A DNA stretch of 64,000 nucleotides. Source: Sedimentibacter sp. MB35-C1 (lineage in GTDB: Bacteria > Bacillota > Clostridia > Tissierellales > Sedimentibacteraceae). The notes beneath the pieces were generated by a model. The model was not told the origin of the DNA. It ran no database searches and saw only the letters and a list, made by a program, of their open reading frames with translations. The DNA lies in assembly GCF_030913635.1 (NCBI RefSeq), contig NZ_CP133188.1:186001-250000 (forward strand), given 5' to 3'. A program made the translations under genes and the position numbers. Below are positions 1-64,000 of this stretch, piece by piece (positions within the stretch are counted from its first letter, which is position 1; the number at the start of each line of letters is the position of its first letter).

Positions 1-575
1 ACAGTTACAACATATGGATTTATTGTTGAAGCAGCAAATCCTACCCAAGTAGACGTTCTTACTATGTTAAATCCAACTACTCTATCGTAACCTAGACTGA
101 GTGCCATTGCCACTCCTAGAGGAATAAACGGTATTATCTCTTGAGCAAACCCTAGCAAAGAACCAGCTAGAGAGCATATGATAATAGTTACAATTAATAA
201 AGGTGCATCCTTTCCTTTAAACTTTTCTACTAATGCTAGAAGTCCAGCATCTATTGCACCAGTACTTTTTACTACAGCTGTGGCACCAGCAACAATAAAT
301 ATAAATGCAATTATACCAGACATGTTTTTTATCCCTAATGGTATAGCTACTACGGCGTCAAAAAGCCCTACAGGTGAACGTTCTATATACTTAAAAGATA
401 AAGGATCCACAACTTCTCTTCCAGTTGCTACATCTTTGACTCTCTCATACTGACCAGCTGGTACTACCCATGTAGCTATAACTGCAAGAAATATTAATAA
501 TATTATTATAGTATAACCATTTGGGTTTAAAGGTTTTCTTTTCTTTACTGTTTCATTTCCAGTTTTATTTTTCAT
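1..575 (-). CDS. YfcC-family membrane carrier, N-terminal part (runs off window)
   Basis: This is the first 191 codons of an integral membrane transporter of the YfcC / C4-dicarboxylate anaerobic carrier type, which generally moves small organic anions or peptide-like acids. The ATG at 573-575 follows an AAAGGGAGA ribosome site. A basic cytoplasmic start (MKNKTGNETVKKRK) leads into a first membrane helix near residues 22-40 ending in VVPAGQY, a pattern typical of this family. Further hydrophobic segments include a Gly/Ala-rich one (IIAFIFIVAGATAVV). It lies 37 bp behind the C26 hydrolase and is probably co-transcribed with it. The 3' end is outside the window, so the substrate cannot be inferred; a substrate of the hydrolase is plausible. 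Confidence 0.85.
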   Translation of the reverse strand, partial: MKNKTGNETVKKRKPLNPNGYTIIILLIFLAVIATWVVPAGQYERVKDVATGREVVDPLSFKYIERSPVGLFDAVVAIPLGIKNMSGIIAFIFIVAGATAVVKSTGAIDAGLLALVEKFKGKDAPLLIVTIIICSLAGSLLGFAQEIIPFIPLGVAMALSLGYDRVVGFNIVRTSTWVGFAASTINPYVVT

Positions 576-612
576 ATAATGTCTCCCTTTAATAATTTAT
601 TTTATTTTTGAA

Positions 613-1338
613 TCATTCTTTAGTTTTAGCCGCTTCTATAAACCATTTAAATATTTCTCCAGCAGTTTCATCCTTCCATGATAACTCCTCTGGATGGAAT
701 TGAGTTCCTACTAGAAATGGATAACTTGTTGACTCGATACCTTCAATAACATCATCGTTAGTCTTTGCAGAAACAATAAAGTCTTTAGGTAGCTTATCTG
801 CCTTTTGAACATGAAAACTGTTGACATTCCATGTTTCAGCACCTACTATTTCGTATAACTTGCTATCTTTATTAACCTTAACTTCATGCCACGGATCTCC
901 ACCATATAAGTTTTGCTTATGACCATCAATAACATCATCAGACAAACTGCCACCGAAAACTTCCAGTATCATTTGAAACCCTCTACAGATTCCTAGTATA
1001 GGTATTCTTTTTTCATAAGCTTTCTTCATTAGAGCAGCTTCAAAATCATATCTTATTGGCTGCTGATCTCTCAATGTTGGGAGTCCTTCTTTTGATTTTC
1101 TTTTAACGTCCCCTCCTCCTGTAAATAGCAATCCATCAACTACATTCAATATTGAATCTAAATAAGAATCTAAAGAGTCGTCATTATATTCTGGAGCTAT
1201 TAGTAATGGAACTCCGCCAAATTTAACTATCGCTTGCGAATAAGGACGACCTGCATAATAATAGCCGCCGCCTTCAATAGAATCACCCCAGGTTTCAACG
1301 CTCCATGGGCATGTTACTCCAATAACTGGCTTTTTCAT
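613..1338 (-). CDS. Class I glutamine amidotransferase-like hydrolase (peptidase C26, gamma-glutamyl-GABA hydrolase family)
   Basis: The 241-residue protein belongs to the PuuD-like C26 family, cytosolic enzymes that cleave gamma-glutamyl amides. The nucleophile elbow GICRGFQ places Cys118, and FHPEE gives His215 and Glu217, so the triad is intact. The glycine-rich LFTGGGDV lies upstream, as in the family. Length matches stand-alone members. It is first in an operon with the YfcC carrier, which suggests import and hydrolysis of a gamma-glutamyl or similar amide. A promoter and an operator-like inverted repeat lie just upstream. The exact substrate is not visible from sequence. Confidence 0.9.
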   Translation of the reverse strand: MKKPVIGVTCPWSVETWGDSIEGGGYYYAGRPYSQAIVKFGGVPLLIAPEYNDDSLDSYLDSILNVVDGLLFTGGGDVKRKSKEGLPTLRDQQPIRYDFEAALMKKAYEKRIPILGICRGFQMILEVFGGSLSDDVIDGHKQNLYGGDPWHEVKVNKDSKLYEIVGAETWNVNSFHVQKADKLPKDFIVSAKTNDDVIEGIESTSYPFLVGTQFHPEELSWKDETAGEIFKWFIEAAKTKE

Positions 1339-1365
1339 TTCGTACCTCTCTTTAATTAAGTGGTA

Positions 1366-1380
1366 GTGTCAACTAGACAC
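1366..1380. promoter_or_regulatory. Operator-like inverted repeat upstream of C26/YfcC operon
   Basis: GTGTC, five bases, GACAC forms a perfect inverted repeat 27 bp upstream of the hydrolase start, just downstream of its predicted transcription start. A closely similar palindrome sits at the same distance from the aminotransferase start (30352-30368). A shared repressor is inferred; no regulator for it is evident next to either site. Confidence 0.5.
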
Positions 1381-1396
1381 CCCTATTTTTTATGAC

Positions 1397-1424
1397 ATTA
1401 TAGTATAAGCAAAATTTGTGCCAA
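1397..1424 (-). promoter_or_regulatory. Sigma-A-type promoter of C26/YfcC operon
   Basis: On the minus strand, -35 TTGGCA (1419-1424) and -10 TATAAT (1397-1402) are separated by 16 bp. The start of transcription would fall just upstream of the GTGTC-N5-GACAC repeat, so a bound repressor would block initiation. Confidence 0.6.
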
Positions 1425-1652
1425 ACCCTATATAAACTTTAGTTATAGCTGAAATCATTGCAGTGTTGGGTAATTTGACTAATATTATAGTTGCTTTTAA
1501 AAATATGATTAATAATACTGTCAAATAATTAGGCACCTTAGTAGAATCTTTGGTTTTTGCTGTTAATTATTTTTACACACTTTAATGTTTTGTTCTTTTA
1601 TCTTATTATAAAATACTTGCCTTTCTATACCTAAGACTTTTTAATTTGTGAT

Positions 1653-1797
1653 AATGTTGATTCAAGCATTAGCTAAAATAACGAGACTTTCTAATGCTAG
1701 AACTACAATGGAGTCATACATACATTCATTAGATACCATAGAAAAGAAATCAGCAACTGAATTAGAAAACTTTATTAATGATTTGATGGCGAAATAA
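1653..1797 (+). pseudogene. Tyrosine integrase 3'-end relic, copy A
   Basis: The last codons encode a phage/ICE integrase tail (SNARTTMESYIHSLD then ...LENFINDLMAK, stop). SNARTTMESYIH matches the region around the catalytic Tyr of tyrosine recombinases (compare GHSSISTTMDTYSH-type sequences). Relative to the copy at 15207 there is a 2-base deletion near 1660-1675, so the frame is broken, and nothing of the catalytic core remains upstream. Confidence 0.7.
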
Positions 1798-1953
1798 TAA
1801 ACGGGCAAATTTATAGCAAGTAAATGCTAAAAATTTGCCCGAGATTATTAATCAATGTAACCATTGAAATTAACGCATATCATGAAACCTTTCTGTATAA
1901 ATATAAAAGATAATTTATAACAGAATATCAGGAAAATGGGTAGTTTCCAATGT
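1653..1953 (+). repeat. Dispersed integrase-tail repeat, copy A
   Basis: About 300 bp, shared with 15207-15509 and 17080-17352. Each copy has the integrase tail, a GGGCAAATTT...AAATTTGCCC hairpin (1803-1840 here) and about 110 bp more, with similarity ending near TAGTTTCCAATGT. The copies have diverged by point changes and small indels. Confidence 0.75.
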
Positions 1954-2394
1954 TAAAAAATATTTTTTGCCCCAGATTTGCCCAGAGCACATATCCTAGC
2001 CTCTGGACCCATTGGAATTACTGGTTATCAGAAGCACATTCCACATGCGGCGTATTAGGTCATTGAGTAGTATTTTGATTACTTTTAAGTAATTTTACTA
2101 TATTTACAGTTGTTTTTAAATGTTAATAAACTATTATTTGCCAAAAACTTATTTCAGGCTTTGTAATTATTGAATTTGCTTAACAGAAGCACTATTTCCA
2201 CATGTTTTGAGTTGCCATTATTGACATCAGGTTTCTTGGAAATATGTCGACCATTTTTTAGGGTTTTCGTGGTATGTGGAAAAATATCAATGGTTTTGAA
2301 GTTTTCGAGAACATATCAACATCATTTACTACTTTTATAAATATCAAATCACTATCAAAGTGGAGTGCTTATTTCTCAAAGCACCCCATATCAG
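1954..2394. other. Degraded intergenic stretch, no gene recognised
   Basis: AT-rich sequence between the integrase relic and the IS66 relic. All frames are broken and I see no clear hairpin or promoter. It probably represents eroded mobile DNA. Confidence 0.5.
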
Positions 2395-2640
2395 AATATA
2401 GACGAGGTAACAAATGTCTTCTGCTGGGCGCACGTAAGGAGATACTTTCTTAATAGTATACCTTTGGATTCAAAAGGTATAGAAGTGCCCGGTTTAAAAG
2501 GAAATGAGGGCCGGGAATATATAAATAAGCTTTTTAAGATAGAAGATAAAATATCTGGTTTATCTTTGGAGCAAAAGTTCCAGAAGCGTCAAGAAGGTAT
2601 TTATAGTAATCAGTTCAGAAAGTCACCTGTTTTTCAATTA
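2395..2640 (+). pseudogene. IS66-family transposase fragment
   Basis: About 80 codons match the central part of the IS66 TnpC transposase: CWAHVRRYFLNSIP followed by a Glu/Lys-rich helical stretch, comparable with CWAHFRRKLLDSI in the other IS66 relic at 36.2 kb. The N-terminal half and the C-terminal end (NLVERSIRPF region) are missing. Similarity ends where the HMA-like gene begins on the other strand, so this marks a deletion or insertion junction. Confidence 0.75.
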
Positions 2641-2643
2641 TTA

Positions 2644-2865
2644 TTAGCCCTCTTCAAATATCTCTATAACCTCAAACCCCTCCTCGTTAATGGCATCACA
2701 TAATTCATCTTCCGTTAATACACCCCGGACATATTCTACAATGATGGATTTTTCCTCTAAATTTAAGATTACCTTATCCACACCGCTCATGCCCTCTAAA
2801 ATTCGAGATACGGCACTGCCCATTGGCATATTATCCATACCCTCAACAACAATAACCTTTTTCAT
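2644..2865 (-). CDS. HMA-fold small protein lacking the metal-binding CxxC
   Basis: The 73-residue protein has the beta-alpha-beta pattern and spacing of heavy-metal-associated domains: MKKVIVVEGM at the start, GVDKVILNLEEKSIIVEY in the middle, and AINEEGFEV near the end. The GMxCxxC signature is replaced by GMDNMPM (residues 9-15), so Asn12 and Met15 stand where the two metal-binding cysteines should be. It is the last gene of the TetR-HelD-ACP-like operon, 10 bp behind the ACP-like gene. Loss of both cysteines argues against ordinary copper chaperoning; a protein-interaction role or binding through Met is inference. Confidence 0.65.
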   Translation of the reverse strand: MKKVIVVEGMDNMPMGSAVSRILEGMSGVDKVILNLEEKSIIVEYVRGVLTEDELCDAINEEGFEVIEIFEEG

Positions 2866-2875
2866 TTATTTCCTC

Positions 2876-3109
2876 CTATTCTGCAATCAGTGCATCCACA
2901 TATTTAACTACATCATTCACTGTCTGGAATGTATGAACATCTTCATCGTGAATTGTCACTTCAAAACGCTTTTCAATTTCGATCATCAGTTTTGCAATAT
3001 CAATCGGTTCAATATTGTATTCTGGTGTCAATGGTGTTTTTCCACTTAAATCATTTTCGGAAGCACTTATAATCTTGCAGAGCAAAGAAATAATAATATC
3101 CAGAGTCAT
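2876..3109 (-). CDS. Acyl-carrier-protein-like protein lacking the phosphopantetheine serine
   Basis: The 77-residue protein has the length and helix layout of ACPs, with conserved positions in MIEIEKRFEVTIHDED and TVNDVVKYVDALI. In ACPs helix II begins with the DSL/DSLD motif whose Ser carries 4'-phosphopantetheine. Here the equivalent positions read EPID (34-37), with Pro35 in place of Ser, so it cannot be charged in the usual way. Its ATG overlaps the HelD stop by 4 bases (ATGA), implying translational coupling. It may be a structural or regulatory partner of the helicase-like protein. Confidence 0.7.
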   Translation of the reverse strand: MTLDIIISLLCKIISASENDLSGKTPLTPEYNIEPIDIAKLMIEIEKRFEVTIHDEDVHTFQTVNDVVKYVDALIAE

Positions 3110-5346
3110 ATTCTGATACCTCCTTGAACCAAATAACTTTTTTCACCTGTATAAAACAGATTGAGTCGATGCAGAGCACGGGTGCTGGCGATATACAACA
3201 GCTTTTTATCATTGACTGAATGATAATGCTTTTTATCTACACCGTAAATTAGGACAGAATCAAACTCCAATCCTTTTGACATGGTGATAGGGATAATAAA
3301 CGCTCCTGCTGTATTTAGGTTTTCACCCGAGCGTACCAGATGAAGGCTCAATTTATCTTTTAAACGCATGTAAAGAAATTCTGCTTGCTGTGCATCTTTA
3401 CATATAATTCCGATAGACCCATAACCTTGGTTTTTGCTGTAAATAACTTCTTCGATAATTTTCTCGTCAAGCAAATCCATTTCAGTAGCTTCAATAACCT
3501 GTGGCATATCACCACTGCGATTAAAACTCTCAAATAGAGTACTATCGTCCAAAAACTGCATACTAAATGAAAGTATCTCTTTGGTGCATCGAAAGCTTTT
3601 ATTCATAACCATTAAGCAGGAACTGCACGGTTGCAAGATCTCCGTGATTCTTTCATACAAGCTCATATTTTCCTTTTTTTCAATTGTTTGATTGATATCA
3701 CCCAATATGGTATACCGTGCATTTGGAAACAATCGTTTTAAGATCTCAAAATGAAAATCATAGTAGTCTTGTGCTTCATCCACTACGACCTGCCGGATGT
3801 TTCTGTAGTTATCATTTGTACTGATCAATAGCTGCAAATAGGTTACAGCCAAAGCATCCTCATTTTGAAGCGTAGATTCTGCGAGCTGTTTCTTTGAGTA
3901 AGTCAGTATTTCCTCAATGTTGTTTGGCAATCCAATTTCAGCTGAAAGAGAAAGCAATAAACCATCTGTGTTTATCAATTTTTTGTAAAGCGCAATAGCA
4001 TCCAATTTGACAAACTCATCAACTTTTTGAGCGAGAAGAGTGCTTTCTTCAATAGACAGCTCTCTTGCATATTCTTCCCAATCAAAAGGATGCTCAGGGT
4101 CTTCCCTTGCTTGCCGCAACAGTTTAGGCATCCGATCTTTACGCATCTCATGTATTTTATCAAAGATATACCGGCGCAAATGGCTCAGTTTTACCGCTAG
4201 ACTAATATTTCTATTCATTTGCAGCAGACGTTCTTTTAAATGCTGCCCTGTAAAAACTATTTTTCCATCATACTCAATATCGGGAAAGACGATATGAGAT
4301 GTTGACAGGCTATCTACATATCTGTTTATTATTCTGACAAAGGCTCTGGACATTTTGAATTCCATTGATTGCTTTTGCAGAGCTTTCGCAGCAGATGATG
4401 TGAAGGAAATCAGCATTTCGGTTTGGTTGTAGCGGGACTGAAATGCTGGCTTATCCGGCAGACTATTCGTTACCAAATCATCAAACACAACAGATTTCAC
4501 TTCATCCTCACCCAGCTCCGGCAAAACATCGGAAATATATTGTTCAAATAGAGTGTTAGGGGATAGAATAATAATATCTTTCAGTCGGCTTGAAAGACCC
4601 TGATATTTGAGGTAAGCCACACGATGCAAAGCAATGGAGGTTTTACCGCTTCCGGCAATGCCTTGCACCATAAGCAAGTCGTGAGACACATCTCGGATGG
4701 CAATATCCTGATCTTTTTGGATAGTTTCTACAATGGTTTTCATTTTGCTGGATGTGTTTTCAGAGAGCATTTTACGTAAAAACTCATCTGCAATCTGAAC
4801 ATCGGCATCAAAAAAGTACTCAAAGACTCCTTTTTTTATTTCATATTGCCGTTTCAGCCCAATATCTCCGGTAATGCGGCCACCCGGTGCATCATAATAT
4901 GCATTTCCGGTTTCAAAACGGTAAAACAGGCTTGCAATAGGAGAACGCCAATCATAGATGATAATTCTTTTCTCCTGATCATTAAATAATGTCCCTCTGC
5001 CAATGTAGATTTTTTCGTACTGTTCTTTACTTACAGAGCAAAAATCAATCCGGGCAAAATAGGCCGATTGCAATAATCGCTCCAGCAGCTGTACTTTTTT
5101 TGCACTGGATTCTATTGCCAAAGTATTGCTGGCAAGTGGTTGATAAAATTGGCTTAACTGAGCCGCTCCATCAAAATCATCTGCGGAATGGGAGGCATTC
5201 TCCCACATTTCTCGGTTTGTTTCTCTTAAGGCTTCTATGCTTTTGGAGTTGACTTTTTTAGCATCCTCCAATTGTTCGTGAATGACATCAAGAATCTCAT
5301 TGTAATGAGCAAGTTCAATTTTAAATTCCTGTTCATAGTTTTCCAA
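3106..5346 (-). CDS. HelD-like UvrD/Rep-superfamily ATPase (RNA polymerase recycling factor family)
   Basis: The 746-residue superfamily-1 ATPase has the architecture of Gram-positive HelD: a long N-terminal coiled-coil arm (about 1-100), a Walker A box GIAGSGKT at 229-236, a Walker B-like VVDEAQDYYDF around 520, and a C-terminal helicase motif (YIASTRALHRL). HelD proteins act on RNA polymerase, releasing stalled complexes, and some relatives protect it from rifamycins. Translation starts at TTG (5344-5346), supported by GAGGTG five bases upstream. It lies behind a TetR gene and is coupled to the ACP-like gene. No RNA-polymerase-active antibiotic gene is adjacent, so the resistance role is inference. 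Confidence 0.85.
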   Translation of the reverse strand: MENYEQEFKIELAHYNEILDVIHEQLEDAKKVNSKSIEALRETNREMWENASHSADDFDGAAQLSQFYQPLASNTLAIESSAKKVQLLERLLQSAYFARIDFCSVSKEQYEKIYIGRGTLFNDQEKRIIIYDWRSPIASLFYRFETGNAYYDAPGGRITGDIGLKRQYEIKKGVFEYFFDADVQIADEFLRKMLSENTSSKMKTIVETIQKDQDIAIRDVSHDLLMVQGIAGSGKTSIALHRVAYLKYQGLSSRLKDIIILSPNTLFEQYISDVLPELGEDEVKSVVFDDLVTNSLPDKPAFQSRYNQTEMLISFTSSAAKALQKQSMEFKMSRAFVRIINRYVDSLSTSHIVFPDIEYDGKIVFTGQHLKERLLQMNRNISLAVKLSHLRRYIFDKIHEMRKDRMPKLLRQAREDPEHPFDWEEYARELSIEESTLLAQKVDEFVKLDAIALYKKLINTDGLLLSLSAEIGLPNNIEEILTYSKKQLAESTLQNEDALAVTYLQLLISTNDNYRNIRQVVVDEAQDYYDFHFEILKRLFPNARYTILGDINQTIEKKENMSLYERITEILQPCSSCLMVMNKSFRCTKEILSFSMQFLDDSTLFESFNRSGDMPQVIEATEMDLLDEKIIEEVIYSKNQGYGSIGIICKDAQQAEFLYMRLKDKLSLHLVRSGENLNTAGAFIIPITMSKGLEFDSVLIYGVDKKHYHSVNDKKLLYIASTRALHRLNLFYTGEKSYLVQGGIRI

Positions 5347-5409
5347 GTAAACACCTCATTTCGAATGGTAAAATCTAACATTAGCATCATGACAATCATT
5401 TATATTGCT

Positions 5410-5442
5410 CAATGCCCACATTGGTGGTTAGGGTTCACCCTA
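5410..5442. promoter_or_regulatory. Two short inverted repeats between TetR and HelD genes
   Basis: CAATG-CCCA-CATTG (5410-5423) and TAGGGT-TC-ACCCTA (5429-5442) lie in the 120-bp gap. They could attenuate transcription from the TetR gene into HelD or be operator half sites; no poly-T tract follows. Confidence 0.3.
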
Positions 5443-5466
5443 TTGCAACAGCTTTGTTTCAAAAGA

Positions 5467-6075
5467 TTACGCTTCATCACTGCTTGCAAGACATAACCGA
5501 AACATACGGACGGCTTCACGAGTAATATAGGCCTTTAGCTCTGTTTCATTCTCAATCAAACCTCTTCCTAAAAGATAATTTGAAATTTCTCCTACAATGT
5601 AGCAATGGGTATTATGAAGAATTCGTTTGGTCACATCTCTATTTGGGTATTGCCCATAAAGTTCTTTCCATATGTTGGATATATGCTGATTTAGCATTTT
5701 GTTTGTTGCTTCTGTTGTTTCAATATCTTCCTGCGGACGATCTCCATCAATATATTCATGCCATGCAAGTCGAAACCATCCTTTGTTATCCAGATACATT
5801 TCGACACAGGCCTCGAAGAAATAAGTAAGGCGCATCTCTGCAGTATTTGCTACATTCAGCTTTTTTGTGAGCATTTTCATAAATATCTCCTGTATAGCAA
5901 CGTGTGTTTCCCATAACAAATCATTGTATGAGGGAAAATAATTATATAAATTTGTATGGGCGCATCCTAATGTTCGGGCTATTTCTCGAAGATTAAGACC
6001 TCGCAAATCACTATTATTGCGCATAAGCTCAAGAGCTGTTTCTACAATTTGCTTTTTAGTTATATTCCTTTTCAC
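5467..6075 (-). CDS. TetR-family repressor of the HelD operon
   Basis: With the GTG start at 6073-6075 the protein has 202 residues. The start is fixed by GGAGGT at 6081-6086, five bases away; a longer frame would begin inside the palindromic operator. The N-terminal helix-turn-helix is clear (LNLREIARTLGCAHTNLYNY), and the rest is the variable ligand-binding domain with Trp/Tyr-rich helices. Its own promoter is overlapped by the 38-bp palindrome, so autoregulation is likely, and the HelD gene follows 120 bp downstream in the same direction. The inducer is unknown. Confidence 0.85.
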   Translation of the reverse strand: MKRNITKKQIVETALELMRNNSDLRGLNLREIARTLGCAHTNLYNYFPSYNDLLWETHVAIQEIFMKMLTKKLNVANTAEMRLTYFFEACVEMYLDNKGWFRLAWHEYIDGDRPQEDIETTEATNKMLNQHISNIWKELYGQYPNRDVTKRILHNTHCYIVGEISNYLLGRGLIENETELKAYITREAVRMFRLCLASSDEA

Positions 6076-6088
6076 TTTGCACCTCCAT

Positions 6089-6126
6089 CTTACATTACCA
6101 ACGGTAATTACCGTTGGTAATGTAAG
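6089..6126. promoter_or_regulatory. 38-bp perfect palindrome, probable TetR operator
   Basis: The two 19-base halves are exact reverse complements, centred between 6107 and 6108. The half site contains TTACATTACCAACGGTAA. It covers the transcription start downstream of the -10 and ends just before the ribosome site of the TetR gene. Its length and symmetry suggest two overlapping dimers. Confidence 0.8.
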
Positions 6127-6153
6127 CATACTCCTTTACACTTTTTTTGTCAA
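6125..6153 (-). promoter_or_regulatory. Promoter of the TetR-HelD operon
   Basis: -35 TTGACA (6148-6153) and -10 TATGCT (6125-6130) with 17-bp spacing on the minus strand. The -10 touches the palindrome edge. Confidence 0.7.
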
Positions 6154-6271
6154 CAAAAATGTCATTGGTTTAAAATGAAATATGAAAAGTAAATCTTGCT
6201 AATACAGAGTCTGTTTTTATTTGCAGGTACTTAATATCTCTGTTCCATACTTGGCAAGGAGTATGGAATGA

Positions 6272-7030
6272 ACAATTACTCGAAAGGCTTTCTCATCAAT
6301 AGAAATTCGCGAGGAACACAAGGATTTTGGTTATCGAAGAATATATGGAGAACTTAGCTTAAAAATCAACAAAAAGAAAGTTTAAAGACTAGTTCAAAAG
6401 CTTGGTTTGCAAGTAAAATCATATACACGCAAGAGCAGAAAATATTCATCATATAAAGGCGTTGTAGGCAGAATTGCAAAAAACATGGTTAACAGACGAT
6501 TTAATACAAGCATTGTTCATCAAAAAATTACAACTGATACAACAGAGTTTAAGTATTATGAATTTGACGACAAAGGAAGATTGATAACAAAGAAGATGTA
6601 TTTCGATCCATTTTTAGATATGTTTAATGGAGAAATTCTAAGTTACAGTATTACCCGAACACCATCAGCAGATGGTATTATGAACGCTTTAAATCAAGCG
6701 ATAGCTGCAACAAATGATTGCAAATACAGAAGGACTTTTCATTCTGATAGAGGCTGGGCATATCAAATGAAAGCATATTCCAAAACATTAAAAAATAATA
6801 GGATATATCAAAGCATGTCACGCAAAGGTAATTGTTTAGACAATTCAGTAATGGAAAATTTCTTTGGTATCTTAAAGCAAGAAGTCTATTACGGAAACAC
6901 ATTTTATAGTTTTGACAAGTTAAAAGCAGAAATAGAAAAATATATAGATTATTACAATGATAAACGCACAAAGCAAAAACTTGGCTACTTTACTCCTGTC
7001 CAGTACAGGCTAAATTATCAAGTTGCATAA
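6272..7030 (+). pseudogene. IS3-family (IS150-like) transposase orfB, broken
   Basis: The sequence encodes an rve/DDE integrase-core transposase: REEHKDFGYRRIYGEL, then TDTTEFKYYEF, FHSDRGWAYQM (second Asp), and CLDNSVMENFFGILKQE (final Glu), ending in TPVQYRLNYQVA. The frame is interrupted by TGA at 6269-6271 and TAA at 6383-6385, so only the last 207 codons are open, and no good start codon or ribosome site precedes them. orfA is absent. The right end appears to lie near TTGGGGTCA (about 7075-7082). The copy is dead. Confidence 0.85.
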
Positions 7031-7032
7031 AA

Positions 7033-7061
7033 ATAGCGTAGCAGATTTACTACTACGCTAT
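7033..7061 (-). terminator. Hairpin terminator
   Basis: ATAGCGTAG / CTACGCTAT arms with an 11-base loop; on the minus strand it is followed by TTTTT. It could stop transcripts of the cyclodeaminase-PhzF operon arriving from the right, or belong to the IS end. Confidence 0.55.
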
Positions 7062-7083
7062 CAAGTCTAACTTATTGGGGTCA

Positions 7084-7236
7084 CTACAAATCAATATTCT
7101 TTACCACTCTGTTTTTTATTTTGATAATATTTTCAAATCGCTTTCGATGACTGCTGTCGTAAAGAAATCTCTTGCCGATAGCATCAAAGGTAAGTACCCC
7201 CATCGGATAGCTGGGTTTATTTTTGGCCTCAATCAC
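7084..7236 (-). pseudogene. C-terminal gene remnant of unknown family
   Basis: About 50 codons read as protein (for example NKPSYPMGVLTFDAIGKRF) and end in TAG right at the presumed IS3 end. An upstream GGAGG at about 7255-7259 is too far from the GTG at 7234-7236, and TGA blocks the frame further upstream. I do not recognise the family. It may be the remains of a small gene damaged by IS insertion. Confidence 0.35.
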
Positions 7237-7299
7237 TTCTGCGCCATCTCACATTCCTCCCTTTCAAACAAATTTGTTTTTACTCAGTCATAATAACAT

Positions 7300-8169
7300 T
7301 TATATTTCTATCCCAGTTTCAGACTGATTTGATGCCCTTCCGCCGACCCTGACTTCTAGAATCTCATTATCTTCAGTTAATAATGACACTAATATTTCGG
7401 ATGGTTTTTTCATCGTGTAACCTTGCTCAAAAATGATTTTCCTTGCTTGATCACTGTTGATTTTGCCATATTTGAAAAGATAACAGGCAAGAGCGCCATT
7501 TGAAGTACCAGTGGCCGACTCTTCGGGAATCTCAACCAAAGGAGCAAAATTTCTGCATTGTGCATTAGAACTGTTCTCTGATTCCATAGTGAAAACATGA
7601 TAACCAATAGCATTATACTTCTGGCATATTTCTACAATCTTCTTAAAATCCGGCTGTATGGAACGAAGCACATCAAGATTATTAACTGGTACCATGATAT
7701 CCCTCAATCCTGTCGAAACGATCTGAATAGGCAGAGAACTGTCAATTTCAGAGATTTGGATATTCATTGAACCTGCGATCTCATCCTTATCAATTGTCTC
7801 ATAAAAAACAGGGACCGGCTGATTCATCATAATTGACAAATCCTTCTTTACTTCCACGTTTAAAATTCCAGCTAAAGTTTCCTGTGTATAATTACCCGGT
7901 TCAATTTGTCCAAGGCTAGATAACACGGAATAGGTACCTATTGTGGCATGACCACACAGGTCAACCTCCTCATTGGGAGTAAAGAATCTGACCTTAAAAT
8001 CAGCATGGTCAGATTTCATGACAAATGCGGTCTCACTGTATCCTAGTATAGCCGCAATTCTTTTCATCTGCTTTTCCGTCAAGGTATCAGCGTCAAGAAC
8101 CACTCCTGCCGCATTTCCGCCTTTGGTAGATTTTGTGAAGGTATTTAGTGTGTAAGCTTTTATTAACAT
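7300..8169 (-). CDS. PhzF-family isomerase/epimerase
   Basis: The 289-residue protein is of the PhzF/YddE family with a diaminopimelate-epimerase-like fold. Signatures are GGNAAGVVLDA near the start, GYSETAFV with the family's catalytic Glu, and EEVDLCGHATIGT. The ATG at 8167-8169 is chosen because AGGAGG lies at 8176-8181, six bases upstream; a longer frame would add eight residues without a ribosome site. It follows the cyclodeaminase-family gene by 39 bp and is probably in one operon with it, divergent from a MocR regulator. Most PhzF proteins have unknown substrates; amino-acid-derived acids are likely here. Confidence 0.88.
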   Translation of the reverse strand: MLIKAYTLNTFTKSTKGGNAAGVVLDADTLTEKQMKRIAAILGYSETAFVMKSDHADFKVRFFTPNEEVDLCGHATIGTYSVLSSLGQIEPGNYTQETLAGILNVEVKKDLSIMMNQPVPVFYETIDKDEIAGSMNIQISEIDSSLPIQIVSTGLRDIMVPVNNLDVLRSIQPDFKKIVEICQKYNAIGYHVFTMESENSSNAQCRNFAPLVEIPEESATGTSNGALACYLFKYGKINSDQARKIIFEQGYTMKKPSEILVSLLTEDNEILEVRVGGRASNQSETGIEI

Positions 8170-8208
8170 TTTATTCCTCCTGACTATATCCATATAAGAT
8201 ATACTGCA

Positions 8209-9255
8209 TTATATTTGTATTATCGTTCCAATGTTCATTTCCTCGGCCTTTGCTAATAGATAGCTGGAGACGGCAATGTCTTGCAGGGAGATACCCGTGC
8301 TGTCAAATACGGTTATATCCTTGTCGGATTGTCGGCCTCTGGTATTTCCCAGAATCAAATGACCGATTTCAGTCAGTTGATCGATGCATAAATTACCTTC
8401 CCTTATTGCTTTCTGTGTTTCACCTACAGTTGATGCTTGCGCAATATCATCAACAAAGACAACCGCATCATCAAGGATTTTCTCGTCGATTTCCTGCTTG
8501 CCGCCCATATCTGCTCCAATGCAGCTGAAATGTATGCCCGGTTTTATCCACTCCTTTAAAATTAACGGTTTTCGGGAAGGGGTAATGGTAATGACCGCAT
8601 CTGTTTCCGCCAGTGCTTCCACCGGGCTGGCAACAACAATAAACTCAATGGCTTCTAATCTTTTGTGCCAGTTCTTATTGTCCGGATCTTTAAAATCATT
8701 CGCGATCTTCCCAAGCTCCTTCTTGATGGAACGCTGAAATCTAACAGCACTTTCATATTGCGCGGGATTAAAGATATATACCTTCTTGATTGACTCTACT
8801 GCTGACAAAGCGGCGGCAACCTGAAATACTGCCTGGGTTCCGGTTCCTACAACCAGCAGCACTTTCGAATTCTGTCTTGCCAAATATTTAATACCAATCG
8901 CACCGGCGGCTCCGGTACGCAATCCTGTTAAATATCTCGCATTTATGATTGATTTTAGAAATCCGGTTTTTAAATCAAACAACATAGATAAGCCGGTTAA
9001 AGCCGGAAGGCCAATCTTAACATTTTTACCAAACCAAGCCACTAGCTTAAGTCCAAACACATCCTCTTCGTTCAGCACTCCGGATTTGATATCCATATCG
9101 GCTGAGCCCGGATGAAGATCTTCCGATATCAGCGGAAATAGTCTTGCCTTATTGGATGCCTTCATAGCATAGGCTTTTTCAACAGACTCGATTGCACTTC
9201 TTATGTCAAGCATACTTTTAACATCATCGTCAGTTAGAATTCTTACAGGTATCAT
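8209..9255 (-). CDS. Ornithine cyclodeaminase / mu-crystallin family protein
   Basis: The 348-residue NAD(P)-dependent enzyme belongs to the ornithine cyclodeaminase/alanine dehydrogenase family. It has an N-terminal substrate domain (ARLFPLISEDLHPGSADMDI) and a Rossmann segment VLLVVGTGTQAVFQ, with the family's LTGLRTGAAGAIG just before. Members cyclise ornithine to proline, reduce ketimines, or form N-substituted amino acids. Pairing with PhzF under a MocR-type regulator suggests processing of an unusual amino acid. Whether the true reaction is cyclodeamination cannot be told from sequence. Confidence 0.88.
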   Translation of the reverse strand: MIPVRILTDDDVKSMLDIRSAIESVEKAYAMKASNKARLFPLISEDLHPGSADMDIKSGVLNEEDVFGLKLVAWFGKNVKIGLPALTGLSMLFDLKTGFLKSIINARYLTGLRTGAAGAIGIKYLARQNSKVLLVVGTGTQAVFQVAAALSAVESIKKVYIFNPAQYESAVRFQRSIKKELGKIANDFKDPDNKNWHKRLEAIEFIVVASPVEALAETDAVITITPSRKPLILKEWIKPGIHFSCIGADMGGKQEIDEKILDDAVVFVDDIAQASTVGETQKAIREGNLCIDQLTEIGHLILGNTRGRQSDKDITVFDSTGISLQDIAVSSYLLAKAEEMNIGTIIQI

Positions 9256-9321
9256 TTTTCACACTCCTTAATTAGTTTTTATTTAACAATGTAATTATAA
9301 TAAATGTGTTTTAAAAAGTCT

Positions 9322-9364
9322 CCAACCATTCATGGTTGATTATTAACCAACCAAGTTGTATAAT
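9322..9364 (+). promoter_or_regulatory. MocR promoter with overlapping inverted repeat
   Basis: -35 TTGATT (9336-9341), 17 bp, -10 TATAAT (9359-9364) gives a strong promoter with a very short leader. CAACCA-TTCA-TGGTTG (9323-9338) overlaps the -35, and further AACCAACC repeats lie between the elements. MocR proteins usually bind such repeats to control themselves and the divergent operon. A minus-strand TATAAT near 9297-9302 would serve the cyclodeaminase operon. Confidence 0.6.
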
Positions 9365-9384
9365 GCTTTCAAGGAGGAATGATG

Positions 9385-10836
9385 ATGTTTGATATTGATT
9401 GGAAACCGGACAGGAGCGATTCAACTCAACTGTATTTGCAAATAGTAAGATATGTAAAGGATAAACTCGCTGATGGTGAATGGGAGATCGGCTCAAAACT
9501 GCCAAGCCAGAGAGTGCTTTCTGAAATTTTAGGCGTCAACAGGAGCACGGTCGTAGCTGCACTTGAGGAGTTGGCTGCGGAAGGTCTTATTAAAGGCAAT
9601 GCCGGCGGCGGCACGACAGTCGTCAGCAATACATGGAACTTACTTTCAACAACACGTTCTCCCAATTGGAACTGCTATATTTCCTCAGGAGCACACCAGC
9701 CAAATCAAACTATTACGCAGCAGATTTATCAGGCGGAACGTAGAACGGACATCATCAATCTGGGCCCCTGTGAACCCGCACCCGACTTGATTCCATATGA
9801 AAAGATTCAAAAAACATTGAAAAAGCTCTCCAATTCTATAAAATCTTTAAACTATGAAGAGCCAAGGGGTTCAATTGATCTGCGAAAAGAAATCTGTGCT
9901 TATCTTAAGAACATCGGCATAGAAACGGAGCCTTCATCAATATTGATCACTTCCGGAGCCTTACAGGCACTTCAGCTCATATCGCTGGGCCTTTTATATA
10001 GAGGTTCTGTTGTATACCTGGAAAAACCGTCTTATCTGTACTCTCTAAGAACGTTCCAATCATTTGGAATGCAACTGTCAGGAATACCTTTCGATCAAGA
10101 GGGCATCAATATAAAGGAATTGCTTGGAAAGCATCAACGTAGAAGAGGATCAATGCTTATCACCATACCAACATTTCACAATCCAACAGGAAATGTTATG
10201 TCGCTACGAAGGCGTAAAGAACTGATTGAGGCTTGCGAGTCCGAAAGATTGCCGATTATAGAGGACGACGTTTATCGTGAGATTTGGTTTGAAGAAACAC
10301 CACCACCGCCACTAAAAGCATTTGATCAAAATGGGCTTGTCCTGTATATTGGCGGTGTGTCTAAGAATCTAAGCCCTGGTCTCAGGATTGGTTGGGTTGT
10401 CGGGCCGGAGAAGGTTATTGAACGGCTGGCGGATATTAAAATGCAGAATGATTATGGATCAAGTTCCATTTCTCAATATGTTACTGAAGAATTACTTGCC
10501 AGCGGTCTGTATTATGAGCATAATGAATTGCTGAGAAAAAATGCTAAAACACGGCGTGATACTACACTTTCGGCATTAAATAAATACTTTAGCAACCTCG
10601 GCTCTTGGACTGTCCCATCGGGAGGTTTTTTTATCTGGCTAAAGTTAAATAATAATGTATCAATGCATGAGATTTTTTATAAGGCTTTAAAAAGGAATCT
10701 CCTGATTTACCCCGGAGATTTATATGACTTTCATTCAAGCCGATATATAAGAATTTCTTATTCTTATATATCATTGGAACAAATAGATCGCGGTATAAAA
10801 ATTCTCTCAGAAATAGTTTCAGAATTATTAACATAA
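9385..10836 (+). CDS. MocR-type regulator (GntR helix-turn-helix fused to aminotransferase domain)
   Basis: A GntR winged helix (about 10-78; LPSQRVLSEILGVNRSTVV) is joined to a PLP-binding aminotransferase fold. In the latter, TIPTFHNPTGN is the substrate/PLP region, IIEDDVYRE carries the cofactor Asp, and GGVSKNLSPGLRIGW contains the Schiff-base Lys. Three ATGs occur in a row at 9379-9387; AAGGAGG ends at 9377, so the third (9385) has proper spacing and 483 residues. MocR proteins sense amino acids or B6 compounds through PLP. Divergence from the cyclodeaminase and PhzF genes makes these its likely targets. Confidence 0.9.
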   Translation: MFDIDWKPDRSDSTQLYLQIVRYVKDKLADGEWEIGSKLPSQRVLSEILGVNRSTVVAALEELAAEGLIKGNAGGGTTVVSNTWNLLSTTRSPNWNCYISSGAHQPNQTITQQIYQAERRTDIINLGPCEPAPDLIPYEKIQKTLKKLSNSIKSLNYEEPRGSIDLRKEICAYLKNIGIETEPSSILITSGALQALQLISLGLLYRGSVVYLEKPSYLYSLRTFQSFGMQLSGIPFDQEGINIKELLGKHQRRRGSMLITIPTFHNPTGNVMSLRRRKELIEACESERLPIIEDDVYREIWFEETPPPPLKAFDQNGLVLYIGGVSKNLSPGLRIGWVVGPEKVIERLADIKMQNDYGSSSISQYVTEELLASGLYYEHNELLRKNAKTRRDTTLSALNKYFSNLGSWTVPSGGFFIWLKLNNNVSMHEIFYKALKRNLLIYPGDLYDFHSSRYIRISYSYISLEQIDRGIKILSEIVSELLT

Positions 10837-10837
10837 T

Positions 10838-10948
10838 TCAATGATCTTCATAAGCAAACAAGACGTCAGCCTTGTCTGTAATGTGTGTAGTGTAATAACA
10901 GTTGCTCAATCTCAGAAAGTTTTGTGCCGTAAAAAAATATCTTGACAT
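10838..10948 (-). pseudogene. Tiny frameshifted gene remnant
   Basis: AAAGGAG followed by ATG (10946-10948) opens 36 codons. After about five codons, shifting the frame gives a more protein-like run (YGTKLSEIEQLLLHYTHY) that stops soon, so this looks like the start of a small gene broken by a frameshift in a T-run. I do not recognise the family. It lies behind the MocR gene on the opposite strand. Confidence 0.3.
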
Positions 10949-10981
10949 TTCAAATTCTCCTTTTAATTACTTTTATGCAAA

Positions 10982-11021
10982 AAATAGGCAGTGGATTTTA
11001 TGCATCATCCACTGCCTATTT
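10982..11021 (-). terminator. Strong hairpin terminator
   Basis: Perfect 15-bp arms (AAATAGGCAGTGGAT and its complement) with a 10-base loop; on the minus strand it runs into TTTTTT. It would end transcripts from the 11.3-13 kb genes. From 11022 to 11312 I see no gene. Confidence 0.75.
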
Positions 11022-11312
11022 CTGACCTTATGATTCAGTTTTAGCGTAATATTTGTCCCAAATTTCTGTTTATAGTCTTGTAAATTTAATTTTACCTTAT
11101 GCCATCTGTAAATCGCCCTAAAAAACAAGGAAATATATGTCTACCATAAACTTAGTTAAAATATTACTTTTATTATCAATTTTTATTTTTTTCGTTAATT
11201 CTAAGTGTCGCTGATTCTGTGTAATTGGAGAATATATACCTCCCGTTTCTTACTGCCGCAAAATTCTGCGGTACGTATGAAATTTGTCAGCTTAGTGTCA
11301 TGCTCATACTCT

Positions 11313-11765
11313 TCATTTTAAAGTATTATCGATTGCCTGAAGAACAAACCAATATGTTAACGGGTACGCATTGCTGCCATAAATTACATTTTCGCTTTCC
11401 TTATAGCTTCTCACAATGTTATATTGGTCACCATCCATAATAAGCAAATTAAAATAATTCTTGCGCCACAATGGAAGCAAAGAAAATGAGCATACGCATT
11501 TTATTCCAAATTCTTTTGTTGGATTAATTAGATTTTCTTTGTGACCTGTTGGGTTACCGTAATAATCATAATAATTTCGTTGAACGGTATTTGTTTTAAA
11601 ATCTACAATATCCTCTCTTAAAGTTGTCCCATACGCAGTGGCATTATAAGTTATCTGCGTCATCTGACTCATCATCGCACTAGATATAATAACAGCCGAT
11701 ATATAACAGCCTATTACCACAAATATCGCGCTTCGAATATACTTTTTTAACTTTCCAGTTTTCAT
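11313..11765 (-). CDS. Membrane-anchored protein of unknown function
   Basis: The protein has 150 residues from ATG 11763-11765, chosen over an upstream GTG because GAGG lies 8 bases before it. One hydrophobic N-terminal helix (YIRSAIFVVIGCYISAVIIS) follows a basic start, so it is probably anchored with the rest outside the cell. The exterior part is Tyr/Asn-rich with no motif I recognise. It lies 113 bp downstream of a diguanylate cyclase gene in the same direction. Function unknown. Confidence 0.55.
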   Translation of the reverse strand: MKTGKLKKYIRSAIFVVIGCYISAVIISSAMMSQMTQITYNATAYGTTLREDIVDFKTNTVQRNYYDYYGNPTGHKENLINPTKEFGIKCVCSFSLLPLWRKNYFNLLIMDGDQYNIVRSYKESENVIYGSNAYPLTYWFVLQAIDNTLK

Positions 11766-11878
11766 AAGCTTCACCTCATATAAATAATACGTTGTAACCT
11801 CAAGTATTTGTGATTCTAATATAATTTAACAAATAAAAGTATAAGATTGAATTCTACATCTGTACCAAATCAGAAATT

Positions 11879-13066
11879 TTACTCTATTCGATTGCGTCCG
11901 TTGTTCTTGGCTTTATACAAGGCTATATCAGCGCTTTTAATAAGTGTACTCATCGTATGCGATTCTGTCATTTCTGAACATCCAATACTAATAGTAATAT
12001 TCTCTATAGTTTCGCCATAATGTAATTCATAGGTGCTTACTTTATCAATAAGTTTTTGACCAACAGATTGAGCTATCTTCAAATTTGAGTTTTTTAAAAC
12101 AATTAAGAATTCCTCCCCACCCCACCGTCCAATTGCATCTGTGGTACGTAGATTTTCTTGTAGAAGCCTTGAAACTTCAATTATCACTTGATCACCAAAA
12201 TCATGACCATACACGTCATTATATCGTTTGAAATGGTCGATGTCAGCCATCAATATGGTAAATATACTAGCATAATTGTAATAAGTATTGATTTCCATTT
12301 TTAGGATTTCTTCAATTTTTCCTCGATTATAGATTTGTGTTAGATTATCAGTAGTAGCTAGATGCTGTGTTTTTTCTAACAGTTCTTTAGTATAGCCGAT
12401 GGATTGATCTAATTGATGCAGAAGTTTCATATGAATCATTTGAGTTATAGAAAATGTGAGATAAATCATAAGTAACATGCTGATCATAATTAACATTGAC
12501 TCACTTTGATGCAACTTATTGTAATCAGACAACCTAAAATTGTTCAAGCCAATATAAGCTCTTGAGCCGTGAACCAATATAAAAAATATGTGTGCAATTG
12601 CTACATGAATTGCAAACTTCTTATGTTTTCTATCAGCTTTGAATAAGATAATATAAACTGTATGTATGAAAATAGGTAAAATCATAACAGTAAATACAAC
12701 AAGTCGCATTCTGATACTGGGAATAAAAAAAGTAAATATACTATATAAACCCATAAAAAGTATGCTGAAAAAAAAATATTGCAACTTTCGTATGTTTATG
12801 CTTATAAACTGTCCAATACCGTAAAGAAGAAATATTGCTCCAATATACATTAATACGTTAGCTAGAACTACAGAAAATATTGGAGATAAAACTGATTGCA
12901 GACTAGCTAATGAGAGCCCTATAGATTGAAAAATGAAATCTATAAAAATGAACAGAATACCGTCATATTTATCCTTGATTCGATACCATGAAATGCCTAA
13001 TATGAAAGTACATATATAATTAACAAACATATACGTGTTAATGGTAGTAAATAAATCTAAGCTCAT
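11879..13066 (-). CDS. Membrane-bound diguanylate cyclase (GGDEF)
   Basis: Of 395 residues, roughly 1-210 are seven or eight membrane helices without a recognised sensor domain. A linker helix (215-235) leads to a GGDEF domain. The active-site loop is GGEEF (316-320) and the product-inhibition I-site RTTD (307-310) is five residues before it, so the enzyme should make cyclic di-GMP and be feedback-inhibited. DNLTQIYNR and ADIDHFKRYND are the usual substrate and metal-binding motifs. The start is supported by AAGGGTGATCT before ATG. No EAL or PilZ gene is in the window. Confidence 0.92.
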   Translation of the reverse strand: MSLDLFTTINTYMFVNYICTFILGISWYRIKDKYDGILFIFIDFIFQSIGLSLASLQSVLSPIFSVVLANVLMYIGAIFLLYGIGQFISINIRKLQYFFFSILFMGLYSIFTFFIPSIRMRLVVFTVMILPIFIHTVYIILFKADRKHKKFAIHVAIAHIFFILVHGSRAYIGLNNFRLSDYNKLHQSESMLIMISMLLMIYLTFSITQMIHMKLLHQLDQSIGYTKELLEKTQHLATTDNLTQIYNRGKIEEILKMEINTYYNYASIFTILMADIDHFKRYNDVYGHDFGDQVIIEVSRLLQENLRTTDAIGRWGGEEFLIVLKNSNLKIAQSVGQKLIDKVSTYELHYGETIENITISIGCSEMTESHTMSTLIKSADIALYKAKNNGRNRIE

Positions 13067-13448
13067 AGATCACCCTTTCCTTAAATAAATCTAGTCAATT
13101 TCTTTACCGCTCGAAAGCTCAGATAGCTGTCCATCTTTCTTTTATCATATACTCCACCATGATATGCAATTATGGATATTCTTGACTCTCATTAAATTCA
13201 TTTAATTTTATCAATTCACCAAATATCTGGACAAATTCGTTCTGCGACTATCCGCATGAATTATTTAGAACTAAATTAATAAATGCTATTCCTTGACCAG
13301 CTATTATATTTCTATATCTTACAATTATTTTCTGAACAAAATTCTCTCTTAGAAACGGAGCTTTTCTCCAAATATTTCAATATGTACTTTAGTCCAATTT
13401 ACAACACGTGTAGTATATTTCACAACTACAAATTGAAATTTACTTGCT
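13067..13448. other. 380-bp gap without a recognisable gene
   Basis: Frames are short on both strands. A minus-strand stretch near 13180-13250 reads like old coding sequence (QNEFVQIFGELIKLNEF) bounded by stops. No terminator with a T-run or clear promoter was found. Confidence 0.5.
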
Positions 13449-14402
13449 TTAACTATGCTCATTTTTCATGTACAGATTTTTCTTTAGCTTATCAATTATG
13501 GGCGTTTCAACACCGCTTTTTCGTATCAATTCGTCAAACTCTTCTTGCAAATATATCATTTCAGATTTTGCCACAATACAATGCTTTGCCATCGTTGTTT
13601 CTGCGAGTGTTGTCCTCATAAATATAGCAAATAAAAAAGTTAAAATTGGAGTAGGCAGTTCTATCCACCATAGCTTTTGTGGTGTGACCTTTATGCCACT
13701 GTTTTTAAGCACTTTTTGTCCCTCTTTTATTCCCAACACCATATCTTTAACACCTTTATATGAATGACCTAATTTGAAGTTATCGCAGTTAAAGCTATAT
13801 AATGCGTTGGCTATATTACTTACTATGGCAACGTGAGTTCTCTGCCAAGCATCCATATCATTGCAAAAAACAGATGGGATTTTTGCCTGATTAAATAGCT
13901 TTATTAATATTTTGACACGTTCTGTTTTTTCGCCGCTATACTCTCCAAAGGTTGTTGTTTGAAACGTCCTTTGTATCCCTTTACCAACAAAGTAATATAC
14001 CTTTCCATCTTTGCGTTCTCCGCCAGCAGAAGGAAAACCTATCATAAGTCGGTTCTCTCCAATAGCGTACACCCATCTGTCATATCCACCTGCTGTATTA
14101 ACAACAAATACGATATTCTTTGAGCAGTTTTGAGATAAGGCAGGAAGAATATGATCAACTTGTGTCCGTTGCATTGCAACAATAATATAATCGTACTTAT
14201 CATCTGGAAGTAGCATATCAATAACTTTAACACTTGCCTTTTCATTTTTTTTCGTTTTTGGATTGACGAGGATAACTCCATCATTTTTTATCTCCTCAAG
14301 TCTTTTTCCTCGTGCTAAAACACTAACATTATTTCCTGCAAGAGCAAGTTTTCCTGCAAATATACTACCAATAACGCCCGCTCCGTAAACTAATATATTC
14401 AT
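13449..14402 (-). CDS. Ketopantoate reductase (ApbA/PanE) family protein
   Basis: The 317-residue protein starts MNILVYGAGVIGSIFA, the GxGxxG NAD(P) loop of 2-dehydropantoate 2-reductases, continues with VSVLARGKRLEEI and ends with the helical C-terminal domain. The ATG at 14400-14402 is preceded by AAAGGGG; a longer frame adds 14 unlikely residues. These enzymes make pantoate for coenzyme A, but many family members act on other 2-oxo acids. The family's DNA/ligand Asn-Lys residues were not verified, and no panB or panC is nearby, so a pantothenate role is uncertain. Confidence 0.8.
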   Translation of the reverse strand: MNILVYGAGVIGSIFAGKLALAGNNVSVLARGKRLEEIKNDGVILVNPKTKKNEKASVKVIDMLLPDDKYDYIIVAMQRTQVDHILPALSQNCSKNIVFVVNTAGGYDRWVYAIGENRLMIGFPSAGGERKDGKVYYFVGKGIQRTFQTTTFGEYSGEKTERVKILIKLFNQAKIPSVFCNDMDAWQRTHVAIVSNIANALYSFNCDNFKLGHSYKGVKDMVLGIKEGQKVLKNSGIKVTPQKLWWIELPTPILTFLFAIFMRTTLAETTMAKHCIVAKSEMIYLQEEFDELIRKSGVETPIIDKLKKNLYMKNEHS

Positions 14403-14633
14403 TAAGGTACCCCTTTCACGAAACATAAATAATCTGCAGTTCAAATCTGCAATACAAACTTTCCTATCAAATTCCTATTTACAAAATATTATTATTTGAA
14501 GATTACGACATAACAACAATACAAGGCGTCCTGTTATACCATTACCAACTGTGTTGAGGCTTTAATTTACGTCCTAATATTCTACTATTGCGACGTAATT
14601 TTTGAATTATGTATAGCAATATGAAAAATTTTA

Positions 14634-14768
14634 TTATTTTTGATATGTGTACAGAGCTGAGCCATTAATCAATTTGGCTATACCAAATTTGTGATAAGGC
14701 ATTAATTTGTCTGCTTTTGAAATATCTATCCATTTTATTTCGGAGATTTCTTCCAGGTTATTAATATG
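14634..14768 (-). pseudogene. NUDIX hydrolase C-terminal remnant
   Basis: Forty-four codons (NLEEISEIKWIDISKADKL, then LMPYHKFGIAKL) end in TAA and match the last beta strand and helix of NUDIX proteins. The catalytic NUDIX box is missing. The left-over sits between a healthy gene and mobile-element debris. Confidence 0.5.
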
Positions 14769-14830
14769 CCATATCCATTATATACCACATGATATGTATT
14801 TTCAACAACTAACCGTCCCCTATGGACTCA

Positions 14831-15094
14831 TTAATTATACAATAACTTCCATGTCATATTATTCAATGATTGAGCTGAAATAGTACGTATATAATTTGTT
14901 TCTGCAATCTTTATTTCAGATTTACTAAAAGGCGCATTTGAAATGATTCTTCCTCCATGAAAACCATCATAATCTTCAGAAGTATTGTAATATTGATTAG
15001 CAAATATGATCTCTTTAATAATATCTTCCTTTTGCTGTAAACGATTAAAAGCAGTCTTTACAACTGTATATTCTGAACTTCTATGCCTATGCAT
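14831..15094 (-). CDS. Small open frame, unknown, possibly a gene fragment
   Basis: The frame of 87 codons (for example YYNTSEDYDGFHGGRIISNA) has composition like a soluble protein, but no ribosome site before its ATG and no family I recognise. It is flanked by the NUDIX remnant and integrase copy B, so a truncated gene is the more likely reading. Confidence 0.3.
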   Translation of the reverse strand: MHRHRSSEYTVVKTAFNRLQQKEDIIKEIIFANQYYNTSEDYDGFHGGRIISNAPFSKSEIKIAETNYIRTISAQSLNNMTWKLLYN

Positions 15095-15140
15095 GAAATA
15101 GGAAAACTATTTGAAATATTTGAGCAAGAAACTAATTTAA

Positions 15141-15353
15141 TGCATAAGGCAGTATTATTTAGATATATTCTATGGTTTAAGAAATTCAGAAATAAGAATT
15201 GGTGCTAATGTGGATGTCCAAACAGTAGCTAAGAGAATGAGACATTCTAATGCAAGAACAACAATGGAGTCATACATACATTCAGTAGATGCCATAGAAA
15301 AGAAATCAGCAACTGAATTAGAGAACTTTATTAATAATTTAATGGCAAAATAA
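15141..15353 (+). pseudogene. Tyrosine integrase 3'-end relic, copy B
   Basis: This is the longest of three relics: YGLRNSEIRIGANVDVQTVA leads in frame into the SNARTTMESYIH active-site Tyr region and ends in NNLMAK. That corresponds to roughly the last 65 residues of a site-specific recombinase, with Arg/His motif boxes upstream already gone or altered. No start codon. Confidence 0.7.
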
Positions 15354-15509
15354 TAAACGGGCAAATTTTATAGCAAGTAAATGCTAAAAATTTGCCCGAG
15401 ATTATTAATCAATACAACCATTGAAATTAACGCATATTACGGGAGTCTTCTGTATAAATACAAAAATAATTTATAACAGAAGGTCAGAAAAATGGACAGT
15501 TTCCAATGT
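15207..15509 (+). repeat. Dispersed integrase-tail repeat, copy B
   Basis: Matches copies A (1653-1953) and C (17080-17352), including the hairpin at 15359-15397 and the end near ACAGTTTCCAATGT. Confidence 0.75.
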
Positions 15510-15627
15510 ATTTTCCAGGTTGCTTAACCTCACTTATTAAGTAGTGTACCTGTCACAATATATTAACATCAAATTTGTGAATAATAACTTTGTATCTCCT
15601 TATCATTTAGGATTTTTATTCTTGTTT

Positions 15628-16938
15628 TTATTCTGTTGACTGCAAAGTTTGATTAATTATATTAACCATGATATCTTTGGTCATCATACCAGGAACATAA
15701 CCAAAAATGTTTCCTTTCTTATCAATCATAAAGGTGGTTGGAAATGCCGATATGTTATAATTTTGTAGCACTTCTCCTGTTTCATCAAATAGTGTGGGGA
15801 AAGTATATCCATTATCATGTAGAAAAGTTTTAATCTCTTCCTTTTCGCCATCCTGATTGTTTGGATACTCTTCACTTCTAGGATTCGCAATTCCCAAAAA
15901 TACCACTTCGCTCTGATTTAAATTATACTCATTGTAAAGTGCCTCTATATCAGGCATTTCCTTTTTACAGGGTGGGCACCAAGTCGCCCAAAAATTTAAA
16001 AATACAACTTTGCCTTTATAATCAGAAAGTGTATGTTCATTACCGTTTTGATCTATTAAAGTGAAATCAAATGCTGGGAATTGATCGCTTGTTTCATTTT
16101 CTTCATCTGAATTATTATCTAGGCTCTCAGTTTCTGAACTATTTTTAGATTCAGATTCATCTGTTTTATCTGATATGTCCTGTGAACTGCTTTGCTTATT
16201 ATAGCTATAAGAATTCAAATAAGCTGATACATTGTTCATCCATCCCGTAAAAATCATAATTCCCATGATGATGAGAATTATTCCTCCGGCTTTAATAGTA
16301 TATTTCAACAGTCTTTGTTTTGATTTTATAAAATTCAAAGCCTGTGTCGTAAATATTCCAAGTAAAAGAAATGGAATTAAAAATCCAATTGCATAAACAA
16401 ATACAAGCAGATTGCCTACTAATGAAGTTGTTGCTCCTGATGCCATAATAAGCACCGAAGAAAGGGCTGGTCCAATACATGGTGTCCATGCAAAGCTAAA
16501 GGTGAATCCCATGATAAGGGCTATAATTGGATTCATTTTCTTATCAGTCAATTCAATATGTATTTTTCTTTCTTTTTGTAAAAACGAAAAATCAAATATT
16601 TCAAGCTGAAATAACCCTAATATAACAATAATTATTCCGCCTATTCTTGTAAACAGCAGCTTATTGTTGCTAAAAAAACTGCCAAGAATCGTAAAGGACA
16701 TTCCTAATATAAAGAATGCAAAAGAGATTCCTAACACAAAAAACATTGTGTTCAGGAATACTTTTTTCCTGTCATATACAATCATACCATCTTCATTTAC
16801 TCTTTTTCCACCGCCAGCTAAATAGCTCATATAAACTGGGATTAGTGGTATTACACAAGGTGAAAAAAAGGACAATATTCCTTCTAAAAATACAAGTATA
16901 AAGCTAATACTATTTGATGCTACAATTCCCTCAAACAT
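15628..16938 (-). CDS. CcdA-like membrane thiol transporter fused to TlpA/ResA-like thioredoxin
   Basis: Of 436 residues, the first about 240 form six to seven helices of a CcdA/DsbD-type electron carrier with the two conserved cysteines in FFSPCVIPLIP (Cys28) and WTPCIGPALSS (Cys154). A Ser/Glu/Asp-rich linker (245-285) leads to an extracytoplasmic redoxin domain with WATWCPPCKKE (Cys321, Cys324). The fusion should pass reducing power from cytosolic thioredoxin straight to an outside disulfide reductase, for cytochrome c maturation, protein repair or oxidant defence. GGAG precedes the ATG. No cytochrome c gene is near. Confidence 0.9.
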   Translation of the reverse strand: MFEGIVASNSISFILVFLEGILSFFSPCVIPLIPVYMSYLAGGGKRVNEDGMIVYDRKKVFLNTMFFVLGISFAFFILGMSFTILGSFFSNNKLLFTRIGGIIIVILGLFQLEIFDFSFLQKERKIHIELTDKKMNPIIALIMGFTFSFAWTPCIGPALSSVLIMASGATTSLVGNLLVFVYAIGFLIPFLLLGIFTTQALNFIKSKQRLLKYTIKAGGIILIIMGIMIFTGWMNNVSAYLNSYSYNKQSSSQDISDKTDESESKNSSETESLDNNSDEENETSDQFPAFDFTLIDQNGNEHTLSDYKGKVVFLNFWATWCPPCKKEMPDIEALYNEYNLNQSEVVFLGIANPRSEEYPNNQDGEKEEIKTFLHDNGYTFPTLFDETGEVLQNYNISAFPTTFMIDKKGNIFGYVPGMMTKDIMVNIINQTLQSTE

Positions 16939-17079
16939 AACTTTTCTCCAATCATATTTATGCTATAGTCTTGCTATATCAGTTTTTTCACAATAAATTC
17001 ATCTAGTTAATATAATGTTTTTGAAACAATAAATAAAATATTATTATAAAATCATTAATTTTTCAGTAACCAAATTACA

Positions 17080-17352
17080 TAAGTAAAGCAAGACTATCAA
17101 AATTAGAATGTACAATGGAGTCATATATACATTCGTTAGATGCCATAGAAAAGAAATCAGCAACTGAATTAGAAAACTTTATTAATGATTTGATGGCGAA
17201 ATAATAAACGGGCAAATTTATAGCAAGTAAATGCTAAAAATTTGCCCCAGATTATTAATCAATATAATCATTGAAATCAACGCATATTGTAAGACTTTTC
17301 CGTATAAATGTAAAGAATTATTTATAACAGAAGGTCGGAAAAAGGTAGTTTC
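17080..17352 (+). repeat. Dispersed integrase-tail repeat, copy C (pseudogene tail)
   Basis: TMESYIHSLDAIEKKSATEL and NDLMAK, stop, are still readable from about 17110, but the upstream part is scrambled. The hairpin lies at 17210-17247, and similarity to copies A and B ends near TAGTTTC, just before the ArsN-like gene. Confidence 0.7.
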
Positions 17353-17364
17353 TTACTTTATCTA

Positions 17365-17859
17365 TTAGCCGACGAGCTTACTTCTTCGCTCGACTAATAC
17401 TACATCGTGCCATTTTCCATTATCCATTTTACCAAGTCTTTCTCTATACCCTATTTCCCTAAAGCCACATTTTCTATGTAGATTCAAGCTGGAGGTATTC
17501 TCTTTAATAATTCCTGATTGCAGGGTCCAATACCCGTTTTCTTCTGAGAGTTCAATTAATTTTTCCAGAAGCGCTGTTCCAACTTTTTGACCTCGATACT
17601 GCTTATTGATATAGATGCTTACTTCTGCAACTCCAGCATAAACACACCGACTGGATACAGGTGATAAAGCTGCCCAACCCAGGATGATGTCACCTGTTCT
17701 GGCTACCAGGCGGCAGGATTTGCAATGTCCTTTATCCCATTCTTCCCAGCTCGGCGCCTCACTTTGAAACGTAGCTATTTTGGTCATAATTCCTTCTGCA
17801 TAAATTTTTGCAACCTGTGACCAGTCAGATGCTTTCATCACTTCAACTTCATAATCCAT
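17365..17859 (-). CDS. GNAT acetyltransferase, phosphinothricin/ArsN-like
   Basis: The 164-residue GNAT enzyme is of the phosphinothricin acetyltransferase group: YAEGIMTKIATFQSE at the start, VYAGVAEVSIYINKQYRGQK for the acetyl-CoA site (R/Q-x-x-G), and NTSSLNLHRKCGFREIG near the end. The ATG at 17857-17859 has a G-run ribosome site; a longer frame would overlap arsM. It follows arsM by 10 bp in a MarR-arsM operon. In other bacteria arsN genes beside arsM encode relatives that acetylate the organoarsenical arsinothricin, so that is the favoured role; glufosinate-like compounds are the alternative. Confidence 0.8.
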   Translation of the reverse strand: MDYEVEVMKASDWSQVAKIYAEGIMTKIATFQSEAPSWEEWDKGHCKSCRLVARTGDIILGWAALSPVSSRCVYAGVAEVSIYINKQYRGQKVGTALLEKLIELSEENGYWTLQSGIIKENTSSLNLHRKCGFREIGYRERLGKMDNGKWHDVVLVERRSKLVG

Positions 17860-17869
17860 ATTCCCCCCC

Positions 17870-18685
17870 CTATTTATATGCTTTAACATGTGCACCTGCA
17901 AAAGCTCCATCTAATGCTTCTTCATCCATTTTAGAGTAAATGTTGCCTAATTTTTTAGATACTGCAATCTCTTTGATAACATCCTTAGTGTAGATATTTA
18001 CAGGGGTGATCTCAATCTCTTTAAAGCCAATCTTTTTCAGAATTATTTCGTATTCCTCCACTGTTAATGCACCTGAAATACAGCCTACCCACATCTGAAT
18101 GTTCTGCCTTATTTCATCTGAAACAGGTTTCAATTGAACGATATCCGCTATGGCAAGCCTGCCGCCTTTTTTCAGAACACGGTAAGCCTCTCCCAAGGCA
18201 TCTTCCTTGCTTTCACTCAAATTAATTACGCAATTTGAGGTAACAACATCAACGGTTTCATCCTGCATAGGAATATCCTCTATATATCCTTTGATGAATT
18301 CCACATTTTTTGCGCCGCTTTTTTTCTTATTCTGATTTGCTAATTCCAACATTTCATCAGTCATATCAAGACCATAGACTTTCCCAGTTTCACCTACATA
18401 TTTCGATGAGATCAGGACATCGATACCTCCGCCGCTGCCCAGGTCAAGTACAGTTTCACCCGGCTGCAAATTTGCAAGCACAAGTGGATTGGCACACCCT
18501 AAAGATGCATTAATTGCTTCAACAGGTATCCCTGCTGTAAAATCTTCAGAATACAAAACGGATTCTTTCGCTGTATCGCCACAGCATGATGTTTTGCATC
18601 CACAGGACATTTTTGCATTTTCGCTTACCTTTTTTGCAATACCGCCATAATACGTTTTAATTTCATCCTGAATACTCTTTTCCAT
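17870..18685 (-). CDS. arsM: Arsenite S-adenosylmethionine methyltransferase
   Basis: The 271-residue class I methyltransferase has the SAM loop VLDLGSGGGIDV. Cys64 (SLGCANP), Cys152 (TSNCVINL) and Cys202 (GCISGAL) correspond to the three cysteines that hold As(III), with the usual 50-residue gap between the last two. The N-terminus adds CGCKTSCC (28-35), a further possible arsenic site common in bacterial ArsM. It methylates arsenite to mono- to trimethyl forms, giving volatilisation or, in anaerobes, toxic trivalent products. It lies 43 bp behind a Cys-rich MarR gene. Confidence 0.92.
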   Translation of the reverse strand: MEKSIQDEIKTYYGGIAKKVSENAKMSCGCKTSCCGDTAKESVLYSEDFTAGIPVEAINASLGCANPLVLANLQPGETVLDLGSGGGIDVLISSKYVGETGKVYGLDMTDEMLELANQNKKKSGAKNVEFIKGYIEDIPMQDETVDVVTSNCVINLSESKEDALGEAYRVLKKGGRLAIADIVQLKPVSDEIRQNIQMWVGCISGALTVEEYEIILKKIGFKEIEITPVNIYTKDVIKEIAVSKKLGNIYSKMDEEALDGAFAGAHVKAYK

Positions 18686-18728
18686 AATAACTTACCTCCT
18701 GTTAAAAAATTTATTGAATTGAAATTAC

Positions 18729-19169
18729 TTAACAACAATTGTTACTTTCGACAGCTTCTTTAAAAAGTTGTAAACTCTCAATCACTTGGCTCCTTTTGTT
18801 TTCCGGAATTGAATTGAAGATGCATTTATAATATTCATCCATACTTTCTTCAATATTTCTGAATACACTACTACCTTTTTCAGTTAACTGAATAATTACA
18901 TAACGTCTGTTCTCCATATCTATATCCCGGATAACCAGGTTCGATTTAACTAGATTATTGATAGTTCGGCTCATTGTACTTTTATCTAAGCCCAACAAGC
19001 TTGCCAGGTCAACTAATGAAATCTTTTCTTTTCGTCCGATTTCAACTATGGCATGGCACTGTGCTAAGCTAACCCCACAGCAGGAGGCATCGTTTTTTTC
19101 CAGAGCGCCTAAATCTCTGACAAGTATTCGAATTAACTCACGCAAAACTTCACTTCCTTGATTTATCAT
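18729..19169 (-). CDS. MarR-family repressor, probable arsenic sensor
   Basis: The 146-residue winged-helix regulator has the recognition region LASLLGLDKSTMSRTINNL and wing (DMENRRYVIIQLTEKG). Unusual for MarR, it has Cys30-Cys31 and Cys38 near the N-terminus and ends in NNCC (145-146), cysteine pairs suited to bind As(III). ArsR proteins usually fill this role, so a MarR sensor is an inference from context. A 10-bp-arm inverted repeat overlaps its promoter. The start follows GAGGTGATGAA. Confidence 0.85.
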   Translation of the reverse strand: MINQGSEVLRELIRILVRDLGALEKNDASCCGVSLAQCHAIVEIGRKEKISLVDLASLLGLDKSTMSRTINNLVKSNLVIRDIDMENRRYVIIQLTEKGSSVFRNIEESMDEYYKCIFNSIPENKRSQVIESLQLFKEAVESNNCC

Positions 19170-19186
19170 TTCATCACCTCACAATC

Positions 19187-19223
19187 ATAATATCATACAA
19201 CAGTTGTATTTTGCAACTGTTGT
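19187..19223 (-). promoter_or_regulatory. Promoter and operator of the arsenic operon
   Basis: On the minus strand, -35 TTGCAA (19211-19216) and -10 TATTAT (19187-19192) are 18 bp apart. The perfect inverted repeat ACAACAGTTG-N7-CAACTGTTGT (19197-19223) covers the -35 and spacer, as expected for a MarR operator. Confidence 0.7.
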
Positions 19224-19344
19224 TTTTTATTTTTATTCTATTTTTAATTTTTAAAGTCAAAGCTTCACCTTCATAGTTCAAAATAAACTCACATATAGCA
19301 CACCGTCAGTCCTCTCACAACCTTTTTAATACACAATGTCAAAT

Positions 19345-19376
19345 AAAAGTCCACACCATTTATGGTGCAGACTTTT
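19345..19376 (-). terminator. Hairpin terminator after the DHHW gene
   Basis: AAAAGTC-CA-CACCAT / ATGGTG-CA-GACTTTT folds with a 2-base loop and an A/T-rich stem base on both sides, so it can work in either direction. Confidence 0.5.
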
Positions 19377-19476
19377 AGCTTATGCAGTAGTATAAGAGCT
19401 CTAAATTTTATTTTGCATCAGTAAATATTTAATTTTAAATATTGATATACAGTAAAAATTCTAAATTTTATGCAAA

Positions 19477-20577
19477 TTACTTAAGCATTGTACTGTTGTT
19501 TATAATTGAAGTATTATATAAAAACAGTACATCTTGATCATCAAAAGTTATGAAATCTCCAATCATATCAGAGCTAATATATCTTAAATCTACAAGTGTA
19601 ATCTTACTGTACGCATCAAGTAAAAGCGGCGCTAGACTACTTGCAAATGAATCTCTAAAAATTATCAATTCACTATCTGCCTGAGTATTATTATTATATA
19701 TTTCTACTATTGGTTTAGCTCCAGATAAAAACACATCATAAGAATCTACACCTAATAAATTTTTTTCATCATATATTTCTGTTTCTACCGGAGTTGATAC
19801 AGAATCGTCATAATAAAATACAGAAGCGTTGTTAAGCGTCTCGCTAACTAAATAACTAAGTGTGTCTGGAGCAATAGGCAAGGCCGCCTGACCATAGTAT
19901 GAACCATAAAAAGGATAATACTCTGTCTTTTTATAATCCATATCAATAGAATTATAATTTGGATTCATAGTAGCAGCAAGTTTATCAGCGACTTTAATAA
20001 TGCTTTCTTGTTTCCAGTGCAAGTCAGTTCTATAATAATCATCTAACGAAAGAATATCAAACAATGATATATATTTCATATTTGCCACCCTGTCATTTAG
20101 TGTATTCAGCATATCTTCATAGTCAATGAATAGATGCTCATCATCATTTCTTACAAAATAATTTTTGTCAGGAATTACAGAGTAGTATACATTCATGTCC
20201 TTAAGGTATGCTTCATAAATAGAATTAAGCTTTTTTGTCATATTTACCACACTTGCTTTACGATATGGATATTCCATTTTAAACACATGATCATTTTGCA
20301 AATAAATATCATGCTGATCAGAAAGGCCAAATAAATAAAAACCTGCTGATGTTTTTAAAGTTCTAAAGTAATCTCTGAAAACTATTTGATCAAGTGCATA
20401 TTTTTCATATTTTTTTATAAACTCACCGTCTTTTATTGTATGCCATGACAAGGTAGGAAATTGTGTTAGCTTTCTACGTTCACTTTTTGAGACCTCCTTA
20501 GCGGGCAAAATGCTATTTAAAAGAAGCATTGCTATTAATATTCCCGTAAACGAAAGTGATATAATCTTATGTTTCAT
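19477..20577 (-). CDS. DHHW-family (AlgX/AlgJ-like) extracytoplasmic protein
   Basis: The 366-residue protein has an N-terminal signal-anchor (ISLSFTGILIAMLLLNSIL) and the AlgX/SGNH-like domain of DHHW proteins: RKLTQFPTLSW, DQIVFRDYFR, and the motif YRTDLHWKQE that names the family. AlgX/AlgJ relatives work with AlgI-type MBOAT acyltransferases in O-acetylating exported polysaccharides. The MBOAT gene is 10 bp upstream, so they form a pair. It probably takes the acyl group outside the membrane and passes it to a surface glycan. The glycan is unknown. Confidence 0.85.
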   Translation of the reverse strand: MKHKIISLSFTGILIAMLLLNSILPAKEVSKSERRKLTQFPTLSWHTIKDGEFIKKYEKYALDQIVFRDYFRTLKTSAGFYLFGLSDQHDIYLQNDHVFKMEYPYRKASVVNMTKKLNSIYEAYLKDMNVYYSVIPDKNYFVRNDDEHLFIDYEDMLNTLNDRVANMKYISLFDILSLDDYYRTDLHWKQESIIKVADKLAATMNPNYNSIDMDYKKTEYYPFYGSYYGQAALPIAPDTLSYLVSETLNNASVFYYDDSVSTPVETEIYDEKNLLGVDSYDVFLSGAKPIVEIYNNNTQADSELIIFRDSFASSLAPLLLDAYSKITLVDLRYISSDMIGDFITFDDQDVLFLYNTSIINNSTMLK

Positions 20578-20587
20578 CCTATACCTC

Positions 20588-21988
20588 CTAAAATCTAAAA
20601 TATAAAAATGGCTGAAATGAGGAATCTACCAAATATCCTACAGATAATAAAAGCAGAATAATCAGCAATACAGGCTCAATATAATCGGCAATCTTTTTAA
20701 AAGTTTGATTAATAGTTATTTTTCGAAAAATGGCGCTTGGAATATCTGTAGAAAAAACTATTGAAATAACCAAGACACCAAAATAGCTGTGTAAATAATA
20801 AAGACTTTCAGCTGAAATTAATGGAATATTCGTCAATCCAATCATGGATTTTATAAATGTAGCCGCATCAGCAATGCTGTTATTAAACAGTACAAAGCTT
20901 AAAACAACAATTAATATGGTATATATATGTGAGAAAAAAGATGGAATTTTTTCAAGCACCTTTAACATGAAAAGTTTCTCAAACATTAATGCTATGCCAA
21001 AAAGAAGTCCCCATAAAACAAAATTCCAGTCTGCACCATGCCAAAAACCAGTTAATCCCCAAACCACAAACAAATTAAATATCCATCGTAATTTACCCTG
21101 ACGATTTCCGCCTAAAGGTATATATAGATAGTCTCTAAACCAACTTCCCAGGGAAATATGCCACCTGCGCCAAAATTCAGTAATACTTTTTGAACAAAAT
21201 GGATGGTCAAAATTTTCCAAAAAATGAAATCCAAACATACGACCCATACCAATAGCCATATCACTGTATCCAGAAAAATCAAAGTATATCTGCAAAGAAA
21301 ACGCAATAGCACCCAACCAATAATATAATACAGATGGCTGATTGGTTTGTGTAGCAAGTGTCCATAAGTTTGCAATTTGATCTGCTATAAGCAGCTTTTT
21401 GGATAATCCAAATATAAAGCGTCGCACCCCATATGAAAAATCAGCAAAGCTATGTGTACGTTCAGCAAGCTCATTATTCACCGTTTGATATCGGACAATT
21501 GGTCCTGCTATAAGCTGTGGAAAAAGTGAAATATATAAGGATAAATTTATAATATTCTTTTGTGCTTTAACTTCTCTTCGGTACACATCTATAATATAGC
21601 TGATTGCTTGAAATGTATAAAAGCTAATACCTATTGGAAGTGCAAGCTTTAAAAGCGGTATATCCGTGGAAAACAACGTATTAATATTCTTAATAGTAAA
21701 ATCCGCATATTTGAATAATCCAATCAGTGTAATATTCACAGAAATAGCAATACCTGTAACCATTTTTCTTAATATCAATTGATTGCATCGTTCAATTAAT
21801 ATACCAAATATATAATTCAACACTATTGAAAAAAGAAATATAAATACATATTTTGGCTCACCGCAAAAATAAAACACCAAACTTGCCATAAGAAGAACCA
21901 TATTTTTTACTTTGTACGGAACAGCAAAGTATATGATTATTACTAAAGGTAAAAAGTAAAACAAGAATGTAATACTGGAAAAAACCAT
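20588..21988 (-). CDS. MBOAT O-acyltransferase, AlgI/DltB-like
   Basis: The 466-residue protein has about ten membrane helices. It has the family signature: FDFSGYSDMAIGMGRMFGF, ITEFWRRWHISLGSWFRDYL, IPLGGNRQG, and LTGFWHGADWNF with the catalytic His. It moves acetyl groups across the membrane for polysaccharide acetylation. The DHHW protein follows, and a lipoprotein gene precedes, separated by a weak hairpin. DltB is the alternative family, but no dltA or dltC is near, and the DHHW partner favours AlgI-type. Confidence 0.92.
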   Translation of the reverse strand: MVFSSITFLFYFLPLVIIIYFAVPYKVKNMVLLMASLVFYFCGEPKYVFIFLFSIVLNYIFGILIERCNQLILRKMVTGIAISVNITLIGLFKYADFTIKNINTLFSTDIPLLKLALPIGISFYTFQAISYIIDVYRREVKAQKNIINLSLYISLFPQLIAGPIVRYQTVNNELAERTHSFADFSYGVRRFIFGLSKKLLIADQIANLWTLATQTNQPSVLYYWLGAIAFSLQIYFDFSGYSDMAIGMGRMFGFHFLENFDHPFCSKSITEFWRRWHISLGSWFRDYLYIPLGGNRQGKLRWIFNLFVVWGLTGFWHGADWNFVLWGLLFGIALMFEKLFMLKVLEKIPSFFSHIYTILIVVLSFVLFNNSIADAATFIKSMIGLTNIPLISAESLYYLHSYFGVLVISIVFSTDIPSAIFRKITINQTFKKIADYIEPVLLIILLLLSVGYLVDSSFQPFLYFRF

Positions 21989-22029
21989 GATTATGAATTC
22001 CTTTCTAAGATGACTTACATTGTTTAAAA

Positions 22030-22062
22030 AACACCCCTTCTAAAAAAACTAGATGGAGTGTT
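22030..22062 (-). terminator. Weak hairpin between lipoprotein and MBOAT genes
   Basis: Imperfect ACACTCC / GGGGTGT pairing on the minus strand followed by TTTTTT. It may partially stop transcripts after the lipoprotein gene. Confidence 0.4.
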
Positions 22063-22085
22063 TCTATTTTTAAACAATTATTATT

Positions 22086-22610
22086 TTATTTTGAAAGTTC
22101 TAAAAATGCATTGTGATATTCTTCGGACATTTCATCCATAATAAGAATAATCGTATTGCCAATATTATCCACAATTACATTTTCAGGCTCAACCCCAACA
22201 CAAATCCACTTTCTTGGATCTACATTTGTTTTAATATCATTCATTATATTTGTTACATCACTTCCATCTTTTGCTCGCATCAATACAATTGAATGGGCGA
22301 AAGAACCCATCATAGGTTCTGATGCAATGCCTTCTGTATACTCAATGTTATTTGTACCGAGAAAATACTCAATATTTTCAGCATTAATTTCTGTTTGAGC
22401 AAGTTTTGGCGTTTCAAGCCCTGCCTTTTCATAAATCTTATCAAGTATAGAACTTAAAGATTCTGAGTCCAGTGGATTCTCATTTACCGAAGGATTCCCC
22501 CCCGATTCTCCAGTAGTGGGTTCACTTTTTGAACAAGCCACTACAGTTACTGCAAGTATACCTAATAAAACTAATGATCCTATTCTTTTTAAAATATTAT
22601 TTTTTTTCAT
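22086..22610 (-). CDS. Small lipoprotein of the acyltransferase cluster
   Basis: The 174-residue protein has a lipoprotein signal (VLLGILAVTVVAC, lipid Cys26), a Ser/Gly/Asn linker and an alpha/beta domain of unknown function (for example FAHSIVLMRAKDGSDV, NTIILIMDEMSEEY). It resembles a family of clostridial lipoproteins with repeated metabolite- or peptide-binding-like folds that occur with AlgI/DHHW genes, but I cannot name it. It shares orientation with the MBOAT gene 97 bp downstream and has its own promoter with direct repeats. Confidence 0.75.
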   Translation of the reverse strand: MKKNNILKRIGSLVLLGILAVTVVACSKSEPTTGESGGNPSVNENPLDSESLSSILDKIYEKAGLETPKLAQTEINAENIEYFLGTNNIEYTEGIASEPMMGSFAHSIVLMRAKDGSDVTNIMNDIKTNVDPRKWICVGVEPENVIVDNIGNTIILIMDEMSEEYHNAFLELSK

Positions 22611-22743
22611 AAAGCCTCCAAATATTTATTCTAATTTTTATATATATTTAGACGCTACAACAAATAAGAAGTTCCATAATATTATTACCAGTATGAACAA
22701 TAACTGGAATCATAATTAATTTAAACCATAAGTGTTTTTATTT

Positions 22744-22784
22744 ATTATACCATGCCATCAATGACATTTGTGGTATCAATGACA
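22744..22784 (-). promoter_or_regulatory. Lipoprotein promoter with tandem direct repeats
   Basis: A minus-strand -10 TATAAT (22744-22749) lacks a good -35. Instead TGTCATTGAT occurs twice (22757-22766 and 22775-22784, period 18), where an activator would bind. Confidence 0.45.
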
Positions 22785-22821
22785 CTTTTACATTATCTAT
22801 TTTTCAACGTAATAAAAAATA

Positions 22822-22852
22822 AAGATGACAAGCCTATATGACCTGTCATCTT
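22822..22852. terminator. Hairpin with 9-bp arms
   Basis: AAGATGACA / TGTCATCTT with a 13-base loop. No long T-run follows; function unclear. Confidence 0.35.
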
Positions 22853-22985
22853 CTGACATAATACTTTTCGGTTTCACCCCGAAAAAATATCGATAATAAT
22901 TTTACTTTTTTACAAAAGACTTATTTCACTCTCATGACACTATAATCGTGAATTTTATTAAATTTTGACTTTTGCCCTTTTTTCG

Positions 22986-23014
22986 TTGACAATTACCGCA
23001 AAGTGCCTTATGAT
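22986..23014 (+). promoter_or_regulatory. Promoter of the MATE leader transcript
   Basis: -35 TTGACA (22986-22991), 17 bp, -10 TATGAT (23009-23014). Transcription should begin near 23021, giving a leader of about 380 bases before the MATE start. Confidence 0.75.
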
Positions 23015-23020
23015 ATAGTC

Positions 23021-23403
23021 AAAGATTATGAAAGGGTGAACACAATGAAGTTATTTGGAAAATCCGGTATTGTAAAAGGCTCCACACAACTCGATATGAT
23101 AAAACATTGTGCGGAGCCCAATCAAATTAAGTAAATATTTATTTGATAGATGATTTCAGCACAATCAATTTAAGCTTAAGCTTATGTTGGTTGTTTTGTG
23201 ATGCTCTTTTAGATAAATAAATATTGAATTTGAATATTTGGCCGTAGACAATGTTTTGTCTGCGGCCTTTTGCTATGCTATTTTTAAGAACTAATTATGT
23301 ATATTGGCATAATTAGTATAAAAGCAGAGGGCTTACACCTACGGGTGTATAGTTCCCTCTGCTTTTTTGTTTATATTTTAAAAGAAAAGGATGTAGTCTA
23401 AAA
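23021..23403 (+). promoter_or_regulatory. Structured attenuator leader of the MATE gene
   Basis: In order: leader peptide 23045-23134; hairpin 23078-23118 over its second half; long AT-rich stem 23134-23144 with 23215-23225; terminator 23240-23271 (12-bp arms, tetraloop, TTTT); stem CTAATTATG/CATAATTAG 23291-23316; terminator 23321-23368 (11-bp arms plus inner TACACC/GGTGTA, six T). The layout fits ribosome-controlled transcription attenuation, as known for several antibiotic resistance genes. Confidence 0.7.
23045..23134 (+). CDS. 29-residue leader peptide
   Basis: ATG (23045) follows AAAGGG by about nine bases and opens 29 codons starting MKLFGKSGIVKG and ending EPNQIK. Its second half lies in the first hairpin, so ribosome stalling would change leader folding. 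No homologue known to me; the regulatory role is inferred from position. Confidence 0.6.
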   Translation: MKLFGKSGIVKGSTQLDMIKHCAEPNQIK

Positions 23404-24762
23404 ATGGAAAACTCAGAACAGGATTTAACAATTGGAAGTGTACCAAAAAAACTTATAAAATTTGCAATGCCCTTATTTGTTGCTAATTTGCTCCAATCAT
23501 TTTACAGCATTGTAGATATGTTGGTTGTTGGTCGAATAGTTGGGAGCACTGGGCTTGCAGCAATCAGCAATGCCTCAATGATTAGCTTTATCATTAACTC
23601 AATTTGTATTGGCGTGACAATGGGCGGCACAGTATTAGTTGCTCAGTATAAAGGAGCTAATGATGAACAGGGTCAGAAAAAGACGATAGGAACCTTGTTT
23701 ACAATATCTGTCATTGCTTCGATTATCGTTACCGTGATAGGGCTACTTGTATATAAGCCCGTGTTTGAACTTCTCGGCGTGCCGTCTGCTTCTATGAAAG
23801 ACGCTTGCGATTATATGCTGATAATATGTTTAGGAACATTTTTTGTGTTTGGATACAACGCTGTCTGCTCAATTATGAAAGGATTTGGCGACTCAAAAAG
23901 TTCACTCTATTTTATTGCAGTGGCTACTGTCGTTAATATTTTTCTTGATTTGATTCTAGTTGGGCCTTTTGGATTGGGGACAAAAGGTACTGCATATGCA
24001 ACAGTTTTTTCACAAGGCATTTCTCTCATAATTTCAATTGTTTGCTTGCGACGCAGCGGTTTTATTTTTGATTTCAAGTTGCAAAGTTTTGACATTGATA
24101 TGGACAAACTGATTGCCATTTTGAAAGTAGGATTACCCACTGCAATTCAAATGGTAGTTGTTAATATTTCGTATCTCTTGATTACAGGTATGCTCAATCA
24201 CTTTGGCGTCTCGGTAGCAGCAGCTTCGGGAATCGGATTAAAAGTAACTACTTTTGCCGGTATGCCTTGTTGGGCGCTTGGTCAAGCGGTTACTACTATG
24301 GTAGGACAAAATATAGGAGCGAAAAACATTGAACGTGTTCAACATACTACGACAATAGGACTGCGTTTGAATATAATCATTACTTTACTTGTTGTGATAC
24401 TTGTACAGATATTTGCAAAACCTATTGTAATGCTTTTTGAACCAGAAAATTTAGGGGTGATTCAAGAAGGCGTTTTATATTTAAGAATATGCTGCTCAAT
24501 AAACAGTTTGATTTACGCGGCGATGTATACTTTTGACTCCTTTGCTATTGGTATTGGGGCTGCAAACATAGCCATGTGTAATGCACTGTTAGATGCAGTC
24601 ATTGTACGTTTACCTATAAGCTGGTCGTTAGCTTTTGTACTTCATTATGGTTTTACAGGAATTTATATAGGACAGGCACTTTCTCCGATATTGCCGGCTA
24701 TCGTTGGTACAATTTATTTTTATCGGAAAGGATGGAGACATAAAAAGTTTTCACATAGTTAA
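23404..24762 (+). CDS. MATE-family multidrug efflux transporter
   Basis: The 452-residue protein has twelve predicted membrane helices in two related halves. The N-terminal motif AMPLFVANLLQSFYSIVDML and VAQYKGAND are typical of NorM/DinF-type MATE pumps, as is GQAVTTMVGQNIGAKN in the second half. It exports cationic drugs using Na+ or H+. The gene has its own promoter and a long attenuator leader, so expression is probably induced by a translation inhibitor. Only a weak AAAAGGATG precedes the start by about ten bases. A serine recombinase relic downstream suggests arrival on a mobile element. Confidence 0.9.
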   Translation: MENSEQDLTIGSVPKKLIKFAMPLFVANLLQSFYSIVDMLVVGRIVGSTGLAAISNASMISFIINSICIGVTMGGTVLVAQYKGANDEQGQKKTIGTLFTISVIASIIVTVIGLLVYKPVFELLGVPSASMKDACDYMLIICLGTFFVFGYNAVCSIMKGFGDSKSSLYFIAVATVVNIFLDLILVGPFGLGTKGTAYATVFSQGISLIISIVCLRRSGFIFDFKLQSFDIDMDKLIAILKVGLPTAIQMVVVNISYLLITGMLNHFGVSVAAASGIGLKVTTFAGMPCWALGQAVTTMVGQNIGAKNIERVQHTTTIGLRLNIIITLLVVILVQIFAKPIVMLFEPENLGVIQEGVLYLRICCSINSLIYAAMYTFDSFAIGIGAANIAMCNALLDAVIVRLPISWSLAFVLHYGFTGIYIGQALSPILPAIVGTIYFYRKGWRHKKFSHS

Positions 24763-24774
24763 TCAGTAAAAATC

Positions 24775-24827
24775 GAAATCACCTGCTGAATGGCAATAAA
24801 AAAAGCCGTAGTTCAGCAGATGATTTC
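24775..24827 (+). terminator. Hairpin after the MATE gene
   Basis: 16-base arms (GAAATCACCTGCTGAA and near-complement) with a 21-base loop that itself has GGC/GCC. No T-run follows, but it is well placed to protect or end the MATE transcript. Confidence 0.5.
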
Positions 24828-24870
24828 GTACGCCCATTATTTGTTGTAGAAGCTTTGGAGAATAGCCACT

Positions 24871-25137
24871 ATGTGCAAGAAAATTTATCTACATCTTTTA
24901 ATAATGGGTAGTTCAAACTTTGATAAAGTGTATGATAAAATCAGCGATGAAGAGAAAAAATCTCTAATTTCTTCGCTAATCAAAGAAATAGAGATTTTTC
25001 CATGTGATGAGGCTAAATTGCCTTTGAAGTCTATTTTATTCAATTTTCCTGTTTATAAAGATGGTGGAGATGTTTGTGGGTTTTTGTGGGACAAAAGTAC
25101 GCACGTCTCCACATGCGTTGAAGCGACAAAAATGATG
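24871..25137 (+). pseudogene. Large serine recombinase 3'-end relic
   Basis: The reading frame matches the C-terminal tail of clostridial site-specific serine recombinases: FDKVYDKISDEEKKSLISSL, then EIEIFPCDEAKLPLKS and FNFPVYKDGGDVCGFLWDKS. The catalytic N-terminal domain and most of the recombinase domain are missing, and the last residues have drifted. A second, more eroded tail lies at 39.4 kb. Confidence 0.75.
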
Positions 25138-25258
25138 TCAAAAGTATATGTTACATCCTTGGTGGAAAGAATAATATATGATTTTCTATTACTTTTCTTC
25201 CAATTTTTTTACTGTATCTATACCGATTTTTTCAATTGCTTCTAACTGTCGAATAGCT
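25131..25258. repeat. Dispersed recombinase-tail repeat, copy 1
   Basis: About 125 bp similar to 39423-39548, starting AATGATGTCAA. On the minus strand it contains the end of another gene (QLEAIEKIGIDTVKKLEEK, stop), so two mobile-element genes once converged here. Confidence 0.65.
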
Positions 25259-25290
25259 AATTTATTCAAGAAGACATCGGAAGAAGACAT

Positions 25291-25302
25291 CGGGACGTTT
25301 CG
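25291..25302. repeat. REP-like motif
   Basis: CGGGACGTTTCG shares its core with the repeats next to the RAYT gene at 40.2 kb. Confidence 0.45.
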
Positions 25303-25515
25303 CCTGTCTTGGTTTATTCCTCTAAGCCTATACTATATATATCACCGTAATCCTTTTCTCCTGCTACTCTTTGCATATTCGCTCGTTTAAATTATTATAT
25401 AGGGACGGGGTTATTGTAACATTACATTTTCTGAATTATTCTACTATGTTGATTCCGCACTGCTTTTTGCCAATAACTCAGTATCCTTGTCTTGATAAGA
25501 TACATGAAGATATGT

Positions 25516-25555
25516 GAAACGTCCCCGTGTCTTATGAAACGTCCCCGTGTCTTAT
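25516..25555. repeat. Tandem pair of 20-bp REP-like units
   Basis: Two identical units beginning GAAACGTCCCCGTG lie head to tail just downstream of the KDG kinase stop. The core GGGACGTTTC (other strand) recurs around the RAYT gene. Confidence 0.65.
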
Positions 25556-25570
25556 TTAAATCTGCATATG

Positions 25571-26596
25571 CTATCGTTGAACTCTCCCAGAGCCATCTCC
25601 TCCAGCAAGTTTTTCTACGTCTGCAACACTTACACGATTAAAATCACCAATAATTGAATGTTTAAGACAGCTAGCGGCAACAGCAAACTCTAATGCTTCT
25701 TTTTTATCTTCATATTTATTTAAGCCATAAATTAATCCCCCTGCAAAAGAATCACCGCCACCAACTCGGTCAATAATATCTCGAATTTCATATTTTTTAC
25801 TTATATAGAAATTCTCTCTATCGTTTATACACGCACTCCACCCATTTATATCTGCACTAACACTTTCTCTAAGTGTAATTGCAATTGTTTTTAAATTTGG
25901 ATATTCATTTAAAACAGCAGAGGTAAGTCTTTCATATTTATTTCTATCAATCTTTCCACCTTCAACTTCAACATCTAATTCCATGCCTAAGGATTTTTGA
26001 CAATCCTCTTCATTTCCAATAGCAACATCTACATACTTAGTTAACTCTCTCATAACCTCAGGAGCCTTTTTCCCATATTTCCATAAGTTTTTACGGAAGT
26101 TCAAGTCACAAGAAACAGTTATATTTTTTGATTTTGCATATTTTACACTTTCCAAAGAAAGTTCCATCGCTCCTTCTGAAATAGCTGGAGTAATACCTGT
26201 TATATGAAACAAATCAATATTTTCAAAAACCTGATTCCAATTTATGTCTCCAGGCTTTGCTAACGCTATTGCAGAATAGTCTCTATCATATACAACCTTA
26301 CTAGGTAATTGATTAGCCCCTGCTTCCAAAAAATAAATACCCATACGTCCTGGACCACGTTTAATTCTAGAAACATCAACTCCAAAACCTCTAAGTTCCT
26401 TTAAACACTCATCTCCTAAGATATTTTCAGGTAGAATTGTCATATATGAAACATCCATACCATAGTTTGCAAGTGAAACTGCAACATTTGCCTCTCCACC
26501 CCCAAAGGTAGCTTCAAGGGTTGGGCTTTGGAAAAACCGTTCATGCCCTGGAGATTTTAATCTTAACATTATTTCTCCAAAAGTTAGTATTTTCAT
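25571..26596 (-). CDS. kdgK: 2-dehydro-3-deoxygluconokinase (PfkB family)
   Basis: The 341-residue sugar kinase has the PfkB start ([17 protein letters not shown]), the [12 protein letters not shown] substrate region and the anion-hole motif [17 protein letters not shown] with catalytic Asp. It phosphorylates 2-keto-3-deoxygluconate with ATP to KDPG. The KDPG aldolase gene is 12 bp upstream, which supports the assignment over fructokinase or ribokinase. It is last of the four-gene run starting at the aminotransferase. GGTGG precedes the ATG. Confidence 0.88.
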
Positions 26597-26608
26597 ATTA
26601 CCACCGTC

Positions 26609-27568
26609 CTATTTTTTTAGATGAACCGCAAATCCACCAATTTCGTTTTCAAAATAAATTGCTTTAATGAACCCGGATTCATCAACATTTTTTGTATTTA
26701 AATTAAACTTAATTCCTTTTCTACTAAGAAAAGCCATCGCCCTTTCTACTGATTTAGTTTTTATTGCAATATGTCCTTTTTCACCAAGGTAAGGAGCTTT
26801 CATTACTTCAACAGCATCTCCTGCAAAAATTGAAGAATTTCCTAATTTATATTCAAAACCAAACAAACTAGAGAAAAGTTGTGCAACATTTCTAGCTTCC
26901 TCTTCATTTCCGCAGTTAATACCTATATGTCCTAGCTCAAAACCAAGCATGTTCTTTACTGCTTCTTTTGTTAGGGAGGTAATCACATCAAAATCACCTT
27001 TTTTAATTAAATCCTCATTAACCATCCATGTTCCACCACACGCAACAACATTTTTCATTGAAAGGTATTCGTTAAGATTTTTTGCATTCACACCGCCTGT
27101 TGGTATGAATTTTAGATTTGTATATGGACCACCAACCGCTTTTAGATATGCTGCTCCACCACTCTGTTCTGAAGGAAAAAACTTAACAACATCTAATCCC
27201 AATTCCATTGCTGCTTCCATATCGCTTGGAGTTGATGTTCCTGGAATAATTGTAATTCCCTTACTTATACAATAGCTTACAATCTTTTTATTGAATCCAG
27301 GACTAACAATGAATTTGGAACCTGCTGAAATAGCTTTATCAACCTGTTCAATAGTCAATACTGTTCCAGCACCAACTAACATGTCTGGAAACTCTTTGCA
27401 AATACTTTTGATTGCTTCTTCGGCATGTTCTGTCCTAAAGGTTACTTCTGCTAATGGAAGTCCCCCTTCCATAATCGCTTTTGCTAATGGAACTGCTTTT
27501 TCTAAATCGTTGATTTTAATAACTGGGACAATTCCATATTCTGATATTCTTTTTAATAATTTATTCAT
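26609..27568 (-). CDS. KDPG aldolase fused to a VOC (glyoxalase-like) domain
   Basis: Of 319 residues, 1-205 form a KDPG/KHG aldolase barrel with Glu41 and Arg45 (EVTFRTE) and Schiff-base Lys129 (DVVKFFPS). Residues 210-319 are a vicinal-oxygen-chelate domain (LGHIGINCGNEEEARNVAQL, KGHIAIKTKSVERAMAFL). The aldolase splits KDPG into pyruvate and glyceraldehyde-3-phosphate. The VOC half could be an isomerase or epimerase feeding the aldolase, or may detoxify methylglyoxal; this is inference. The ATG is favoured over an upstream GTG by AGGTG spacing. Confidence 0.88.
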   Translation of the reverse strand: MNKLLKRISEYGIVPVIKINDLEKAVPLAKAIMEGGLPLAEVTFRTEHAEEAIKSICKEFPDMLVGAGTVLTIEQVDKAISAGSKFIVSPGFNKKIVSYCISKGITIIPGTSTPSDMEAAMELGLDVVKFFPSEQSGGAAYLKAVGGPYTNLKFIPTGGVNAKNLNEYLSMKNVVACGGTWMVNEDLIKKGDFDVITSLTKEAVKNMLGFELGHIGINCGNEEEARNVAQLFSSLFGFEYKLGNSSIFAGDAVEVMKAPYLGEKGHIAIKTKSVERAMAFLSRKGIKFNLNTKNVDESGFIKAIYFENEIGGFAVHLKK

Positions 27569-27602
27569 TATATACACCTACTTTAATAGTAACTTAAGTA
27601 AT

Positions 27603-29063
27603 CTACTTGCTTTCACTTTCAACGCTAATTTTCCATTTACTTATATCATTCCATGCTTCAGCATTACTAATTCCTAACTTTTCCGGTTCAAATATTGCAT
27701 TACCCGTAGACTTATATTGTTCTTCGAAATCTTTAAAAACTTTCATAAAGACATTTCCCATCATTAATAATGCAATAAAGCTTAGCCATCCCATAATTCC
27801 TACACCAACATCTCCAAGAGCCCATGCAAGACTTGATTCTTTGGAAGAAAATAATATAATAGCAACTACAGTTGATATTCTCAATATAATTATCAGACTT
27901 TTTTTATTTGCTTTTTTAAATTTGCTAATTAGATAGAAAATTCCAGTTTCAGACGAATAATAGTTATATGTAACTGTAGTAAGAGCAAAGAAGAACATTG
28001 ATATTGCAACAAATGCTGATCCCCAACCCGGAACATATAAATCTATCGCGCCTTGTACATACCCTGGTCCAGCTTGAACTCCAGCCAGATTTTCAACTAT
28101 ACCATCTACATTGTACTGTCCAGTTAACAATGCCATAAATGCTGTAGAAGTACATACGAATAAAGTATCAACATAAACTGATAATGCTTGTATTAATCCC
28201 GATTTAACAGGATGACTTACTTCTGCAGTAGCTGTTGCATGAGTTGAAGTACCATTACCAGCTTCGTTTGAATATATTCCTCTTTTTACTCCCCAAATAA
28301 TTGCGGTTCCCGCAATTCCTCCAAAAATTTGATTTTTTCCAAATGCACTTGAAATAATTATAGAAAACAATTCAGGAACTTCTTTTATATTAATTATAAT
28401 AAGTGTAACAGCAACTAATAAATATATACTAGCCATAATTGGAGCTACTTTCTCGGCAAATTCACTAATTCTTTTTATACCTCCAGTTATAATAAATGCA
28501 ATCAATATGGCTACAACAATGCCAACAATTTGTTTGTTGAATCCAAAAGCATTATTTAAGGAATCAGCAATCGCATTTCCTTGAATGCCTGGTGTACAAA
28601 AACCTAGAGCAAATACAGAAGCAATAGCAAAAGCAATAGCAAATTTCTTCATACCTAATCCTTTTTCTATAAAATACTGTGTTCCACCTCTGTATTCATT
28701 TCCATCCTTGACTTTATAAACTTGTGCCAAAGTTGATTCAATTATGGATGTTGCTGCACCTAAAATTGAAGATAGCCACATCCAAAAAATCGCACCTGGT
28801 CCACCTATAAAAATAGCAGTCGCAACACCTGCAATATTTCCCGTACCTACTCTGCCTGATAAAGTTACTGCAAATGATTGAAATGCTGAACGCCCCACTC
28901 CTGTGCCATTCTTTTCAACTGTATACTTTCCCATTAGCTTAATAAGTCTAAATTGTGCACCTCTTGTTCGAATTGTATAATATAGCCCCGTAATCAACGC
29001 TAAAGCAACAAATATATTACTCCATAAAATACCATTAATACTATCTAGTAGTTGTTGTAACAT
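27603..29063 (-). CDS. AGCS-family sodium:alanine/glycine symporter
   Basis: The 486-residue protein has ten to eleven helices and the family motifs: FQSFAVTLSGRVGTGNIAGV near the start, FWMWLSSILGAATSIIESTL, and KRGIYSNEAGNGTSTHATA in the middle. AGCS carriers import alanine, glycine or similar small amino acids with Na+. Its position between the aldolase and an aminotransferase gene in a sugar-acid cluster is unusual and hints that the transported compound is an amino acid or amino-sugar acid. AGGAGG precedes the ATG. Confidence 0.92.
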   Translation of the reverse strand: MLQQLLDSINGILWSNIFVALALITGLYYTIRTRGAQFRLIKLMGKYTVEKNGTGVGRSAFQSFAVTLSGRVGTGNIAGVATAIFIGGPGAIFWMWLSSILGAATSIIESTLAQVYKVKDGNEYRGGTQYFIEKGLGMKKFAIAFAIASVFALGFCTPGIQGNAIADSLNNAFGFNKQIVGIVVAILIAFIITGGIKRISEFAEKVAPIMASIYLLVAVTLIIINIKEVPELFSIIISSAFGKNQIFGGIAGTAIIWGVKRGIYSNEAGNGTSTHATATAEVSHPVKSGLIQALSVYVDTLFVCTSTAFMALLTGQYNVDGIVENLAGVQAGPGYVQGAIDLYVPGWGSAFVAISMFFFALTTVTYNYYSSETGIFYLISKFKKANKKSLIIILRISTVVAIILFSSKESSLAWALGDVGVGIMGWLSFIALLMMGNVFMKVFKDFEEQYKSTGNAIFEPEKLGISNAEAWNDISKWKISVESESK

Positions 29064-29167
29064 CTTTACTTCCTCCTAATTTAAATAATATTTAAAATAT
29101 TTTTATTACACTAATTATTTTTTTCTTCTTTATGTTAAAAGGCATAAGTTTAACAAGTAATTATTTT

Positions 29168-30325
29168 TTAGTATCTTCTTTTTATATATTCACTAATTCT
29201 TCTCAATGCTTCTTTCAGATTTTCATCAGAATTTGCAAATACAACTCGTAAGTAACCTTCACCCATACTTCCGAAAGCTGAACCTGGAACTACAACTACC
29301 TTAGCATGTCGTATAAGTTCTTCTGCAAATTCTTCTGAACTTTTACCAAATTGTTTAATATTTGGAAAGACATAAAAGCTTCCCTTTGGCTTTTTACAAC
29401 TAATGCCTGGAATGTTATTCAACCCATTTACAATTATATCACGTCGTCTTGTATAATCTGCTAACATACTGTTTACACTATCTTGAGACCCTGTAATAGC
29501 TTCTATAGCTGCTTTTTGTATAAAAGTTGGAACGCATGAAACAACCCCTTCTTGTAGTCTCGGCATATTAGAAATAATCTCTTTGCTACCCACAATATAT
29601 CCTAATCTCCAACCTGTCATAGCATAAGATTTTGAAAAGCTATTAATTATCAAAACTCTTTCTTTTATTTCAGATATCTGAGCTAAACTAAAATATTCTA
29701 AATTATCAAAAATTATCTTGTCATACACTTCGTCAGAAAAAATTAGCAAATCATATTTCTCCGCAATTTCTGCTATTTTAATTATTTCTTCTTTCTTCAA
29801 TACTGATCCCAATGGATTACTTGGTGAATTTAACAAAATAGCCTTTGTTTTTGAAGTTATTGCTTTTTCAATGTCTTCAGATTTTATATTAAAGTCATTT
29901 TCTTCATATACAGGTACCCCTACAGCTTTGGCTCCACATAGCATTATCTGACCAATGTAATTAGGATAACATGGATTTGGAACTATAATTTCATCACCCC
30001 TATTTACAGTTGATAACAAACATAACAAAATAGCTTCCATACCTCCAACTGTTATCATAACATTTTCATAAGAGTAATTATTGGAATATTGATTATACTT
30101 ATTTGCTATAGCCTCCCTTAAATCTTGTAAGCCTGAATTGTGACAATAATGTACATAACCTTCATCAATTGCTTTTTTTGCTGCATTCTTAATATTCAAA
30201 GGAGTATCAAAATTTGGTTCTCCTACAGTGAGTTTAATTACATCATCATATTGCTCAGCAAGGTCAAACATTTTCCTAATACCTGAAGCAGGATAATTTC
30301 TCGTAATATCCGATAAATAATTCAT
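29168..30325 (-). CDS. Class I/II PLP-dependent aminotransferase
   Basis: The 385-residue fold-type I aminotransferase of the aspartate aminotransferase family has NSPSNPLGSV for substrate/PLP contacts, SDEVYDKI with the cofactor Asp, and the Schiff-base Lys232 in NSFSKSYAMTGWRLGY; the final Arg lies in GYLRVVFANS. It is first of a run with the AGCS carrier, KDPG aldolase and KDG kinase, behind an operator-like palindrome. The substrate is not defined; removing the amino group from the imported compound is the simplest guess. GAGGAG precedes the ATG. Confidence 0.88.
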   Translation of the reverse strand: MNYLSDITRNYPASGIRKMFDLAEQYDDVIKLTVGEPNFDTPLNIKNAAKKAIDEGYVHYCHNSGLQDLREAIANKYNQYSNNYSYENVMITVGGMEAILLCLLSTVNRGDEIIVPNPCYPNYIGQIMLCGAKAVGVPVYEENDFNIKSEDIEKAITSKTKAILLNSPSNPLGSVLKKEEIIKIAEIAEKYDLLIFSDEVYDKIIFDNLEYFSLAQISEIKERVLIINSFSKSYAMTGWRLGYIVGSKEIISNMPRLQEGVVSCVPTFIQKAAIEAITGSQDSVNSMLADYTRRRDIIVNGLNNIPGISCKKPKGSFYVFPNIKQFGKSSEEFAEELIRHAKVVVVPGSAFGSMGEGYLRVVFANSDENLKEALRRISEYIKRRY

Positions 30326-30351
30326 TTTTAGTCTCCTCTATACTAATTGAT

Positions 30352-30368
30352 AGTGTCAAATTGACACT
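30352..30368. promoter_or_regulatory. 17-bp palindromic operator upstream of the aminotransferase
   Basis: AGTGTCAA-A-TTGACACT is symmetrical about 30360 and begins 26 bp upstream of the ATG. A TAATAT -10-like element lies at 30374-30379 (minus strand). It resembles the repeat at 1366-1380 in sequence and in distance to the gene. Confidence 0.6.
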
Positions 30369-30442
30369 TCTATATATTACACCATGCGCATGGCTTTTAT
30401 AAATTTAAGCAATTTATTGAATAGCTTTAATTTCATCCCATT

Positions 30443-30461
30443 TACACTATCTACTAGTGTA
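30443..30461. promoter_or_regulatory. Inverted repeat TACACTA-N5-TAGTGTA
   Basis: Perfect 7-bp arms further upstream of the aminotransferase promoter and downstream of the dehydrogenase gene. It could be a second operator or activator site. Confidence 0.4.
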
Positions 30462-30559
30462 TATTTAAAATTTACTATTTATTGATGTACATATGAACAT
30501 GTTTTATAGAAACAACCATAGCATAAACTATAACATTGTAGATTTTAAGTAATCTTTTA

Positions 30560-31522
30560 TTATGCTAATACAAAATTTACAGGGTAAAAACATTCTTCGC
30601 CCCTAGCAAATCGAACAGCTTCCTCAGCAACCTTTCTTTTCAATTCCAATGCAGCCTCCTCAGAATACCATGCCATATGAGGTGTGCATATGAAATTTTC
30701 ATGTCTAAAAAGTGGCGCCTCAGTGTTTAGTGGTTCTTTTTTTACAACATCCAAAGCAGCTCCAGCAATCTTTCCTTCTGTCAGTGCTCTGTCTAAAGCG
30801 TCCTCGTTGATTATTCCACCTCTTGCAGTATTAATTATATAAGCAGTATTTTTCATTTTATCGAAAGCTTCATCATTAAAAAGTCCTACATTATTGTCCA
30901 ATGGACAGTGTATGGATATAACATCTGATTTTTCTAATAATTCATCCATAGAAACAAACTTAACTAAGCTGTCAGTTTTAGTATTGTAATTACTAGATTT
31001 AGGATCAGATACCACAATGTTACAGCCTAATGCATTAACACGCTTAGCAAATTCTTTACCAATACGCCCATAACCTATAATACCAACAGTCAAAGTATTG
31101 TGACGGTGAATTGGAATAGACTTAGTATAATCCCATTTAGTATTCTTAGTATAATTGCTCATTAAAACAATTTTTCTCTCTAAGGCAAGCATTAGCGTTA
31201 AAGCATGGTCCGCTACTTCATTCATGCCATAATCAGGTACATTACATACAATTATACCCAAATTCTTTGCTGCTTCCAAATTAATATTATCTACACCAAC
31301 TCCATATCGAACAACTTGTTTCAGCTCTGGTAAAAGGGATTTCATAACAGTTTCAGTAATTGGTGCATATTGATTGATTAAGATATTAGCACCTTTACAA
31401 TTGTTAATTAAATCTTTTTCAGTCTTACACTGTAACAATTTAAACGATAACTTTGCATTATTTAGTATAGTTGTTTCTATATCAATGTTTTTATGATCAC
31501 AATCTGTTATTATTACTTCCAT
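30560..31522 (-). CDS. D-isomer-specific 2-hydroxyacid dehydrogenase
   Basis: The 320-residue enzyme is of the phosphoglycerate dehydrogenase/CtBP-like group: VVRYGVGVDNINLEAAKNLG in the substrate domain, the NAD motif VGIIGYGRIGKEFAKR, and the catalytic set IINTARGG with Arg, then Glu and His in ICTPHMAWYS. It interconverts 2-oxo and D-2-hydroxy acids with NAD(H). In this cluster it may reduce or oxidise a sugar-acid intermediate. It is third in the run ADH, SDR, hydroxyacid dehydrogenase. GAGGAGG precedes the ATG. Confidence 0.88.
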   Translation of the reverse strand: MEVIITDCDHKNIDIETTILNNAKLSFKLLQCKTEKDLINNCKGANILINQYAPITETVMKSLLPELKQVVRYGVGVDNINLEAAKNLGIIVCNVPDYGMNEVADHALTLMLALERKIVLMSNYTKNTKWDYTKSIPIHRHNTLTVGIIGYGRIGKEFAKRVNALGCNIVVSDPKSSNYNTKTDSLVKFVSMDELLEKSDVISIHCPLDNNVGLFNDEAFDKMKNTAYIINTARGGIINEDALDRALTEGKIAGAALDVVKKEPLNTEAPLFRHENFICTPHMAWYSEEAALELKRKVAEEAVRFARGEECFYPVNFVLA

Positions 31523-31580
31523 ATGTCCTCCTCATATTAAATCTTCTATTTTAATATGCTCGATGTGATTAGCATAATAA

Positions 31581-32339
31581 TTATCTTCCTAAATAACCTC
31601 CATCGACAGGTATTATAGCTCCATTTAAATAATCTGAAGCTGGTGATGCCAAAAACAATACCACACCAGCCATATCTTCAGGTTTGCCCCACCTTTTTGC
31701 TGGTATCCTAGCAAGTATTTCTTCATTACGCTTCTCATCATTTATCAATGCAGTATTCATTTCTGTATCCATATAACCTGGAGCAATTGCATTAACATTT
31801 ATTCCATGGCTAGCCCACTCATTTGCAAAAGCTTTTGTTAATTGAGCAACTCCACCTTTGCTAGCTGCATAAGCAGGTACTGTATATCCTCCAAAATAGC
31901 TTAACATAGAAGCAATGTTTATAATTTTTCCGCTTTTTTGCTTAATCATTTCTTTAGCAGCCAATTGACATAGAGAAAATACTGCAGTTAAATTAACATC
32001 AATAACTGTATTCCAGTCTTCTAATGGAAATTCTTCGCTTTTATGCCTTCGCTGAACACCAGCGGCATTAACTAAAATATCAATTTTTCCACCTAAAAAT
32101 TTAAGTGCTTCGTTAAATGCTTTTTTACTTTCCTCTTGATTTCCAATATCTACTGAAATTCCTTTACATTTAAAACCTTTTTTTGTGTAATTTTCAGCAA
32201 TTTCTTTAATTCTTGGAGTTGTTGCAAAAAGTACTACTTCAACACCAGTGTTCATAAGCCCTTCTGCCATACCTCTTCCTAATCCTCTAGACCCACCTGT
32301 AACAATTGCCTTTTTACCTGAAATATTAAAGTAATCCAT
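31581..32339 (-). CDS. SDR-family oxidoreductase, KduD-like
   Basis: The 252-residue short-chain dehydrogenase has the cofactor loop TGGSRGLGRGMAEG, NAAG in LVNAAGVQRRH, and the catalytic YAASK. Length and local sequence (FNISGKKAIVTGG, ASPASDYLNGAIIPVDGGY) are those of 2-deoxy-D-gluconate 3-dehydrogenase and gluconate 5-dehydrogenase. Such enzymes feed keto sugar acids to KDG, which fits kdgK nearby. The ATG at 32337-32339 follows AGGGGAAT; a longer frame would overlap the ADH gene. Confidence 0.85.
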   Translation of the reverse strand: MDYFNISGKKAIVTGGSRGLGRGMAEGLMNTGVEVVLFATTPRIKEIAENYTKKGFKCKGISVDIGNQEESKKAFNEALKFLGGKIDILVNAAGVQRRHKSEEFPLEDWNTVIDVNLTAVFSLCQLAAKEMIKQKSGKIINIASMLSYFGGYTVPAYAASKGGVAQLTKAFANEWASHGINVNAIAPGYMDTEMNTALINDEKRNEEILARIPAKRWGKPEDMAGVVLFLASPASDYLNGAIIPVDGGYLGR

Positions 32340-32367
32340 ATAATTCCCCTTCCTTAATACATAACAA

Positions 32368-33390
32368 TTATTTTTCACAATCTAATAGCACCTTAATAGT
32401 GTTCATTTTAGGATCATTAATGTAATTAAAAGCAGTTTGTCCTTCACTAAGGTGTATAATATGACTAACTATTTTTTCTAATTCATTGTGTAACTCTTTT
32501 ACCAGTTCAACTGCTTGATGAAATTCATGTTTTGTGTATACCCTAGTAGCCACCATATTTTGTTCTTTAAAACTAAACTGCGGTAGGTTTGATACATGAG
32601 GAGCTTTATGAATTCCTAACATACAAATAGTACCGTTAATTTTAGCTAATTCTGTACTTTCAAAAGTAGCTGCTTCTGTACCACTAGCTTCAAATACTAC
32701 ATCTACCCCATCACCATTTGTCATATTAGCTATAACTTCTTTTAAATTTTCTTCCTTAACATTAACAGTTTTAAATCCTAATTCTTTACATACATTTAAA
32801 CGAAATGGGTCTAAGTCTGAAATAACAACTTTAGATGCACCAGCATTTCTTAATGCAATTGCAGCTATTATGCCAATAGGTCCTGCTCCCATTACAACAG
32901 TAGAATCTAAATATTTAAATCCAGATTGATGAATAGCTCTAACTATTACCGCTAAAGGCTCTATTAGAGATGCGACAATATCTGAAACGTTATCATCAAC
33001 TTTAAATAGAACGTTTTCATTTACATATGCATATTCAGCCATTCCACCGTCAACATCAATACCTAAAAGCTTTAAATTTTTACAAACGTGAGGTTTGCCA
33101 GTTTTGCATGGAAGGCAATTACCGCAGGAAATAAGAGGATATGCAACAACTCTATCACCAACTTTTAATTGTTTATTGCTTTTTGATATTTCTTCAATTA
33201 TACCTAAAAATTCATGTCCAACAATTAAAGGCGCTTTTGCTCGAGGATGCTTCCCAGCTACAATCCCCTTGTCCCCTCCACATATTCCGCAATACTTCAT
33301 TTTTATCTTTGCATATCCCGGTATTGATTTAGGATCTGGAACATCTTTGTATTCTACTTTATTAGGTCCAACATAGACCAATGCTTTCAC
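32368..33390 (-). CDS. Zinc-dependent medium-chain polyol/aldonate dehydrogenase
   Basis: The 340-residue MDR enzyme has catalytic zinc ligands Cys37, His59 and Glu60 (CGICGGD, GHEFLG), the structural zinc set Cys89, 92, 95 and 103, and the NAD loop VVMGAGPIGIIAA. It is close to sorbitol, galactitol-phosphate and L-gulonate-type 5-dehydrogenases. It opens the catabolic run and is divergent from IclR. Translation starts at GTG 33388-33390, eight bases after AAGGAG. The substrate is probably a sugar acid or polyol. Confidence 0.88.
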   Translation of the reverse strand: MKALVYVGPNKVEYKDVPDPKSIPGYAKIKMKYCGICGGDKGIVAGKHPRAKAPLIVGHEFLGIIEEISKSNKQLKVGDRVVAYPLISCGNCLPCKTGKPHVCKNLKLLGIDVDGGMAEYAYVNENVLFKVDDNVSDIVASLIEPLAVIVRAIHQSGFKYLDSTVVMGAGPIGIIAAIALRNAGASKVVISDLDPFRLNVCKELGFKTVNVKEENLKEVIANMTNGDGVDVVFEASGTEAATFESTELAKINGTICMLGIHKAPHVSNLPQFSFKEQNMVATRVYTKHEFHQAVELVKELHNELEKIVSHIIHLSEGQTAFNYINDPKMNTIKVLLDCEK

Positions 33391-33406
33391 AAAATCATCT
33401 CCTTGT

Positions 33407-33432
33407 GTTCTTATATAAGAACGTTGTTCTTA
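33407..33432. promoter_or_regulatory. Probable IclR operator
   Basis: GTTCTTATATAAGAAC (33407-33422) is a perfect 16-bp palindrome; another half site GTTCTTA follows at 33426-33432. It lies just downstream of the predicted ADH transcription start. Confidence 0.6.
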
Positions 33433-33443
33433 TTTACAAATAC

Positions 33444-33472
33444 AGTATACTTTCGTTACCCTAATTTGTCAA
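33444..33472 (-). promoter_or_regulatory. Promoter of the dehydrogenase run
   Basis: -35 TTGACA (33467-33472), 17 bp, -10 TATACT (33444-33449) on the minus strand; near consensus, so control by repression is likely. Confidence 0.75.
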
Positions 33473-33543
33473 TACTCTATAATTAGAATTTTTAAAATTT
33501 AAATAACTTTAAATTTTTTGTCACTATTGTATGATAAAAACAG

Positions 33544-33572
33544 TTGCATAAGAAGATAGTCTAAGCTATAAT
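33544..33572 (+). promoter_or_regulatory. Promoter of the IclR gene
   Basis: -35 TTGCAT (33544-33549), 17 bp, -10 TATAAT (33567-33572). Confidence 0.65.
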
Positions 33573-33618
33573 AACTCCATAAATAATAAAATATATTACG
33601 AAGGGGCAAATTCTATTA

Positions 33619-34392
33619 ATGGGTACTCAGGCTGAAAATCACCGTTCTACTGAACGAGTGCTAGATATTTTAGAATTAGTGTCTAATGATAACTTAAAAA
33701 GCTATACATTAGGTGAAATCGCAACAATATTAGGAATACCAAAAAGCAGTTTATTTCCATTGGTACATACCCTCGCTGACAGAGGATACTTAAAATACAA
33801 TAAAAAATCTCTAAGTTTTAGTTTGGGATTTAAAGCATTTGAGGTAGGAATGAAATATGCTAACCATACTGGAATTTATGATGATATTATTAGTGAAATG
33901 CAATATGTAGTAAAGATGTGTTCTGAATCATGTAACTTTACTGAACTTAAGGGTGGAGATGCTCTTTGCTTATTAAAGATCGACTCTCCTGAAGCTATTA
34001 GAATGGTTTCCGCCCCTGGAAGAAGATTGCCTGCATATTCAACGGCAATGGGCAAAGCTATGTTAGCTTATAAAACAAAATCAGAAATAGAAAAACTATA
34101 CCCTAAAGGACTAATCCCAGTTACTGAACACACTATCACAGATATAGATGTGCTAATGAAACAATTGTCTGAAATTAGAAAATCAGGTATAGCTACTGAA
34201 TCTGAAGAAAATGCTATTATGATAAAATGCATTGCAGTTCCTATTAACAATAACGGAGTTAATATAGCAGCGATAAGTGTTGCAATACCAACTTTTCGCT
34301 ACAATGAAGATAAAAAAAATTTAATTATCAAGTTACTTAACGATGCACGTAGTAAAATTGAAATACTAATCAAAGGAGCAAACTGGAACTAA
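33619..34392 (+). CDS. IclR-family transcriptional regulator (KDG cluster)
   Basis: The 257-residue protein has an N-terminal winged helix (about 8-70; LGEIATILGIPKSSLFPLVH) and a C-terminal GAF-like effector domain (APGRRLPAYSTAMGKAML is the family signature). IclR proteins such as KdgR control sugar-acid use. Divergent placement from the ADH run and a palindrome in the shared region make it the local regulator. AAGGGG precedes the ATG at longer than usual spacing. Confidence 0.9.
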   Translation: MGTQAENHRSTERVLDILELVSNDNLKSYTLGEIATILGIPKSSLFPLVHTLADRGYLKYNKKSLSFSLGFKAFEVGMKYANHTGIYDDIISEMQYVVKMCSESCNFTELKGGDALCLLKIDSPEAIRMVSAPGRRLPAYSTAMGKAMLAYKTKSEIEKLYPKGLIPVTEHTITDIDVLMKQLSEIRKSGIATESEENAIMIKCIAVPINNNGVNIAAISVAIPTFRYNEDKKNLIIKLLNDARSKIEILIKGANWN

Positions 34393-34529
34393 TTAATATG
34401 TAGTTTTATTTAACTATACCTATCCCCTTTAAAAGTACCAGTTTTTTCAATCTAAAATATAATCTATTTATTGATATTCCTACAATGCAACCTGTGCTGT
34501 CAATAACCACGTCTTTTAACTGACAGCCT

Positions 34530-34901
34530 CTACCTGCCATCTCTGATAATTTGTGCATACGCATTTCCCCAAATAAGAAAATGACTAATAAGTGTTTCTC
34601 TAAACACAAATGAAGTCATCTCAGGATTAGGTTCATTATGAAAAATATAATACAAAGGGTAATTATATACTTTCTCCTTACTGTTTTCCTTATATCTATA
34701 AATGTGAAGTGGAAGTGATGCTATTGCTTCAGCTAATATTCTGACACATGAATAAACAGCTGTGGTCTGCATTGCAGTATATTCACTAACACTTTTTCCA
34801 CTTGTGGTTGGTCCAAATAAATAAGTGTAATTAGATATCAATGTATTTTCTACAGGCTTATCACGTGCTTTTATTAATTTTGATATAATTGGAATGTTCA
34901 C
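34530..34901 (-). pseudogene. Phage portal protein N-terminal fragment
   Basis: The 123 codons match the start of HK97-type portal proteins: FGPTTSGKSVSEYTAMQTTA, VYSCVRILAEAIASLPLHIY, NEPNPEMTSFVFRETL, and WGNAYAQIIRDGR. The frame stops immediately after RDGR, where intact portals continue for about 280 residues. No terminase or capsid gene is near. It marks a deleted prophage or a recombination junction. Confidence 0.8.
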
Positions 34902-34970
34902 TTTTGTGCCTCCTTAAAAATTGTATTTAAAAAGCACCTACCATTGTAGATGCTTTATGGAAAAACTATT

Positions 34971-35399
34971 TTAATTACTTTTTAGTGCTAAAATTGATGT
35001 CTGAGAATCATATGAAACAGATAGAATAGCTCCAACAGCAAGTTTATCTGGAAATTCACGAAAAAGCTGAGTTAACCCATCTATTCTTCCACGAGTGCTA
35101 CGATGACTCCTAATTGACTTTGAACTTATAAATTTCACACCATCTATTTCAATAGTTACTTCAGTAGCGGTTGGCATTAACATTCCAACTAATGATTTAG
35201 CTCCCAATGTCAGTATTCCATACCTATTTTCAGTTTCATTAATCTGATGCTCAGTATATTGTATTTGATTATTATCATCGCTTGCTACTTTGACTACTTT
35301 TGCATCACAATTTTGAACTTCAACCTTATTAGTAGCTACATCAACAGCTAAAGTAAGTAATACATTCAAGTTTAGAGAGATAGTTTTTATTTCATCCAT
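34971..35399 (-). CDS. Unknown protein, phage- or plasmid-like
   Basis: The protein has 142 residues from ATG 35397-35399, preceded by GGGGG; a longer frame would overlap the upstream gene. It is beta-rich and soluble with no signal or membrane helix (IKTISLNLNVLLTLAVDVA, then LTLGAKSLVGMLMPTATEV, IEIDGVKFISSK). I do not recognise the family. It follows the 82-residue gene by 13 bp behind a strong promoter, and sits beside the portal fragment, so it could be a prophage accessory gene kept after decay. Confidence 0.55.
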   Translation of the reverse strand: MDEIKTISLNLNVLLTLAVDVATNKVEVQNCDAKVVKVASDDNNQIQYTEHQINETENRYGILTLGAKSLVGMLMPTATEVTIEIDGVKFISSKSIRSHRSTRGRIDGLTQLFREFPDKLAVGAILSVSYDSQTSILALKSN

Positions 35400-35412
35400 A
35401 ATATTACCCCCA

Positions 35413-35661
35413 TTAACGGAAATCAGAAAGTGTGATTTTATAATCACCATCTTTTGCAACCACTTTTTTAGATACTAGAGTTTTAACTTGATCAGATGTC
35501 AACACAATAGACCCTGCAGGATAATCAAGTCTCACATAATAATCATATCCTTCCTTATCTAACTGGTCAATGCGATTCTTTGTCAAACCCCAGAATGGTT
35601 TACTTAAGTTGGACACCTTACGATAAACATTTGCCTGTGTAACATTTTTCCCTAATGACAT
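35413..35661 (-). CDS. Unknown 82-residue protein
   Basis: A small soluble basic protein (VYRKVSNLSKPFWGLTKNRI, YYVRLDYPAGSIVLTSDQVK). The ATG follows AAAGGAAG by the right distance, and the promoter upstream is near consensus, so it is likely expressed. No family recognised. It probably forms an operon with the next gene. Confidence 0.55.
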   Translation of the reverse strand: MSLGKNVTQANVYRKVSNLSKPFWGLTKNRIDQLDKEGYDYYVRLDYPAGSIVLTSDQVKTLVSKKVVAKDGDYKITLSDFR

Positions 35662-35696
35662 ACTCTCAACTTCCTTTCTTTATTTAAGTTAAATTA

Positions 35697-35748
35697 AGTA
35701 TATCATATTTTTGTAATTTTGTCAATATATTTACATACTATTATGTAA
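35697..35748 (-). promoter_or_regulatory. Strong promoter with upstream inverted repeat
   Basis: -35 TTGACA (35720-35725), 17 bp, -10 TATACT (35697-35702). Directly upstream, TTACATA-N4-TATGTAA (35731-35748) is a perfect inverted repeat that could bind a regulator. Confidence 0.7.
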
Positions 35749-35776
35749 GAATTGAATTAAGATGATTCCTCGCTCA

Positions 35777-35990
35777 TCATATATAACTCTCAGCACTTTT
35801 TATGCCGTCAAACAATTCAAATTCGTGCATACATTCTGCAAGCTCAAGCAATTCACCATTAGTGCGGGTGCTAACATAACTCACAAGCTTATCAAATCTC
35901 CATGTTTCTTTTCCCATTCCTTTATAATACTTTGCAAAATTATTAAGATTATCAATTTCTTTAGTAAGAGATTTAATGCATAAAGAAATA
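35777..35990 (-). pseudogene. ICE-type accessory gene fragment
   Basis: About 70 codons (IKSLTKEIDNLNNFAKYYKG, then ELLELAECMHEFELFDGIKS) look like a helical domain common in conjugative-element accessory or antirestriction-type proteins, but I cannot name it. The upstream end is replaced by IS66 sequence and the downstream end is out of frame. Confidence 0.45.
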
Positions 35991-35999
35991 TTGGCAGAA

Positions 36000-36805
36000 A
36001 ATGAACTGGTAATGGTAGATGAAACCCGGATACAGTGTAATAAGGAAAAAGGAAGGTCACCAAGCACGGATTCATTCATGTGGGTTTGCATTCCGGAGAG
36101 AATGAAGAGAAAAGAGGGGTAGTGTTCAAGTATAGCCCAAGCCGCAGTTCAGAAGTAGCGAAGGGTATGCTTGAAAATTACAAGGGAATATTTGTAACAG
36201 ATGGTTACAGTGACTATAATGCTGTGCCGGAAGCGTTGCATGCCGAGTGTTGGGCACATTTTCGAAGAAAACTGTTGGACTCCATTGCTCTGGATAGCAA
36301 TAAAAAACCAATAAAAGGAACGGCGGCAGAAGAAGGACTTAAGTATGTAGGGCGCTTGTCCGAAATAGAAGAAGAAATATCAAATATGCCTGATAATGAA
36401 AAGCTTGAGAATAGGAATAAATTTCCAAGACCGATTTATGAGGAAATTTTAGCATGGCATGAAAAAACGTCTCAAAAGATAATAACCAAAAAAAAACTCA
36501 AAGAAGCATTAACGTACATAAAAAATCAACATGTGGAGCTTGGTCAGTTCTTGAATGACGGAAGAATCCCTCTGACTACAAATTTAGTAGAAAGATCAAT
36601 CAGACCATTTGCAGTCCACAGGAGAGCGTGGCTGTTTGCCGATACCCCTGCTGGAGCTGTGTGCAATGCGGTGATGTATTCATTGGTTGAATCTGCCGGC
36701 ATCAACAATTTAAATATATTTAAGTACATCGAATATCTGTTGGCAGAGCTTCCGCACTTGGAAAATCCAACCGACGAAGAGCAGCTGAAACAATATCTAC
36801 CTTGA
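36000..36805 (+). pseudogene. IS66-family transposase, frameshifted 3' half
   Basis: The first part reads ELVMVDETRIQCNKEKGRSP (the first catalytic Asp region), then the frame shifts near 36083, and the rest continues: GYSDYNAVPEALHAECWAHF, and NLVERSIRPFAVHRRAWLFA with the final catalytic Glu. The N-terminal zinc-finger and leucine-zipper parts are missing. The first frame ends at TAG 36120-36122. Dead copy, probably inserted into the ICE fragment. Confidence 0.85.
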
Positions 36806-36901
36806 TCAGGATCTCTTCCTGACTATGTGAAGGTATCTGCTTCGGAAGTGCTAAAGGTAAACAAAGATTTATTGGCAAACAAATAACCGTATTGCTCCTG
36901 C

Positions 36902-37009
36902 TTACATTATATCAAATTCCAGCAGCTTAGTTAATACGGTCTTTTGTTCAGCGGTTACGGATATTGGAGCAGTAACTTCTTTATATGCTTTGTTAATACA
37001 ACTATAAAA
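36902..37009 (-). pseudogene. Short C-terminal gene remnant
   Basis: The minus strand reads NKAYKEVTAPISVTAEQKTV and a few more residues before TAA. Composition is protein-like but there is no start and no recognised family. It lies between the IS66 copy and the kinase terminator. Confidence 0.3.
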
Positions 37010-37016
37010 TAATAAA

Positions 37017-37041
37017 GGGACAAAACCTATAGTCTTGTCCC
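37017..37041 (-). terminator. Terminator of the sensor kinase gene
   Basis: GGGACAA / TTGTCCC arms with an 11-base loop; T-rich tail on the minus strand. Confidence 0.6.
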
Positions 37042-37103
37042 TCCCATTTCATTTCACTCTTTTCACTATATCATTAACTAAATAAAAATTATGTTTAATA
37101 ATA

Positions 37104-38837
37104 TTACTTAAATTTAAACCAAAATGTAACACCATCTTCTTCATTTCTTACACCATATTTAAACTTGTGTAATTCTAAAATTGTGCGTACAATTGAAAGA
37201 CCAAGACCTGACCCTTTTGTATTGCTGCGGTCTAAGTTGCCTTTTTTATAAGGAAGCCAAATGTCTCCAATAATATCTTCTTGTATATGGCTACTGCTAT
37301 TGTATATTTCAAATTTATCATCTTTTATTAATATACGAATCGCTCCACCATCATTCATGTTATCAAGAGCATTAACAAAAAAGTTATCTATAACTCTCTC
37401 TATTAATGCTTTGTCTGCCTTTATAACTGCTTCACCTGTGATATAAGTTGTTATAGATTTTTCATCACATATATTCTTGTATCGATTAATAATTCCGCAA
37501 CTAATCTCATGTAAAAACACATCTTCAAACTTAATTTTAAAAGAATCTGAATCTAATTTAGACATTTCCAGCATATTTTTTATAATTTTATCCATTCGAT
37601 AGATATTAGACTGAATATGGCTGGCATAATGCTCTCTTTTTTCAGTATGAATATTTTCTTGTAAATTCTGTGCATAACCTGAAACAATGCTCAATGGAGT
37701 CTTTAAATCATGAGCAAGAGCATAAGTCATTTCTTTACGCTGACTGTCAAGTTTCTCTCGCTTCAAGTATGTTTTATAAGATTGCATCGAAAGGATATAT
37801 GCTGCAATTATAAATATTAATAAGCACGAAATCCAAACATATGCTAATGTAGAAGAAATGCGCTCCCATATGTTAATGTCAATACCTACAACTGTATAAA
37901 ATTCACTGTACAAACTATTATCATCCAATACCCTAATTGTGTTTTCATAAGGCACTACCAAGTAATAGCGATAGGTTAACATATTTACTCTTTCAATTGG
38001 TTTAAGAGAAACAGGTAACCAATTTTGCACATTTTGTAAATACTGTTGTAAATAATTAGTTAAATTTGATTCATCTGTAACCATTTTGCGAAGTTCATCT
38101 TGGTTTTTACCTTTTAAATTTTCATAATACTCTGGAACGATGGTGCCAATTTCATAATATGGCAAGTTCTTGGCATTATCAAAATCTTTTCTGTAAAAAT
38201 TACCTTTAGTAACTGTTCCTCTTCCTGAATCTACATTTCCTTCTTCATCAAAACCACTAGCATACGTAGGTGAAACAGATATACTATGGGGAATAATAAT
38301 TTCATCATCCACCCAAAAGCTATCAATATGTATGGAATATCCATAAACATCACCAATTTTTTCTGCTTTAGGTTTATCATATAAATAACTTTCAAGTTCT
38401 TTTATTTCTTCTTCACTTAACCAATCATTTAGTTTTAGTAATCCTACACTTTCAGGCGAATGATGTCCATCTCTAGATTCTGAATAAATACATTTCCAGT
38501 AATCATTCGTATTATATGTACTATAAACGAGCTTATAATCACTAGTAAATATTGCAGCTTCAGCACCATTTAGCAAATATACAGGTGATATCTTTACAAA
38601 TTCCTTTTTTACCTTGGCTAAATCAATAATTTGTTTATCATTATCAATATTATCATTTAAAATTTCCTCTGCTCTATCACTGATTTGAGGAGTTCGATTT
38701 TTTAACTCTTTCCCTGCAGCTTCCTTTTCCAATGATACAAGATATGCTGTAAAACCAATCATCAACACTATGTAAGTAGCCAAGAATGCAATAAAAATAC
38801 GCAAATAGATAAAGTTTTTTGTTTTATTCTTATTCAT
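37104..38837 (-). CDS. Membrane sensor histidine kinase, orphaned
   Basis: The 577-residue kinase has an N-terminal helix (IFIAFLATYIVLMIGFTAYL), a large outside sensor region (about 40-330) with Trp/Tyr-rich sequence, a second helix (YVWISCLLIFIIAAYILSM), then HisKA with ALAHDLKTPLSIVSGYAQN and HATPase with KGSGLGLSIVRTI. It resembles VanS-type kinases. Its ATG overlaps the end of a response regulator gene that has lost its receiver domain, so the partner is gone. The kinase frame is intact. Confidence 0.88.
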   Translation of the reverse strand: MNKNKTKNFIYLRIFIAFLATYIVLMIGFTAYLVSLEKEAAGKELKNRTPQISDRAEEILNDNIDNDKQIIDLAKVKKEFVKISPVYLLNGAEAAIFTSDYKLVYSTYNTNDYWKCIYSESRDGHHSPESVGLLKLNDWLSEEEIKELESYLYDKPKAEKIGDVYGYSIHIDSFWVDDEIIIPHSISVSPTYASGFDEEGNVDSGRGTVTKGNFYRKDFDNAKNLPYYEIGTIVPEYYENLKGKNQDELRKMVTDESNLTNYLQQYLQNVQNWLPVSLKPIERVNMLTYRYYLVVPYENTIRVLDDNSLYSEFYTVVGIDINIWERISSTLAYVWISCLLIFIIAAYILSMQSYKTYLKREKLDSQRKEMTYALAHDLKTPLSIVSGYAQNLQENIHTEKREHYASHIQSNIYRMDKIIKNMLEMSKLDSDSFKIKFEDVFLHEISCGIINRYKNICDEKSITTYITGEAVIKADKALIERVIDNFFVNALDNMNDGGAIRILIKDDKFEIYNSSSHIQEDIIGDIWLPYKKGNLDRSNTKGSGLGLSIVRTILELHKFKYGVRNEEDGVTFWFKFK

Positions 38838-39084
38838 TGCCTACCTCCAGCTTGTAACCTTTTTTAAATACAGTTTTAATTTGAGCAGAAGCACTGCCTA
38901 AAGCTTTACGCAATTTTTTCACATGGTTATCTACCACTCTGTCATTACCATCAAAATCATATCCCCAAATTCTAATAATAAGTCTGTTACGGTTCACCAC
39001 CTTACCATTACTTTCAATAAGGATTTTTAAAATTGTGAATTCTATAGGAGCAAGAACAACTTCATCATCATTTACACGAACAGT
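38830..39084 (-). pseudogene. OmpR-type response regulator, C-terminal remnant
   Basis: About 84 codons encode the DNA-binding winged helix of an OmpR/PhoB regulator (LAPIEFTILKILIESNGKVV, RVVDNHVKKLRKALG, KTVFKKGYKLEV). An in-frame TAA at 39085-39087 closes the frame and no receiver domain is found upstream. It overlaps the kinase start by 8 bases, showing the original operon order. Confidence 0.8.
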
Positions 39085-39240
39085 TTAAATACCATATTCC
39101 ACCTCCATGTACATAATATCATATAAATGTATCTTTTTTGTATCCAAATAAAATCTTTTGCAATTTAATTTTTTTCAGAAAAATCTATATTCACCATGTA
39201 CAATAAATTGAAAATAAAATTTTTTCCATATATAAAAAAT

Positions 39241-39261
39241 AAGACCGATCAAACCAGTCTT
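39241..39261 (-). terminator. Small hairpin terminator
   Basis: AAGACTG / CGGTCTT on the minus strand with a 7-base loop, followed by ATTTTTT. Confidence 0.45.
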
Positions 39262-39394
39262 GTTTTTACGTATTCATATTAAGTTGTTTCATATATAAGT
39301 CATGAATTGTAAGTTAATTTATATGTTTAGAAATATTATTTGCCATAGAATTTATTTTTGGATTTGGGGTCGCTGAATTTGTTTATAAAAAGTA

Positions 39395-39548
39395 CAGGCT
39401 CTACATGGCTCGAGTATACAATAATGATGTCAAGTGTATATGTTATACCCTTGGTGAAAAATAACATATGATGTTCCATTATTTTTATTCCAATTTTTTA
39501 CTGTATCTAAACCGATTTTTTCAATTACTTATACCTGTTGAATAATTG
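39395..39548. repeat. Dispersed recombinase-tail repeat, copy 2
   Basis: Aligns with 25.1-25.26 kb: plus-strand recombinase tail (AAAGTAC...ATGATGTCAA) and the CTGTATCT-N-AACCGATTTTTTCAATT block. Both coding readings are now broken. Confidence 0.6.
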
Positions 39549-39621
39549 AATTATCTCTGACTTAGGTTTGCCTTGTACGAATTTTATTTTCTTTGTAACT
39601 AACTTTACTGAAGTGTATTTA

Positions 39622-40149
39622 TTAAAGTCTATCAATGAGTAAAAGTTTCATAGCTAAATTGATTTCTTTCATATCTGGCTCAGCCTTATCCCACTCAGTT
39701 CCAAATAGTTTATAGTAAGATAATAATAGCTCTAATTGTAACCACTTATTATCTGCTATAGCAGTAAGCAGACCAGCTATTCTATTTACCATAAATTTAT
39801 TCAGTGTTTTCATATCAACTTCCGAAAGTTGATTGTTAGCATGCATATCTTCTACAGGCCCATTTCTGAAAACAAAATGAGTAATTGCTTTAGATATGGA
39901 ATCAATATTTTCCCGCTTTAATAAACGTTCTTTAGAATTTGAGTTTGCTTCTTTAAGCAAATCACTATTTTGATTCATGAACTCTTGGTATACCTTATTT
40001 TTTATATTTATATCAAATTTTTTTCTCTTATAGGTCACTTTACCTATTGTAACACCAAATATATCAGCAATCTGTCGGTCAGTTAACTCCTCATCATAAT
40101 ATAAATATTTTAGCTCTTCCTGTGTAATCTCATCCCACGATATATCCAT
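39622..40149 (-). CDS. Unknown protein with N-terminal helix-turn-helix
   Basis: The protein has 175 residues from ATG 40147-40149, five bases after AAGGAG. The start (LYYDEELTDRQIADIFGVTI, then GKVTYKRKKF) looks like a sigma-factor or resolvase-type helix-turn-helix. The middle and end are helical and acidic with no motif I know. It lies between a recombinase scar and the RAYT block, so it is probably element-borne, perhaps a phage regulator. Confidence 0.55.
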   Translation of the reverse strand: MDISWDEITQEELKYLYYDEELTDRQIADIFGVTIGKVTYKRKKFDINIKNKVYQEFMNQNSDLLKEANSNSKERLLKRENIDSISKAITHFVFRNGPVEDMHANNQLSEVDMKTLNKFMVNRIAGLLTAIADNKWLQLELLLSYYKLFGTEWDKAEPDMKEINLAMKLLLIDRL

Positions 40150-40207
40150 AATTGCTCCTTTCACATTGCATAACATTATTTTTGCCGTATTACTTCTTCA
40201 ATCATAC

Positions 40208-40262
40208 ATATCAACGTCGGACTGCCACCGGGACGTGCCACCGTGCCACCGGGACGTTTCTT
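40208..40262. repeat. REP-like repeat cluster downstream of the RAYT gene
   Basis: GCCACCGGGACGT, a shorter GCCACCGT unit and GCCACCGGGACGTTTC occur within 55 bp. The block is GC-rich in an AT-rich setting. Confidence 0.65.
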
Positions 40263-40293
40263 TTGCCATGCCATGCTATAGATATTATTACTA

Positions 40294-41037
40294 TCATTTA
40301 ATAGTATCCAAAATTCCTCTTCCAATATTGAGTACTCTTGCCAATTGTCTATTACTGGCTCCTGTATCTTCTTTTATCTTTTTAATTATTGTATCTCTAG
40401 TTTTCTTATCAAGTGCTTGCAAGCAAGAAATATTCTGATAAGTTAATATGAATTTTTTCAGTTCTTCATCGGTCCACCTTTTTTTCTCGTCATAATCCAA
40501 ACATACATCTTCATTTGTTTCATTATGATAATTAATGAATTCCTCGATACTTTTAAAATAACTCAATGCAAACTCTGAATCTACTATAAATTCATTATCA
40601 TTAATGTATTCATTATAACTACTCCATTTATAATCATTAATATCTTTTATAATACCTGCTTTAAGGGGATTTTGATGTATATATCTAATTACAGTCAAAA
40701 AGTATTGGCCATTGTCTACTACTTCGCTTAAAAATCTATTCTGAAAAAGATGTCCGGTTCTTCCATACATATTATTATGATACTGTGCATAACTAACAGC
40801 TATTCTTCTTACAGTATCTCCTATATCTTCAGTATCTCGTTTAATTAAAATATGAACATGATTTGTCATCAAACAATATGCATATACAAAAAATTTCACC
40901 TTTTCTTTTGCTTTAATCATACTTTCAATAAATTTCTCATAATCACCAGGCTTTAAAAAAATATTTCTTTTATCTATCCCTCTTAGCATTACATGATATA
41001 TTCCTGATTCGCTTTTAAGTCTTGCGCTTCGCGGCAT
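40294..41037 (-). CDS. RAYT: REP-associated Y1 transposase
   Basis: The 247-residue single-strand transposase is of the IS200/IS605-like Y1 group: PRSARLKSESGIYHVMLRG at the start, the metal-binding HxH in LMTNHVHILI, HLFQNRFLSE, and the catalytic Tyr region IRYIHQNPLKAGI. A C-terminal helix-turn-helix (TGASNRQLARVLNIGRG) is typical of the longer Firmicute versions. REP-like motifs lie on both sides of the gene and also at 25.3-25.5 kb. RAYTs process and spread REP hairpins. AGGAGG precedes the ATG. Confidence 0.9.
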   Translation of the reverse strand: MPRSARLKSESGIYHVMLRGIDKRNIFLKPGDYEKFIESMIKAKEKVKFFVYAYCLMTNHVHILIKRDTEDIGDTVRRIAVSYAQYHNNMYGRTGHLFQNRFLSEVVDNGQYFLTVIRYIHQNPLKAGIIKDINDYKWSSYNEYINDNEFIVDSEFALSYFKSIEEFINYHNETNEDVCLDYDEKKRWTDEELKKFILTYQNISCLQALDKKTRDTIIKKIKEDTGASNRQLARVLNIGRGILDTIK

Positions 41038-41137
41038 ATATACACCTCCTTTAAAACTGATAATTAAAAAGCAAAATATTTATATTATTTTAATCCAATT
41101 TTATCCATAATTCAACAAATAATTTTATACACTTTAT

Positions 41138-41683
41138 TTAACGACTTCTATTTAATGGCAAACAAAACGTCCCCTTGCCACTCTTTCCAGAGTAAAGCTC
41201 CTTTGCCATATGAAAGATGACATATCCATCTAAATCCACACCATGAATACGGATAGCTTCAAAATGAATGAGTTGGCTGTCTATACAATTTTTTGCCTTA
41301 CTCCAGACAAACGCATCTGCAGAGAGTAAAAAAATAGCGGCTGCATATCCGTAGCTTTCTTCTAGCTTCGGAAACAGACCGCTTTTACAGATACTTTGAA
41401 ATCTCTTTTTATGCTCTGCATTTCTAAAAAGCATTTGGTTTACCTCACTTTCTCCGAGATTGCTCGTAACCTCTATAATTCTTTGCACTCGAAGAGCGAA
41501 TGCCTGTAACTCTATCTCTTTGAGGAATAGTCCCAGCAATTCTTCATACCGATTTGGGGATTGATTCGCATATCTTTGCTGGCTTCGGAATGTTCCGCAA
41601 GCACGAGGAGTAAAACCGGGAATAAGTTGCATTTCTATTTCTATAGCAGCGAGAGGTGTATCTCTCATAAATCTTGTAATCAC
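41138..41683 (-). CDS. ICE-type accessory protein, apparently fused and truncated
   Basis: The frame has 181 residues with two parts. The first (TRFMRDTPLAAIEIEMQLIP, then EIELQAFALRVQRII) resembles small accessory proteins of clostridial conjugative elements. The second (MLFRNAEHKKRFQSICKSG) resembles DUF6075-type proteins, usually separate. The last residues are encoded by REP-like sequence (41164-41180), so the true end was lost when the RAYT block arrived. Start is GTG. Function unknown; treat as a damaged gene. Confidence 0.45.
   Translation of the reverse strand: MITRFMRDTPLAAIEIEMQLIPGFTPRACGTFRSQQRYANQSPNRYEELLGLFLKEIELQAFALRVQRIIEVTSNLGESEVNQMLFRNAEHKKRFQSICKSGLFPKLEESYGYAAAIFLLSADAFVWSKAKNCIDSQLIHFEAIRIHGVDLDGYVIFHMAKELYSGKSGKGTFCLPLNRSR
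41164..41180. repeat. REP-like motif upstream of the RAYT gene
   Basis: AAAACGTCCCCTTGCCA matches the GGGACGTTT core and GGCA flank of the other REP-like units, in inverse orientation to those at 40.2 kb. Confidence 0.55.
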
Positions 41684-41724
41684 TTCATTCAGTCCTTTCT
41701 TTTTCTACAAATCAGACAGCAAAA

Positions 41725-41764
41725 AAGAGGCTATGTTTTTCAGTAACGAAGAACATAACCTCTT
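41725..41764 (-). terminator. Terminator of the GHKL ATPase gene
   Basis: 13-bp arms AAGAGGTTATGTT / AACATAGCCTCTT (one G-U pair) with a 14-base loop and TTTT after, on the minus strand. Confidence 0.7.
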
Positions 41765-41803
41765 AACTTTTGCTCAATGGCAGATTTATTTAATTTTAAT
41801 CAA

Positions 41804-43771
41804 CTATTCATCGTATTTTTCTTGTTGTAATGCACACTCATTTGGATTGTTTAAATATAATATTAAATCCTCTAATAAAATCATGTCTGCCACAATTTCA
41901 TTGTTAGATATATCTAGCAATCTATGTGTAACACCATGATATTGACGTAATTGTATATTGTCTTCCGATAGTAAAGACTCTATATAAAAACTCTTTTTAT
42001 ATAACTGCCCGGCATTCCAAGCGATAATTAATCCTATATCATTTGAATTTTTCAATCCACTTTCCAAGTCTTCAATCAGCCCATCTAACGAATATTTATA
42101 TTCCAATACCTTCGGATAAGAAGAAAAACCATGTGGAGATTTATCAAGAATATCCACAACATTTTCTTCTGATACTCCTAATGGATTAGTTATTTTGTTA
42201 TATATATGATTTTCTGTAGGTTCTTCTATCACAATCTTATATAACCCATCATAAGTAAATCTTTCATTAGTGGACATTATCCTAATCCCCCTAATTACTC
42301 CACCTGCTATTAGCTGATTAAATAATGCAATTACATCCTGTTCTCTTGTTGGAATTGAAGTAATTGAAATCTGCTTAAGTGGTATAAAAAAGTTTTCATT
42401 TATTAATTCTAGAGGGCATTCTTTTTCATGCTCAAGCATTATAGTTTTCCACTCGTCTAATTTCTGTTCTCTCATTAAATCTGGAGCCGTACCAGTATTT
42501 TTTCTAAAGCATTTTTTCATCTTTAAGAGCGGCCCATCCAAAATTTTTCTAGCAACTTCTTTGGCTAAATCAGTAATTTCTTTTTGAAAACCCTTTCTTC
42601 CTAAATCTGCACTACAATTTTCAAAATGAACAACTATATGTGCTTGATTTTGTCTACCAATGTTACGTGTTAGTGGTATTTGAATTAATTCACCCTGAGG
42701 CATATTATTAGCAGCAAGCTGGATGCCACCATATAGAGCATTAACACCGGATCTAAGCTTAAGAACAGAATTAATTTTATTCCAAATCTGAACAGAATAT
42801 ACGTAGCAGAAATATACTGTCGGTTTATATTTATTAATTAATATTTTTTGATTATCATCAAGAGATATTTCTTCTAAAATTCTATTATAATTCCACATAT
42901 CATATATTGAATCTAAGTTGCAATATTTAGAAGGTATTCTATACTCTGCTCCATATTCTTTATACAGTTTATCAAATTTAACTTTTATATCTGTATATTT
43001 CAATGATTTTTTTACGAACTCATCAATGGATAAATACCTTATTCCTTCCATTTCTGATAAAGTTTCTTTTCCTTGTTTCGATATCACTTTTACGCTGGTA
43101 TGTATTTTAGGATTTTCAATTATAGCACCTAATCCTGTCTTCACTCTTAAAAGCTTCAACCAATTATCTGCATCATCTACCTTTATCCACGATAAATCTT
43201 TTGGATAAGTATTAGTATCATATTTTACACATACCGATACGCCTTGATCTATTGTTTTATAAAAATCATCTTTGGTATCTTTGGTATCTGGAACTACTCT
43301 TGGATTGCCCGCAGGATTTTCATCATCTAACCAATTACGCGCATTACTCATTACCCCACGTGCATTAAAATCATTATTTTTAGTTGATATTTGAATATAA
43401 TTAAATCCATATGCCAAATACGTTGAACCAACACCTTTATGACCTCTTGTTTGACCACTTTTAAATGAAAAATTCGGCGCCAAAAACTTTACATACTGTT
43501 CCTCTGAAAAACCCATTCCATTATCAGTTACTGCCACATAATTATCCATAATATTAATTAAAATATTAATTTTAGGAATATAATTTTTCTCTGCACACTT
43601 TTGTCTTTCCTCAACAGAATCAAGTGCATTCTGTATTAATTCGCAAAAAGTATCAAACCAGCCAACATAAGAACTCAAAATATTTTTAATCTCTCTCTTC
43701 AAAGACTTGATTACAACTTCTTCAGTTCCTGTGTATTTTATACTTAATGGATCAAAATTTTGATTATACAT
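41804..43771 (-). CDS. Stand-alone GHKL (Hsp90/MORC-like) ATPase with possible nuclease-like C-terminus
   Basis: The 655-residue protein has a clear GHKL ATP site: ELIQNALDSVE (Glu44, Asn48), VTDNGMGF (Asp83), GHKGVGSTYLAYG (110-122). A second domain (to about 400) has the transducer-like LTRNIGRQNQAHIVVHFEN. The last 100 residues (VLEYKYSLDGLIEDL, then IGLIIAWNAGQL and GVTHRLLD) show an E-x-K pattern between strands as in PD-(D/E)XK nuclease folds; this is inference. Such ATPases occur in phage-defence settings. It has a good AGGAGG site, its own terminator and no partner gene, inside a mobile-element region. Confidence 0.8.
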   Translation of the reverse strand: MYNQNFDPLSIKYTGTEEVVIKSLKREIKNILSSYVGWFDTFCELIQNALDSVEERQKCAEKNYIPKINILINIMDNYVAVTDNGMGFSEEQYVKFLAPNFSFKSGQTRGHKGVGSTYLAYGFNYIQISTKNNDFNARGVMSNARNWLDDENPAGNPRVVPDTKDTKDDFYKTIDQGVSVCVKYDTNTYPKDLSWIKVDDADNWLKLLRVKTGLGAIIENPKIHTSVKVISKQGKETLSEMEGIRYLSIDEFVKKSLKYTDIKVKFDKLYKEYGAEYRIPSKYCNLDSIYDMWNYNRILEEISLDDNQKILINKYKPTVYFCYVYSVQIWNKINSVLKLRSGVNALYGGIQLAANNMPQGELIQIPLTRNIGRQNQAHIVVHFENCSADLGRKGFQKEITDLAKEVARKILDGPLLKMKKCFRKNTGTAPDLMREQKLDEWKTIMLEHEKECPLELINENFFIPLKQISITSIPTREQDVIALFNQLIAGGVIRGIRIMSTNERFTYDGLYKIVIEEPTENHIYNKITNPLGVSEENVVDILDKSPHGFSSYPKVLEYKYSLDGLIEDLESGLKNSNDIGLIIAWNAGQLYKKSFYIESLLSEDNIQLRQYHGVTHRLLDISNNEIVADMILLEDLILYLNNPNECALQQEKYDE

Positions 43772-43872
43772 TTTATTCCTCCATTTTTGTTTATTGTATT
43801 ATATATAATATATTACAGTTTATTAAAAGTATCAATCTTTATGATGTCATCTATATTTTCCCCTAAAATTCA

Positions 43873-43910
43873 GGGCAAAAATCGGGCATTTTTTAGCCTG
43901 ATTTTTGCCC
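43873..43910. terminator. Strong hairpin between rlmD and the GHKL gene
   Basis: GGGCAAAAATC / GATTTTTGCCC with inner GGC/GCC; GTTTTT follows on the plus strand, and a weaker T-rich run on the minus strand, where it may end rlmD transcripts. Confidence 0.5.
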
Positions 43911-43952
43911 GTTTTTCACTCCAAAACCACAACATCTTGTGGTTTCGACGCC

Positions 43953-45323
43953 TTATTTATCATTTTCACCACAACGTGTCATCAGAATCACCGTCTCAAC
44001 ATGCGGCGTCATCGGGAACATATCTACGCACTGTGCTTTTTCCACCTTGTATCCGCTGTCTAGGAAGTATGGCAGGTCCTTTTCCAGGGAGGTTGGTTTG
44101 CAGGATATGTAGATAAATGTTTCTGGTTTGTAGTCGATTATTTTTTGTATTGCTTTAGGATGGATGCCTTCCCGCGGAGGATCAAGGACTATTATGTCGG
44201 GCTTGTCGTCCAGCTCATCTATTTTTTTGAGGACATCTCCGGCTATGAATGTGCAGTTGTTCAGGTTGTTAAGTTTTGCATTTTCATTTGCCTTTTCTAC
44301 GGCTTCTTCCACTATTTCTATTCCTATGACTTTTTTGGCTGTTGGCGCAAGGATCTGGCCTATAGTTCCGGTTCCGGAATAGAGGTCAAAAATAGTTTTG
44401 TCTTTGGTTGTTCCTATGAAGTCTCTGACTATTGAATAAAGCTTTTCTGCTCCCAGGGAATTTGTCTGAAAGAATGAAAATGAAGAGATATTAAAATGTA
44501 GTCCCAGAAGCTCCTCAACTATTTTGTCTTCGCCGTACAGTATTTTCATTTCATCTGCCCTTGCAACGTCAGCTACTCCGTCAAATATGGAGTGTGCTAT
44601 GCACTTTATTGTACCTTCAAGGTTAATGTTTAATATTAAATCAACAAATTCTTTTTCATTCAATGAGCTTTGAGAGGTTGTAATAAGATTTATTAAAATT
44701 TGTCCCGTTCTTTCTGCTTTTCTCACCAATAAATACCTTAGAAATCCTATATTGGTGCTTTTGTGATAGAAGGTCTGACTATTTCCTTGGAAATAACCTA
44801 GAATTTGACATAGGATCTGTCGAAAATCTTCGTCAACAATGGAGCATCCGCTTGTGTTCACGATGCTGTGAAAGCTGTTTCTCCTGTGCATGCCCAGTGT
44901 CAGCGGACCTTCCTTCACTTCATCTCCGAATGAGAATTCCATTTTATTTCTGTATTCGGTTTTTTTCGGACTTTGAACTATAGGAAGGAATTCATAGTTG
45001 TCTGTCAGCACTCTGTCCAGTATGGTTTTTACCTGTGATGATTTGATCTCCAGCTGTTTTTCGTATGGTACGGTCTGGTAAGAGCATCCTCCGCAGAGAG
45101 TGAAATGACTGCAGCCGGAATCAGTTTCAAAGCATGCAGGTTCTATGACTTCGACTACCTTTGCCTCTGCTCTTTCTTTTCTTGTTCTGCTGATCCTGGC
45201 TTTTACTTTCTGCCCTGGCAGCGTATTCTTTATTTTAATCTTTTTACCTTGGTATACTGCTGTACCTACGTTTGGAAAGTTAATTTCATCTATTGTTACT
45301 TCAATTATATCGTTCTTTTTCAT
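43953..45323 (-). CDS. rlmD: 23S rRNA (uracil-5-)-methyltransferase, RlmD/RumA family
   Basis: The 456-residue enzyme has an N-terminal TRAM domain (1-60), a [4Fe-4S] cysteine set Cys64, 71, 77 and 80 (CFETDSGCSHFTLCGGC), the SAM motif FDLYSGTGTIGQIL, DPPREGIHP, and the catalytic Cys in YISCKPTSL. It makes 5-methyluridine in 23S rRNA (positions 747 or 1939 in other species, both by one enzyme in many Firmicutes). GGAG precedes the ATG. RlmCD is the alternative name for the dual-specific form. Confidence 0.92.
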   Translation of the reverse strand: MKKNDIIEVTIDEINFPNVGTAVYQGKKIKIKNTLPGQKVKARISRTRKERAEAKVVEVIEPACFETDSGCSHFTLCGGCSYQTVPYEKQLEIKSSQVKTILDRVLTDNYEFLPIVQSPKKTEYRNKMEFSFGDEVKEGPLTLGMHRRNSFHSIVNTSGCSIVDEDFRQILCQILGYFQGNSQTFYHKSTNIGFLRYLLVRKAERTGQILINLITTSQSSLNEKEFVDLILNINLEGTIKCIAHSIFDGVADVARADEMKILYGEDKIVEELLGLHFNISSFSFFQTNSLGAEKLYSIVRDFIGTTKDKTIFDLYSGTGTIGQILAPTAKKVIGIEIVEEAVEKANENAKLNNLNNCTFIAGDVLKKIDELDDKPDIIVLDPPREGIHPKAIQKIIDYKPETFIYISCKPTSLEKDLPYFLDSGYKVEKAQCVDMFPMTPHVETVILMTRCGENDK

Positions 45324-45416
45324 TTGTACTCCTGGTTAGTATTTTACTCTTCATCGCTTTACAGCATGGAAACGGCCTTTCAGGCAAAATCTCTAATCTG
45401 TAAATTGCACCGGTTA

Positions 45417-45920
45417 TTAATATTCTACTGTATCCGGTGCTTTTGTTGTATCTTCTATTATCAATGATTTATTCGCATCCATTTCGTCTACAATCTTATT
45501 GATGCTCATTTTAACATATTTAGCATATCCTGTCGCAGCTATATTTCCATCCTCCAGTATTATTTCACCTGTCCCTTCAAATATTAACCTTGTGTTTCTT
45601 GTTATTCTTGCGACACATTTTACAGGTCTGTCAAGAGATATAGGCTTTTTATACTTAATATTGAGCTCTGCAGTCACTCCCCACGCATCTGGTTCTTCTA
45701 TCATTATAGCTCTACCGATAGCTTCATCCAATATTGCCGATATTACTCCTCCGTGCATTCTGTCAGGATAGCTCTGGTGTGTGAGTGCAGGGGTTGAAAT
45801 CGACATGAGCTCACCGTTTTCTAGTTCATAAAATTTTGTTTTCAGCGATTCATCATTTTCTGTACCGCACACGAAACAGTTTTTACTTACAAATTGTTTT
45901 TTCTGTACTTTATACTTCAT
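45417..45920 (-). CDS. PaaI-type hotdog thioesterase
   Basis: The 167-residue hotdog-fold protein has NCFVCGTENDESL at the start and DRMHGGVISAILDEAIGRA, the HGG with catalytic Asp/Glu helix of the PaaI subgroup, then NIKYKKPISLDRPVKCVARI. It hydrolyses acyl-CoA or aryl-CoA esters in the cytosol. The gene stands alone between rlmD and the FMN protein. The acyl group is unknown. A tail of about 25 residues after the fold looks disordered. Confidence 0.85.
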   Translation of the reverse strand: MKYKVQKKQFVSKNCFVCGTENDESLKTKFYELENGELMSISTPALTHQSYPDRMHGGVISAILDEAIGRAIMIEEPDAWGVTAELNIKYKKPISLDRPVKCVARITRNTRLIFEGTGEIILEDGNIAATGYAKYVKMSINKIVDEMDANKSLIIEDTTKAPDTVEY

Positions 45921-45955
45921 AGCGCCCCTCTACTTTCTATTCTTTTATATGTTAA

Positions 45956-45976
45956 ACGACCGCCGAAGGCAGTCGT
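45956..45976 (-). terminator. Small tetraloop-type terminator
   Basis: ACGACTGCC / GGCGGTCGT on the minus strand with a UUC loop, followed by TTT; it lies 4 bp behind the FMN protein stop. Confidence 0.55.
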
Positions 45977-45980
45977 ATGT

Positions 45981-46562
45981 TTATAGGTTCATTAATCTAT
46001 CGGTCATTTCCTTTATTGCCAGCACTGTATCCCTGTCAGGTCTCAAGTTTGAATAGTCGCCCACATAATGCGCCAGCCCGTATGCTGGGAAACTTTGAGT
46101 GGACAAAAGATTTGATGGGACAGGAACAGGAATCATTCCCATGTGCTGCCCAAAAATATTTATTGCATTCAGGCACATGTCTGCTCCGCCTTCGCTTGTG
46201 GCAGCAGTCGTATATGCAAATAGTTTCTTTCCCCAAAACGCAACTTCCGTCCAATATGGAGAAAATGAATCCATAAAACACTTCATAGCTCCCGACACAT
46301 TTCCGTAGTATGTGGGAGAACCCATTATTATAATATCACTGTCAAGAAGTTTTTCGGCTTTTGCCTCTTCTATATCCATTATCTCGTTCTTATACTGACC
46401 TGCCACCGCAAATTGCTTAGCAAGCTCCGCGTAGTTGGGATCTTTTACTCTCAGCATCTGAGTTTCCGCACCGCACTTTTTAAATTCGTCATAAAATTCC
46501 CTTGCCATAAGGTAGCAGTTGCCGCATACGCTGTGAAATACTATTGATACCTTTTTACTCAT
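45981..46562 (-). CDS. Flavodoxin-like NAD(P)H:quinone oxidoreductase (WrbA-like)
   Basis: The 193-residue flavodoxin fold starts SKKVSIVFHSVCGNCYLMAR (phosphate loop variant with Ser and Cys), continues with DIIIMGSPTYYGNVSGAMK and ends in the WrbA-like GAD-x-C-LN and LRPDRDTVLAIKEM parts. It binds FMN and reduces quinones or other acceptors. The ATG overlaps the ptsI stop by one base (TGATG), so the two are translationally coupled. A longer frame into ptsI is less likely. Confidence 0.85.
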   Translation of the reverse strand: MSKKVSIVFHSVCGNCYLMAREFYDEFKKCGAETQMLRVKDPNYAELAKQFAVAGQYKNEIMDIEEAKAEKLLDSDIIIMGSPTYYGNVSGAMKCFMDSFSPYWTEVAFWGKKLFAYTTAATSEGGADMCLNAINIFGQHMGMIPVPVPSNLLSTQSFPAYGLAHYVGDYSNLRPDRDTVLAIKEMTDRLMNL

Positions 46563-48310
46563 CAGTTCTTTCTCCTTGGTCTGCATCTGTTTAAATAGTC
46601 ACCTTCATCTGCAAACAGACAGCTTAAGTAATCTTCCACTTCAACTGCTGTTTCCATGTTCAGTGTGCCTTCCGCTATTTTTTCCATTTCACTTTTCTTT
46701 AAATTTCTTATTATATATCTGGTGCTCAAGATTGACGGCGAATTCATGCTGAACTCATCCAGCCCCATACCCAAAAATATAGGTATCAGCTTCGGGTCTC
46801 CGGCAGCTTCACCGCACATTCCTACCCATATGCCCGCTTTGTGAGCATTATCAATAATTCCCTTTATCAGTCTCAGCATTGCAGGATGGTACTGACTGTA
46901 TAAATGAGACAGTTTTGAATTCATTCTGTCAACCGCCAGTGTATACTGTATGAGATCATTAGTTCCGATACTGAAAAAATCCACTTCTCTAGCCAGCAAA
47001 TCTGATATAATTGCGGCTGAAGGTATTTCAATCATAATTCCTATCTCAATGTTTTTGCTGTACGGAATTCCTTCGCTGTCAAGCTCCTGCTTAGCTTTCT
47101 CCAGAATTTTTTTTGCATCTTTGAGCTCTTTCATTGTTGATATCATAGGAAACATTATTTTTACGTTTCCGTAAATGCTTGCTCTTAAAACTGCTCTCAG
47201 CTGTGTTCTAAAAACATCTACATTCCCAAGACACAGCCTTATAGCTCTATATCCTAAAAACGGATTCATTTCTGCCGGTATATCTATGTACGGAACATTT
47301 TTGTCCCCACCTATATCAAGAGTTCTTATTATTACGGGCTTATTCCCCATTTTTTGGAGAACTTCTCTGTATTCTTCAAACTGCTCATCTTCAGATGGCT
47401 GACATTCACGATTCATAAAAATGAATTCGCTCCTGAATAGTCCGATTCCTTCTGCGTCATTTTCCAAAACCATATCCACATCGTGAGGAGTTCCAATGTT
47501 TGCAGACAGTGAAACCTTAAATCCATCCACGGACACTGTAGGCAGACCGACTTGCTTTTTCAGCTCGTTGTTAATTTCCTCAAGTCTTAATTTTTTTTGA
47601 GTAAAATAATCCAGCTGTTTATCATTTGGATTAATTAATACTTTTCCTGTTTTCCCGTCACATACGACGATGTCATCATCCTTGATTTTTTCCGTTATAT
47701 TATCAAGCCCTACTACTGTAGGAATTCCAAGTATTCTTGCAATTATGGCAGCATGGGATGTCTTGCCTCCCATTTCCGTAATCATGGCAGCCACTTTACC
47801 CTTTTCAAACTGCGCTGTATCTGAAGGGGTCAGATCCTTTGCAATGATTATTGAATTTTTTTCAAGTTTTGAGTAATCTGCAGTCTTTATACCAGAAAGA
47901 ATTTTTATAACTCTGTACATTACATCTTTTATGTCTTCTGCTCTTTCTCTGAGATACTCATCCTCAATGTTTTCAAACATCTTTATATAATACATCGACA
48001 CTTCGTTCAAAGCATATTCAGCGTTGACTTTTTGGCTTTCAATTTTTGTCTCTACTTCTGAAATAAATGATTCGTCCTCAAGCATCATTTCATGGGATTT
48101 AAAAATTTGCGCTTCCTTTTCACCGACTTCGTCGAGGGTTTTCAAAAATAATTCGTCTAATTGCTTTTTTCCCTTTTCAACAGCATTTCTGAGCCTTATA
48201 ATTTCTTTTTTGACATCTGAGATATAAATTTTCCTTATATCCATAGTTTTTTTCTCTATTAAAAAAGCCTTTCCAATCCCAATTCCCGGTGAAACGCCTA
48301 ACCCTTTCAT
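46562..48310 (-). CDS. ptsI: Phosphoenolpyruvate-protein phosphotransferase (PTS enzyme I)
   Basis: The 582-residue enzyme has the family start (MKGLGVSPGIGIGKAFLI), an HPr-binding helical domain, the phospho-His domain with His186 (GGKTSHAAIIAR) and a PEP-binding barrel with FRSEFIFMNR, MIEIPSAAI, FSIGTNDLIQYTLAVDR and the catalytic Cys in GMCGEAAGDP. It transfers phosphate from PEP to HPr to start sugar uptake. No ptsH or permease gene is adjacent; the FMN protein gene is coupled downstream. Confidence 0.95.
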   Translation of the reverse strand: MKGLGVSPGIGIGKAFLIEKKTMDIRKIYISDVKKEIIRLRNAVEKGKKQLDELFLKTLDEVGEKEAQIFKSHEMMLEDESFISEVETKIESQKVNAEYALNEVSMYYIKMFENIEDEYLRERAEDIKDVMYRVIKILSGIKTADYSKLEKNSIIIAKDLTPSDTAQFEKGKVAAMITEMGGKTSHAAIIARILGIPTVVGLDNITEKIKDDDIVVCDGKTGKVLINPNDKQLDYFTQKKLRLEEINNELKKQVGLPTVSVDGFKVSLSANIGTPHDVDMVLENDAEGIGLFRSEFIFMNRECQPSEDEQFEEYREVLQKMGNKPVIIRTLDIGGDKNVPYIDIPAEMNPFLGYRAIRLCLGNVDVFRTQLRAVLRASIYGNVKIMFPMISTMKELKDAKKILEKAKQELDSEGIPYSKNIEIGIMIEIPSAAIISDLLAREVDFFSIGTNDLIQYTLAVDRMNSKLSHLYSQYHPAMLRLIKGIIDNAHKAGIWVGMCGEAAGDPKLIPIFLGMGLDEFSMNSPSILSTRYIIRNLKKSEMEKIAEGTLNMETAVEVEDYLSCLFADEGDYLNRCRPRRKN

Positions 48311-48400
48311 CTAATCACTACCTTTCAGATTTTACAATTATCTGTTTTGTATGTTTAAAATGATAATTTTCTTATAGATATATTTTCGCCAATTTATATT

Positions 48401-48430
48401 ATTATATTACCCATAGCAAGCTGTTGTCAA
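48401..48430 (-). promoter_or_regulatory. Promoter of ptsI
   Basis: -35 TTGACA (48425-48430), 18 bp, -10 TATAAT (48401-48406) on the minus strand; leader of about 85 bases. Confidence 0.65.
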
Positions 48431-48541
48431 CGAAAAAAATATTGCAATTTCAACATTTTAAGGGATAATGTTTTCATTGTTGAATTTGTGCTGTTCCGAT
48501 GTGGGAAATCACAGAAAATAAATTTTTTTCAGAAACAGGCA

Positions 48542-48570
48542 AAACGGTATAGTAAAATTCTATACCGTTT
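48542..48570 (-). terminator. Terminator of ileS
   Basis: AAACGGTATAG / CTATACCGTTT with a 7-base loop, 21 bp behind the ileS stop; TTTTG tail on the minus strand. Confidence 0.65.
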
Positions 48571-48591
48571 ATACCTAAAAAGTAATATTAT

Positions 48592-51500
48592 TTATTTAAT
48601 TTTTTCAAGTTTCATTCCTGTTTCAATACCGTTCAGGTTTTGAACTTCCATAGAGCTGTCTTCTGATTTTTCTATTACATCAGCCAATGTTTCACTCTTG
48701 ATAAATTCTTCAAACTTATTAACAGCCTTAATTATTTCTTCCGAACCGTTATAGAATATTTTAATTCTGTCCATCATTTCATATCCGTTATTCTTTCTCA
48801 TCTGTTGAACCTTTGATATGAACTCACGGGCATATCCTTCATTTATTAACTCTTCTGTAAGGTTAGTGTCGATAATTGTAAACAGGTTGTTTCCGGTTGA
48901 AACATCGTAGCCTTCCTTCGCTGAAATACGTATATCAAGTATTTCTTCGTTAAGTTCCACAGTCTGATCATTAACTGTCAACTCACATTTTTCCCCTGCC
49001 TGAACTTTTGTGATTATATCCAAAGAATCAGCCTTTGCCAGCGTTGCGGCAAATGCCTTTACATTTTTCCCAAGCATCGGGCCTGCAACCTTGAAATTTG
49101 GTTTTAATGCGAAATCCATAAATTCATTTAAATCGTGTTCAAAGACAACCTCTTTGACATTGAGCTCCTCCTTGATCAAAGGAACTAAATCGTCAATAAG
49201 CTGCTGATATTTTCCATCTATATGAATTCTTCGTATAGGCTGTCTTACCTTTATTTTTGCATTTTCTCTTGAAGCTCTTCCCAACTTGACAAGATCTTTT
49301 ACAAGATCCATTCTCTTTTCAACATTTTCATCTATTAACTCTTCATGAACTTCAGGATAGTAGCTGATGTGGACAGATACTTCTCCTGTCAGGTTTCTGT
49401 ATATTTCTTCTGATAAATAAGGAGCAAACGGAGCAGTTAATTGTGCAATGCCTACCAATATTTCATATGTTGTATTGTAAACGGCTTTTTTATCCTCTGT
49501 AAGCTCTGTCACCCAGAATCTTCTTCTCGAACGTCTGATGTACCAGTTTGACAAATCCTCGTTAACAAATTCCTGAATTGCTCTTACGCTCTTGTTGTGG
49601 TCGTAAGCATTCATGCTTTCTCTCACATATTTAACCAAATTGTTGAATTTGGAAATTATCCATCTGTCCAACTCCGGTCTGTCTTTGTACTCAACAAAGA
49701 ACTTGCTCGGGTCTATGGAATCTGTATTTGCATACAGTGCAAAGAACGTATATACATTTTTGATAGTTCCGAAATACTTGCTTAACACTTCTTTTAATCC
49801 GTCTTCATCAAATTTTGTAGGTGCCCATGCCGGAGATACGTAAAGCAAATACCATCTCAACGCATCTGCACCGTATTTATCAAACAAGTCAAACGGATTA
49901 ACTGTATTTCCTCTTGATTTAGACATTTTTTTGCCGTATTTGTCAAGTATCAAATCATTAACCAGCACTCTCTTATATGGTGATTTTCCCATAACAAATG
50001 TTGAGATTGCTATTAATGAATAGAACCAGCCTCTTGTCTGGTCAATTCCTTCGCATATGAAATCCGCAGGGAATAACTTATCAAATTCATCCTTGTTTTC
50101 AAACGGATAGTGCCATTGTGCATAAGGCATTGCTCCTGAATCAAACCAACAGTCTATTACATCCTTTACTCTAGTCATATGCTTGCCGCATTTTGGGCAG
50201 ACAATGTGCACATCATCAACGTATGGTCTGTGCAACTCAATTGTTTTTTCATCTATTTCTTCAACTGCCTTTTCGGCTAATTCTTTCCTTGAGCCTATGC
50301 TTTCCACGTGACCGCATTCGCATCTCCACAAAGGCAGCGGAGTTCCCCAGTAACGGCTTCTTGAAATAGCCCAGTCATTTAGATTTTCAAGCCAGTTGCC
50401 AAATCTCTTTTCACCTACAAACTCAGGATACCATTCCACAGAGTTGTTGTTTTCTATTAATTTGTCTTTCAGTTTTGTCATTTGAATGTACCAGCTTGGT
50501 CTTGCATAGTAAAGTAACGGCGTATGGCATCTCCAGCAGTGTGGGTAGTTGTGGAGAACCTGTTCTTTTTTATACAGTTTTCCGTTTTCCTTCAGCCATT
50601 TTAATATAGGCTTATCAGCATCCATTACAAACATTTCTGACCATGGTGTTCCTCTGAATCTTCCTGTATCATCAACAGGATTTATAACCGGAAGATTGTA
50701 TCTGCTTCCCGTATTGTAGTCATCTTCACCGAACGCAGGAGCTGTATGAACTATACCTGTTCCGTCCTCGGTAGTGACGTAATCTGCACATGTTACAAAG
50801 AATGCTTTTTTGCCTGAAGGTATTTCAACATAAGGCATGAGCTGCTCATATTCCATGAATTCCAAATCTTTGCCCTTCATTTCCTCCAGCACTTCGTATT
50901 CTTCTGAAATTACTTTATCAACCAACGGTTTGGAAATATAGAAAACTTCTCCCTTGGCATCTTCGGTATCTTTTATCTTTATCTTCAAATATTCTACATC
51001 CGGGTGCACTGCCAGCGAAACATTCGACAATAACGTCCATGGAGTTGTTGTCCATGCAAGGAAATATTCATCTGCGCCTTTTTTCTTGAATTTTGCATAT
51101 GCAGTCATAGTCTTTATTTCTTCATAGCCTTGAGCAACTTCATGTGAAGCAAGACCGGTTCCGCATCTCGGGCAGTATGGAAGGATTTTGTGACCTTCAT
51201 ACATAAGTCCCTGTTTGAATATGTTGTTAAGTATCCACCACTCGGATTCAATATAGTCGTTCTCAAGTGTTATATATGGATGATCAAGATCTATAAGATA
51301 TGCCATCCTCTTTGTCATTTCACGCCACAGCGCCTCATAAGTAAATACTGAATGACGGCACTTTTCGTTAAACTTGTCTATTCCATATTGTTCGATATCT
51401 GTCTTATCTTTTAGTCCCAGCTGTTTTTCAACTTCAATTTCAACCGGCAGTCCATGTGTGTCCCATCCTGCCTTCCTGTTTACCTGGTAACCTTCCATTG

Positions 51501-51720
51501 TTTTGAATCTGCATACAGAATCTTTCAGAGTTCTTGCTATAACATGATGAATTCCTGGTTTGCCGTTAGCTGTCGGCGGCCCCTCATAAAATATGAACGG
51601 TTCTTTATCATTTCTTGTCTCAACGCTTTGCTTGAGCAAGTTTATCTCATCCCAATATTTTGATATTTCTTGCTCTGTCTGTTTATAATCGGCTTTTGAG
51701 ATATCTTTAAATTGCTTCAT
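48592..51720 (-). CDS. ileS: Isoleucyl-tRNA synthetase, type 2, with swapped HIGH motif
   Basis: The 1042-residue class I synthetase has RKAGWDTHGLPVEIEVEKQL, characteristic of the eukaryote-like type 2 (IleRS2). The HIGH box reads GIHH (56-59; GKPGIHHV), with first and third residues exchanged. KKMSKSRGN is the KMSKS loop. Zinc cysteines occur in CPRCGTG and in CECGH/CPKCGKHM. The editing domain is present (AFGEDDYNTGSRYNLP region). IleRS2 generally resists mupirocin, and the GxHH swap has been linked to very high resistance. A T-box leader controls it. AGGAGG precedes the ATG. Confidence 0.96.
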   Translation of the reverse strand: MKQFKDISKADYKQTEQEISKYWDEINLLKQSVETRNDKEPFIFYEGPPTANGKPGIHHVIARTLKDSVCRFKTMEGYQVNRKAGWDTHGLPVEIEVEKQLGLKDKTDIEQYGIDKFNEKCRHSVFTYEALWREMTKRMAYLIDLDHPYITLENDYIESEWWILNNIFKQGLMYEGHKILPYCPRCGTGLASHEVAQGYEEIKTMTAYAKFKKKGADEYFLAWTTTPWTLLSNVSLAVHPDVEYLKIKIKDTEDAKGEVFYISKPLVDKVISEEYEVLEEMKGKDLEFMEYEQLMPYVEIPSGKKAFFVTCADYVTTEDGTGIVHTAPAFGEDDYNTGSRYNLPVINPVDDTGRFRGTPWSEMFVMDADKPILKWLKENGKLYKKEQVLHNYPHCWRCHTPLLYYARPSWYIQMTKLKDKLIENNNSVEWYPEFVGEKRFGNWLENLNDWAISRSRYWGTPLPLWRCECGHVESIGSRKELAEKAVEEIDEKTIELHRPYVDDVHIVCPKCGKHMTRVKDVIDCWFDSGAMPYAQWHYPFENKDEFDKLFPADFICEGIDQTRGWFYSLIAISTFVMGKSPYKRVLVNDLILDKYGKKMSKSRGNTVNPFDLFDKYGADALRWYLLYVSPAWAPTKFDEDGLKEVLSKYFGTIKNVYTFFALYANTDSIDPSKFFVEYKDRPELDRWIISKFNNLVKYVRESMNAYDHNKSVRAIQEFVNEDLSNWYIRRSRRRFWVTELTEDKKAVYNTTYEILVGIAQLTAPFAPYLSEEIYRNLTGEVSVHISYYPEVHEELIDENVEKRMDLVKDLVKLGRASRENAKIKVRQPIRRIHIDGKYQQLIDDLVPLIKEELNVKEVVFEHDLNEFMDFALKPNFKVAGPMLGKNVKAFAATLAKADSLDIITKVQAGEKCELTVNDQTVELNEEILDIRISAKEGYDVSTGNNLFTIIDTNLTEELINEGYAREFISKVQQMRKNNGYEMMDRIKIFYNGSEEIIKAVNKFEEFIKSETLADVIEKSEDSSMEVQNLNGIETGMKLEKIK

Positions 51721-51845
51721 TTTTTCCTCCTGCTATTTAATATAATAATTCGGCTTGATTGTCACATATATCCTGTCTTAATTCTGCTGTAAAAGCGGTT
51801 TGCCGCAGATTAATCGGCAAAAAAGGTTAACTCTCTGTCCAACAT

Positions 51846-52095
51846 AAAAATCCCATGTCTTAAGACATGGGACGAAATCCGCGGTACCACCCAAATTACA
51901 TATAAATACACTAAATATGTCACTCAAAAATTTAACGCATTTATACGTAATTTCTTACTTAGTTTCAGAAATCAAGCTCATGGATGATCTTCAACACATT
52001 TGGAATTATAATCTTTCACCACTCGATTATATCTCTTATAGACCGCTCTGTGCCTACTGTTCCAATCACTGCCTTTATTTATTTTATTTCTGTAT
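51846..52095 (-). promoter_or_regulatory. T-box riboswitch of ileS
   Basis: The antiterminator T-box TGGGTGGTACCGCG (51880-51893) is followed by the terminator TCCCATGTCTTAAGACATGGGA and TTTTT (51846-51872). Stem I with the conserved GGTGAAAGA-like element (near 52010-52022) is upstream. The presumed specifier is an AUC codon in GAAGATCATCC, agreeing with isoleucine. Uncharged tRNA-Ile would favour read-through into ileS. Confidence 0.92.
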
Positions 52096-52096
52096 A

Positions 52097-52125
52097 ATGA
52101 TATATTAAAACGCAGACAAAGTCAA
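52097..52125 (-). promoter_or_regulatory. Promoter of the ileS T-box transcript
   Basis: -35 TTGACT (52120-52125), 17 bp, -10 TATCAT (52097-52102) on the minus strand. Confidence 0.65.
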
Positions 52126-52348
52126 GGAATAAATTGCTTTTTAAAAACAATATACATTTATTAACACTTACACGTTAGAAGCACGGTATTATTAAGTATT
52201 ATTTTACAATCAGTATGTTTTTTTACACATTAAGTAATTAGACTATTAACAAATACTTTCTTTAGGGGGTCAACTATGAGCGAAAATTGTTTAAACTGCC
52301 GTCCGATTAGGTATGATAGCAAACAGAGCTTTTCTATTAAATTTATAA

Positions 52349-53092
52349 TTATTTTTCCATCCCGTAAATTTCATACACATCATTGGTGTAATTTCCGTCA
52401 TCGCCATAGATGTAAAGCGGAGGATCAAATTTCAACTCGGGATTACCATTCTTTGATGCCCTTATCAACATCATATTAGGTTTGGCAGCAGATCTGGGAT
52501 GAACAAATCGAATCTGTTTCGGCTCCAACCGGTATTTTCTGAACAGGCACATAATATCAGCCAGTCTGTCAGGGCGATGCACCATGTAAAACCTTCCATA
52601 TTGCTTTAAAAGAGATGCCGCGGTACTTATTACATCCTCCAGCGAACACATAATTTCATGTCTTGAAATTGCCTTTTTATCAGAGGGATTAACAATTCCG
52701 CTGTTGCCAAGCTTGTACGGAGGATTGGAGATTACGGCATCAAAAGAATTTGGTTCCATGTGATCCAACGCATTTTTCAAATCTATATTAAGTACTTCAA
52801 TTTTATCTTGCAGATTATTAAGCCCCACGCTGCGCCTTGCCATTTCTGCAACTTCTTCCTGGATTTCAACCGCATATGCCTTTGAATAATTTCTCTTTCC
52901 GCTCAGAAGTATTGGAATAATTCCTGTACCGGTTCCCAAATCAACTATTTTAGAATTGTTTTTTATATCGCAGTAATTTGTAAGCAAAACAGCATCCATG
53001 CCGAAACAAAACCAGCTTTTATTTTGAATTATTTTCAGTCCGTTGCACTGGAGATCTTCTATTTTTTCATTTTCTCTTAATTCTACTTCCAT
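52349..53092 (-). CDS. tRNA1(Val) adenine-37 N6-methyltransferase-like protein (TrmN6/YfiC family)
   Basis: The 247-residue class I methyltransferase has VDLGTGTGIIPILL (SAM), an acidic VEIQEEVAEMARR and the catalytic NPPYKLG of N6-adenine enzymes. LNNLQDKIEVLNIDLKNALD follows as in the YfiC family. It probably methylates A37 of a tRNA. AAAGGA precedes the ATG. The gene lies between ileS and the peptide ABC operon, in the same direction as both. Confidence 0.87.
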   Translation of the reverse strand: MEVELRENEKIEDLQCNGLKIIQNKSWFCFGMDAVLLTNYCDIKNNSKIVDLGTGTGIIPILLSGKRNYSKAYAVEIQEEVAEMARRSVGLNNLQDKIEVLNIDLKNALDHMEPNSFDAVISNPPYKLGNSGIVNPSDKKAISRHEIMCSLEDVISTAASLLKQYGRFYMVHRPDRLADIMCLFRKYRLEPKQIRFVHPRSAAKPNMMLIRASKNGNPELKFDPPLYIYGDDGNYTNDVYEIYGMEK

Positions 53093-53138
53093 AGCATCCT
53101 TTCCTAATTGATTATATTTAACGCATCATGCATTTATA

Positions 53139-53945
53139 CTAATTTATAAATGCGCTGTTTATGAGCTTCTTTGTGTATTCATTCTGTGGATTAATAAGGA
53201 CTTCCCTTGCCTCTCCCGATTCAACTATGCTTCCCCTGTTCATAACAAGTATAGTGTCTGACATATAGTTTACTACTCCAATATCATGAGAAATAAAAAT
53301 ATATGAAATTTTAAGTTCTGTTTGAAGCTGCTTCAAAAGATTCAATATCTGCGCCTGAATTGAAACGTCAAGAGCAGATACCGGCTCATCGCATATTATG
53401 ACTCTTGGATTCACAATCAGCGCTCTGGCTATGGCTGCCCTTTGGCATTGCCCTCCGCTTATTTCAGACGGATATTTGTCTTTTATTTTTTCATTGAGGC
53501 CCACTCTTTCAAGCATTTCCGAAACCAGTTCGTACGCTTCTTTTTTGTTTTTAGCAAGTTTTAATGTTAAAATCGGAAATGAAACATTGTCTCCTATTGT
53601 ATAATTAGGGTCCATTGAACTTTTGGGGTCCTGAAATATAAACTGGACATTGCGTCTATATTCCTGATACTCATAGTCTGACATTTCATCAATATTTTTT
53701 CCGCAGTAAAATACGCTGCCGTATGTCTGTCTCTGTAATCCGCCTGCTATTTCTCCAGTTGTGGACTTACCGCTTCCGGATTCTCCCACAATTCCCAAAG
53801 CCATCCCTTCTCTGACCTCAAAAGAAGTGTTTTTTACAGCCGCAATTTTTTCCAACACCCTGCCTGTTAAGAAATGTTTCTTAACGGCATATTCTTTTCT
53901 TATATTTTTAACTTCCAAAATTATTTCATTATTATTGGTTTCCAT
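53139..53945 (-). CDS. Peptide/nickel ABC transporter ATPase, OppF/DppF-like
   Basis: The 268-residue ATPase has Walker A GIVGESGSGKSTT, signature SGGQCQRAAIARAL and Walker B VIICDEPVSALDVS. It lacks the longer C-terminal oligopeptide domain of some OppF proteins. It forms the ATPase pair with the OppD-like protein 33 bp upstream and powers import through the two permeases. Last gene of the five-gene operon. Confidence 0.92.
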   Translation of the reverse strand: METNNNEIILEVKNIRKEYAVKKHFLTGRVLEKIAAVKNTSFEVREGMALGIVGESGSGKSTTGEIAGGLQRQTYGSVFYCGKNIDEMSDYEYQEYRRNVQFIFQDPKSSMDPNYTIGDNVSFPILTLKLAKNKKEAYELVSEMLERVGLNEKIKDKYPSEISGGQCQRAAIARALIVNPRVIICDEPVSALDVSIQAQILNLLKQLQTELKISYIFISHDIGVVNYMSDTILVMNRGSIVESGEAREVLINPQNEYTKKLINSAFIN

Positions 53946-53978
53946 ATTGCTTCTCCCCTGACATAACAGCAGAAATTT

Positions 53979-54923
53979 TTACTCCAGATTGCATCTGTAA
54001 TAATGTCCGTCGTTATTATGCTCCTCAGCATACTTTGCACATACATCCGTTGCATGAGGACATCTTTTTATAAACAAACATCCTTCGGCATCTCTCTCCT
54101 CATCCTGTACGTATCCATGAATTTCTGCAAGCGGCTCGTTCTTTCTCATTTTAAGAGACGGTATAATTTTCATCAAAAGCTGAGTATATGGATGCTTGGG
54201 GTTATTGAATATTTCTTCTGTTCGTCCTGATTCTACTACCTTACCAGCATACATAACAGCCAAGCCGCGGCTGTAATGCCTTACTAGTCCCAAATCATGA
54301 GAAATTAATAATATGGAAATGCCCAATTCCTTGTTTATTTCCTTAAACAACTCCATTACCTGCCTCTGCACGGTGGAATCCAAGGCGGTTGTAGGCTCGT
54401 CGGCTATAATTACCTTCGGATCGTTCATCAACGCCATTGCTATGTTAACTCTCTGACGCATGCCTCCGCTCAGCTGCCACGGGTAAAAATTCAAAATATT
54501 CCGTGGATTATCAAATCCTACTTTTTCCAGAAGTACAGAAGCCCTTAGTAATGCTTCTGTTTTGTTTTTTTTCATATGGTACATATAACCGTCGGCTATC
54601 TGGTTCTTTATTTTAATCATGGGATGAAGATAAAAAACCGTGTTTTGCGGAATATATCCTGCATTTTTACCTATGTGAATTCTTTTTTCGTTCTTCGACA
54701 TTTTCAATATATCTCTGCCTGCGGTCCGCATTTCATCCGCTGCATAACTTAATCCCTCCGGCAGTACATTTATTATGGATTTAGCCGTAAGCGTCTTACC
54801 AGATCCAGATTCTCCCACAAGTCCGAATATTTCGCCTTCCTGAATATTAAGAGACAGCTCCCTGACAAGATGTTTCTCTCCTGCTTTAATGCTTAGATTT
54901 TTCAAAACCACGGATTCATTCAT
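53979..54923 (-). CDS. Peptide/nickel ABC transporter ATPase, OppD/DppD-like
   Basis: The 314-residue ATPase has Walker A GLVGESGSGKTLT, signature LSGGMRQRVNIAMAL, Walker B VIIADEPTTALD, and the C-terminal Opp-type Cys motif region (CLFIKRCPHATDVCAK), which can hold an iron-sulfur cluster in relatives. The ATG at 54921-54923 has AGGAGG seven bases upstream and overlaps the permease gene by 8 bases. Operon partner of the OppF-like ATPase. Confidence 0.92.
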   Translation of the reverse strand: MNESVVLKNLSIKAGEKHLVRELSLNIQEGEIFGLVGESGSGKTLTAKSIINVLPEGLSYAADEMRTAGRDILKMSKNEKRIHIGKNAGYIPQNTVFYLHPMIKIKNQIADGYMYHMKKNKTEALLRASVLLEKVGFDNPRNILNFYPWQLSGGMRQRVNIAMALMNDPKVIIADEPTTALDSTVQRQVMELFKEINKELGISILLISHDLGLVRHYSRGLAVMYAGKVVESGRTEEIFNNPKHPYTQLLMKIIPSLKMRKNEPLAEIHGYVQDEERDAEGCLFIKRCPHATDVCAKYAEEHNNDGHYYRCNLE

Positions 54924-55734
54924 TGGCAGACCTCCTGTTAATAAGCATGTCATTTAATCCGTCACCTATGAGGTTAAACCCGAGAACCGTAATTATAATT
55001 GCAATTCCCGGCGCTACAGCTAGATAAGGATGCAGCAGAAAAAACTGTCTTGATTCGCTAAGCATCATTCCCCAACTAGCATGCGGAGGCTGAATTCCAA
55101 GCCCCAAAAAAGAGAGTGATGTTTCAATCATTACTGCCGAACCGATGGCTGAGCTGTACTGTGTTATAAGTCTTGGAAGCATAGCCGGGACAAAATGCCT
55201 CGTAAATATTTGAAAATACGTACTGCCATAACTTCTTGCGGCTTTTATATAAACAAGATTTTCCGTATCTAGAATCATCGAATAAACCAGCCTTGAAAAT
55301 ACTGGAATCATAAAAATACTAATTGCTGCAATTGATCCTTTTGTTCCTTTTCCCACAACAGTTACAAGCATCAACGCCAGAAGTATTCCCGGGAATGCCA
55401 TCAGCCCGTCCATTATTCTCATTATTACAGAGCTCATTTTCTTAAACATCGCTGCCGACGCACCAAGAATAATGCCTATTATCGTCCCAAGTGTAACTGA
55501 ACCTATTCCTACCAGCAATACATTTCTTGAGCCATACATAATTCTTGAAAATATATCTCGTCCAAAATTATCGGTACCCAATATATGTCCGCTGTCTTCC
55601 CCCGGTTTAATAAATCTTTGAGATATATTCATTTCATTAGGTGGGTAAGGCATGTATACAAATGAAACCACCCATACCGCAACTATTGTTAAAACAAGTA
55701 TAATTCCAAGGCTTAGGCTTAATTTCCTTTTCAT
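54916..55734 (-). CDS. Peptide ABC transporter permease, DppC/OppC-like
   Basis: The 272-residue membrane protein has six helices, an N-terminal signal-like helix, HILGTDNFGRDIFSRIMYGS (the OppC hallmark) and the EAA-type loop AARSYGSTYFQIFTRHFVP. It pairs with the DppB-like permease 3 bp upstream. Confidence 0.92.
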   Translation of the reverse strand: MKRKLSLSLGIILVLTIVAVWVVSFVYMPYPPNEMNISQRFIKPGEDSGHILGTDNFGRDIFSRIMYGSRNVLLVGIGSVTLGTIIGIILGASAAMFKKMSSVIMRIMDGLMAFPGILLALMLVTVVGKGTKGSIAAISIFMIPVFSRLVYSMILDTENLVYIKAARSYGSTYFQIFTRHFVPAMLPRLITQYSSAIGSAVMIETSLSFLGLGIQPPHASWGMMLSESRQFFLLHPYLAVAPGIAIIITVLGFNLIGDGLNDMLINRRSANE

Positions 55735-55737
55735 TTA

Positions 55738-56694
55738 TTATTCCCCTCTTTCAACGGACTTTATCCTGGGATTGATAACCATAATCAGAACATCAACCAG
55801 AAGCGTAATAACTATTACAGACGAGGTTATAAACATGACCAGTCCCTGTAAAAGAACAATATCTCTGTGCTCCACAGCCGTGAGAACAAGCCTTCCTATT
55901 CCCGGCAGAGCAAAAATAGTTTCGATAACCACCGTTCCTCCGGCAAGTTTCGCAAACTGCATTCCAATTATTGTAACAGGTGCTACCAAAGCACCTCTCA
56001 AGGCATACTTTAAGTACACCTTTCCACTGCTCAATCCCTTTATTTTAGCCATATCCATATAATCTTGCTTAAGCGAATCAAGAACCGAGCTCCTGACAAT
56101 GCGTAAAAGCGTCCCTGTTTCTCCTATAGCCAATACTATGGAAGGCAGTATTATGCTTCTCATAAATCCAGACAGCCCAACGCCTGTTACGGGAACACCG
56201 GGAACAGGAAATATTTTTAGTTTAAGCCCAAAATAAACAATAAAAACCATTCCTATCCAAAAGGAAGGAATGGCTGTTCCAAGCTGCATAATGCTTCTTG
56301 AAAAATAATCTATAAAACTGTCTTTCATAATTGCAGACAGCATTCCGAATAAAAAAGCAAACACCACCGCAATTGTCATTGCCAGCACCGAAAGTGCCAA
56401 CGTTACAGGCAAAGCTCTTATTATCAATGTCAAAACCGATTCACCGTAAACATACGATGTTCCCAGATTAAATACGGCAAGGTCAGCAAGCCAGCCAAAA
56501 TACTGCTGGTAAACAGGCCTGTCAAGCCCCATTGCACTATGAAGCTCTTCAACCATTTCCTGAGTAGCATCAGTACCCAAAATAAGCTGCGCCGGATCTC
56601 CCGGTATAATCATGAGAACAAAAAATGTAATCATTGAAACAACCAGCAGAACGATTATTGAACTTTTAACTCGGTTTATTACATATCCTAACAT
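55738..56694 (-). CDS. Peptide ABC transporter permease, DppB/OppB-like
   Basis: The 318-residue membrane protein starts with the OppB-type helix, followed by MIIPGDPAQLILGTDATQE and the EAA loop AKIKGLSSGKVYLKYALRG. Six helices are seen. It forms the channel with DppC-like. It lies 11 bp behind the solute-binding protein gene. Confidence 0.92.
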   Translation of the reverse strand: MLGYVINRVKSSIIVLLVVSMITFFVLMIIPGDPAQLILGTDATQEMVEELHSAMGLDRPVYQQYFGWLADLAVFNLGTSYVYGESVLTLIIRALPVTLALSVLAMTIAVVFAFLFGMLSAIMKDSFIDYFSRSIMQLGTAIPSFWIGMVFIVYFGLKLKIFPVPGVPVTGVGLSGFMRSIILPSIVLAIGETGTLLRIVRSSVLDSLKQDYMDMAKIKGLSSGKVYLKYALRGALVAPVTIIGMQFAKLAGGTVVIETIFALPGIGRLVLTAVEHRDIVLLQGLVMFITSSVIVITLLVDVLIMVINPRIKSVERGE

Positions 56695-56705
56695 TTCGCA
56701 CCTGT

Positions 56706-58220
56706 TTATTCAGTAAAATATACTTCCTTAAAATCATAAAAATCTATAGGGAATATCTCCATTCCGCTGACATTTTTCTGCAACGTAAGCATCGTCTGAG
56801 GTGTCTGAAGATATATGGCAGGAAGCTTGTTTGCAAGAATAATCTGAATTTCCTTGTATATTTCTTTTCTCTTTTCATCGTCAAGCTCCTGTTTTGCTTT
56901 ATCAAGAAGCTCATCAATTTCGCCTGTTTTCAAGCTGATGTAATCGTTACTGTCGGAATAGTACCTTGACAGAAACGCATATGAATCAAGCCTTCCTGTA
57001 TGACCTATAACCGTTGTTTCAAAATTCTTAGCTCCATACACCTCACTGAGCCACGTTCCCCATTCCACCATCTCTATGTTAACATTTATACCTATCTTAC
57101 TCAGCTGGTCAGCAATAACCTGCCCTGCATCCACGTGAAGCTGGTAGTTTTTCGGAAGAGACATATCTATATCAAACCCATTTTCATATCCCGCTTCCTT
57201 TAGAAGCTCCTTGGCTTTCTCAGGATTATACTCTATTATGTCATTCGTATCAAAATAATCAGGAGATGTTGGCGGAAGGTGCGAGCCTATTTGGTCTCCG
57301 TATCCGAACATTGACGCATCTATGACTTCCTGCTTATTAATCGCCATTGCTATTGCTCTTCGAACCTTTTCATCGGCCAATATTTCATTATCCGTATTCA
57401 GCGACATTACTTGAACCGCATTCATGGGCTGAGATATAACCTTGTAGTCTGAATTGTTCTGAACCATTGTAACCTGATCACCGGTCAGCGGAACTATATC
57501 AAGGTCTCCAACCTGGAAGCTAGCCATCATAGACGTCGCGTCAGGTATCAGCACTAATTTTACCGTTTCAAGCTTTGCTTTGTCGCCAAAATAATCATTA
57601 TTTCGCTGAAGAACAACGTGCTGTTGTGGAATCCATTCCTTAAGCGTAAAAGCACCTGTCCCCACAGGGTTGTTCTTTAAATTGTCAGCTGCTTCCTCCG
57701 GAACAATTGCCGTCCATGGATAAGCAAAACTTTTCAGAAGTTCCACATCCAGTTTCTCTGTAGTAAATTTAATTGTATAGTCGTCAACTGCATCTATACC
57801 CACTATATTTTCATAATCCCTAGCTTTAGGGCTTTCCTCATCCTTAAGCCTGTTAAATGAATATAAAACGTCCTTTGCAGTCATTTGCCTGCCGTTATGG
57901 AATTTAACATCATCTCGCAATTTAAATATAATTTCCATTCCATCTTCTGAAATATCCCATTCCTTTGCTAGTCTGGGTATAATTTCCCAATCTGGTGTTA
58001 CTCCTACCAAAGTATCATATATGTTATTTGTAACAGTAAAAGTGGAAGCTGCTGCAGTTCTATGCGGGTCAAGACCTTCGGGCTCGGTTGTATAGCCCAT
58101 TGTTAATTCCGTCTTGGTGTTGCCTGCATCATCTGAAATGTCTTCTTGATTTGAGCATGCCGCTGCCATAAAAAGCATTAAAGCGACAGCAATAAGTAAA
58201 GTAATTTTGAATTTTTTCAT
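56706..58220 (-). CDS. Peptide ABC transporter solute-binding lipoprotein (family 5)
   Basis: The 504-residue SBP_bac_5 protein has a lipoprotein signal (LLIAVALMLFMAAAC, lipid Cys22) and the family motifs YDTLVGVTPDWEIIPRLAKE and VKFHNGRQMTAKDVLYSF. It binds peptides, nickel chelates or other ligands outside the cell; the ligand cannot be read from sequence. First gene of the operon with two permeases and two ATPases. A TTGACA (58393-58398) with a weak -10 may be its promoter. Confidence 0.92.
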   Translation of the reverse strand: MKKFKITLLIAVALMLFMAAACSNQEDISDDAGNTKTELTMGYTTEPEGLDPHRTAAASTFTVTNNIYDTLVGVTPDWEIIPRLAKEWDISEDGMEIIFKLRDDVKFHNGRQMTAKDVLYSFNRLKDEESPKARDYENIVGIDAVDDYTIKFTTEKLDVELLKSFAYPWTAIVPEEAADNLKNNPVGTGAFTLKEWIPQQHVVLQRNNDYFGDKAKLETVKLVLIPDATSMMASFQVGDLDIVPLTGDQVTMVQNNSDYKVISQPMNAVQVMSLNTDNEILADEKVRRAIAMAINKQEVIDASMFGYGDQIGSHLPPTSPDYFDTNDIIEYNPEKAKELLKEAGYENGFDIDMSLPKNYQLHVDAGQVIADQLSKIGINVNIEMVEWGTWLSEVYGAKNFETTVIGHTGRLDSYAFLSRYYSDSNDYISLKTGEIDELLDKAKQELDDEKRKEIYKEIQIILANKLPAIYLQTPQTMLTLQKNVSGMEIFPIDFYDFKEVYFTE

Positions 58221-58443
58221 TTTCGTATCCTTTCAGTTAATAAAATTTTTTTTAATATCTTTTACTGAAGTAGTTATAATAATATTCTTTCGATTTTCAC
58301 CTTTTATAATCAAATCATTGCTGTACCTGTAATAAAATTTTTAAATCAACATTATTATAAGCCTTTTTAGTCTTATCATAATTTTATTAAAATGTCAACA
58401 TATTTTAGGAAAGAGCAGGCTTCGGAAGATATTTTTTTGCTCG

Positions 58444-58472
58444 TTGATTAATAGTTAATATAATGGTATTAT
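58444..58472 (+). promoter_or_regulatory. Promoter of the ABC exporter operon
   Basis: -35 TTGATT (58444-58449), 17 bp, -10 TATTAT (58467-58472) on the plus strand. Confidence 0.55.
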
Positions 58473-58503
58473 TATATATATATTGTATATATTGAGGTGT
58501 AGC

Positions 58504-58884
58504 ATGTACGAAATACGTCAAAAAAAGATGCAGGAACTAAAGCAGAAAAAATGGTATCCCTACGCATTGCTTGCAACCGCAATTTTTTTATTTTCTCAAG
58601 GCTCGTCCATAATAAGGTCAAGCATAGGATACACTCTTCCGGTAATACTCATTAGCCTTATTCTTCATGGTAAAAGTGTGGGAACATTATCTGAAAAGCT
58701 ATTTAAAATCAAATACTCACCAGCAGCTAATGCTGCTATGATTATTTTTCTTGCGGCCATCGCTGCATTCTGTTATTTCAATAAGCTTGGTGTTTTATTA
58801 ATAATCATACTTGACATTCTTACAATTGCAGTTTATGTTGCTATTGCCTATATTTGCTCAAAATTAAAGACAGGAGATATGTAG
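58504..58884 (+). CDS. Small membrane protein preceding an ABC exporter
   Basis: The 126-residue protein has a basic helix start (YEIRQKKMQELKQKKWYPYA) and four hydrophobic segments (including NAAMIIFLAAIAAFCYF and VLLIIILDILTIAVYVAIAY). ATG 58504 follows GAGGTG. It ends directly before the exporter ATG. No family recognised; an accessory subunit of the exporter is possible. Confidence 0.7.
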   Translation: MYEIRQKKMQELKQKKWYPYALLATAIFLFSQGSSIIRSSIGYTLPVILISLILHGKSVGTLSEKLFKIKYSPAANAAMIIFLAAIAAFCYFNKLGVLLIIILDILTIAVYVAIAYICSKLKTGDM

Positions 58885-60609
58885 ATGCTTAAAAGATTTA
58901 TTTCATATTATAAACCGAAACCGGTAAAAAAAATATTTATACTGGATATGACTTGCGCATTCATCATGGCTTTGTGCGACTTATTTTATCCAATGATTAC
59001 AAGAAACATTATTAACATTTACGTACCTAACCAGCAACTTAACTTAATGATCACATGGCTTGTGCTTCTAGGTCTAATATACATACTTAAAGTTGGGCTG
59101 AACTATTACATAACGTATTACGGTCACATAATGGGAGTCATAATGCAAGCAAATATGAGAAGAGACATATTTGAACATCTTCAGGATCTGCCATTTGTTT
59201 TTTTTGATGAAAACAAAACAGGTACTCTGTCATCCAGAATAGTTAACGACCTCATGGATATTTCTGAACTTGCACACCACGGCCCTGAGGATCTGTTCAT
59301 ATCGCTGGTTATGCTTATAGGTTCTTTCATAGCTCTCAGCATAATCAATTTACCGCTTGCACTCATAGTATTCTCCATTATACCGTTCCTGATTTATTTT
59401 GCCATGAAACTGAGAATCAGAATGGCGGATTCCTTTATGGAGACAAGAGTTACAATAGGTGAAGTTAATGCAACAATTGAAAACAGCATTTCTGGAATAC
59501 GAGTTTCAAAAGCATTCAGCAATAAGGAAAACGAAATACAAAAATTCGAAAACAACAACGAAAGATTTAAAAACGCAAGAAAGAAAGCCTACAAGGTAAT
59601 GGCTGAATTTCATGTAGGTTCGTCATTTATAATAGATTTTTTAAATATATTGGTCTTAAGTGCAGGCGGCATATTTTTCTTCAAAGGATATATAAATTTT
59701 GGAGACTTTGCAGCATTCATACTGTACATAGGCAACTTTTTAAACCCAATAAGAAAGCTTATAAATTTTGTTGAACAATACCAATCAGGAATTTCAGGCT
59801 TTAAGCGTTTTACTGAAGTTATAGATCAGAAAATTGAAACCGATGAACCGGGCGCTAAAGATATATATGACGTTAAAGGTGATATAAAATTTGAAGATGT
59901 AACATTCTCTTATGATAAGAACAAACAGGTATTAAATGATATTTCTTTTAATATTGAAGCAGGCAAAACCGTAGCTTTTGTTGGACCGTCAGGAGGAGGA
60001 AAAACAACTCTTTGCCACCTTATACCGCGTTTCTATGAAACTAAGGGAGGAAACATATATATTGACAATACAAATGTTAAGGATTATACCCTTAAATCCT
60101 TGAGAAAAAGCATAGGAATTGTTCAGCAGGACGTATTTTTATTTACAGGCACCATTGCAGACAATATTCAATGCGGTAGATTTGATGCCACAAATGAAGA
60201 AGTTATAAAAGCAGCAAAAATGGCAAACATACATGACTTTATAATGTCTCTACCGGAAGGCTACGATACATTCGTTGGCGAAAGAGGAGTTAAATTATCC
60301 GGCGGTCAGAAGCAGAGAATTTCCATAGCAAGAGTATTCTTGAAAAATCCTCCTATATTAATACTTGATGAAGCAACATCAGCTCTTGACAACGCCACTG
60401 AGCTGATGATTCAAAACTCTCTGGAAGAGCTTTCAAAAGGAAGAACAACCGTTGTTGTTGCCCACAGACTTTCTACAATAAAAAATGCAGATGAAATAAT
60501 AGTTATTACAGATAAGGGCATTCTGGAAAGAGGAAGGCACGAAGATTTAATAAAAACAAAAGGAATATATTCAGAATTATATAATTCCCAATTTAAAGAT
60601 ATAGCTTAG
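58885..60609 (+). CDS. ABC-type exporter, fused permease and ATPase (MsbA/LmrA type)
   Basis: The 574-residue protein has six membrane helices (1-300) and a C-terminal ATPase domain with Walker A VGPSGGGKTT, signature LSGGQKQRISIARVFL, Walker B ILILDEATSALD and the H-loop VVVAHRLSTI. It should work as a homodimer exporting lipids, drugs or peptides. It starts right after the small membrane protein and is followed 8 bp later by an MBL hydrolase. Substrate unknown. Confidence 0.93.
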   Translation: MLKRFISYYKPKPVKKIFILDMTCAFIMALCDLFYPMITRNIINIYVPNQQLNLMITWLVLLGLIYILKVGLNYYITYYGHIMGVIMQANMRRDIFEHLQDLPFVFFDENKTGTLSSRIVNDLMDISELAHHGPEDLFISLVMLIGSFIALSIINLPLALIVFSIIPFLIYFAMKLRIRMADSFMETRVTIGEVNATIENSISGIRVSKAFSNKENEIQKFENNNERFKNARKKAYKVMAEFHVGSSFIIDFLNILVLSAGGIFFFKGYINFGDFAAFILYIGNFLNPIRKLINFVEQYQSGISGFKRFTEVIDQKIETDEPGAKDIYDVKGDIKFEDVTFSYDKNKQVLNDISFNIEAGKTVAFVGPSGGGKTTLCHLIPRFYETKGGNIYIDNTNVKDYTLKSLRKSIGIVQQDVFLFTGTIADNIQCGRFDATNEEVIKAAKMANIHDFIMSLPEGYDTFVGERGVKLSGGQKQRISIARVFLKNPPILILDEATSALDNATELMIQNSLEELSKGRTTVVVAHRLSTIKNADEIIVITDKGILERGRHEDLIKTKGIYSELYNSQFKDIA

Positions 60610-60617
60610 GAGATTCA

Positions 60618-61346
60618 ATGAAAATTACTGTAATCGGTCAATGGGGAGGCTTCCCCCATGTTGGGGAGGCAACTTCAGGATACTTAATTGAACATAACAA
60701 TTACAAACTTCTTTTAGAATGCGGCAGCGGAGTTATCAGCTCCCTGCAGAAAAAGATTAATCTGGAGGAATTGGACGCAGTGCTGGTTACCCACTATCAC
60801 TATGACCATTTCTGTGATATAGGTGCACTTCAATATGCCGCGCAAATCAAGACACTTCTCGGGCTCATGAACAAAAGTCTTCCAATATATGCCCCCATGG
60901 GAGATTTTTTCAGTCTTTTAAAATGGGAAACCTATACTTACGGCGTAAGCTTTGATGGAAGCAGCGTACTTAATCTTGGTCCATTCGAAATCAGTTTTTT
61001 TAAAAACCGCCACCCCGTTGAAGCATACAGTGTTAAAATAAGATGCGGAAATACAGTATTTTCCTACACTTCAGACACGTCCTATTTTGATGATCTTTCC
61101 GACTTTTTCAGTGAATCGGATCTTCTAATATCCGAATGCAGCTTCTATGCTGACATGGATGGAACCCAAGCGGGACATTTAAACAGCTCACAAGCAGGGC
61201 TGCTTGCACAGAAATCAAACGTAGGAAAACTGCTGTTGACCCACCTTCCCCATTTTGGAAATCATGGGGACCTAATTACACAGGCATCTAAACATTACAG
61301 CGGTGAAATCATTCTTGCTTCACACTTAATGGAGCTTGAAATATAG
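60618..61346 (+). CDS. MBL-fold metal-dependent hydrolase
   Basis: The 242-residue metallo-beta-lactamase-fold protein has THYHYDHFCDIG (His59, His61, Asp63, His64), the later metal ligands in SYTSDTSYFDDL and a final His in LLTHLPHF. It resembles YhfI and RNase-Z-type stand-alone hydrolases. AGGAG precedes the ATG. Probably co-transcribed with the ABC exporter; its substrate is unknown. Confidence 0.88.
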   Translation: MKITVIGQWGGFPHVGEATSGYLIEHNNYKLLLECGSGVISSLQKKINLEELDAVLVTHYHYDHFCDIGALQYAAQIKTLLGLMNKSLPIYAPMGDFFSLLKWETYTYGVSFDGSSVLNLGPFEISFFKNRHPVEAYSVKIRCGNTVFSYTSDTSYFDDLSDFFSESDLLISECSFYADMDGTQAGHLNSSQAGLLAQKSNVGKLLLTHLPHFGNHGDLITQASKHYSGEIILASHLMELEI

Positions 61347-61355
61347 TTAATTAAA

Positions 61356-61394
61356 AAACCGGCATGATTTTATTATTTGAATCCATGCCGGTTT
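61356..61394. terminator. Bidirectional terminator
   Basis: AAACCGGCATG / CATGCCGGTTT with a 17-base loop; A-run before and T-run after, between convergent genes. Confidence 0.85.
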
Positions 61395-61410
61395 TTTTGT
61401 TTAAATATAA

Positions 61411-62376
61411 TTATTTTGTAACCGCGTAAATATAGTGTCTCCACACCTTAATCCATTGATCCAGCCTGTAATATTTACGCACTTCTTCATCCGAGCCTGC
61501 AGCAGGATCGTTCACTACAATGTATTCGACCCCTTCTTTGACCGAAAATCCAACTACTACCATTAAGTGGCCTGTGGGAAAAGCAGAATACGCTCCATCC
61601 AGCATATTTTTTTCTTTCATACAAACTGAAGCAACTACAGGCATTCCTTTTGCTATGTAGTTTTTGACAGGATTTATAGATTTACACCTTCTCGTGTAAG
61701 CCCTCATACCCATTTCTCCTGCAAACGCAGTATTTTGAGGCCAATTACCGTAAGCTTCATTTCCCAAATCAAATGTCCCTTTAGCCACCTGATCCAACTC
61801 AACATTCTTCCCGTGATATTTCAAAACCATTGTAAGTGATGTAGGACTGCAAATAACACGAGCATCTTTGTGCCCGCTTACCATCTGCGAAATCAGCGGA
61901 ACACCTTCCAATATCTGAAGATAATTTCCCTGAACTTCTTCATCCTCACCTCCGTCAGTTGAAAAAGCAACAAGTCTAAGCCTTGGATTTCTCCCTCTTA
62001 AAAAAACCTTTATTTGTACAGCGTCTCCCAATTTTCCGTTTTTGACAAATATTCTGTCTTCTGTACCTCTGATTATCTCATCGCTGTAATAATTTTTAAT
62101 TCCTGTATTATTTCCTCCGGCAGACCAAACTCCGTAGCTGATATATGGTGTCCAAATGCTTTCAACTCTCATTCTTATAAGCACTTCCACAGAACTGTGG
62201 GAGTCAGTTATAGAATTCCACGAAGGTGTTATTTCAGTAAATTTTTCTGTTTCAACAACCGGAGTTTCTAGATATCCTTCTTCTGTATCGTCACTGAGCT
62301 CTGTAAATTGTCCTTTAACTTTTAAATTGTAAAGCTTATTTTCGCTTAAATTACTATCTTCACAAATCCAATCCAT
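61411..62376 (-). CDS. C39-like papain-fold peptidase
   Basis: The 321-residue protein has an N-terminal beta-rich part (about 1-140) and a C-terminal C39-like domain with Cys176 (VICSPTSLTMVLKYHG), His270 (PTGHLMVVVGF) and Asp290 (VVNDPAA). No signal peptide is visible, unlike secreted relatives that process cell-wall or peptide substrates. GGAGGG precedes the ATG. It stands alone, convergent with the MBL gene. Substrate unknown. Confidence 0.82.
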   Translation of the reverse strand: MDWICEDSNLSENKLYNLKVKGQFTELSDDTEEGYLETPVVETEKFTEITPSWNSITDSHSSVEVLIRMRVESIWTPYISYGVWSAGGNNTGIKNYYSDEIIRGTEDRIFVKNGKLGDAVQIKVFLRGRNPRLRLVAFSTDGGEDEEVQGNYLQILEGVPLISQMVSGHKDARVICSPTSLTMVLKYHGKNVELDQVAKGTFDLGNEAYGNWPQNTAFAGEMGMRAYTRRCKSINPVKNYIAKGMPVVASVCMKEKNMLDGAYSAFPTGHLMVVVGFSVKEGVEYIVVNDPAAGSDEEVRKYYRLDQWIKVWRHYIYAVTK

Positions 62377-62597
62377 AGCTTTCCCTCCGAATAATATATT
62401 CTATGATAGCATTTGTTAACGATTTTCTCAATTAGCATTATGAAAACATTTTAGTTAATAAATATTGTCATAGGCTTCATAAACATAACTATAAAATATG
62501 TAAATAATTTATCTGACAATTGATTTTTATTTTAATTATGTTATACTTTTAAGCAAATCAGTTATGTCTGAAATAAATCTTACTGGGAAGTGAAAGA

Positions 62598-62819
62598 ATG
62601 ATTGCAATTAAAGGAAGACGCAGATGCGAAAACTGCGGCAAAAAATACTACTACACTTATGCAAAGGGAGAAGCTGCTCAAAATAAAGCAAAATTTAAAG
62701 GTAAAGATGAAAATTACAGCGAATGCAAAAATGTAAAGATTCTTTCCGCTAACAGCTATGAAATTACAGTTGTCTGTCCACAGTGTGAATTTGAAGAAGT
62801 ATTTATTTATACAGATTAA
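62598..62819 (+). CDS. Small zinc-ribbon protein
   Basis: The 73-residue protein has CENCGKKYYY near the start and VVCPQCEFEEVFIYTD at the end, giving four cysteines for one zinc, with a Lys/Glu-rich middle. The ATG follows GGGAAGTGAAAGA. No family name is certain. It is single, with a strong hairpin immediately behind. Confidence 0.65.
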   Translation: MIAIKGRRRCENCGKKYYYTYAKGEAAQNKAKFKGKDENYSECKNVKILSANSYEITVVCPQCEFEEVFIYTD

Positions 62820-62821
62820 CA

Positions 62822-62866
62822 AGACAGCTGATGCAATACTGTAAAAAAGTACTGCATCAGCTGTCT
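62822..62866. terminator. Strong hairpin between zinc-ribbon and ABC genes
   Basis: Perfect 14-bp arms (AGACAGCTGATGCA) with a 17-base, partly paired loop. It separates convergent genes. Confidence 0.75.
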
Positions 62867-62873
62867 AAAGTGC

Positions 62874-63665
62874 TTACAATAGCATGTTATCATCATCAAA
62901 CTCTTTATTTTTTATTCTGCTGAATTCTTGAATCACATCGGGTACAGAAAGTCCTTTTCTCTCTTCGCCGTTAATACAAATGGCAACAGCTCCGGAATCC
63001 ATCATTATAGTCCTTGTACCCAGTTTAAGTGCAGATGATATATTATGAGTTATCATCAATGTTGTAATGTTGTTTTCCGATACTATTCTGTTTGTTAATT
63101 CCAGCACAGTCTCAGCACTCAAAGGATCAAGAGCTGCCGTATGCTCGTCAAGCAACAGCAAACGAGGTTTGACTAATGTAGCCATAACCAATGTAACAGC
63201 CTGTCTTTGGCCTCCGGAAAGCAAGCCTATTTTAGTATCTATCCTGTCCTCAAGTCCAAGATTTAAATCAGCAAGGTGCTCTTTTATATATTCTTTTTCT
63301 TTTCTGGAAGGCATTTTTAATAAACCTTTCATAGAGCTTCTCATATATGCTACAACGAGATTTTCTCCTACAGTCATATTCGGCGCAGTGCCCTTCATAG
63401 GATCCTGAAAAATACGTCCTATAAATGAAGCCCGCTTATGTTCCGGCATATATGTTATATTCTCTCCACCGAGAATAACATTCCCAGAATCACAAAGAAG
63501 CGAACCGGATATAATATTGAACATAGTTGATTTTCCTGCACCGTTTCCCCCTATTATTGTTACGAATTCGCCTTCACAGACTTCCAGGTTCAAATTATCT
63601 AATGCTTTGTGCTCGTCATGTGTGTTTTTATTGAATACCTTGTTCACATTAGTTATCTTCAGCAT
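62874..63665 (-). CDS. ABC transporter ATPase, TrpZ/YnjD-like amino-acid or purine-type uptake
   Basis: The 263-residue ATPase has Walker A GGNGAGKST, signature LLSGGQRQAVTLVMA and Walker B LLLLDEHTAALDP (His replaces Pro after Glu, as in the tryptophan-type transporter group). Its ATG overlaps the permease gene end by 7 bases. The partner binding protein is outside the window. Import of tryptophan or another aromatic amino acid is likely by family. Confidence 0.85.
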   Translation of the reverse strand: MLKITNVNKVFNKNTHDEHKALDNLNLEVCEGEFVTIIGGNGAGKSTMFNIISGSLLCDSGNVILGGENITYMPEHKRASFIGRIFQDPMKGTAPNMTVGENLVVAYMRSSMKGLLKMPSRKEKEYIKEHLADLNLGLEDRIDTKIGLLSGGQRQAVTLVMATLVKPRLLLLDEHTAALDPLSAETVLELTNRIVSENNITTLMITHNISSALKLGTRTIMMDSGAVAICINGEERKGLSVPDVIQEFSRIKNKEFDDDNMLL

Positions 63666-64000
63666 TTCAACCTCCCGCTTCTTAGTTTTCTAAATTCCAT
63701 TTTCTTTTTAATACTTGGAACCGAAAGAGCAGATACAACAACCAGTGCGGATATCAGTTTCAAATATGATGGAGGAAAATTAGTCGTAAGTATAAGGGCA
63801 ATTATAAATCTGTAAATAACCGAACCTATTATTACAGATATAAATCCTACTGTAATATTTATATTTTTGATTACAACACTTCCTATAATTATAGATGCAA
63901 AGCTTATAACCACCATTCCAGCGCCCATGTTCACATCAGCTGACTGTTGCATCTGCGCCACAAGAGCTCCTGACAATGCAACTATTGAATTTGAAATGGC
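63659..64000 (-). CDS. ABC transporter permease, C-terminal part (runs off window)
   Basis: The last 113 or so codons of a TrpY-type permease: SGALVAQMQQSADVNMGAGM, three hydrophobic helices and a basic end (KKKMEFRKLRSGRLKC). Overlap with the ATPase gene shows one operon. The start is outside the window. Confidence 0.85.
   Translation of the reverse strand, partial: AISNSIVALSGALVAQMQQSADVNMGAGMVVISFASIIIGSVVIKNINITVGFISVIIGSVIYRFIIALILTTNFPPSYLKLISALVVVSALSVPSIKKKMEFRKLRSGRLKC

Follow-up and report, generated by a model that had tools for sequence, protein, structure and literature searches.

What do two small proteins do beside an RNA polymerase motor when both have lost the residues that define their families? 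The question is raised by a locus in Sedimentibacter sp. MB35-C1, in a stretch of 64,000 nucleotides (contig NZ_CP133188.1, positions 186,001 to 250,000) referred to here as the window. A first-pass annotation had proposed a four-gene operon in which a TetR gene with a 38-bp operator and a HelD-type factor are followed by an acyl carrier protein (ACP)-like protein with Pro35 and an HMA-fold protein with Asn and Met at its metal site, and all of these elements were recovered in place, the genes running tetR, helD, ACP-like and HMA-like on the minus strand (Table 1). Two details were revised. The tetR gene stands, but its listed start at 6129 lies within the promoter/operator; the likely GTG start is preceded by GGAGGTG and places the operator ahead of the coding sequence. 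Coupling holds for helD and the ACP-like gene, where the helD stop and the ACP-like ATG share the letters ATGA, but not for the HMA-like gene, which starts 10 nt past the ACP-like stop with no overlap.

Table 1. Features of the helD operon, in window coordinates.
Feature	Position	Strand	Basis or remark
Sigma-70-like promoter of the operon, TTGACA-17-TATGCT	6125..6153	-	Promoter scan and recurrence across loci
Proposed TetR operator, perfect 38-bp palindrome with two TTACCNNNGGTAA units	6089..6126		Starts at the end of the -10 hexamer
tetR-type repressor gene	5467..6075	-	GTG at 6073-6075 is the likely start
helD (TTG start), class I-type motor for RNA polymerase recycling	3106..5346	-	NF041464 score, 6wvk alignment, tree
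ACP-like gene without the phosphopantetheine Ser (Pro35)	2876..3109	-	PP-binding match; ATGA overlap with helD
HMA-fold gene, Asn12/Met15 replacing CxxC	2644..2865	-	CopZ-model similarity, AlphaFold2, Foldseek

The assignment of the motor as a HelD-type factor was borne out by its score against NCBIfam HelD_BACSU (NF041464; 555.3 bits, cut-off 419). PDB 6wvk chain H aligns with its residues 6-740 (391 bits), and its N-terminal region can be aligned with that of Bacillus subtilis HelD. It belongs to the same motor family as HelR, the class II HelD of rifamycin target protection, but falls far below the cut-offs of both HelR models (127 vs 750 and 123 vs 1100 bits) and is not assigned to them. 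The word 'acyl' is absent from the main text of a HelR review by term count, and among open-licence PMC papers, where the common word 'held' is a source of noise, we found no report of HelD paired with an ACP-like or HMA-like protein.

The ACP-like protein of the window is homologous to acyl carrier proteins (PF00550, TIGR00517 and relatives), scoring 33.9 bits against Pfam PP-binding (cut-off 20.8) and 38.6 bits with the best NCBIfam ACP model, and passes none of the listed NCBIfam ACP cut-offs, which are at least 65 bits. It has E34-P35-I36 in place of the D-S-L or D-S-I of ordinary ACPs, with Pro35 as annotated. We compared a family of 19 HelD-linked members (start codons chosen manually; L034 partial, L068 ending in Ns; the incomplete L030 and L031 excluded) with the 33 ordinary ACPs that these searches also retrieved. 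The Ser site, invariably Ser in the ordinary ACPs, is occupied in the family by Pro (10 members), Ala (7), His (1) or Ser (1), the last in the divergent L032, which keeps it in an S-S-I context. The preceding Asp is retained in a single member, and the Asp-Ser pair, present in 33/33 ordinary ACPs, in none of the 19, down to 39% identity. The family also mostly reads H-D-E-D-V-H-T-F, compared to mostly P-D-E-D-A-E-K-I in ordinary ACPs. Position 40 is Lys or Arg in all 19 members and Glu in all 33 controls, and position 47 is Lys in 17 of the 19 and Glu or Asp in every control, so that in these alignments two conserved helix-II acids are swapped for Lys/Arg. Structure prediction gave helices compatible with an ACP at low confidence (pLDDT 70.5), and ACPs were the nearest folds in Foldseek (best E 2.6e-3); given so weak a model, the fold assignment rests on sequence.

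Carrier-protein enzymes dock on the helix II face of ACPs. This bears on a role for the protein as a decoy or brake for fatty-acid or phosphopantetheinyl-transferase enzymes that would link lipid synthesis with transcription, an idea in keeping with its clear ACP homology and with the many partners that ACPs have. The basic residues at positions 40 and 47 and the near-complete loss of the Asp before the Ser site both speak against it, and we consider it very unlikely. Of the adapters, decoys or sensors envisaged in the first-pass annotation, conserved non-enzymatic partners of HelD are supported, most strongly for the ACP-like protein, and its role as a decoy is weakened by the altered helix II.

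Five relatives retain the operon order at 78-93% protein identity, and both cofactor residues are lost in every one. Mean dN/dS among the close relatives is 0.121 for the ACP-like gene (15 pairs), 0.12 for the HMA-like gene, 0.14 for HelD and 0.16 for TetR, which points to purifying selection on the ACP-like protein in the relatives tested. In divergent relatives (39-51% identity), the core consists of helD and the ACP-like gene. The gene preceding the ACP-like gene is helD in 18 of the 19 loci (one of them, L067, with an inserted ORF), and helD is a probable neighbour in the other, L032, whose contig edge lies within what by eye appears to be a HelD C-terminus. The intergenic gap is at most 35 nt in 15 of the 18 loci, and in seven the genes overlap by 4 nt (ATGA in five, TTGA in two). 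The neighbours are hence not random, and no homologue in the same gene order carries the Asp-Ser pair (0/19) or CxxC (0/6), the findings that were to have marked the losses as decay. That the small genes are mere passengers, functionless and decaying copies of ACP and CopZ, would fit the missing defining residues of both proteins, but their dN/dS is close to that of helD, loss of Asp-Ser extends across the whole family, and broken ACP-like copies were seen only where helD is gone: of two ACP-like stretches without an adjoining helD, the first is interrupted by stops in its 5' portion and the second lacks a standard start codon in that region. Decay was rejected on the dN/dS and the family-wide Asp-Ser loss, and the passenger reading is extremely unlikely.

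The association also distinguishes one kind of HelD from others. No ACP-like ORF lies beside 15 unpartnered HelD paralogue loci, and whole-genome searches of G700, G701, G614 and G1072, which have extra HelD paralogue matches, gave no second member of the ACP-like family. In the HelD tree (midpoint root), a single branch with support 96/95 separates 17 partnered rows, the window HelD among them, from 13 unpartnered paralogues. Left out of this tree are L029, whose helD is spread over contigs, and L032, whose helD is truncated. The tree includes L003, whose helD begins outside its contig, and L068, whose helD was read in two frames, as C-terminal pieces, takes 13 of the 15 paralogue loci (fragments L089 and L102 omitted), and treats L088 as the 5' half of the partnered helD of genome G014. 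Distances among the HelDs track those among the ACP-like proteins (r 0.93 over 15 loci and 0.81 over the 11 that are non-redundant, with none of 5000 permutations as high), a correlation that shared descent alone can explain. Judged from gene order and alignment, one class I-type HelD group has an ACP-fold protein without the cofactor site as its fixed genetic companion, often with translational coupling, and recurrence of the two in distantly related bacteria makes this small protein a probable working partner of HelD; shared regulation only could also produce the linkage. Eight HelD columns are specific to the partnered group, scattered and with no clear docking site. Their small number and scatter, like the Ser retained in L032, count against a cofactor model.

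The HMA-like protein reads GMDNMPM at the metal motif, which in HMA proteins is GMxCxxC, and Asn12 and Met15 stand for both Cys, in agreement with the annotation; NxxM replaces CxxC in all six close relatives, window included. Metal binding would not be expected of the protein, although Met10 and Met15 might form a weak Cu(I) site. Its scores remain below the cut-offs of Pfam HMA (16.1 bits, cut-off 24.8) and of the CopZ model (36.9 bits, E 3.1e-9, cut-off 91). A ferredoxin-like HMA fold is nevertheless supported by its AlphaFold2 model (pLDDT 86.4 from 6 rows), which has the beta-alpha-beta-beta-alpha-beta order and retrieves the HMA domains of CopZ and ATP7B in Foldseek at TM about 0.8. The protein is thus like the copper chaperone CopZ in fold and, distantly, in sequence, but differs from it in both metal Cys, and contrasts with an HMA protein in L073 that has CxxC and is encoded more than 4 kb from helD. 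Plant integrated HMA domains (Pik, RGA5), whose HMA folds bind proteins, appear in the same Foldseek list and offer an analogy alone for a protein-binding HMA. Among the loci scanned, the HMA-like gene is confined to the six closest operons, which form one clade.

The tetR product matches several TetR models (E down to 9.5e-7), all below their cut-offs (TetR_N 19.1 bits, Pfam cut-off 24). Orthologues share the operon in L001, L002, L004 and L005 (79-93% identity) and in L068 and L075 (48-49%). The promoter scored 10/12 in a scan in which promoter-like matches were in no excess over the region (13 vs 13.4 in shuffles), but TTGACA followed at a 17-nt spacing by a -10-like hexamer precedes the operator in 7/7 tetR-bearing loci compared. 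The operator core TTACCNNNGGTAATTACCNNNGGTAA is likewise present in all seven, as a perfect palindrome in four and with 2-4 mismatched letters in the other three. Allowing up to 2 mismatches, the core pattern matches once in the window and never in 100 shuffles of it; the exact pattern occurs at a single place in the window's 3.6-Mb genome and, among 398 genomes, at one place, in G588, where it precedes genes for a related TetR and a flavodoxin. An operator match within a phage-like gene was taken as chance. The operon is best read as a TetR-repressed cassette. This shared operon in the window and six other loci would also suit a ligand sensor, anti-repressor or co-repressor of TetR, a role for the ACP-like and/or HMA-like protein in place of partnership with HelD. 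Against it, the other divergent loci yielded no relative of the window TetR, over at least 3.8 kb upstream of helD in L028, L033, L034, L067, L071 and L073 and over 71-607 bases in L029, L069, L070 and L072 (zero in L032), and we regard such a role as quite unlikely.

Flanks of the cassette are unrelated between relatives and transposase ORFs lie on both sides of it, for which horizontal movement is the best reading. The ACP-like protein had no match in phages, its sole match in a plasmid search was an ordinary ACP in Priestia, and the operon DNA was unmatched in 72,556 plasmid records; of the viral-contig scans, one gave none and another two loci with an ordinary DSL ACP. A phage or plasmid origin was rejected on these results. 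So was a role in anti-phage defence, as PADLOC matches of HelD were to helicase models at no more than 53 bits and the other three proteins had none. Spread of this kind, together with TetR control and a B. subtilis helD promoter that PMC10719064 describes as rifampicin-inducible, might suggest a resistance unit against RNA polymerase inhibitors such as rifamycins, in which the small proteins boost HelD. In the account of the same paper, however, loss of the class I HelD of B. subtilis leaves the rifampicin MIC unaltered, and the lack of plasmid matches also weighs against this possibility, which we hold to be unlikely; the rifamycin resistance put forward in the first-pass annotation finds no support in the case of class I HelD.

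The closest known parallel is the class I HelD and delta of B. subtilis (PDB 6wvk, 6zca, 6zfb), where HelD is homologous over nearly its whole length to that of the window and a small protein acts with it, as proposed here for the ACP-like protein; the two interact and are synergistic according to section 3.4 of PMC8655204. The window partner differs in having an ACP fold and being encoded beside helD, and has no Pfam match to the HARE-HTH of delta at E 1. None of the 14 genomes with the ACP-like gene, several of them incomplete, had HARE-HTH (PF05066) over cut-off, in a search that was positive in 3 of 14 named control genomes, B. subtilis included. Sub-threshold matches in G650 and G651 were by eye unlike delta. 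Of two genomes without the ACP-like partner, G308 also had no HARE-HTH over cut-off, and G588 had it in a protein of ~330 aa that by eye is unlike delta. The comparison is weak because G308 is likewise without a match over cut-off though it has no partner, and because the Clostridia sampled in section 3.4 of PMC8655204 have helD but, with two exceptions, no delta. Acidity was also rejected as a link to delta: the window ACP-like protein has a pI of 4.4, but the 33 ordinary ACPs carry more negative charge than family members (net -8.2 to -23.2, median -18.2, vs -5.2 to -14.3), and this lowers the odds that it replaces delta.

Altogether, we consider it rather probable that the HelD of this operon works with a dedicated small partner, within a TetR-switched, mobile cassette. 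On the best reading, an ACP-fold protein has been turned into a cofactor dedicated to HelD, and we infer that it contacts HelD or RNA polymerase. The TetR repressor would sit on the operator at the promoter and lift upon binding a ligand, and derepression would yield HelD, the ACP-like protein and the metal-less HMA-like accessory together. The ACP-like protein would then bind HelD or its complex with RNA polymerase as a structural or regulatory cofactor and assist HelD in removing or freeing stalled polymerase, perhaps in the role that delta has in Bacilli, and the cassette would move between distant bacteria. A fuller version is more doubtful: that this class I-type HelD group recruited an ACP which, having lost its prosthetic-group site and turned its helix-II acids basic, became an obligate, non-enzymatic RNA polymerase recycling subunit replacing delta, with the metal-less HMA added later in the mobile, TetR-switched form.

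Why some organisms express several helD paralogues is an open question in the conclusions of PMC8655204; with its own small partner as a marker, one such HelD group becomes a paralogue type whose identity can be tested. In Clostridia, mostly without delta in that sample, a HelD partner would fill a known gap. Since the window protein passes the Pfam carrier-protein cut-off, automatic annotation would hide such a cofactor, which, if the reading is true, would be a carrier protein turned transcription cofactor.

The window's HelD scores 555 bits against NF041464 (cut-off 419) and aligns over residues 6-740 with the B. subtilis HelD in PDB 6wvk. Of the two small proteins encoded downstream of it, one is a clear PP-binding (acyl carrier protein, ACP) relative in which Pro35 occupies the Ser site, and the other a distant CopZ relative with a predicted HMA fold. 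That both partners lack their cofactor residues, as the first-pass annotation had proposed, holds in the window and five close loci alike: Pro35 stands in for the phosphopantetheine Ser of the ACP-like protein in 6/6, and the metal-binding Cys positions of the HMA-like protein are occupied by Asn12 and Met15 in 6/6.

Features of the helD operon and its flanks (window coordinates)
Feature	Coordinates	Strand	Remark
Promoter-like TTGACA-17-TATGCT	6125-6153	minus	first in transcription order
Perfect 38-bp palindrome	6089-6126		ahead of tetR
tetR	likely 5467-6075	minus	
helD	3106-5346	minus	
ACP-like gene	2876-3109	minus	
HMA-like gene	2644-2865	minus	last in transcription order
IS66 transposase fragment	2365-2703		flanks operon
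Integrase-core (rve) ORF	6407-7030		flanks operon

The close loci are those of Anaerovorax odorimutans, Desulfosporosinus sp., two Anaerotignum and a 4-kb MAG contig labelled Neobacillus, all recovered by a pattern-based search with the ACP-like protein over 84,980 species (one genome per species) that detects only close relatives. All five share the order helD, ACP-like, HMA-like (protein identity 78-93%), and tetR is present in all four long enough to show it (also 78-93%). Mean pairwise dN/dS among close relatives (Nei-Gojobori script) was 0.12 for the ACP-like gene (15 pairs), 0.12 for the HMA-like gene (14 of 15 pairs finite), 0.14 for helD (10 pairs) and 0.16 for tetR (10 pairs), and hence purifying selection acts on all four genes. 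Over the first 12 kb of the window, DNA similarity is confined to the operon, and flanking ORFs differ by eye among four of the loci (L001, L002, L004 and L005). Moreover, the sole other ACP-like copies among 27 genomes of the window's own family are divergent (46-48%), whereas identity to the window's reaches 84-92% for those from named genera in three orders. Similarity restricted to the operon, unlike flanks and the nearer copies in those three orders together suggest that the cassette has moved horizontally.

Searching whole genomes with protein and profile queries added 13 further ACP-like members, which brings the family, window included, to 19. It is rare, being found in 3/391 genomes of a class sample (profile) and 3/398 of a phylum sample (single protein query), the window's own counted in each. 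On a profile built from the 19, which they match by construction, members score at least 111 bits and ordinary ACPs at most 66. The next gene upstream is helD in 18/19 loci, with a gap of at most 35 nt in 15 of the 18 and a 4-nt overlap in seven; the L029 contig carries just the 3' part of helD, and the L068 helD is read in two frames. In the remaining locus, L032, the contig starts within an apparent HelD C-terminus (by eye). In L067 an opposite-strand foreign ORF, transposase-like by eye, lies between the two genes (6229-7026). Two ACP-like stretches adjoin no helD: L030, whose 5' part contains stops, and the truncated L031, whose 5' part has no standard start codon and which scores an intermediate 87.5 bits. 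TetR occurs in two divergent loci, L068 and L075 (48-49% identity), the DNA upstream of helD being too short to tell in five others, whereas no divergent locus was found to carry the HMA-like gene. The non-random HelD neighbourhood that a system would require is thus borne out for the ACP-like gene, but for the HMA-like gene only in the close operons; as an accessory, the HMA-like protein belongs to a single clade.

We compared the 19 members with 33 distinct ordinary ACPs that these searches had also returned. All 33 carry Ala-Asp-Ser, whereas the Ser position in the family holds Pro (10), Ala (7), His (1) or Ser (1). Asp-Ser, which in helD-linked homologues would have reduced the loss in the window to decay, is absent from all 19, the Asp being retained once, next to Ala. 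The single HelD-linked protein with Ser, in L032 (192-422), has it in the context S-S-I, which may be ancestral or a reversion. Elsewhere, position 40 is K/R in 19/19 members against E in 33/33 ordinary ACPs, position 47 is K in 17/19 against E/D in 33/33, and position 59 is His in 14/19 against Glu in 32/33. Since the helix-II acids are where enzymes bind carrier proteins, the family has probably lost binding to fatty-acid enzymes, and a new surface is probably under selection. Acidity was rejected as a family mark, net charge being -5.2 to -14.3 in the family and -8.2 to -23.2 in the 33 ordinary ACPs. A C-terminal tail, ALHDxxQRxxWxY, is common to the members in L034 (8790-9080), L072 (8013-8303) and L073 (8651-8959) and was seen in no other.

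HelD and the ACP-like protein are co-inherited. Their distances correlate with r 0.93 over 15 loci and with r 0.81 over 11 loci when the close clade is reduced to one member (0/5000 permutations as high), a correlation that shared descent alone would also produce. In a HelD tree built from 30 rows, 17 partnered by a neighbouring ACP-like gene (two of them C-terminal pieces) and 13 unpartnered from genomes with that gene or its remnant, one branch (support 96/95) separates the two groups; because the root is a midpoint root, a clade of partnered HelDs is likely rather than proven. Columns distinguishing the partnered group are few and scattered. No ACP-like ORF was detected at E 1e-3 beside 15 unpartnered HelD paralogue loci (flanks up to 1.5 kb).

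The core TTACCNNNGGTAATTACCNNNGGTAA precedes tetR in 7/7 tetR-bearing loci, with variable arm letters; four of the palindromes are perfect and three have 2-4 mismatched letters, and a TTGACA promoter-like site lies ahead of it in all seven. Given this conserved arrangement and the occurrence of the exact operator pattern at a single place in the window's genome, TetR most likely represses its own operon. In another genome (G588; L106, 7528-8725) the same pattern precedes a related TetR (29% identity) and a flavodoxin-domain gene in place of helD, so this regulator-operator type is not confined to the HelD cassette.

The sequences establish that helD and the ACP-like gene are linked and, in many loci, coupled. 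We propose that the ACP-like protein would bind HelD or the HelD-RNA polymerase complex, possibly as a counterpart of delta, the small subunit synergistic with HelD in B. subtilis (PMC8655204). Sampled Clostridia carry helD only, with two exceptions (PMC8655204). A HARE-HTH match over cut-off was found in 0/14 genomes with the ACP-like gene, nor in G308, a genome without it, and hence this absence is compatible with replacement of delta but not diagnostic. Two proteins with a HARE-HTH-like C-terminal stretch below cut-off and an unusual N-terminus, in L108 (1204-1719; G651, 171 aa) and L109 (1471-1998; G650, 175 aa), were rejected as delta by eye. The HMA-like protein may serve as a protein-binding module, by analogy only with the HMA domains of rice immune receptors, which bind proteins.

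As to the rifamycin link raised at first pass, a review reports that the B. subtilis helD promoter is rifampicin-inducible but that HelD loss left the rifampicin MIC unchanged (PMC10719064); a rifamycin role of the window's operon is therefore unproven. Our searches of open-licence PMC papers found no report of HelD paired with ACP-like or HMA-like proteins, and by term counts the main text of the paper that classifies HelDs (PMC8655204) contains none of the words acyl carrier, operon and neighbour. The HelD, ACP and HMA families are already known; we file the window's HelD as a subtype whose dedicated partner is a carrier-fold protein without the cofactor site, and it is this pairing that appears new.
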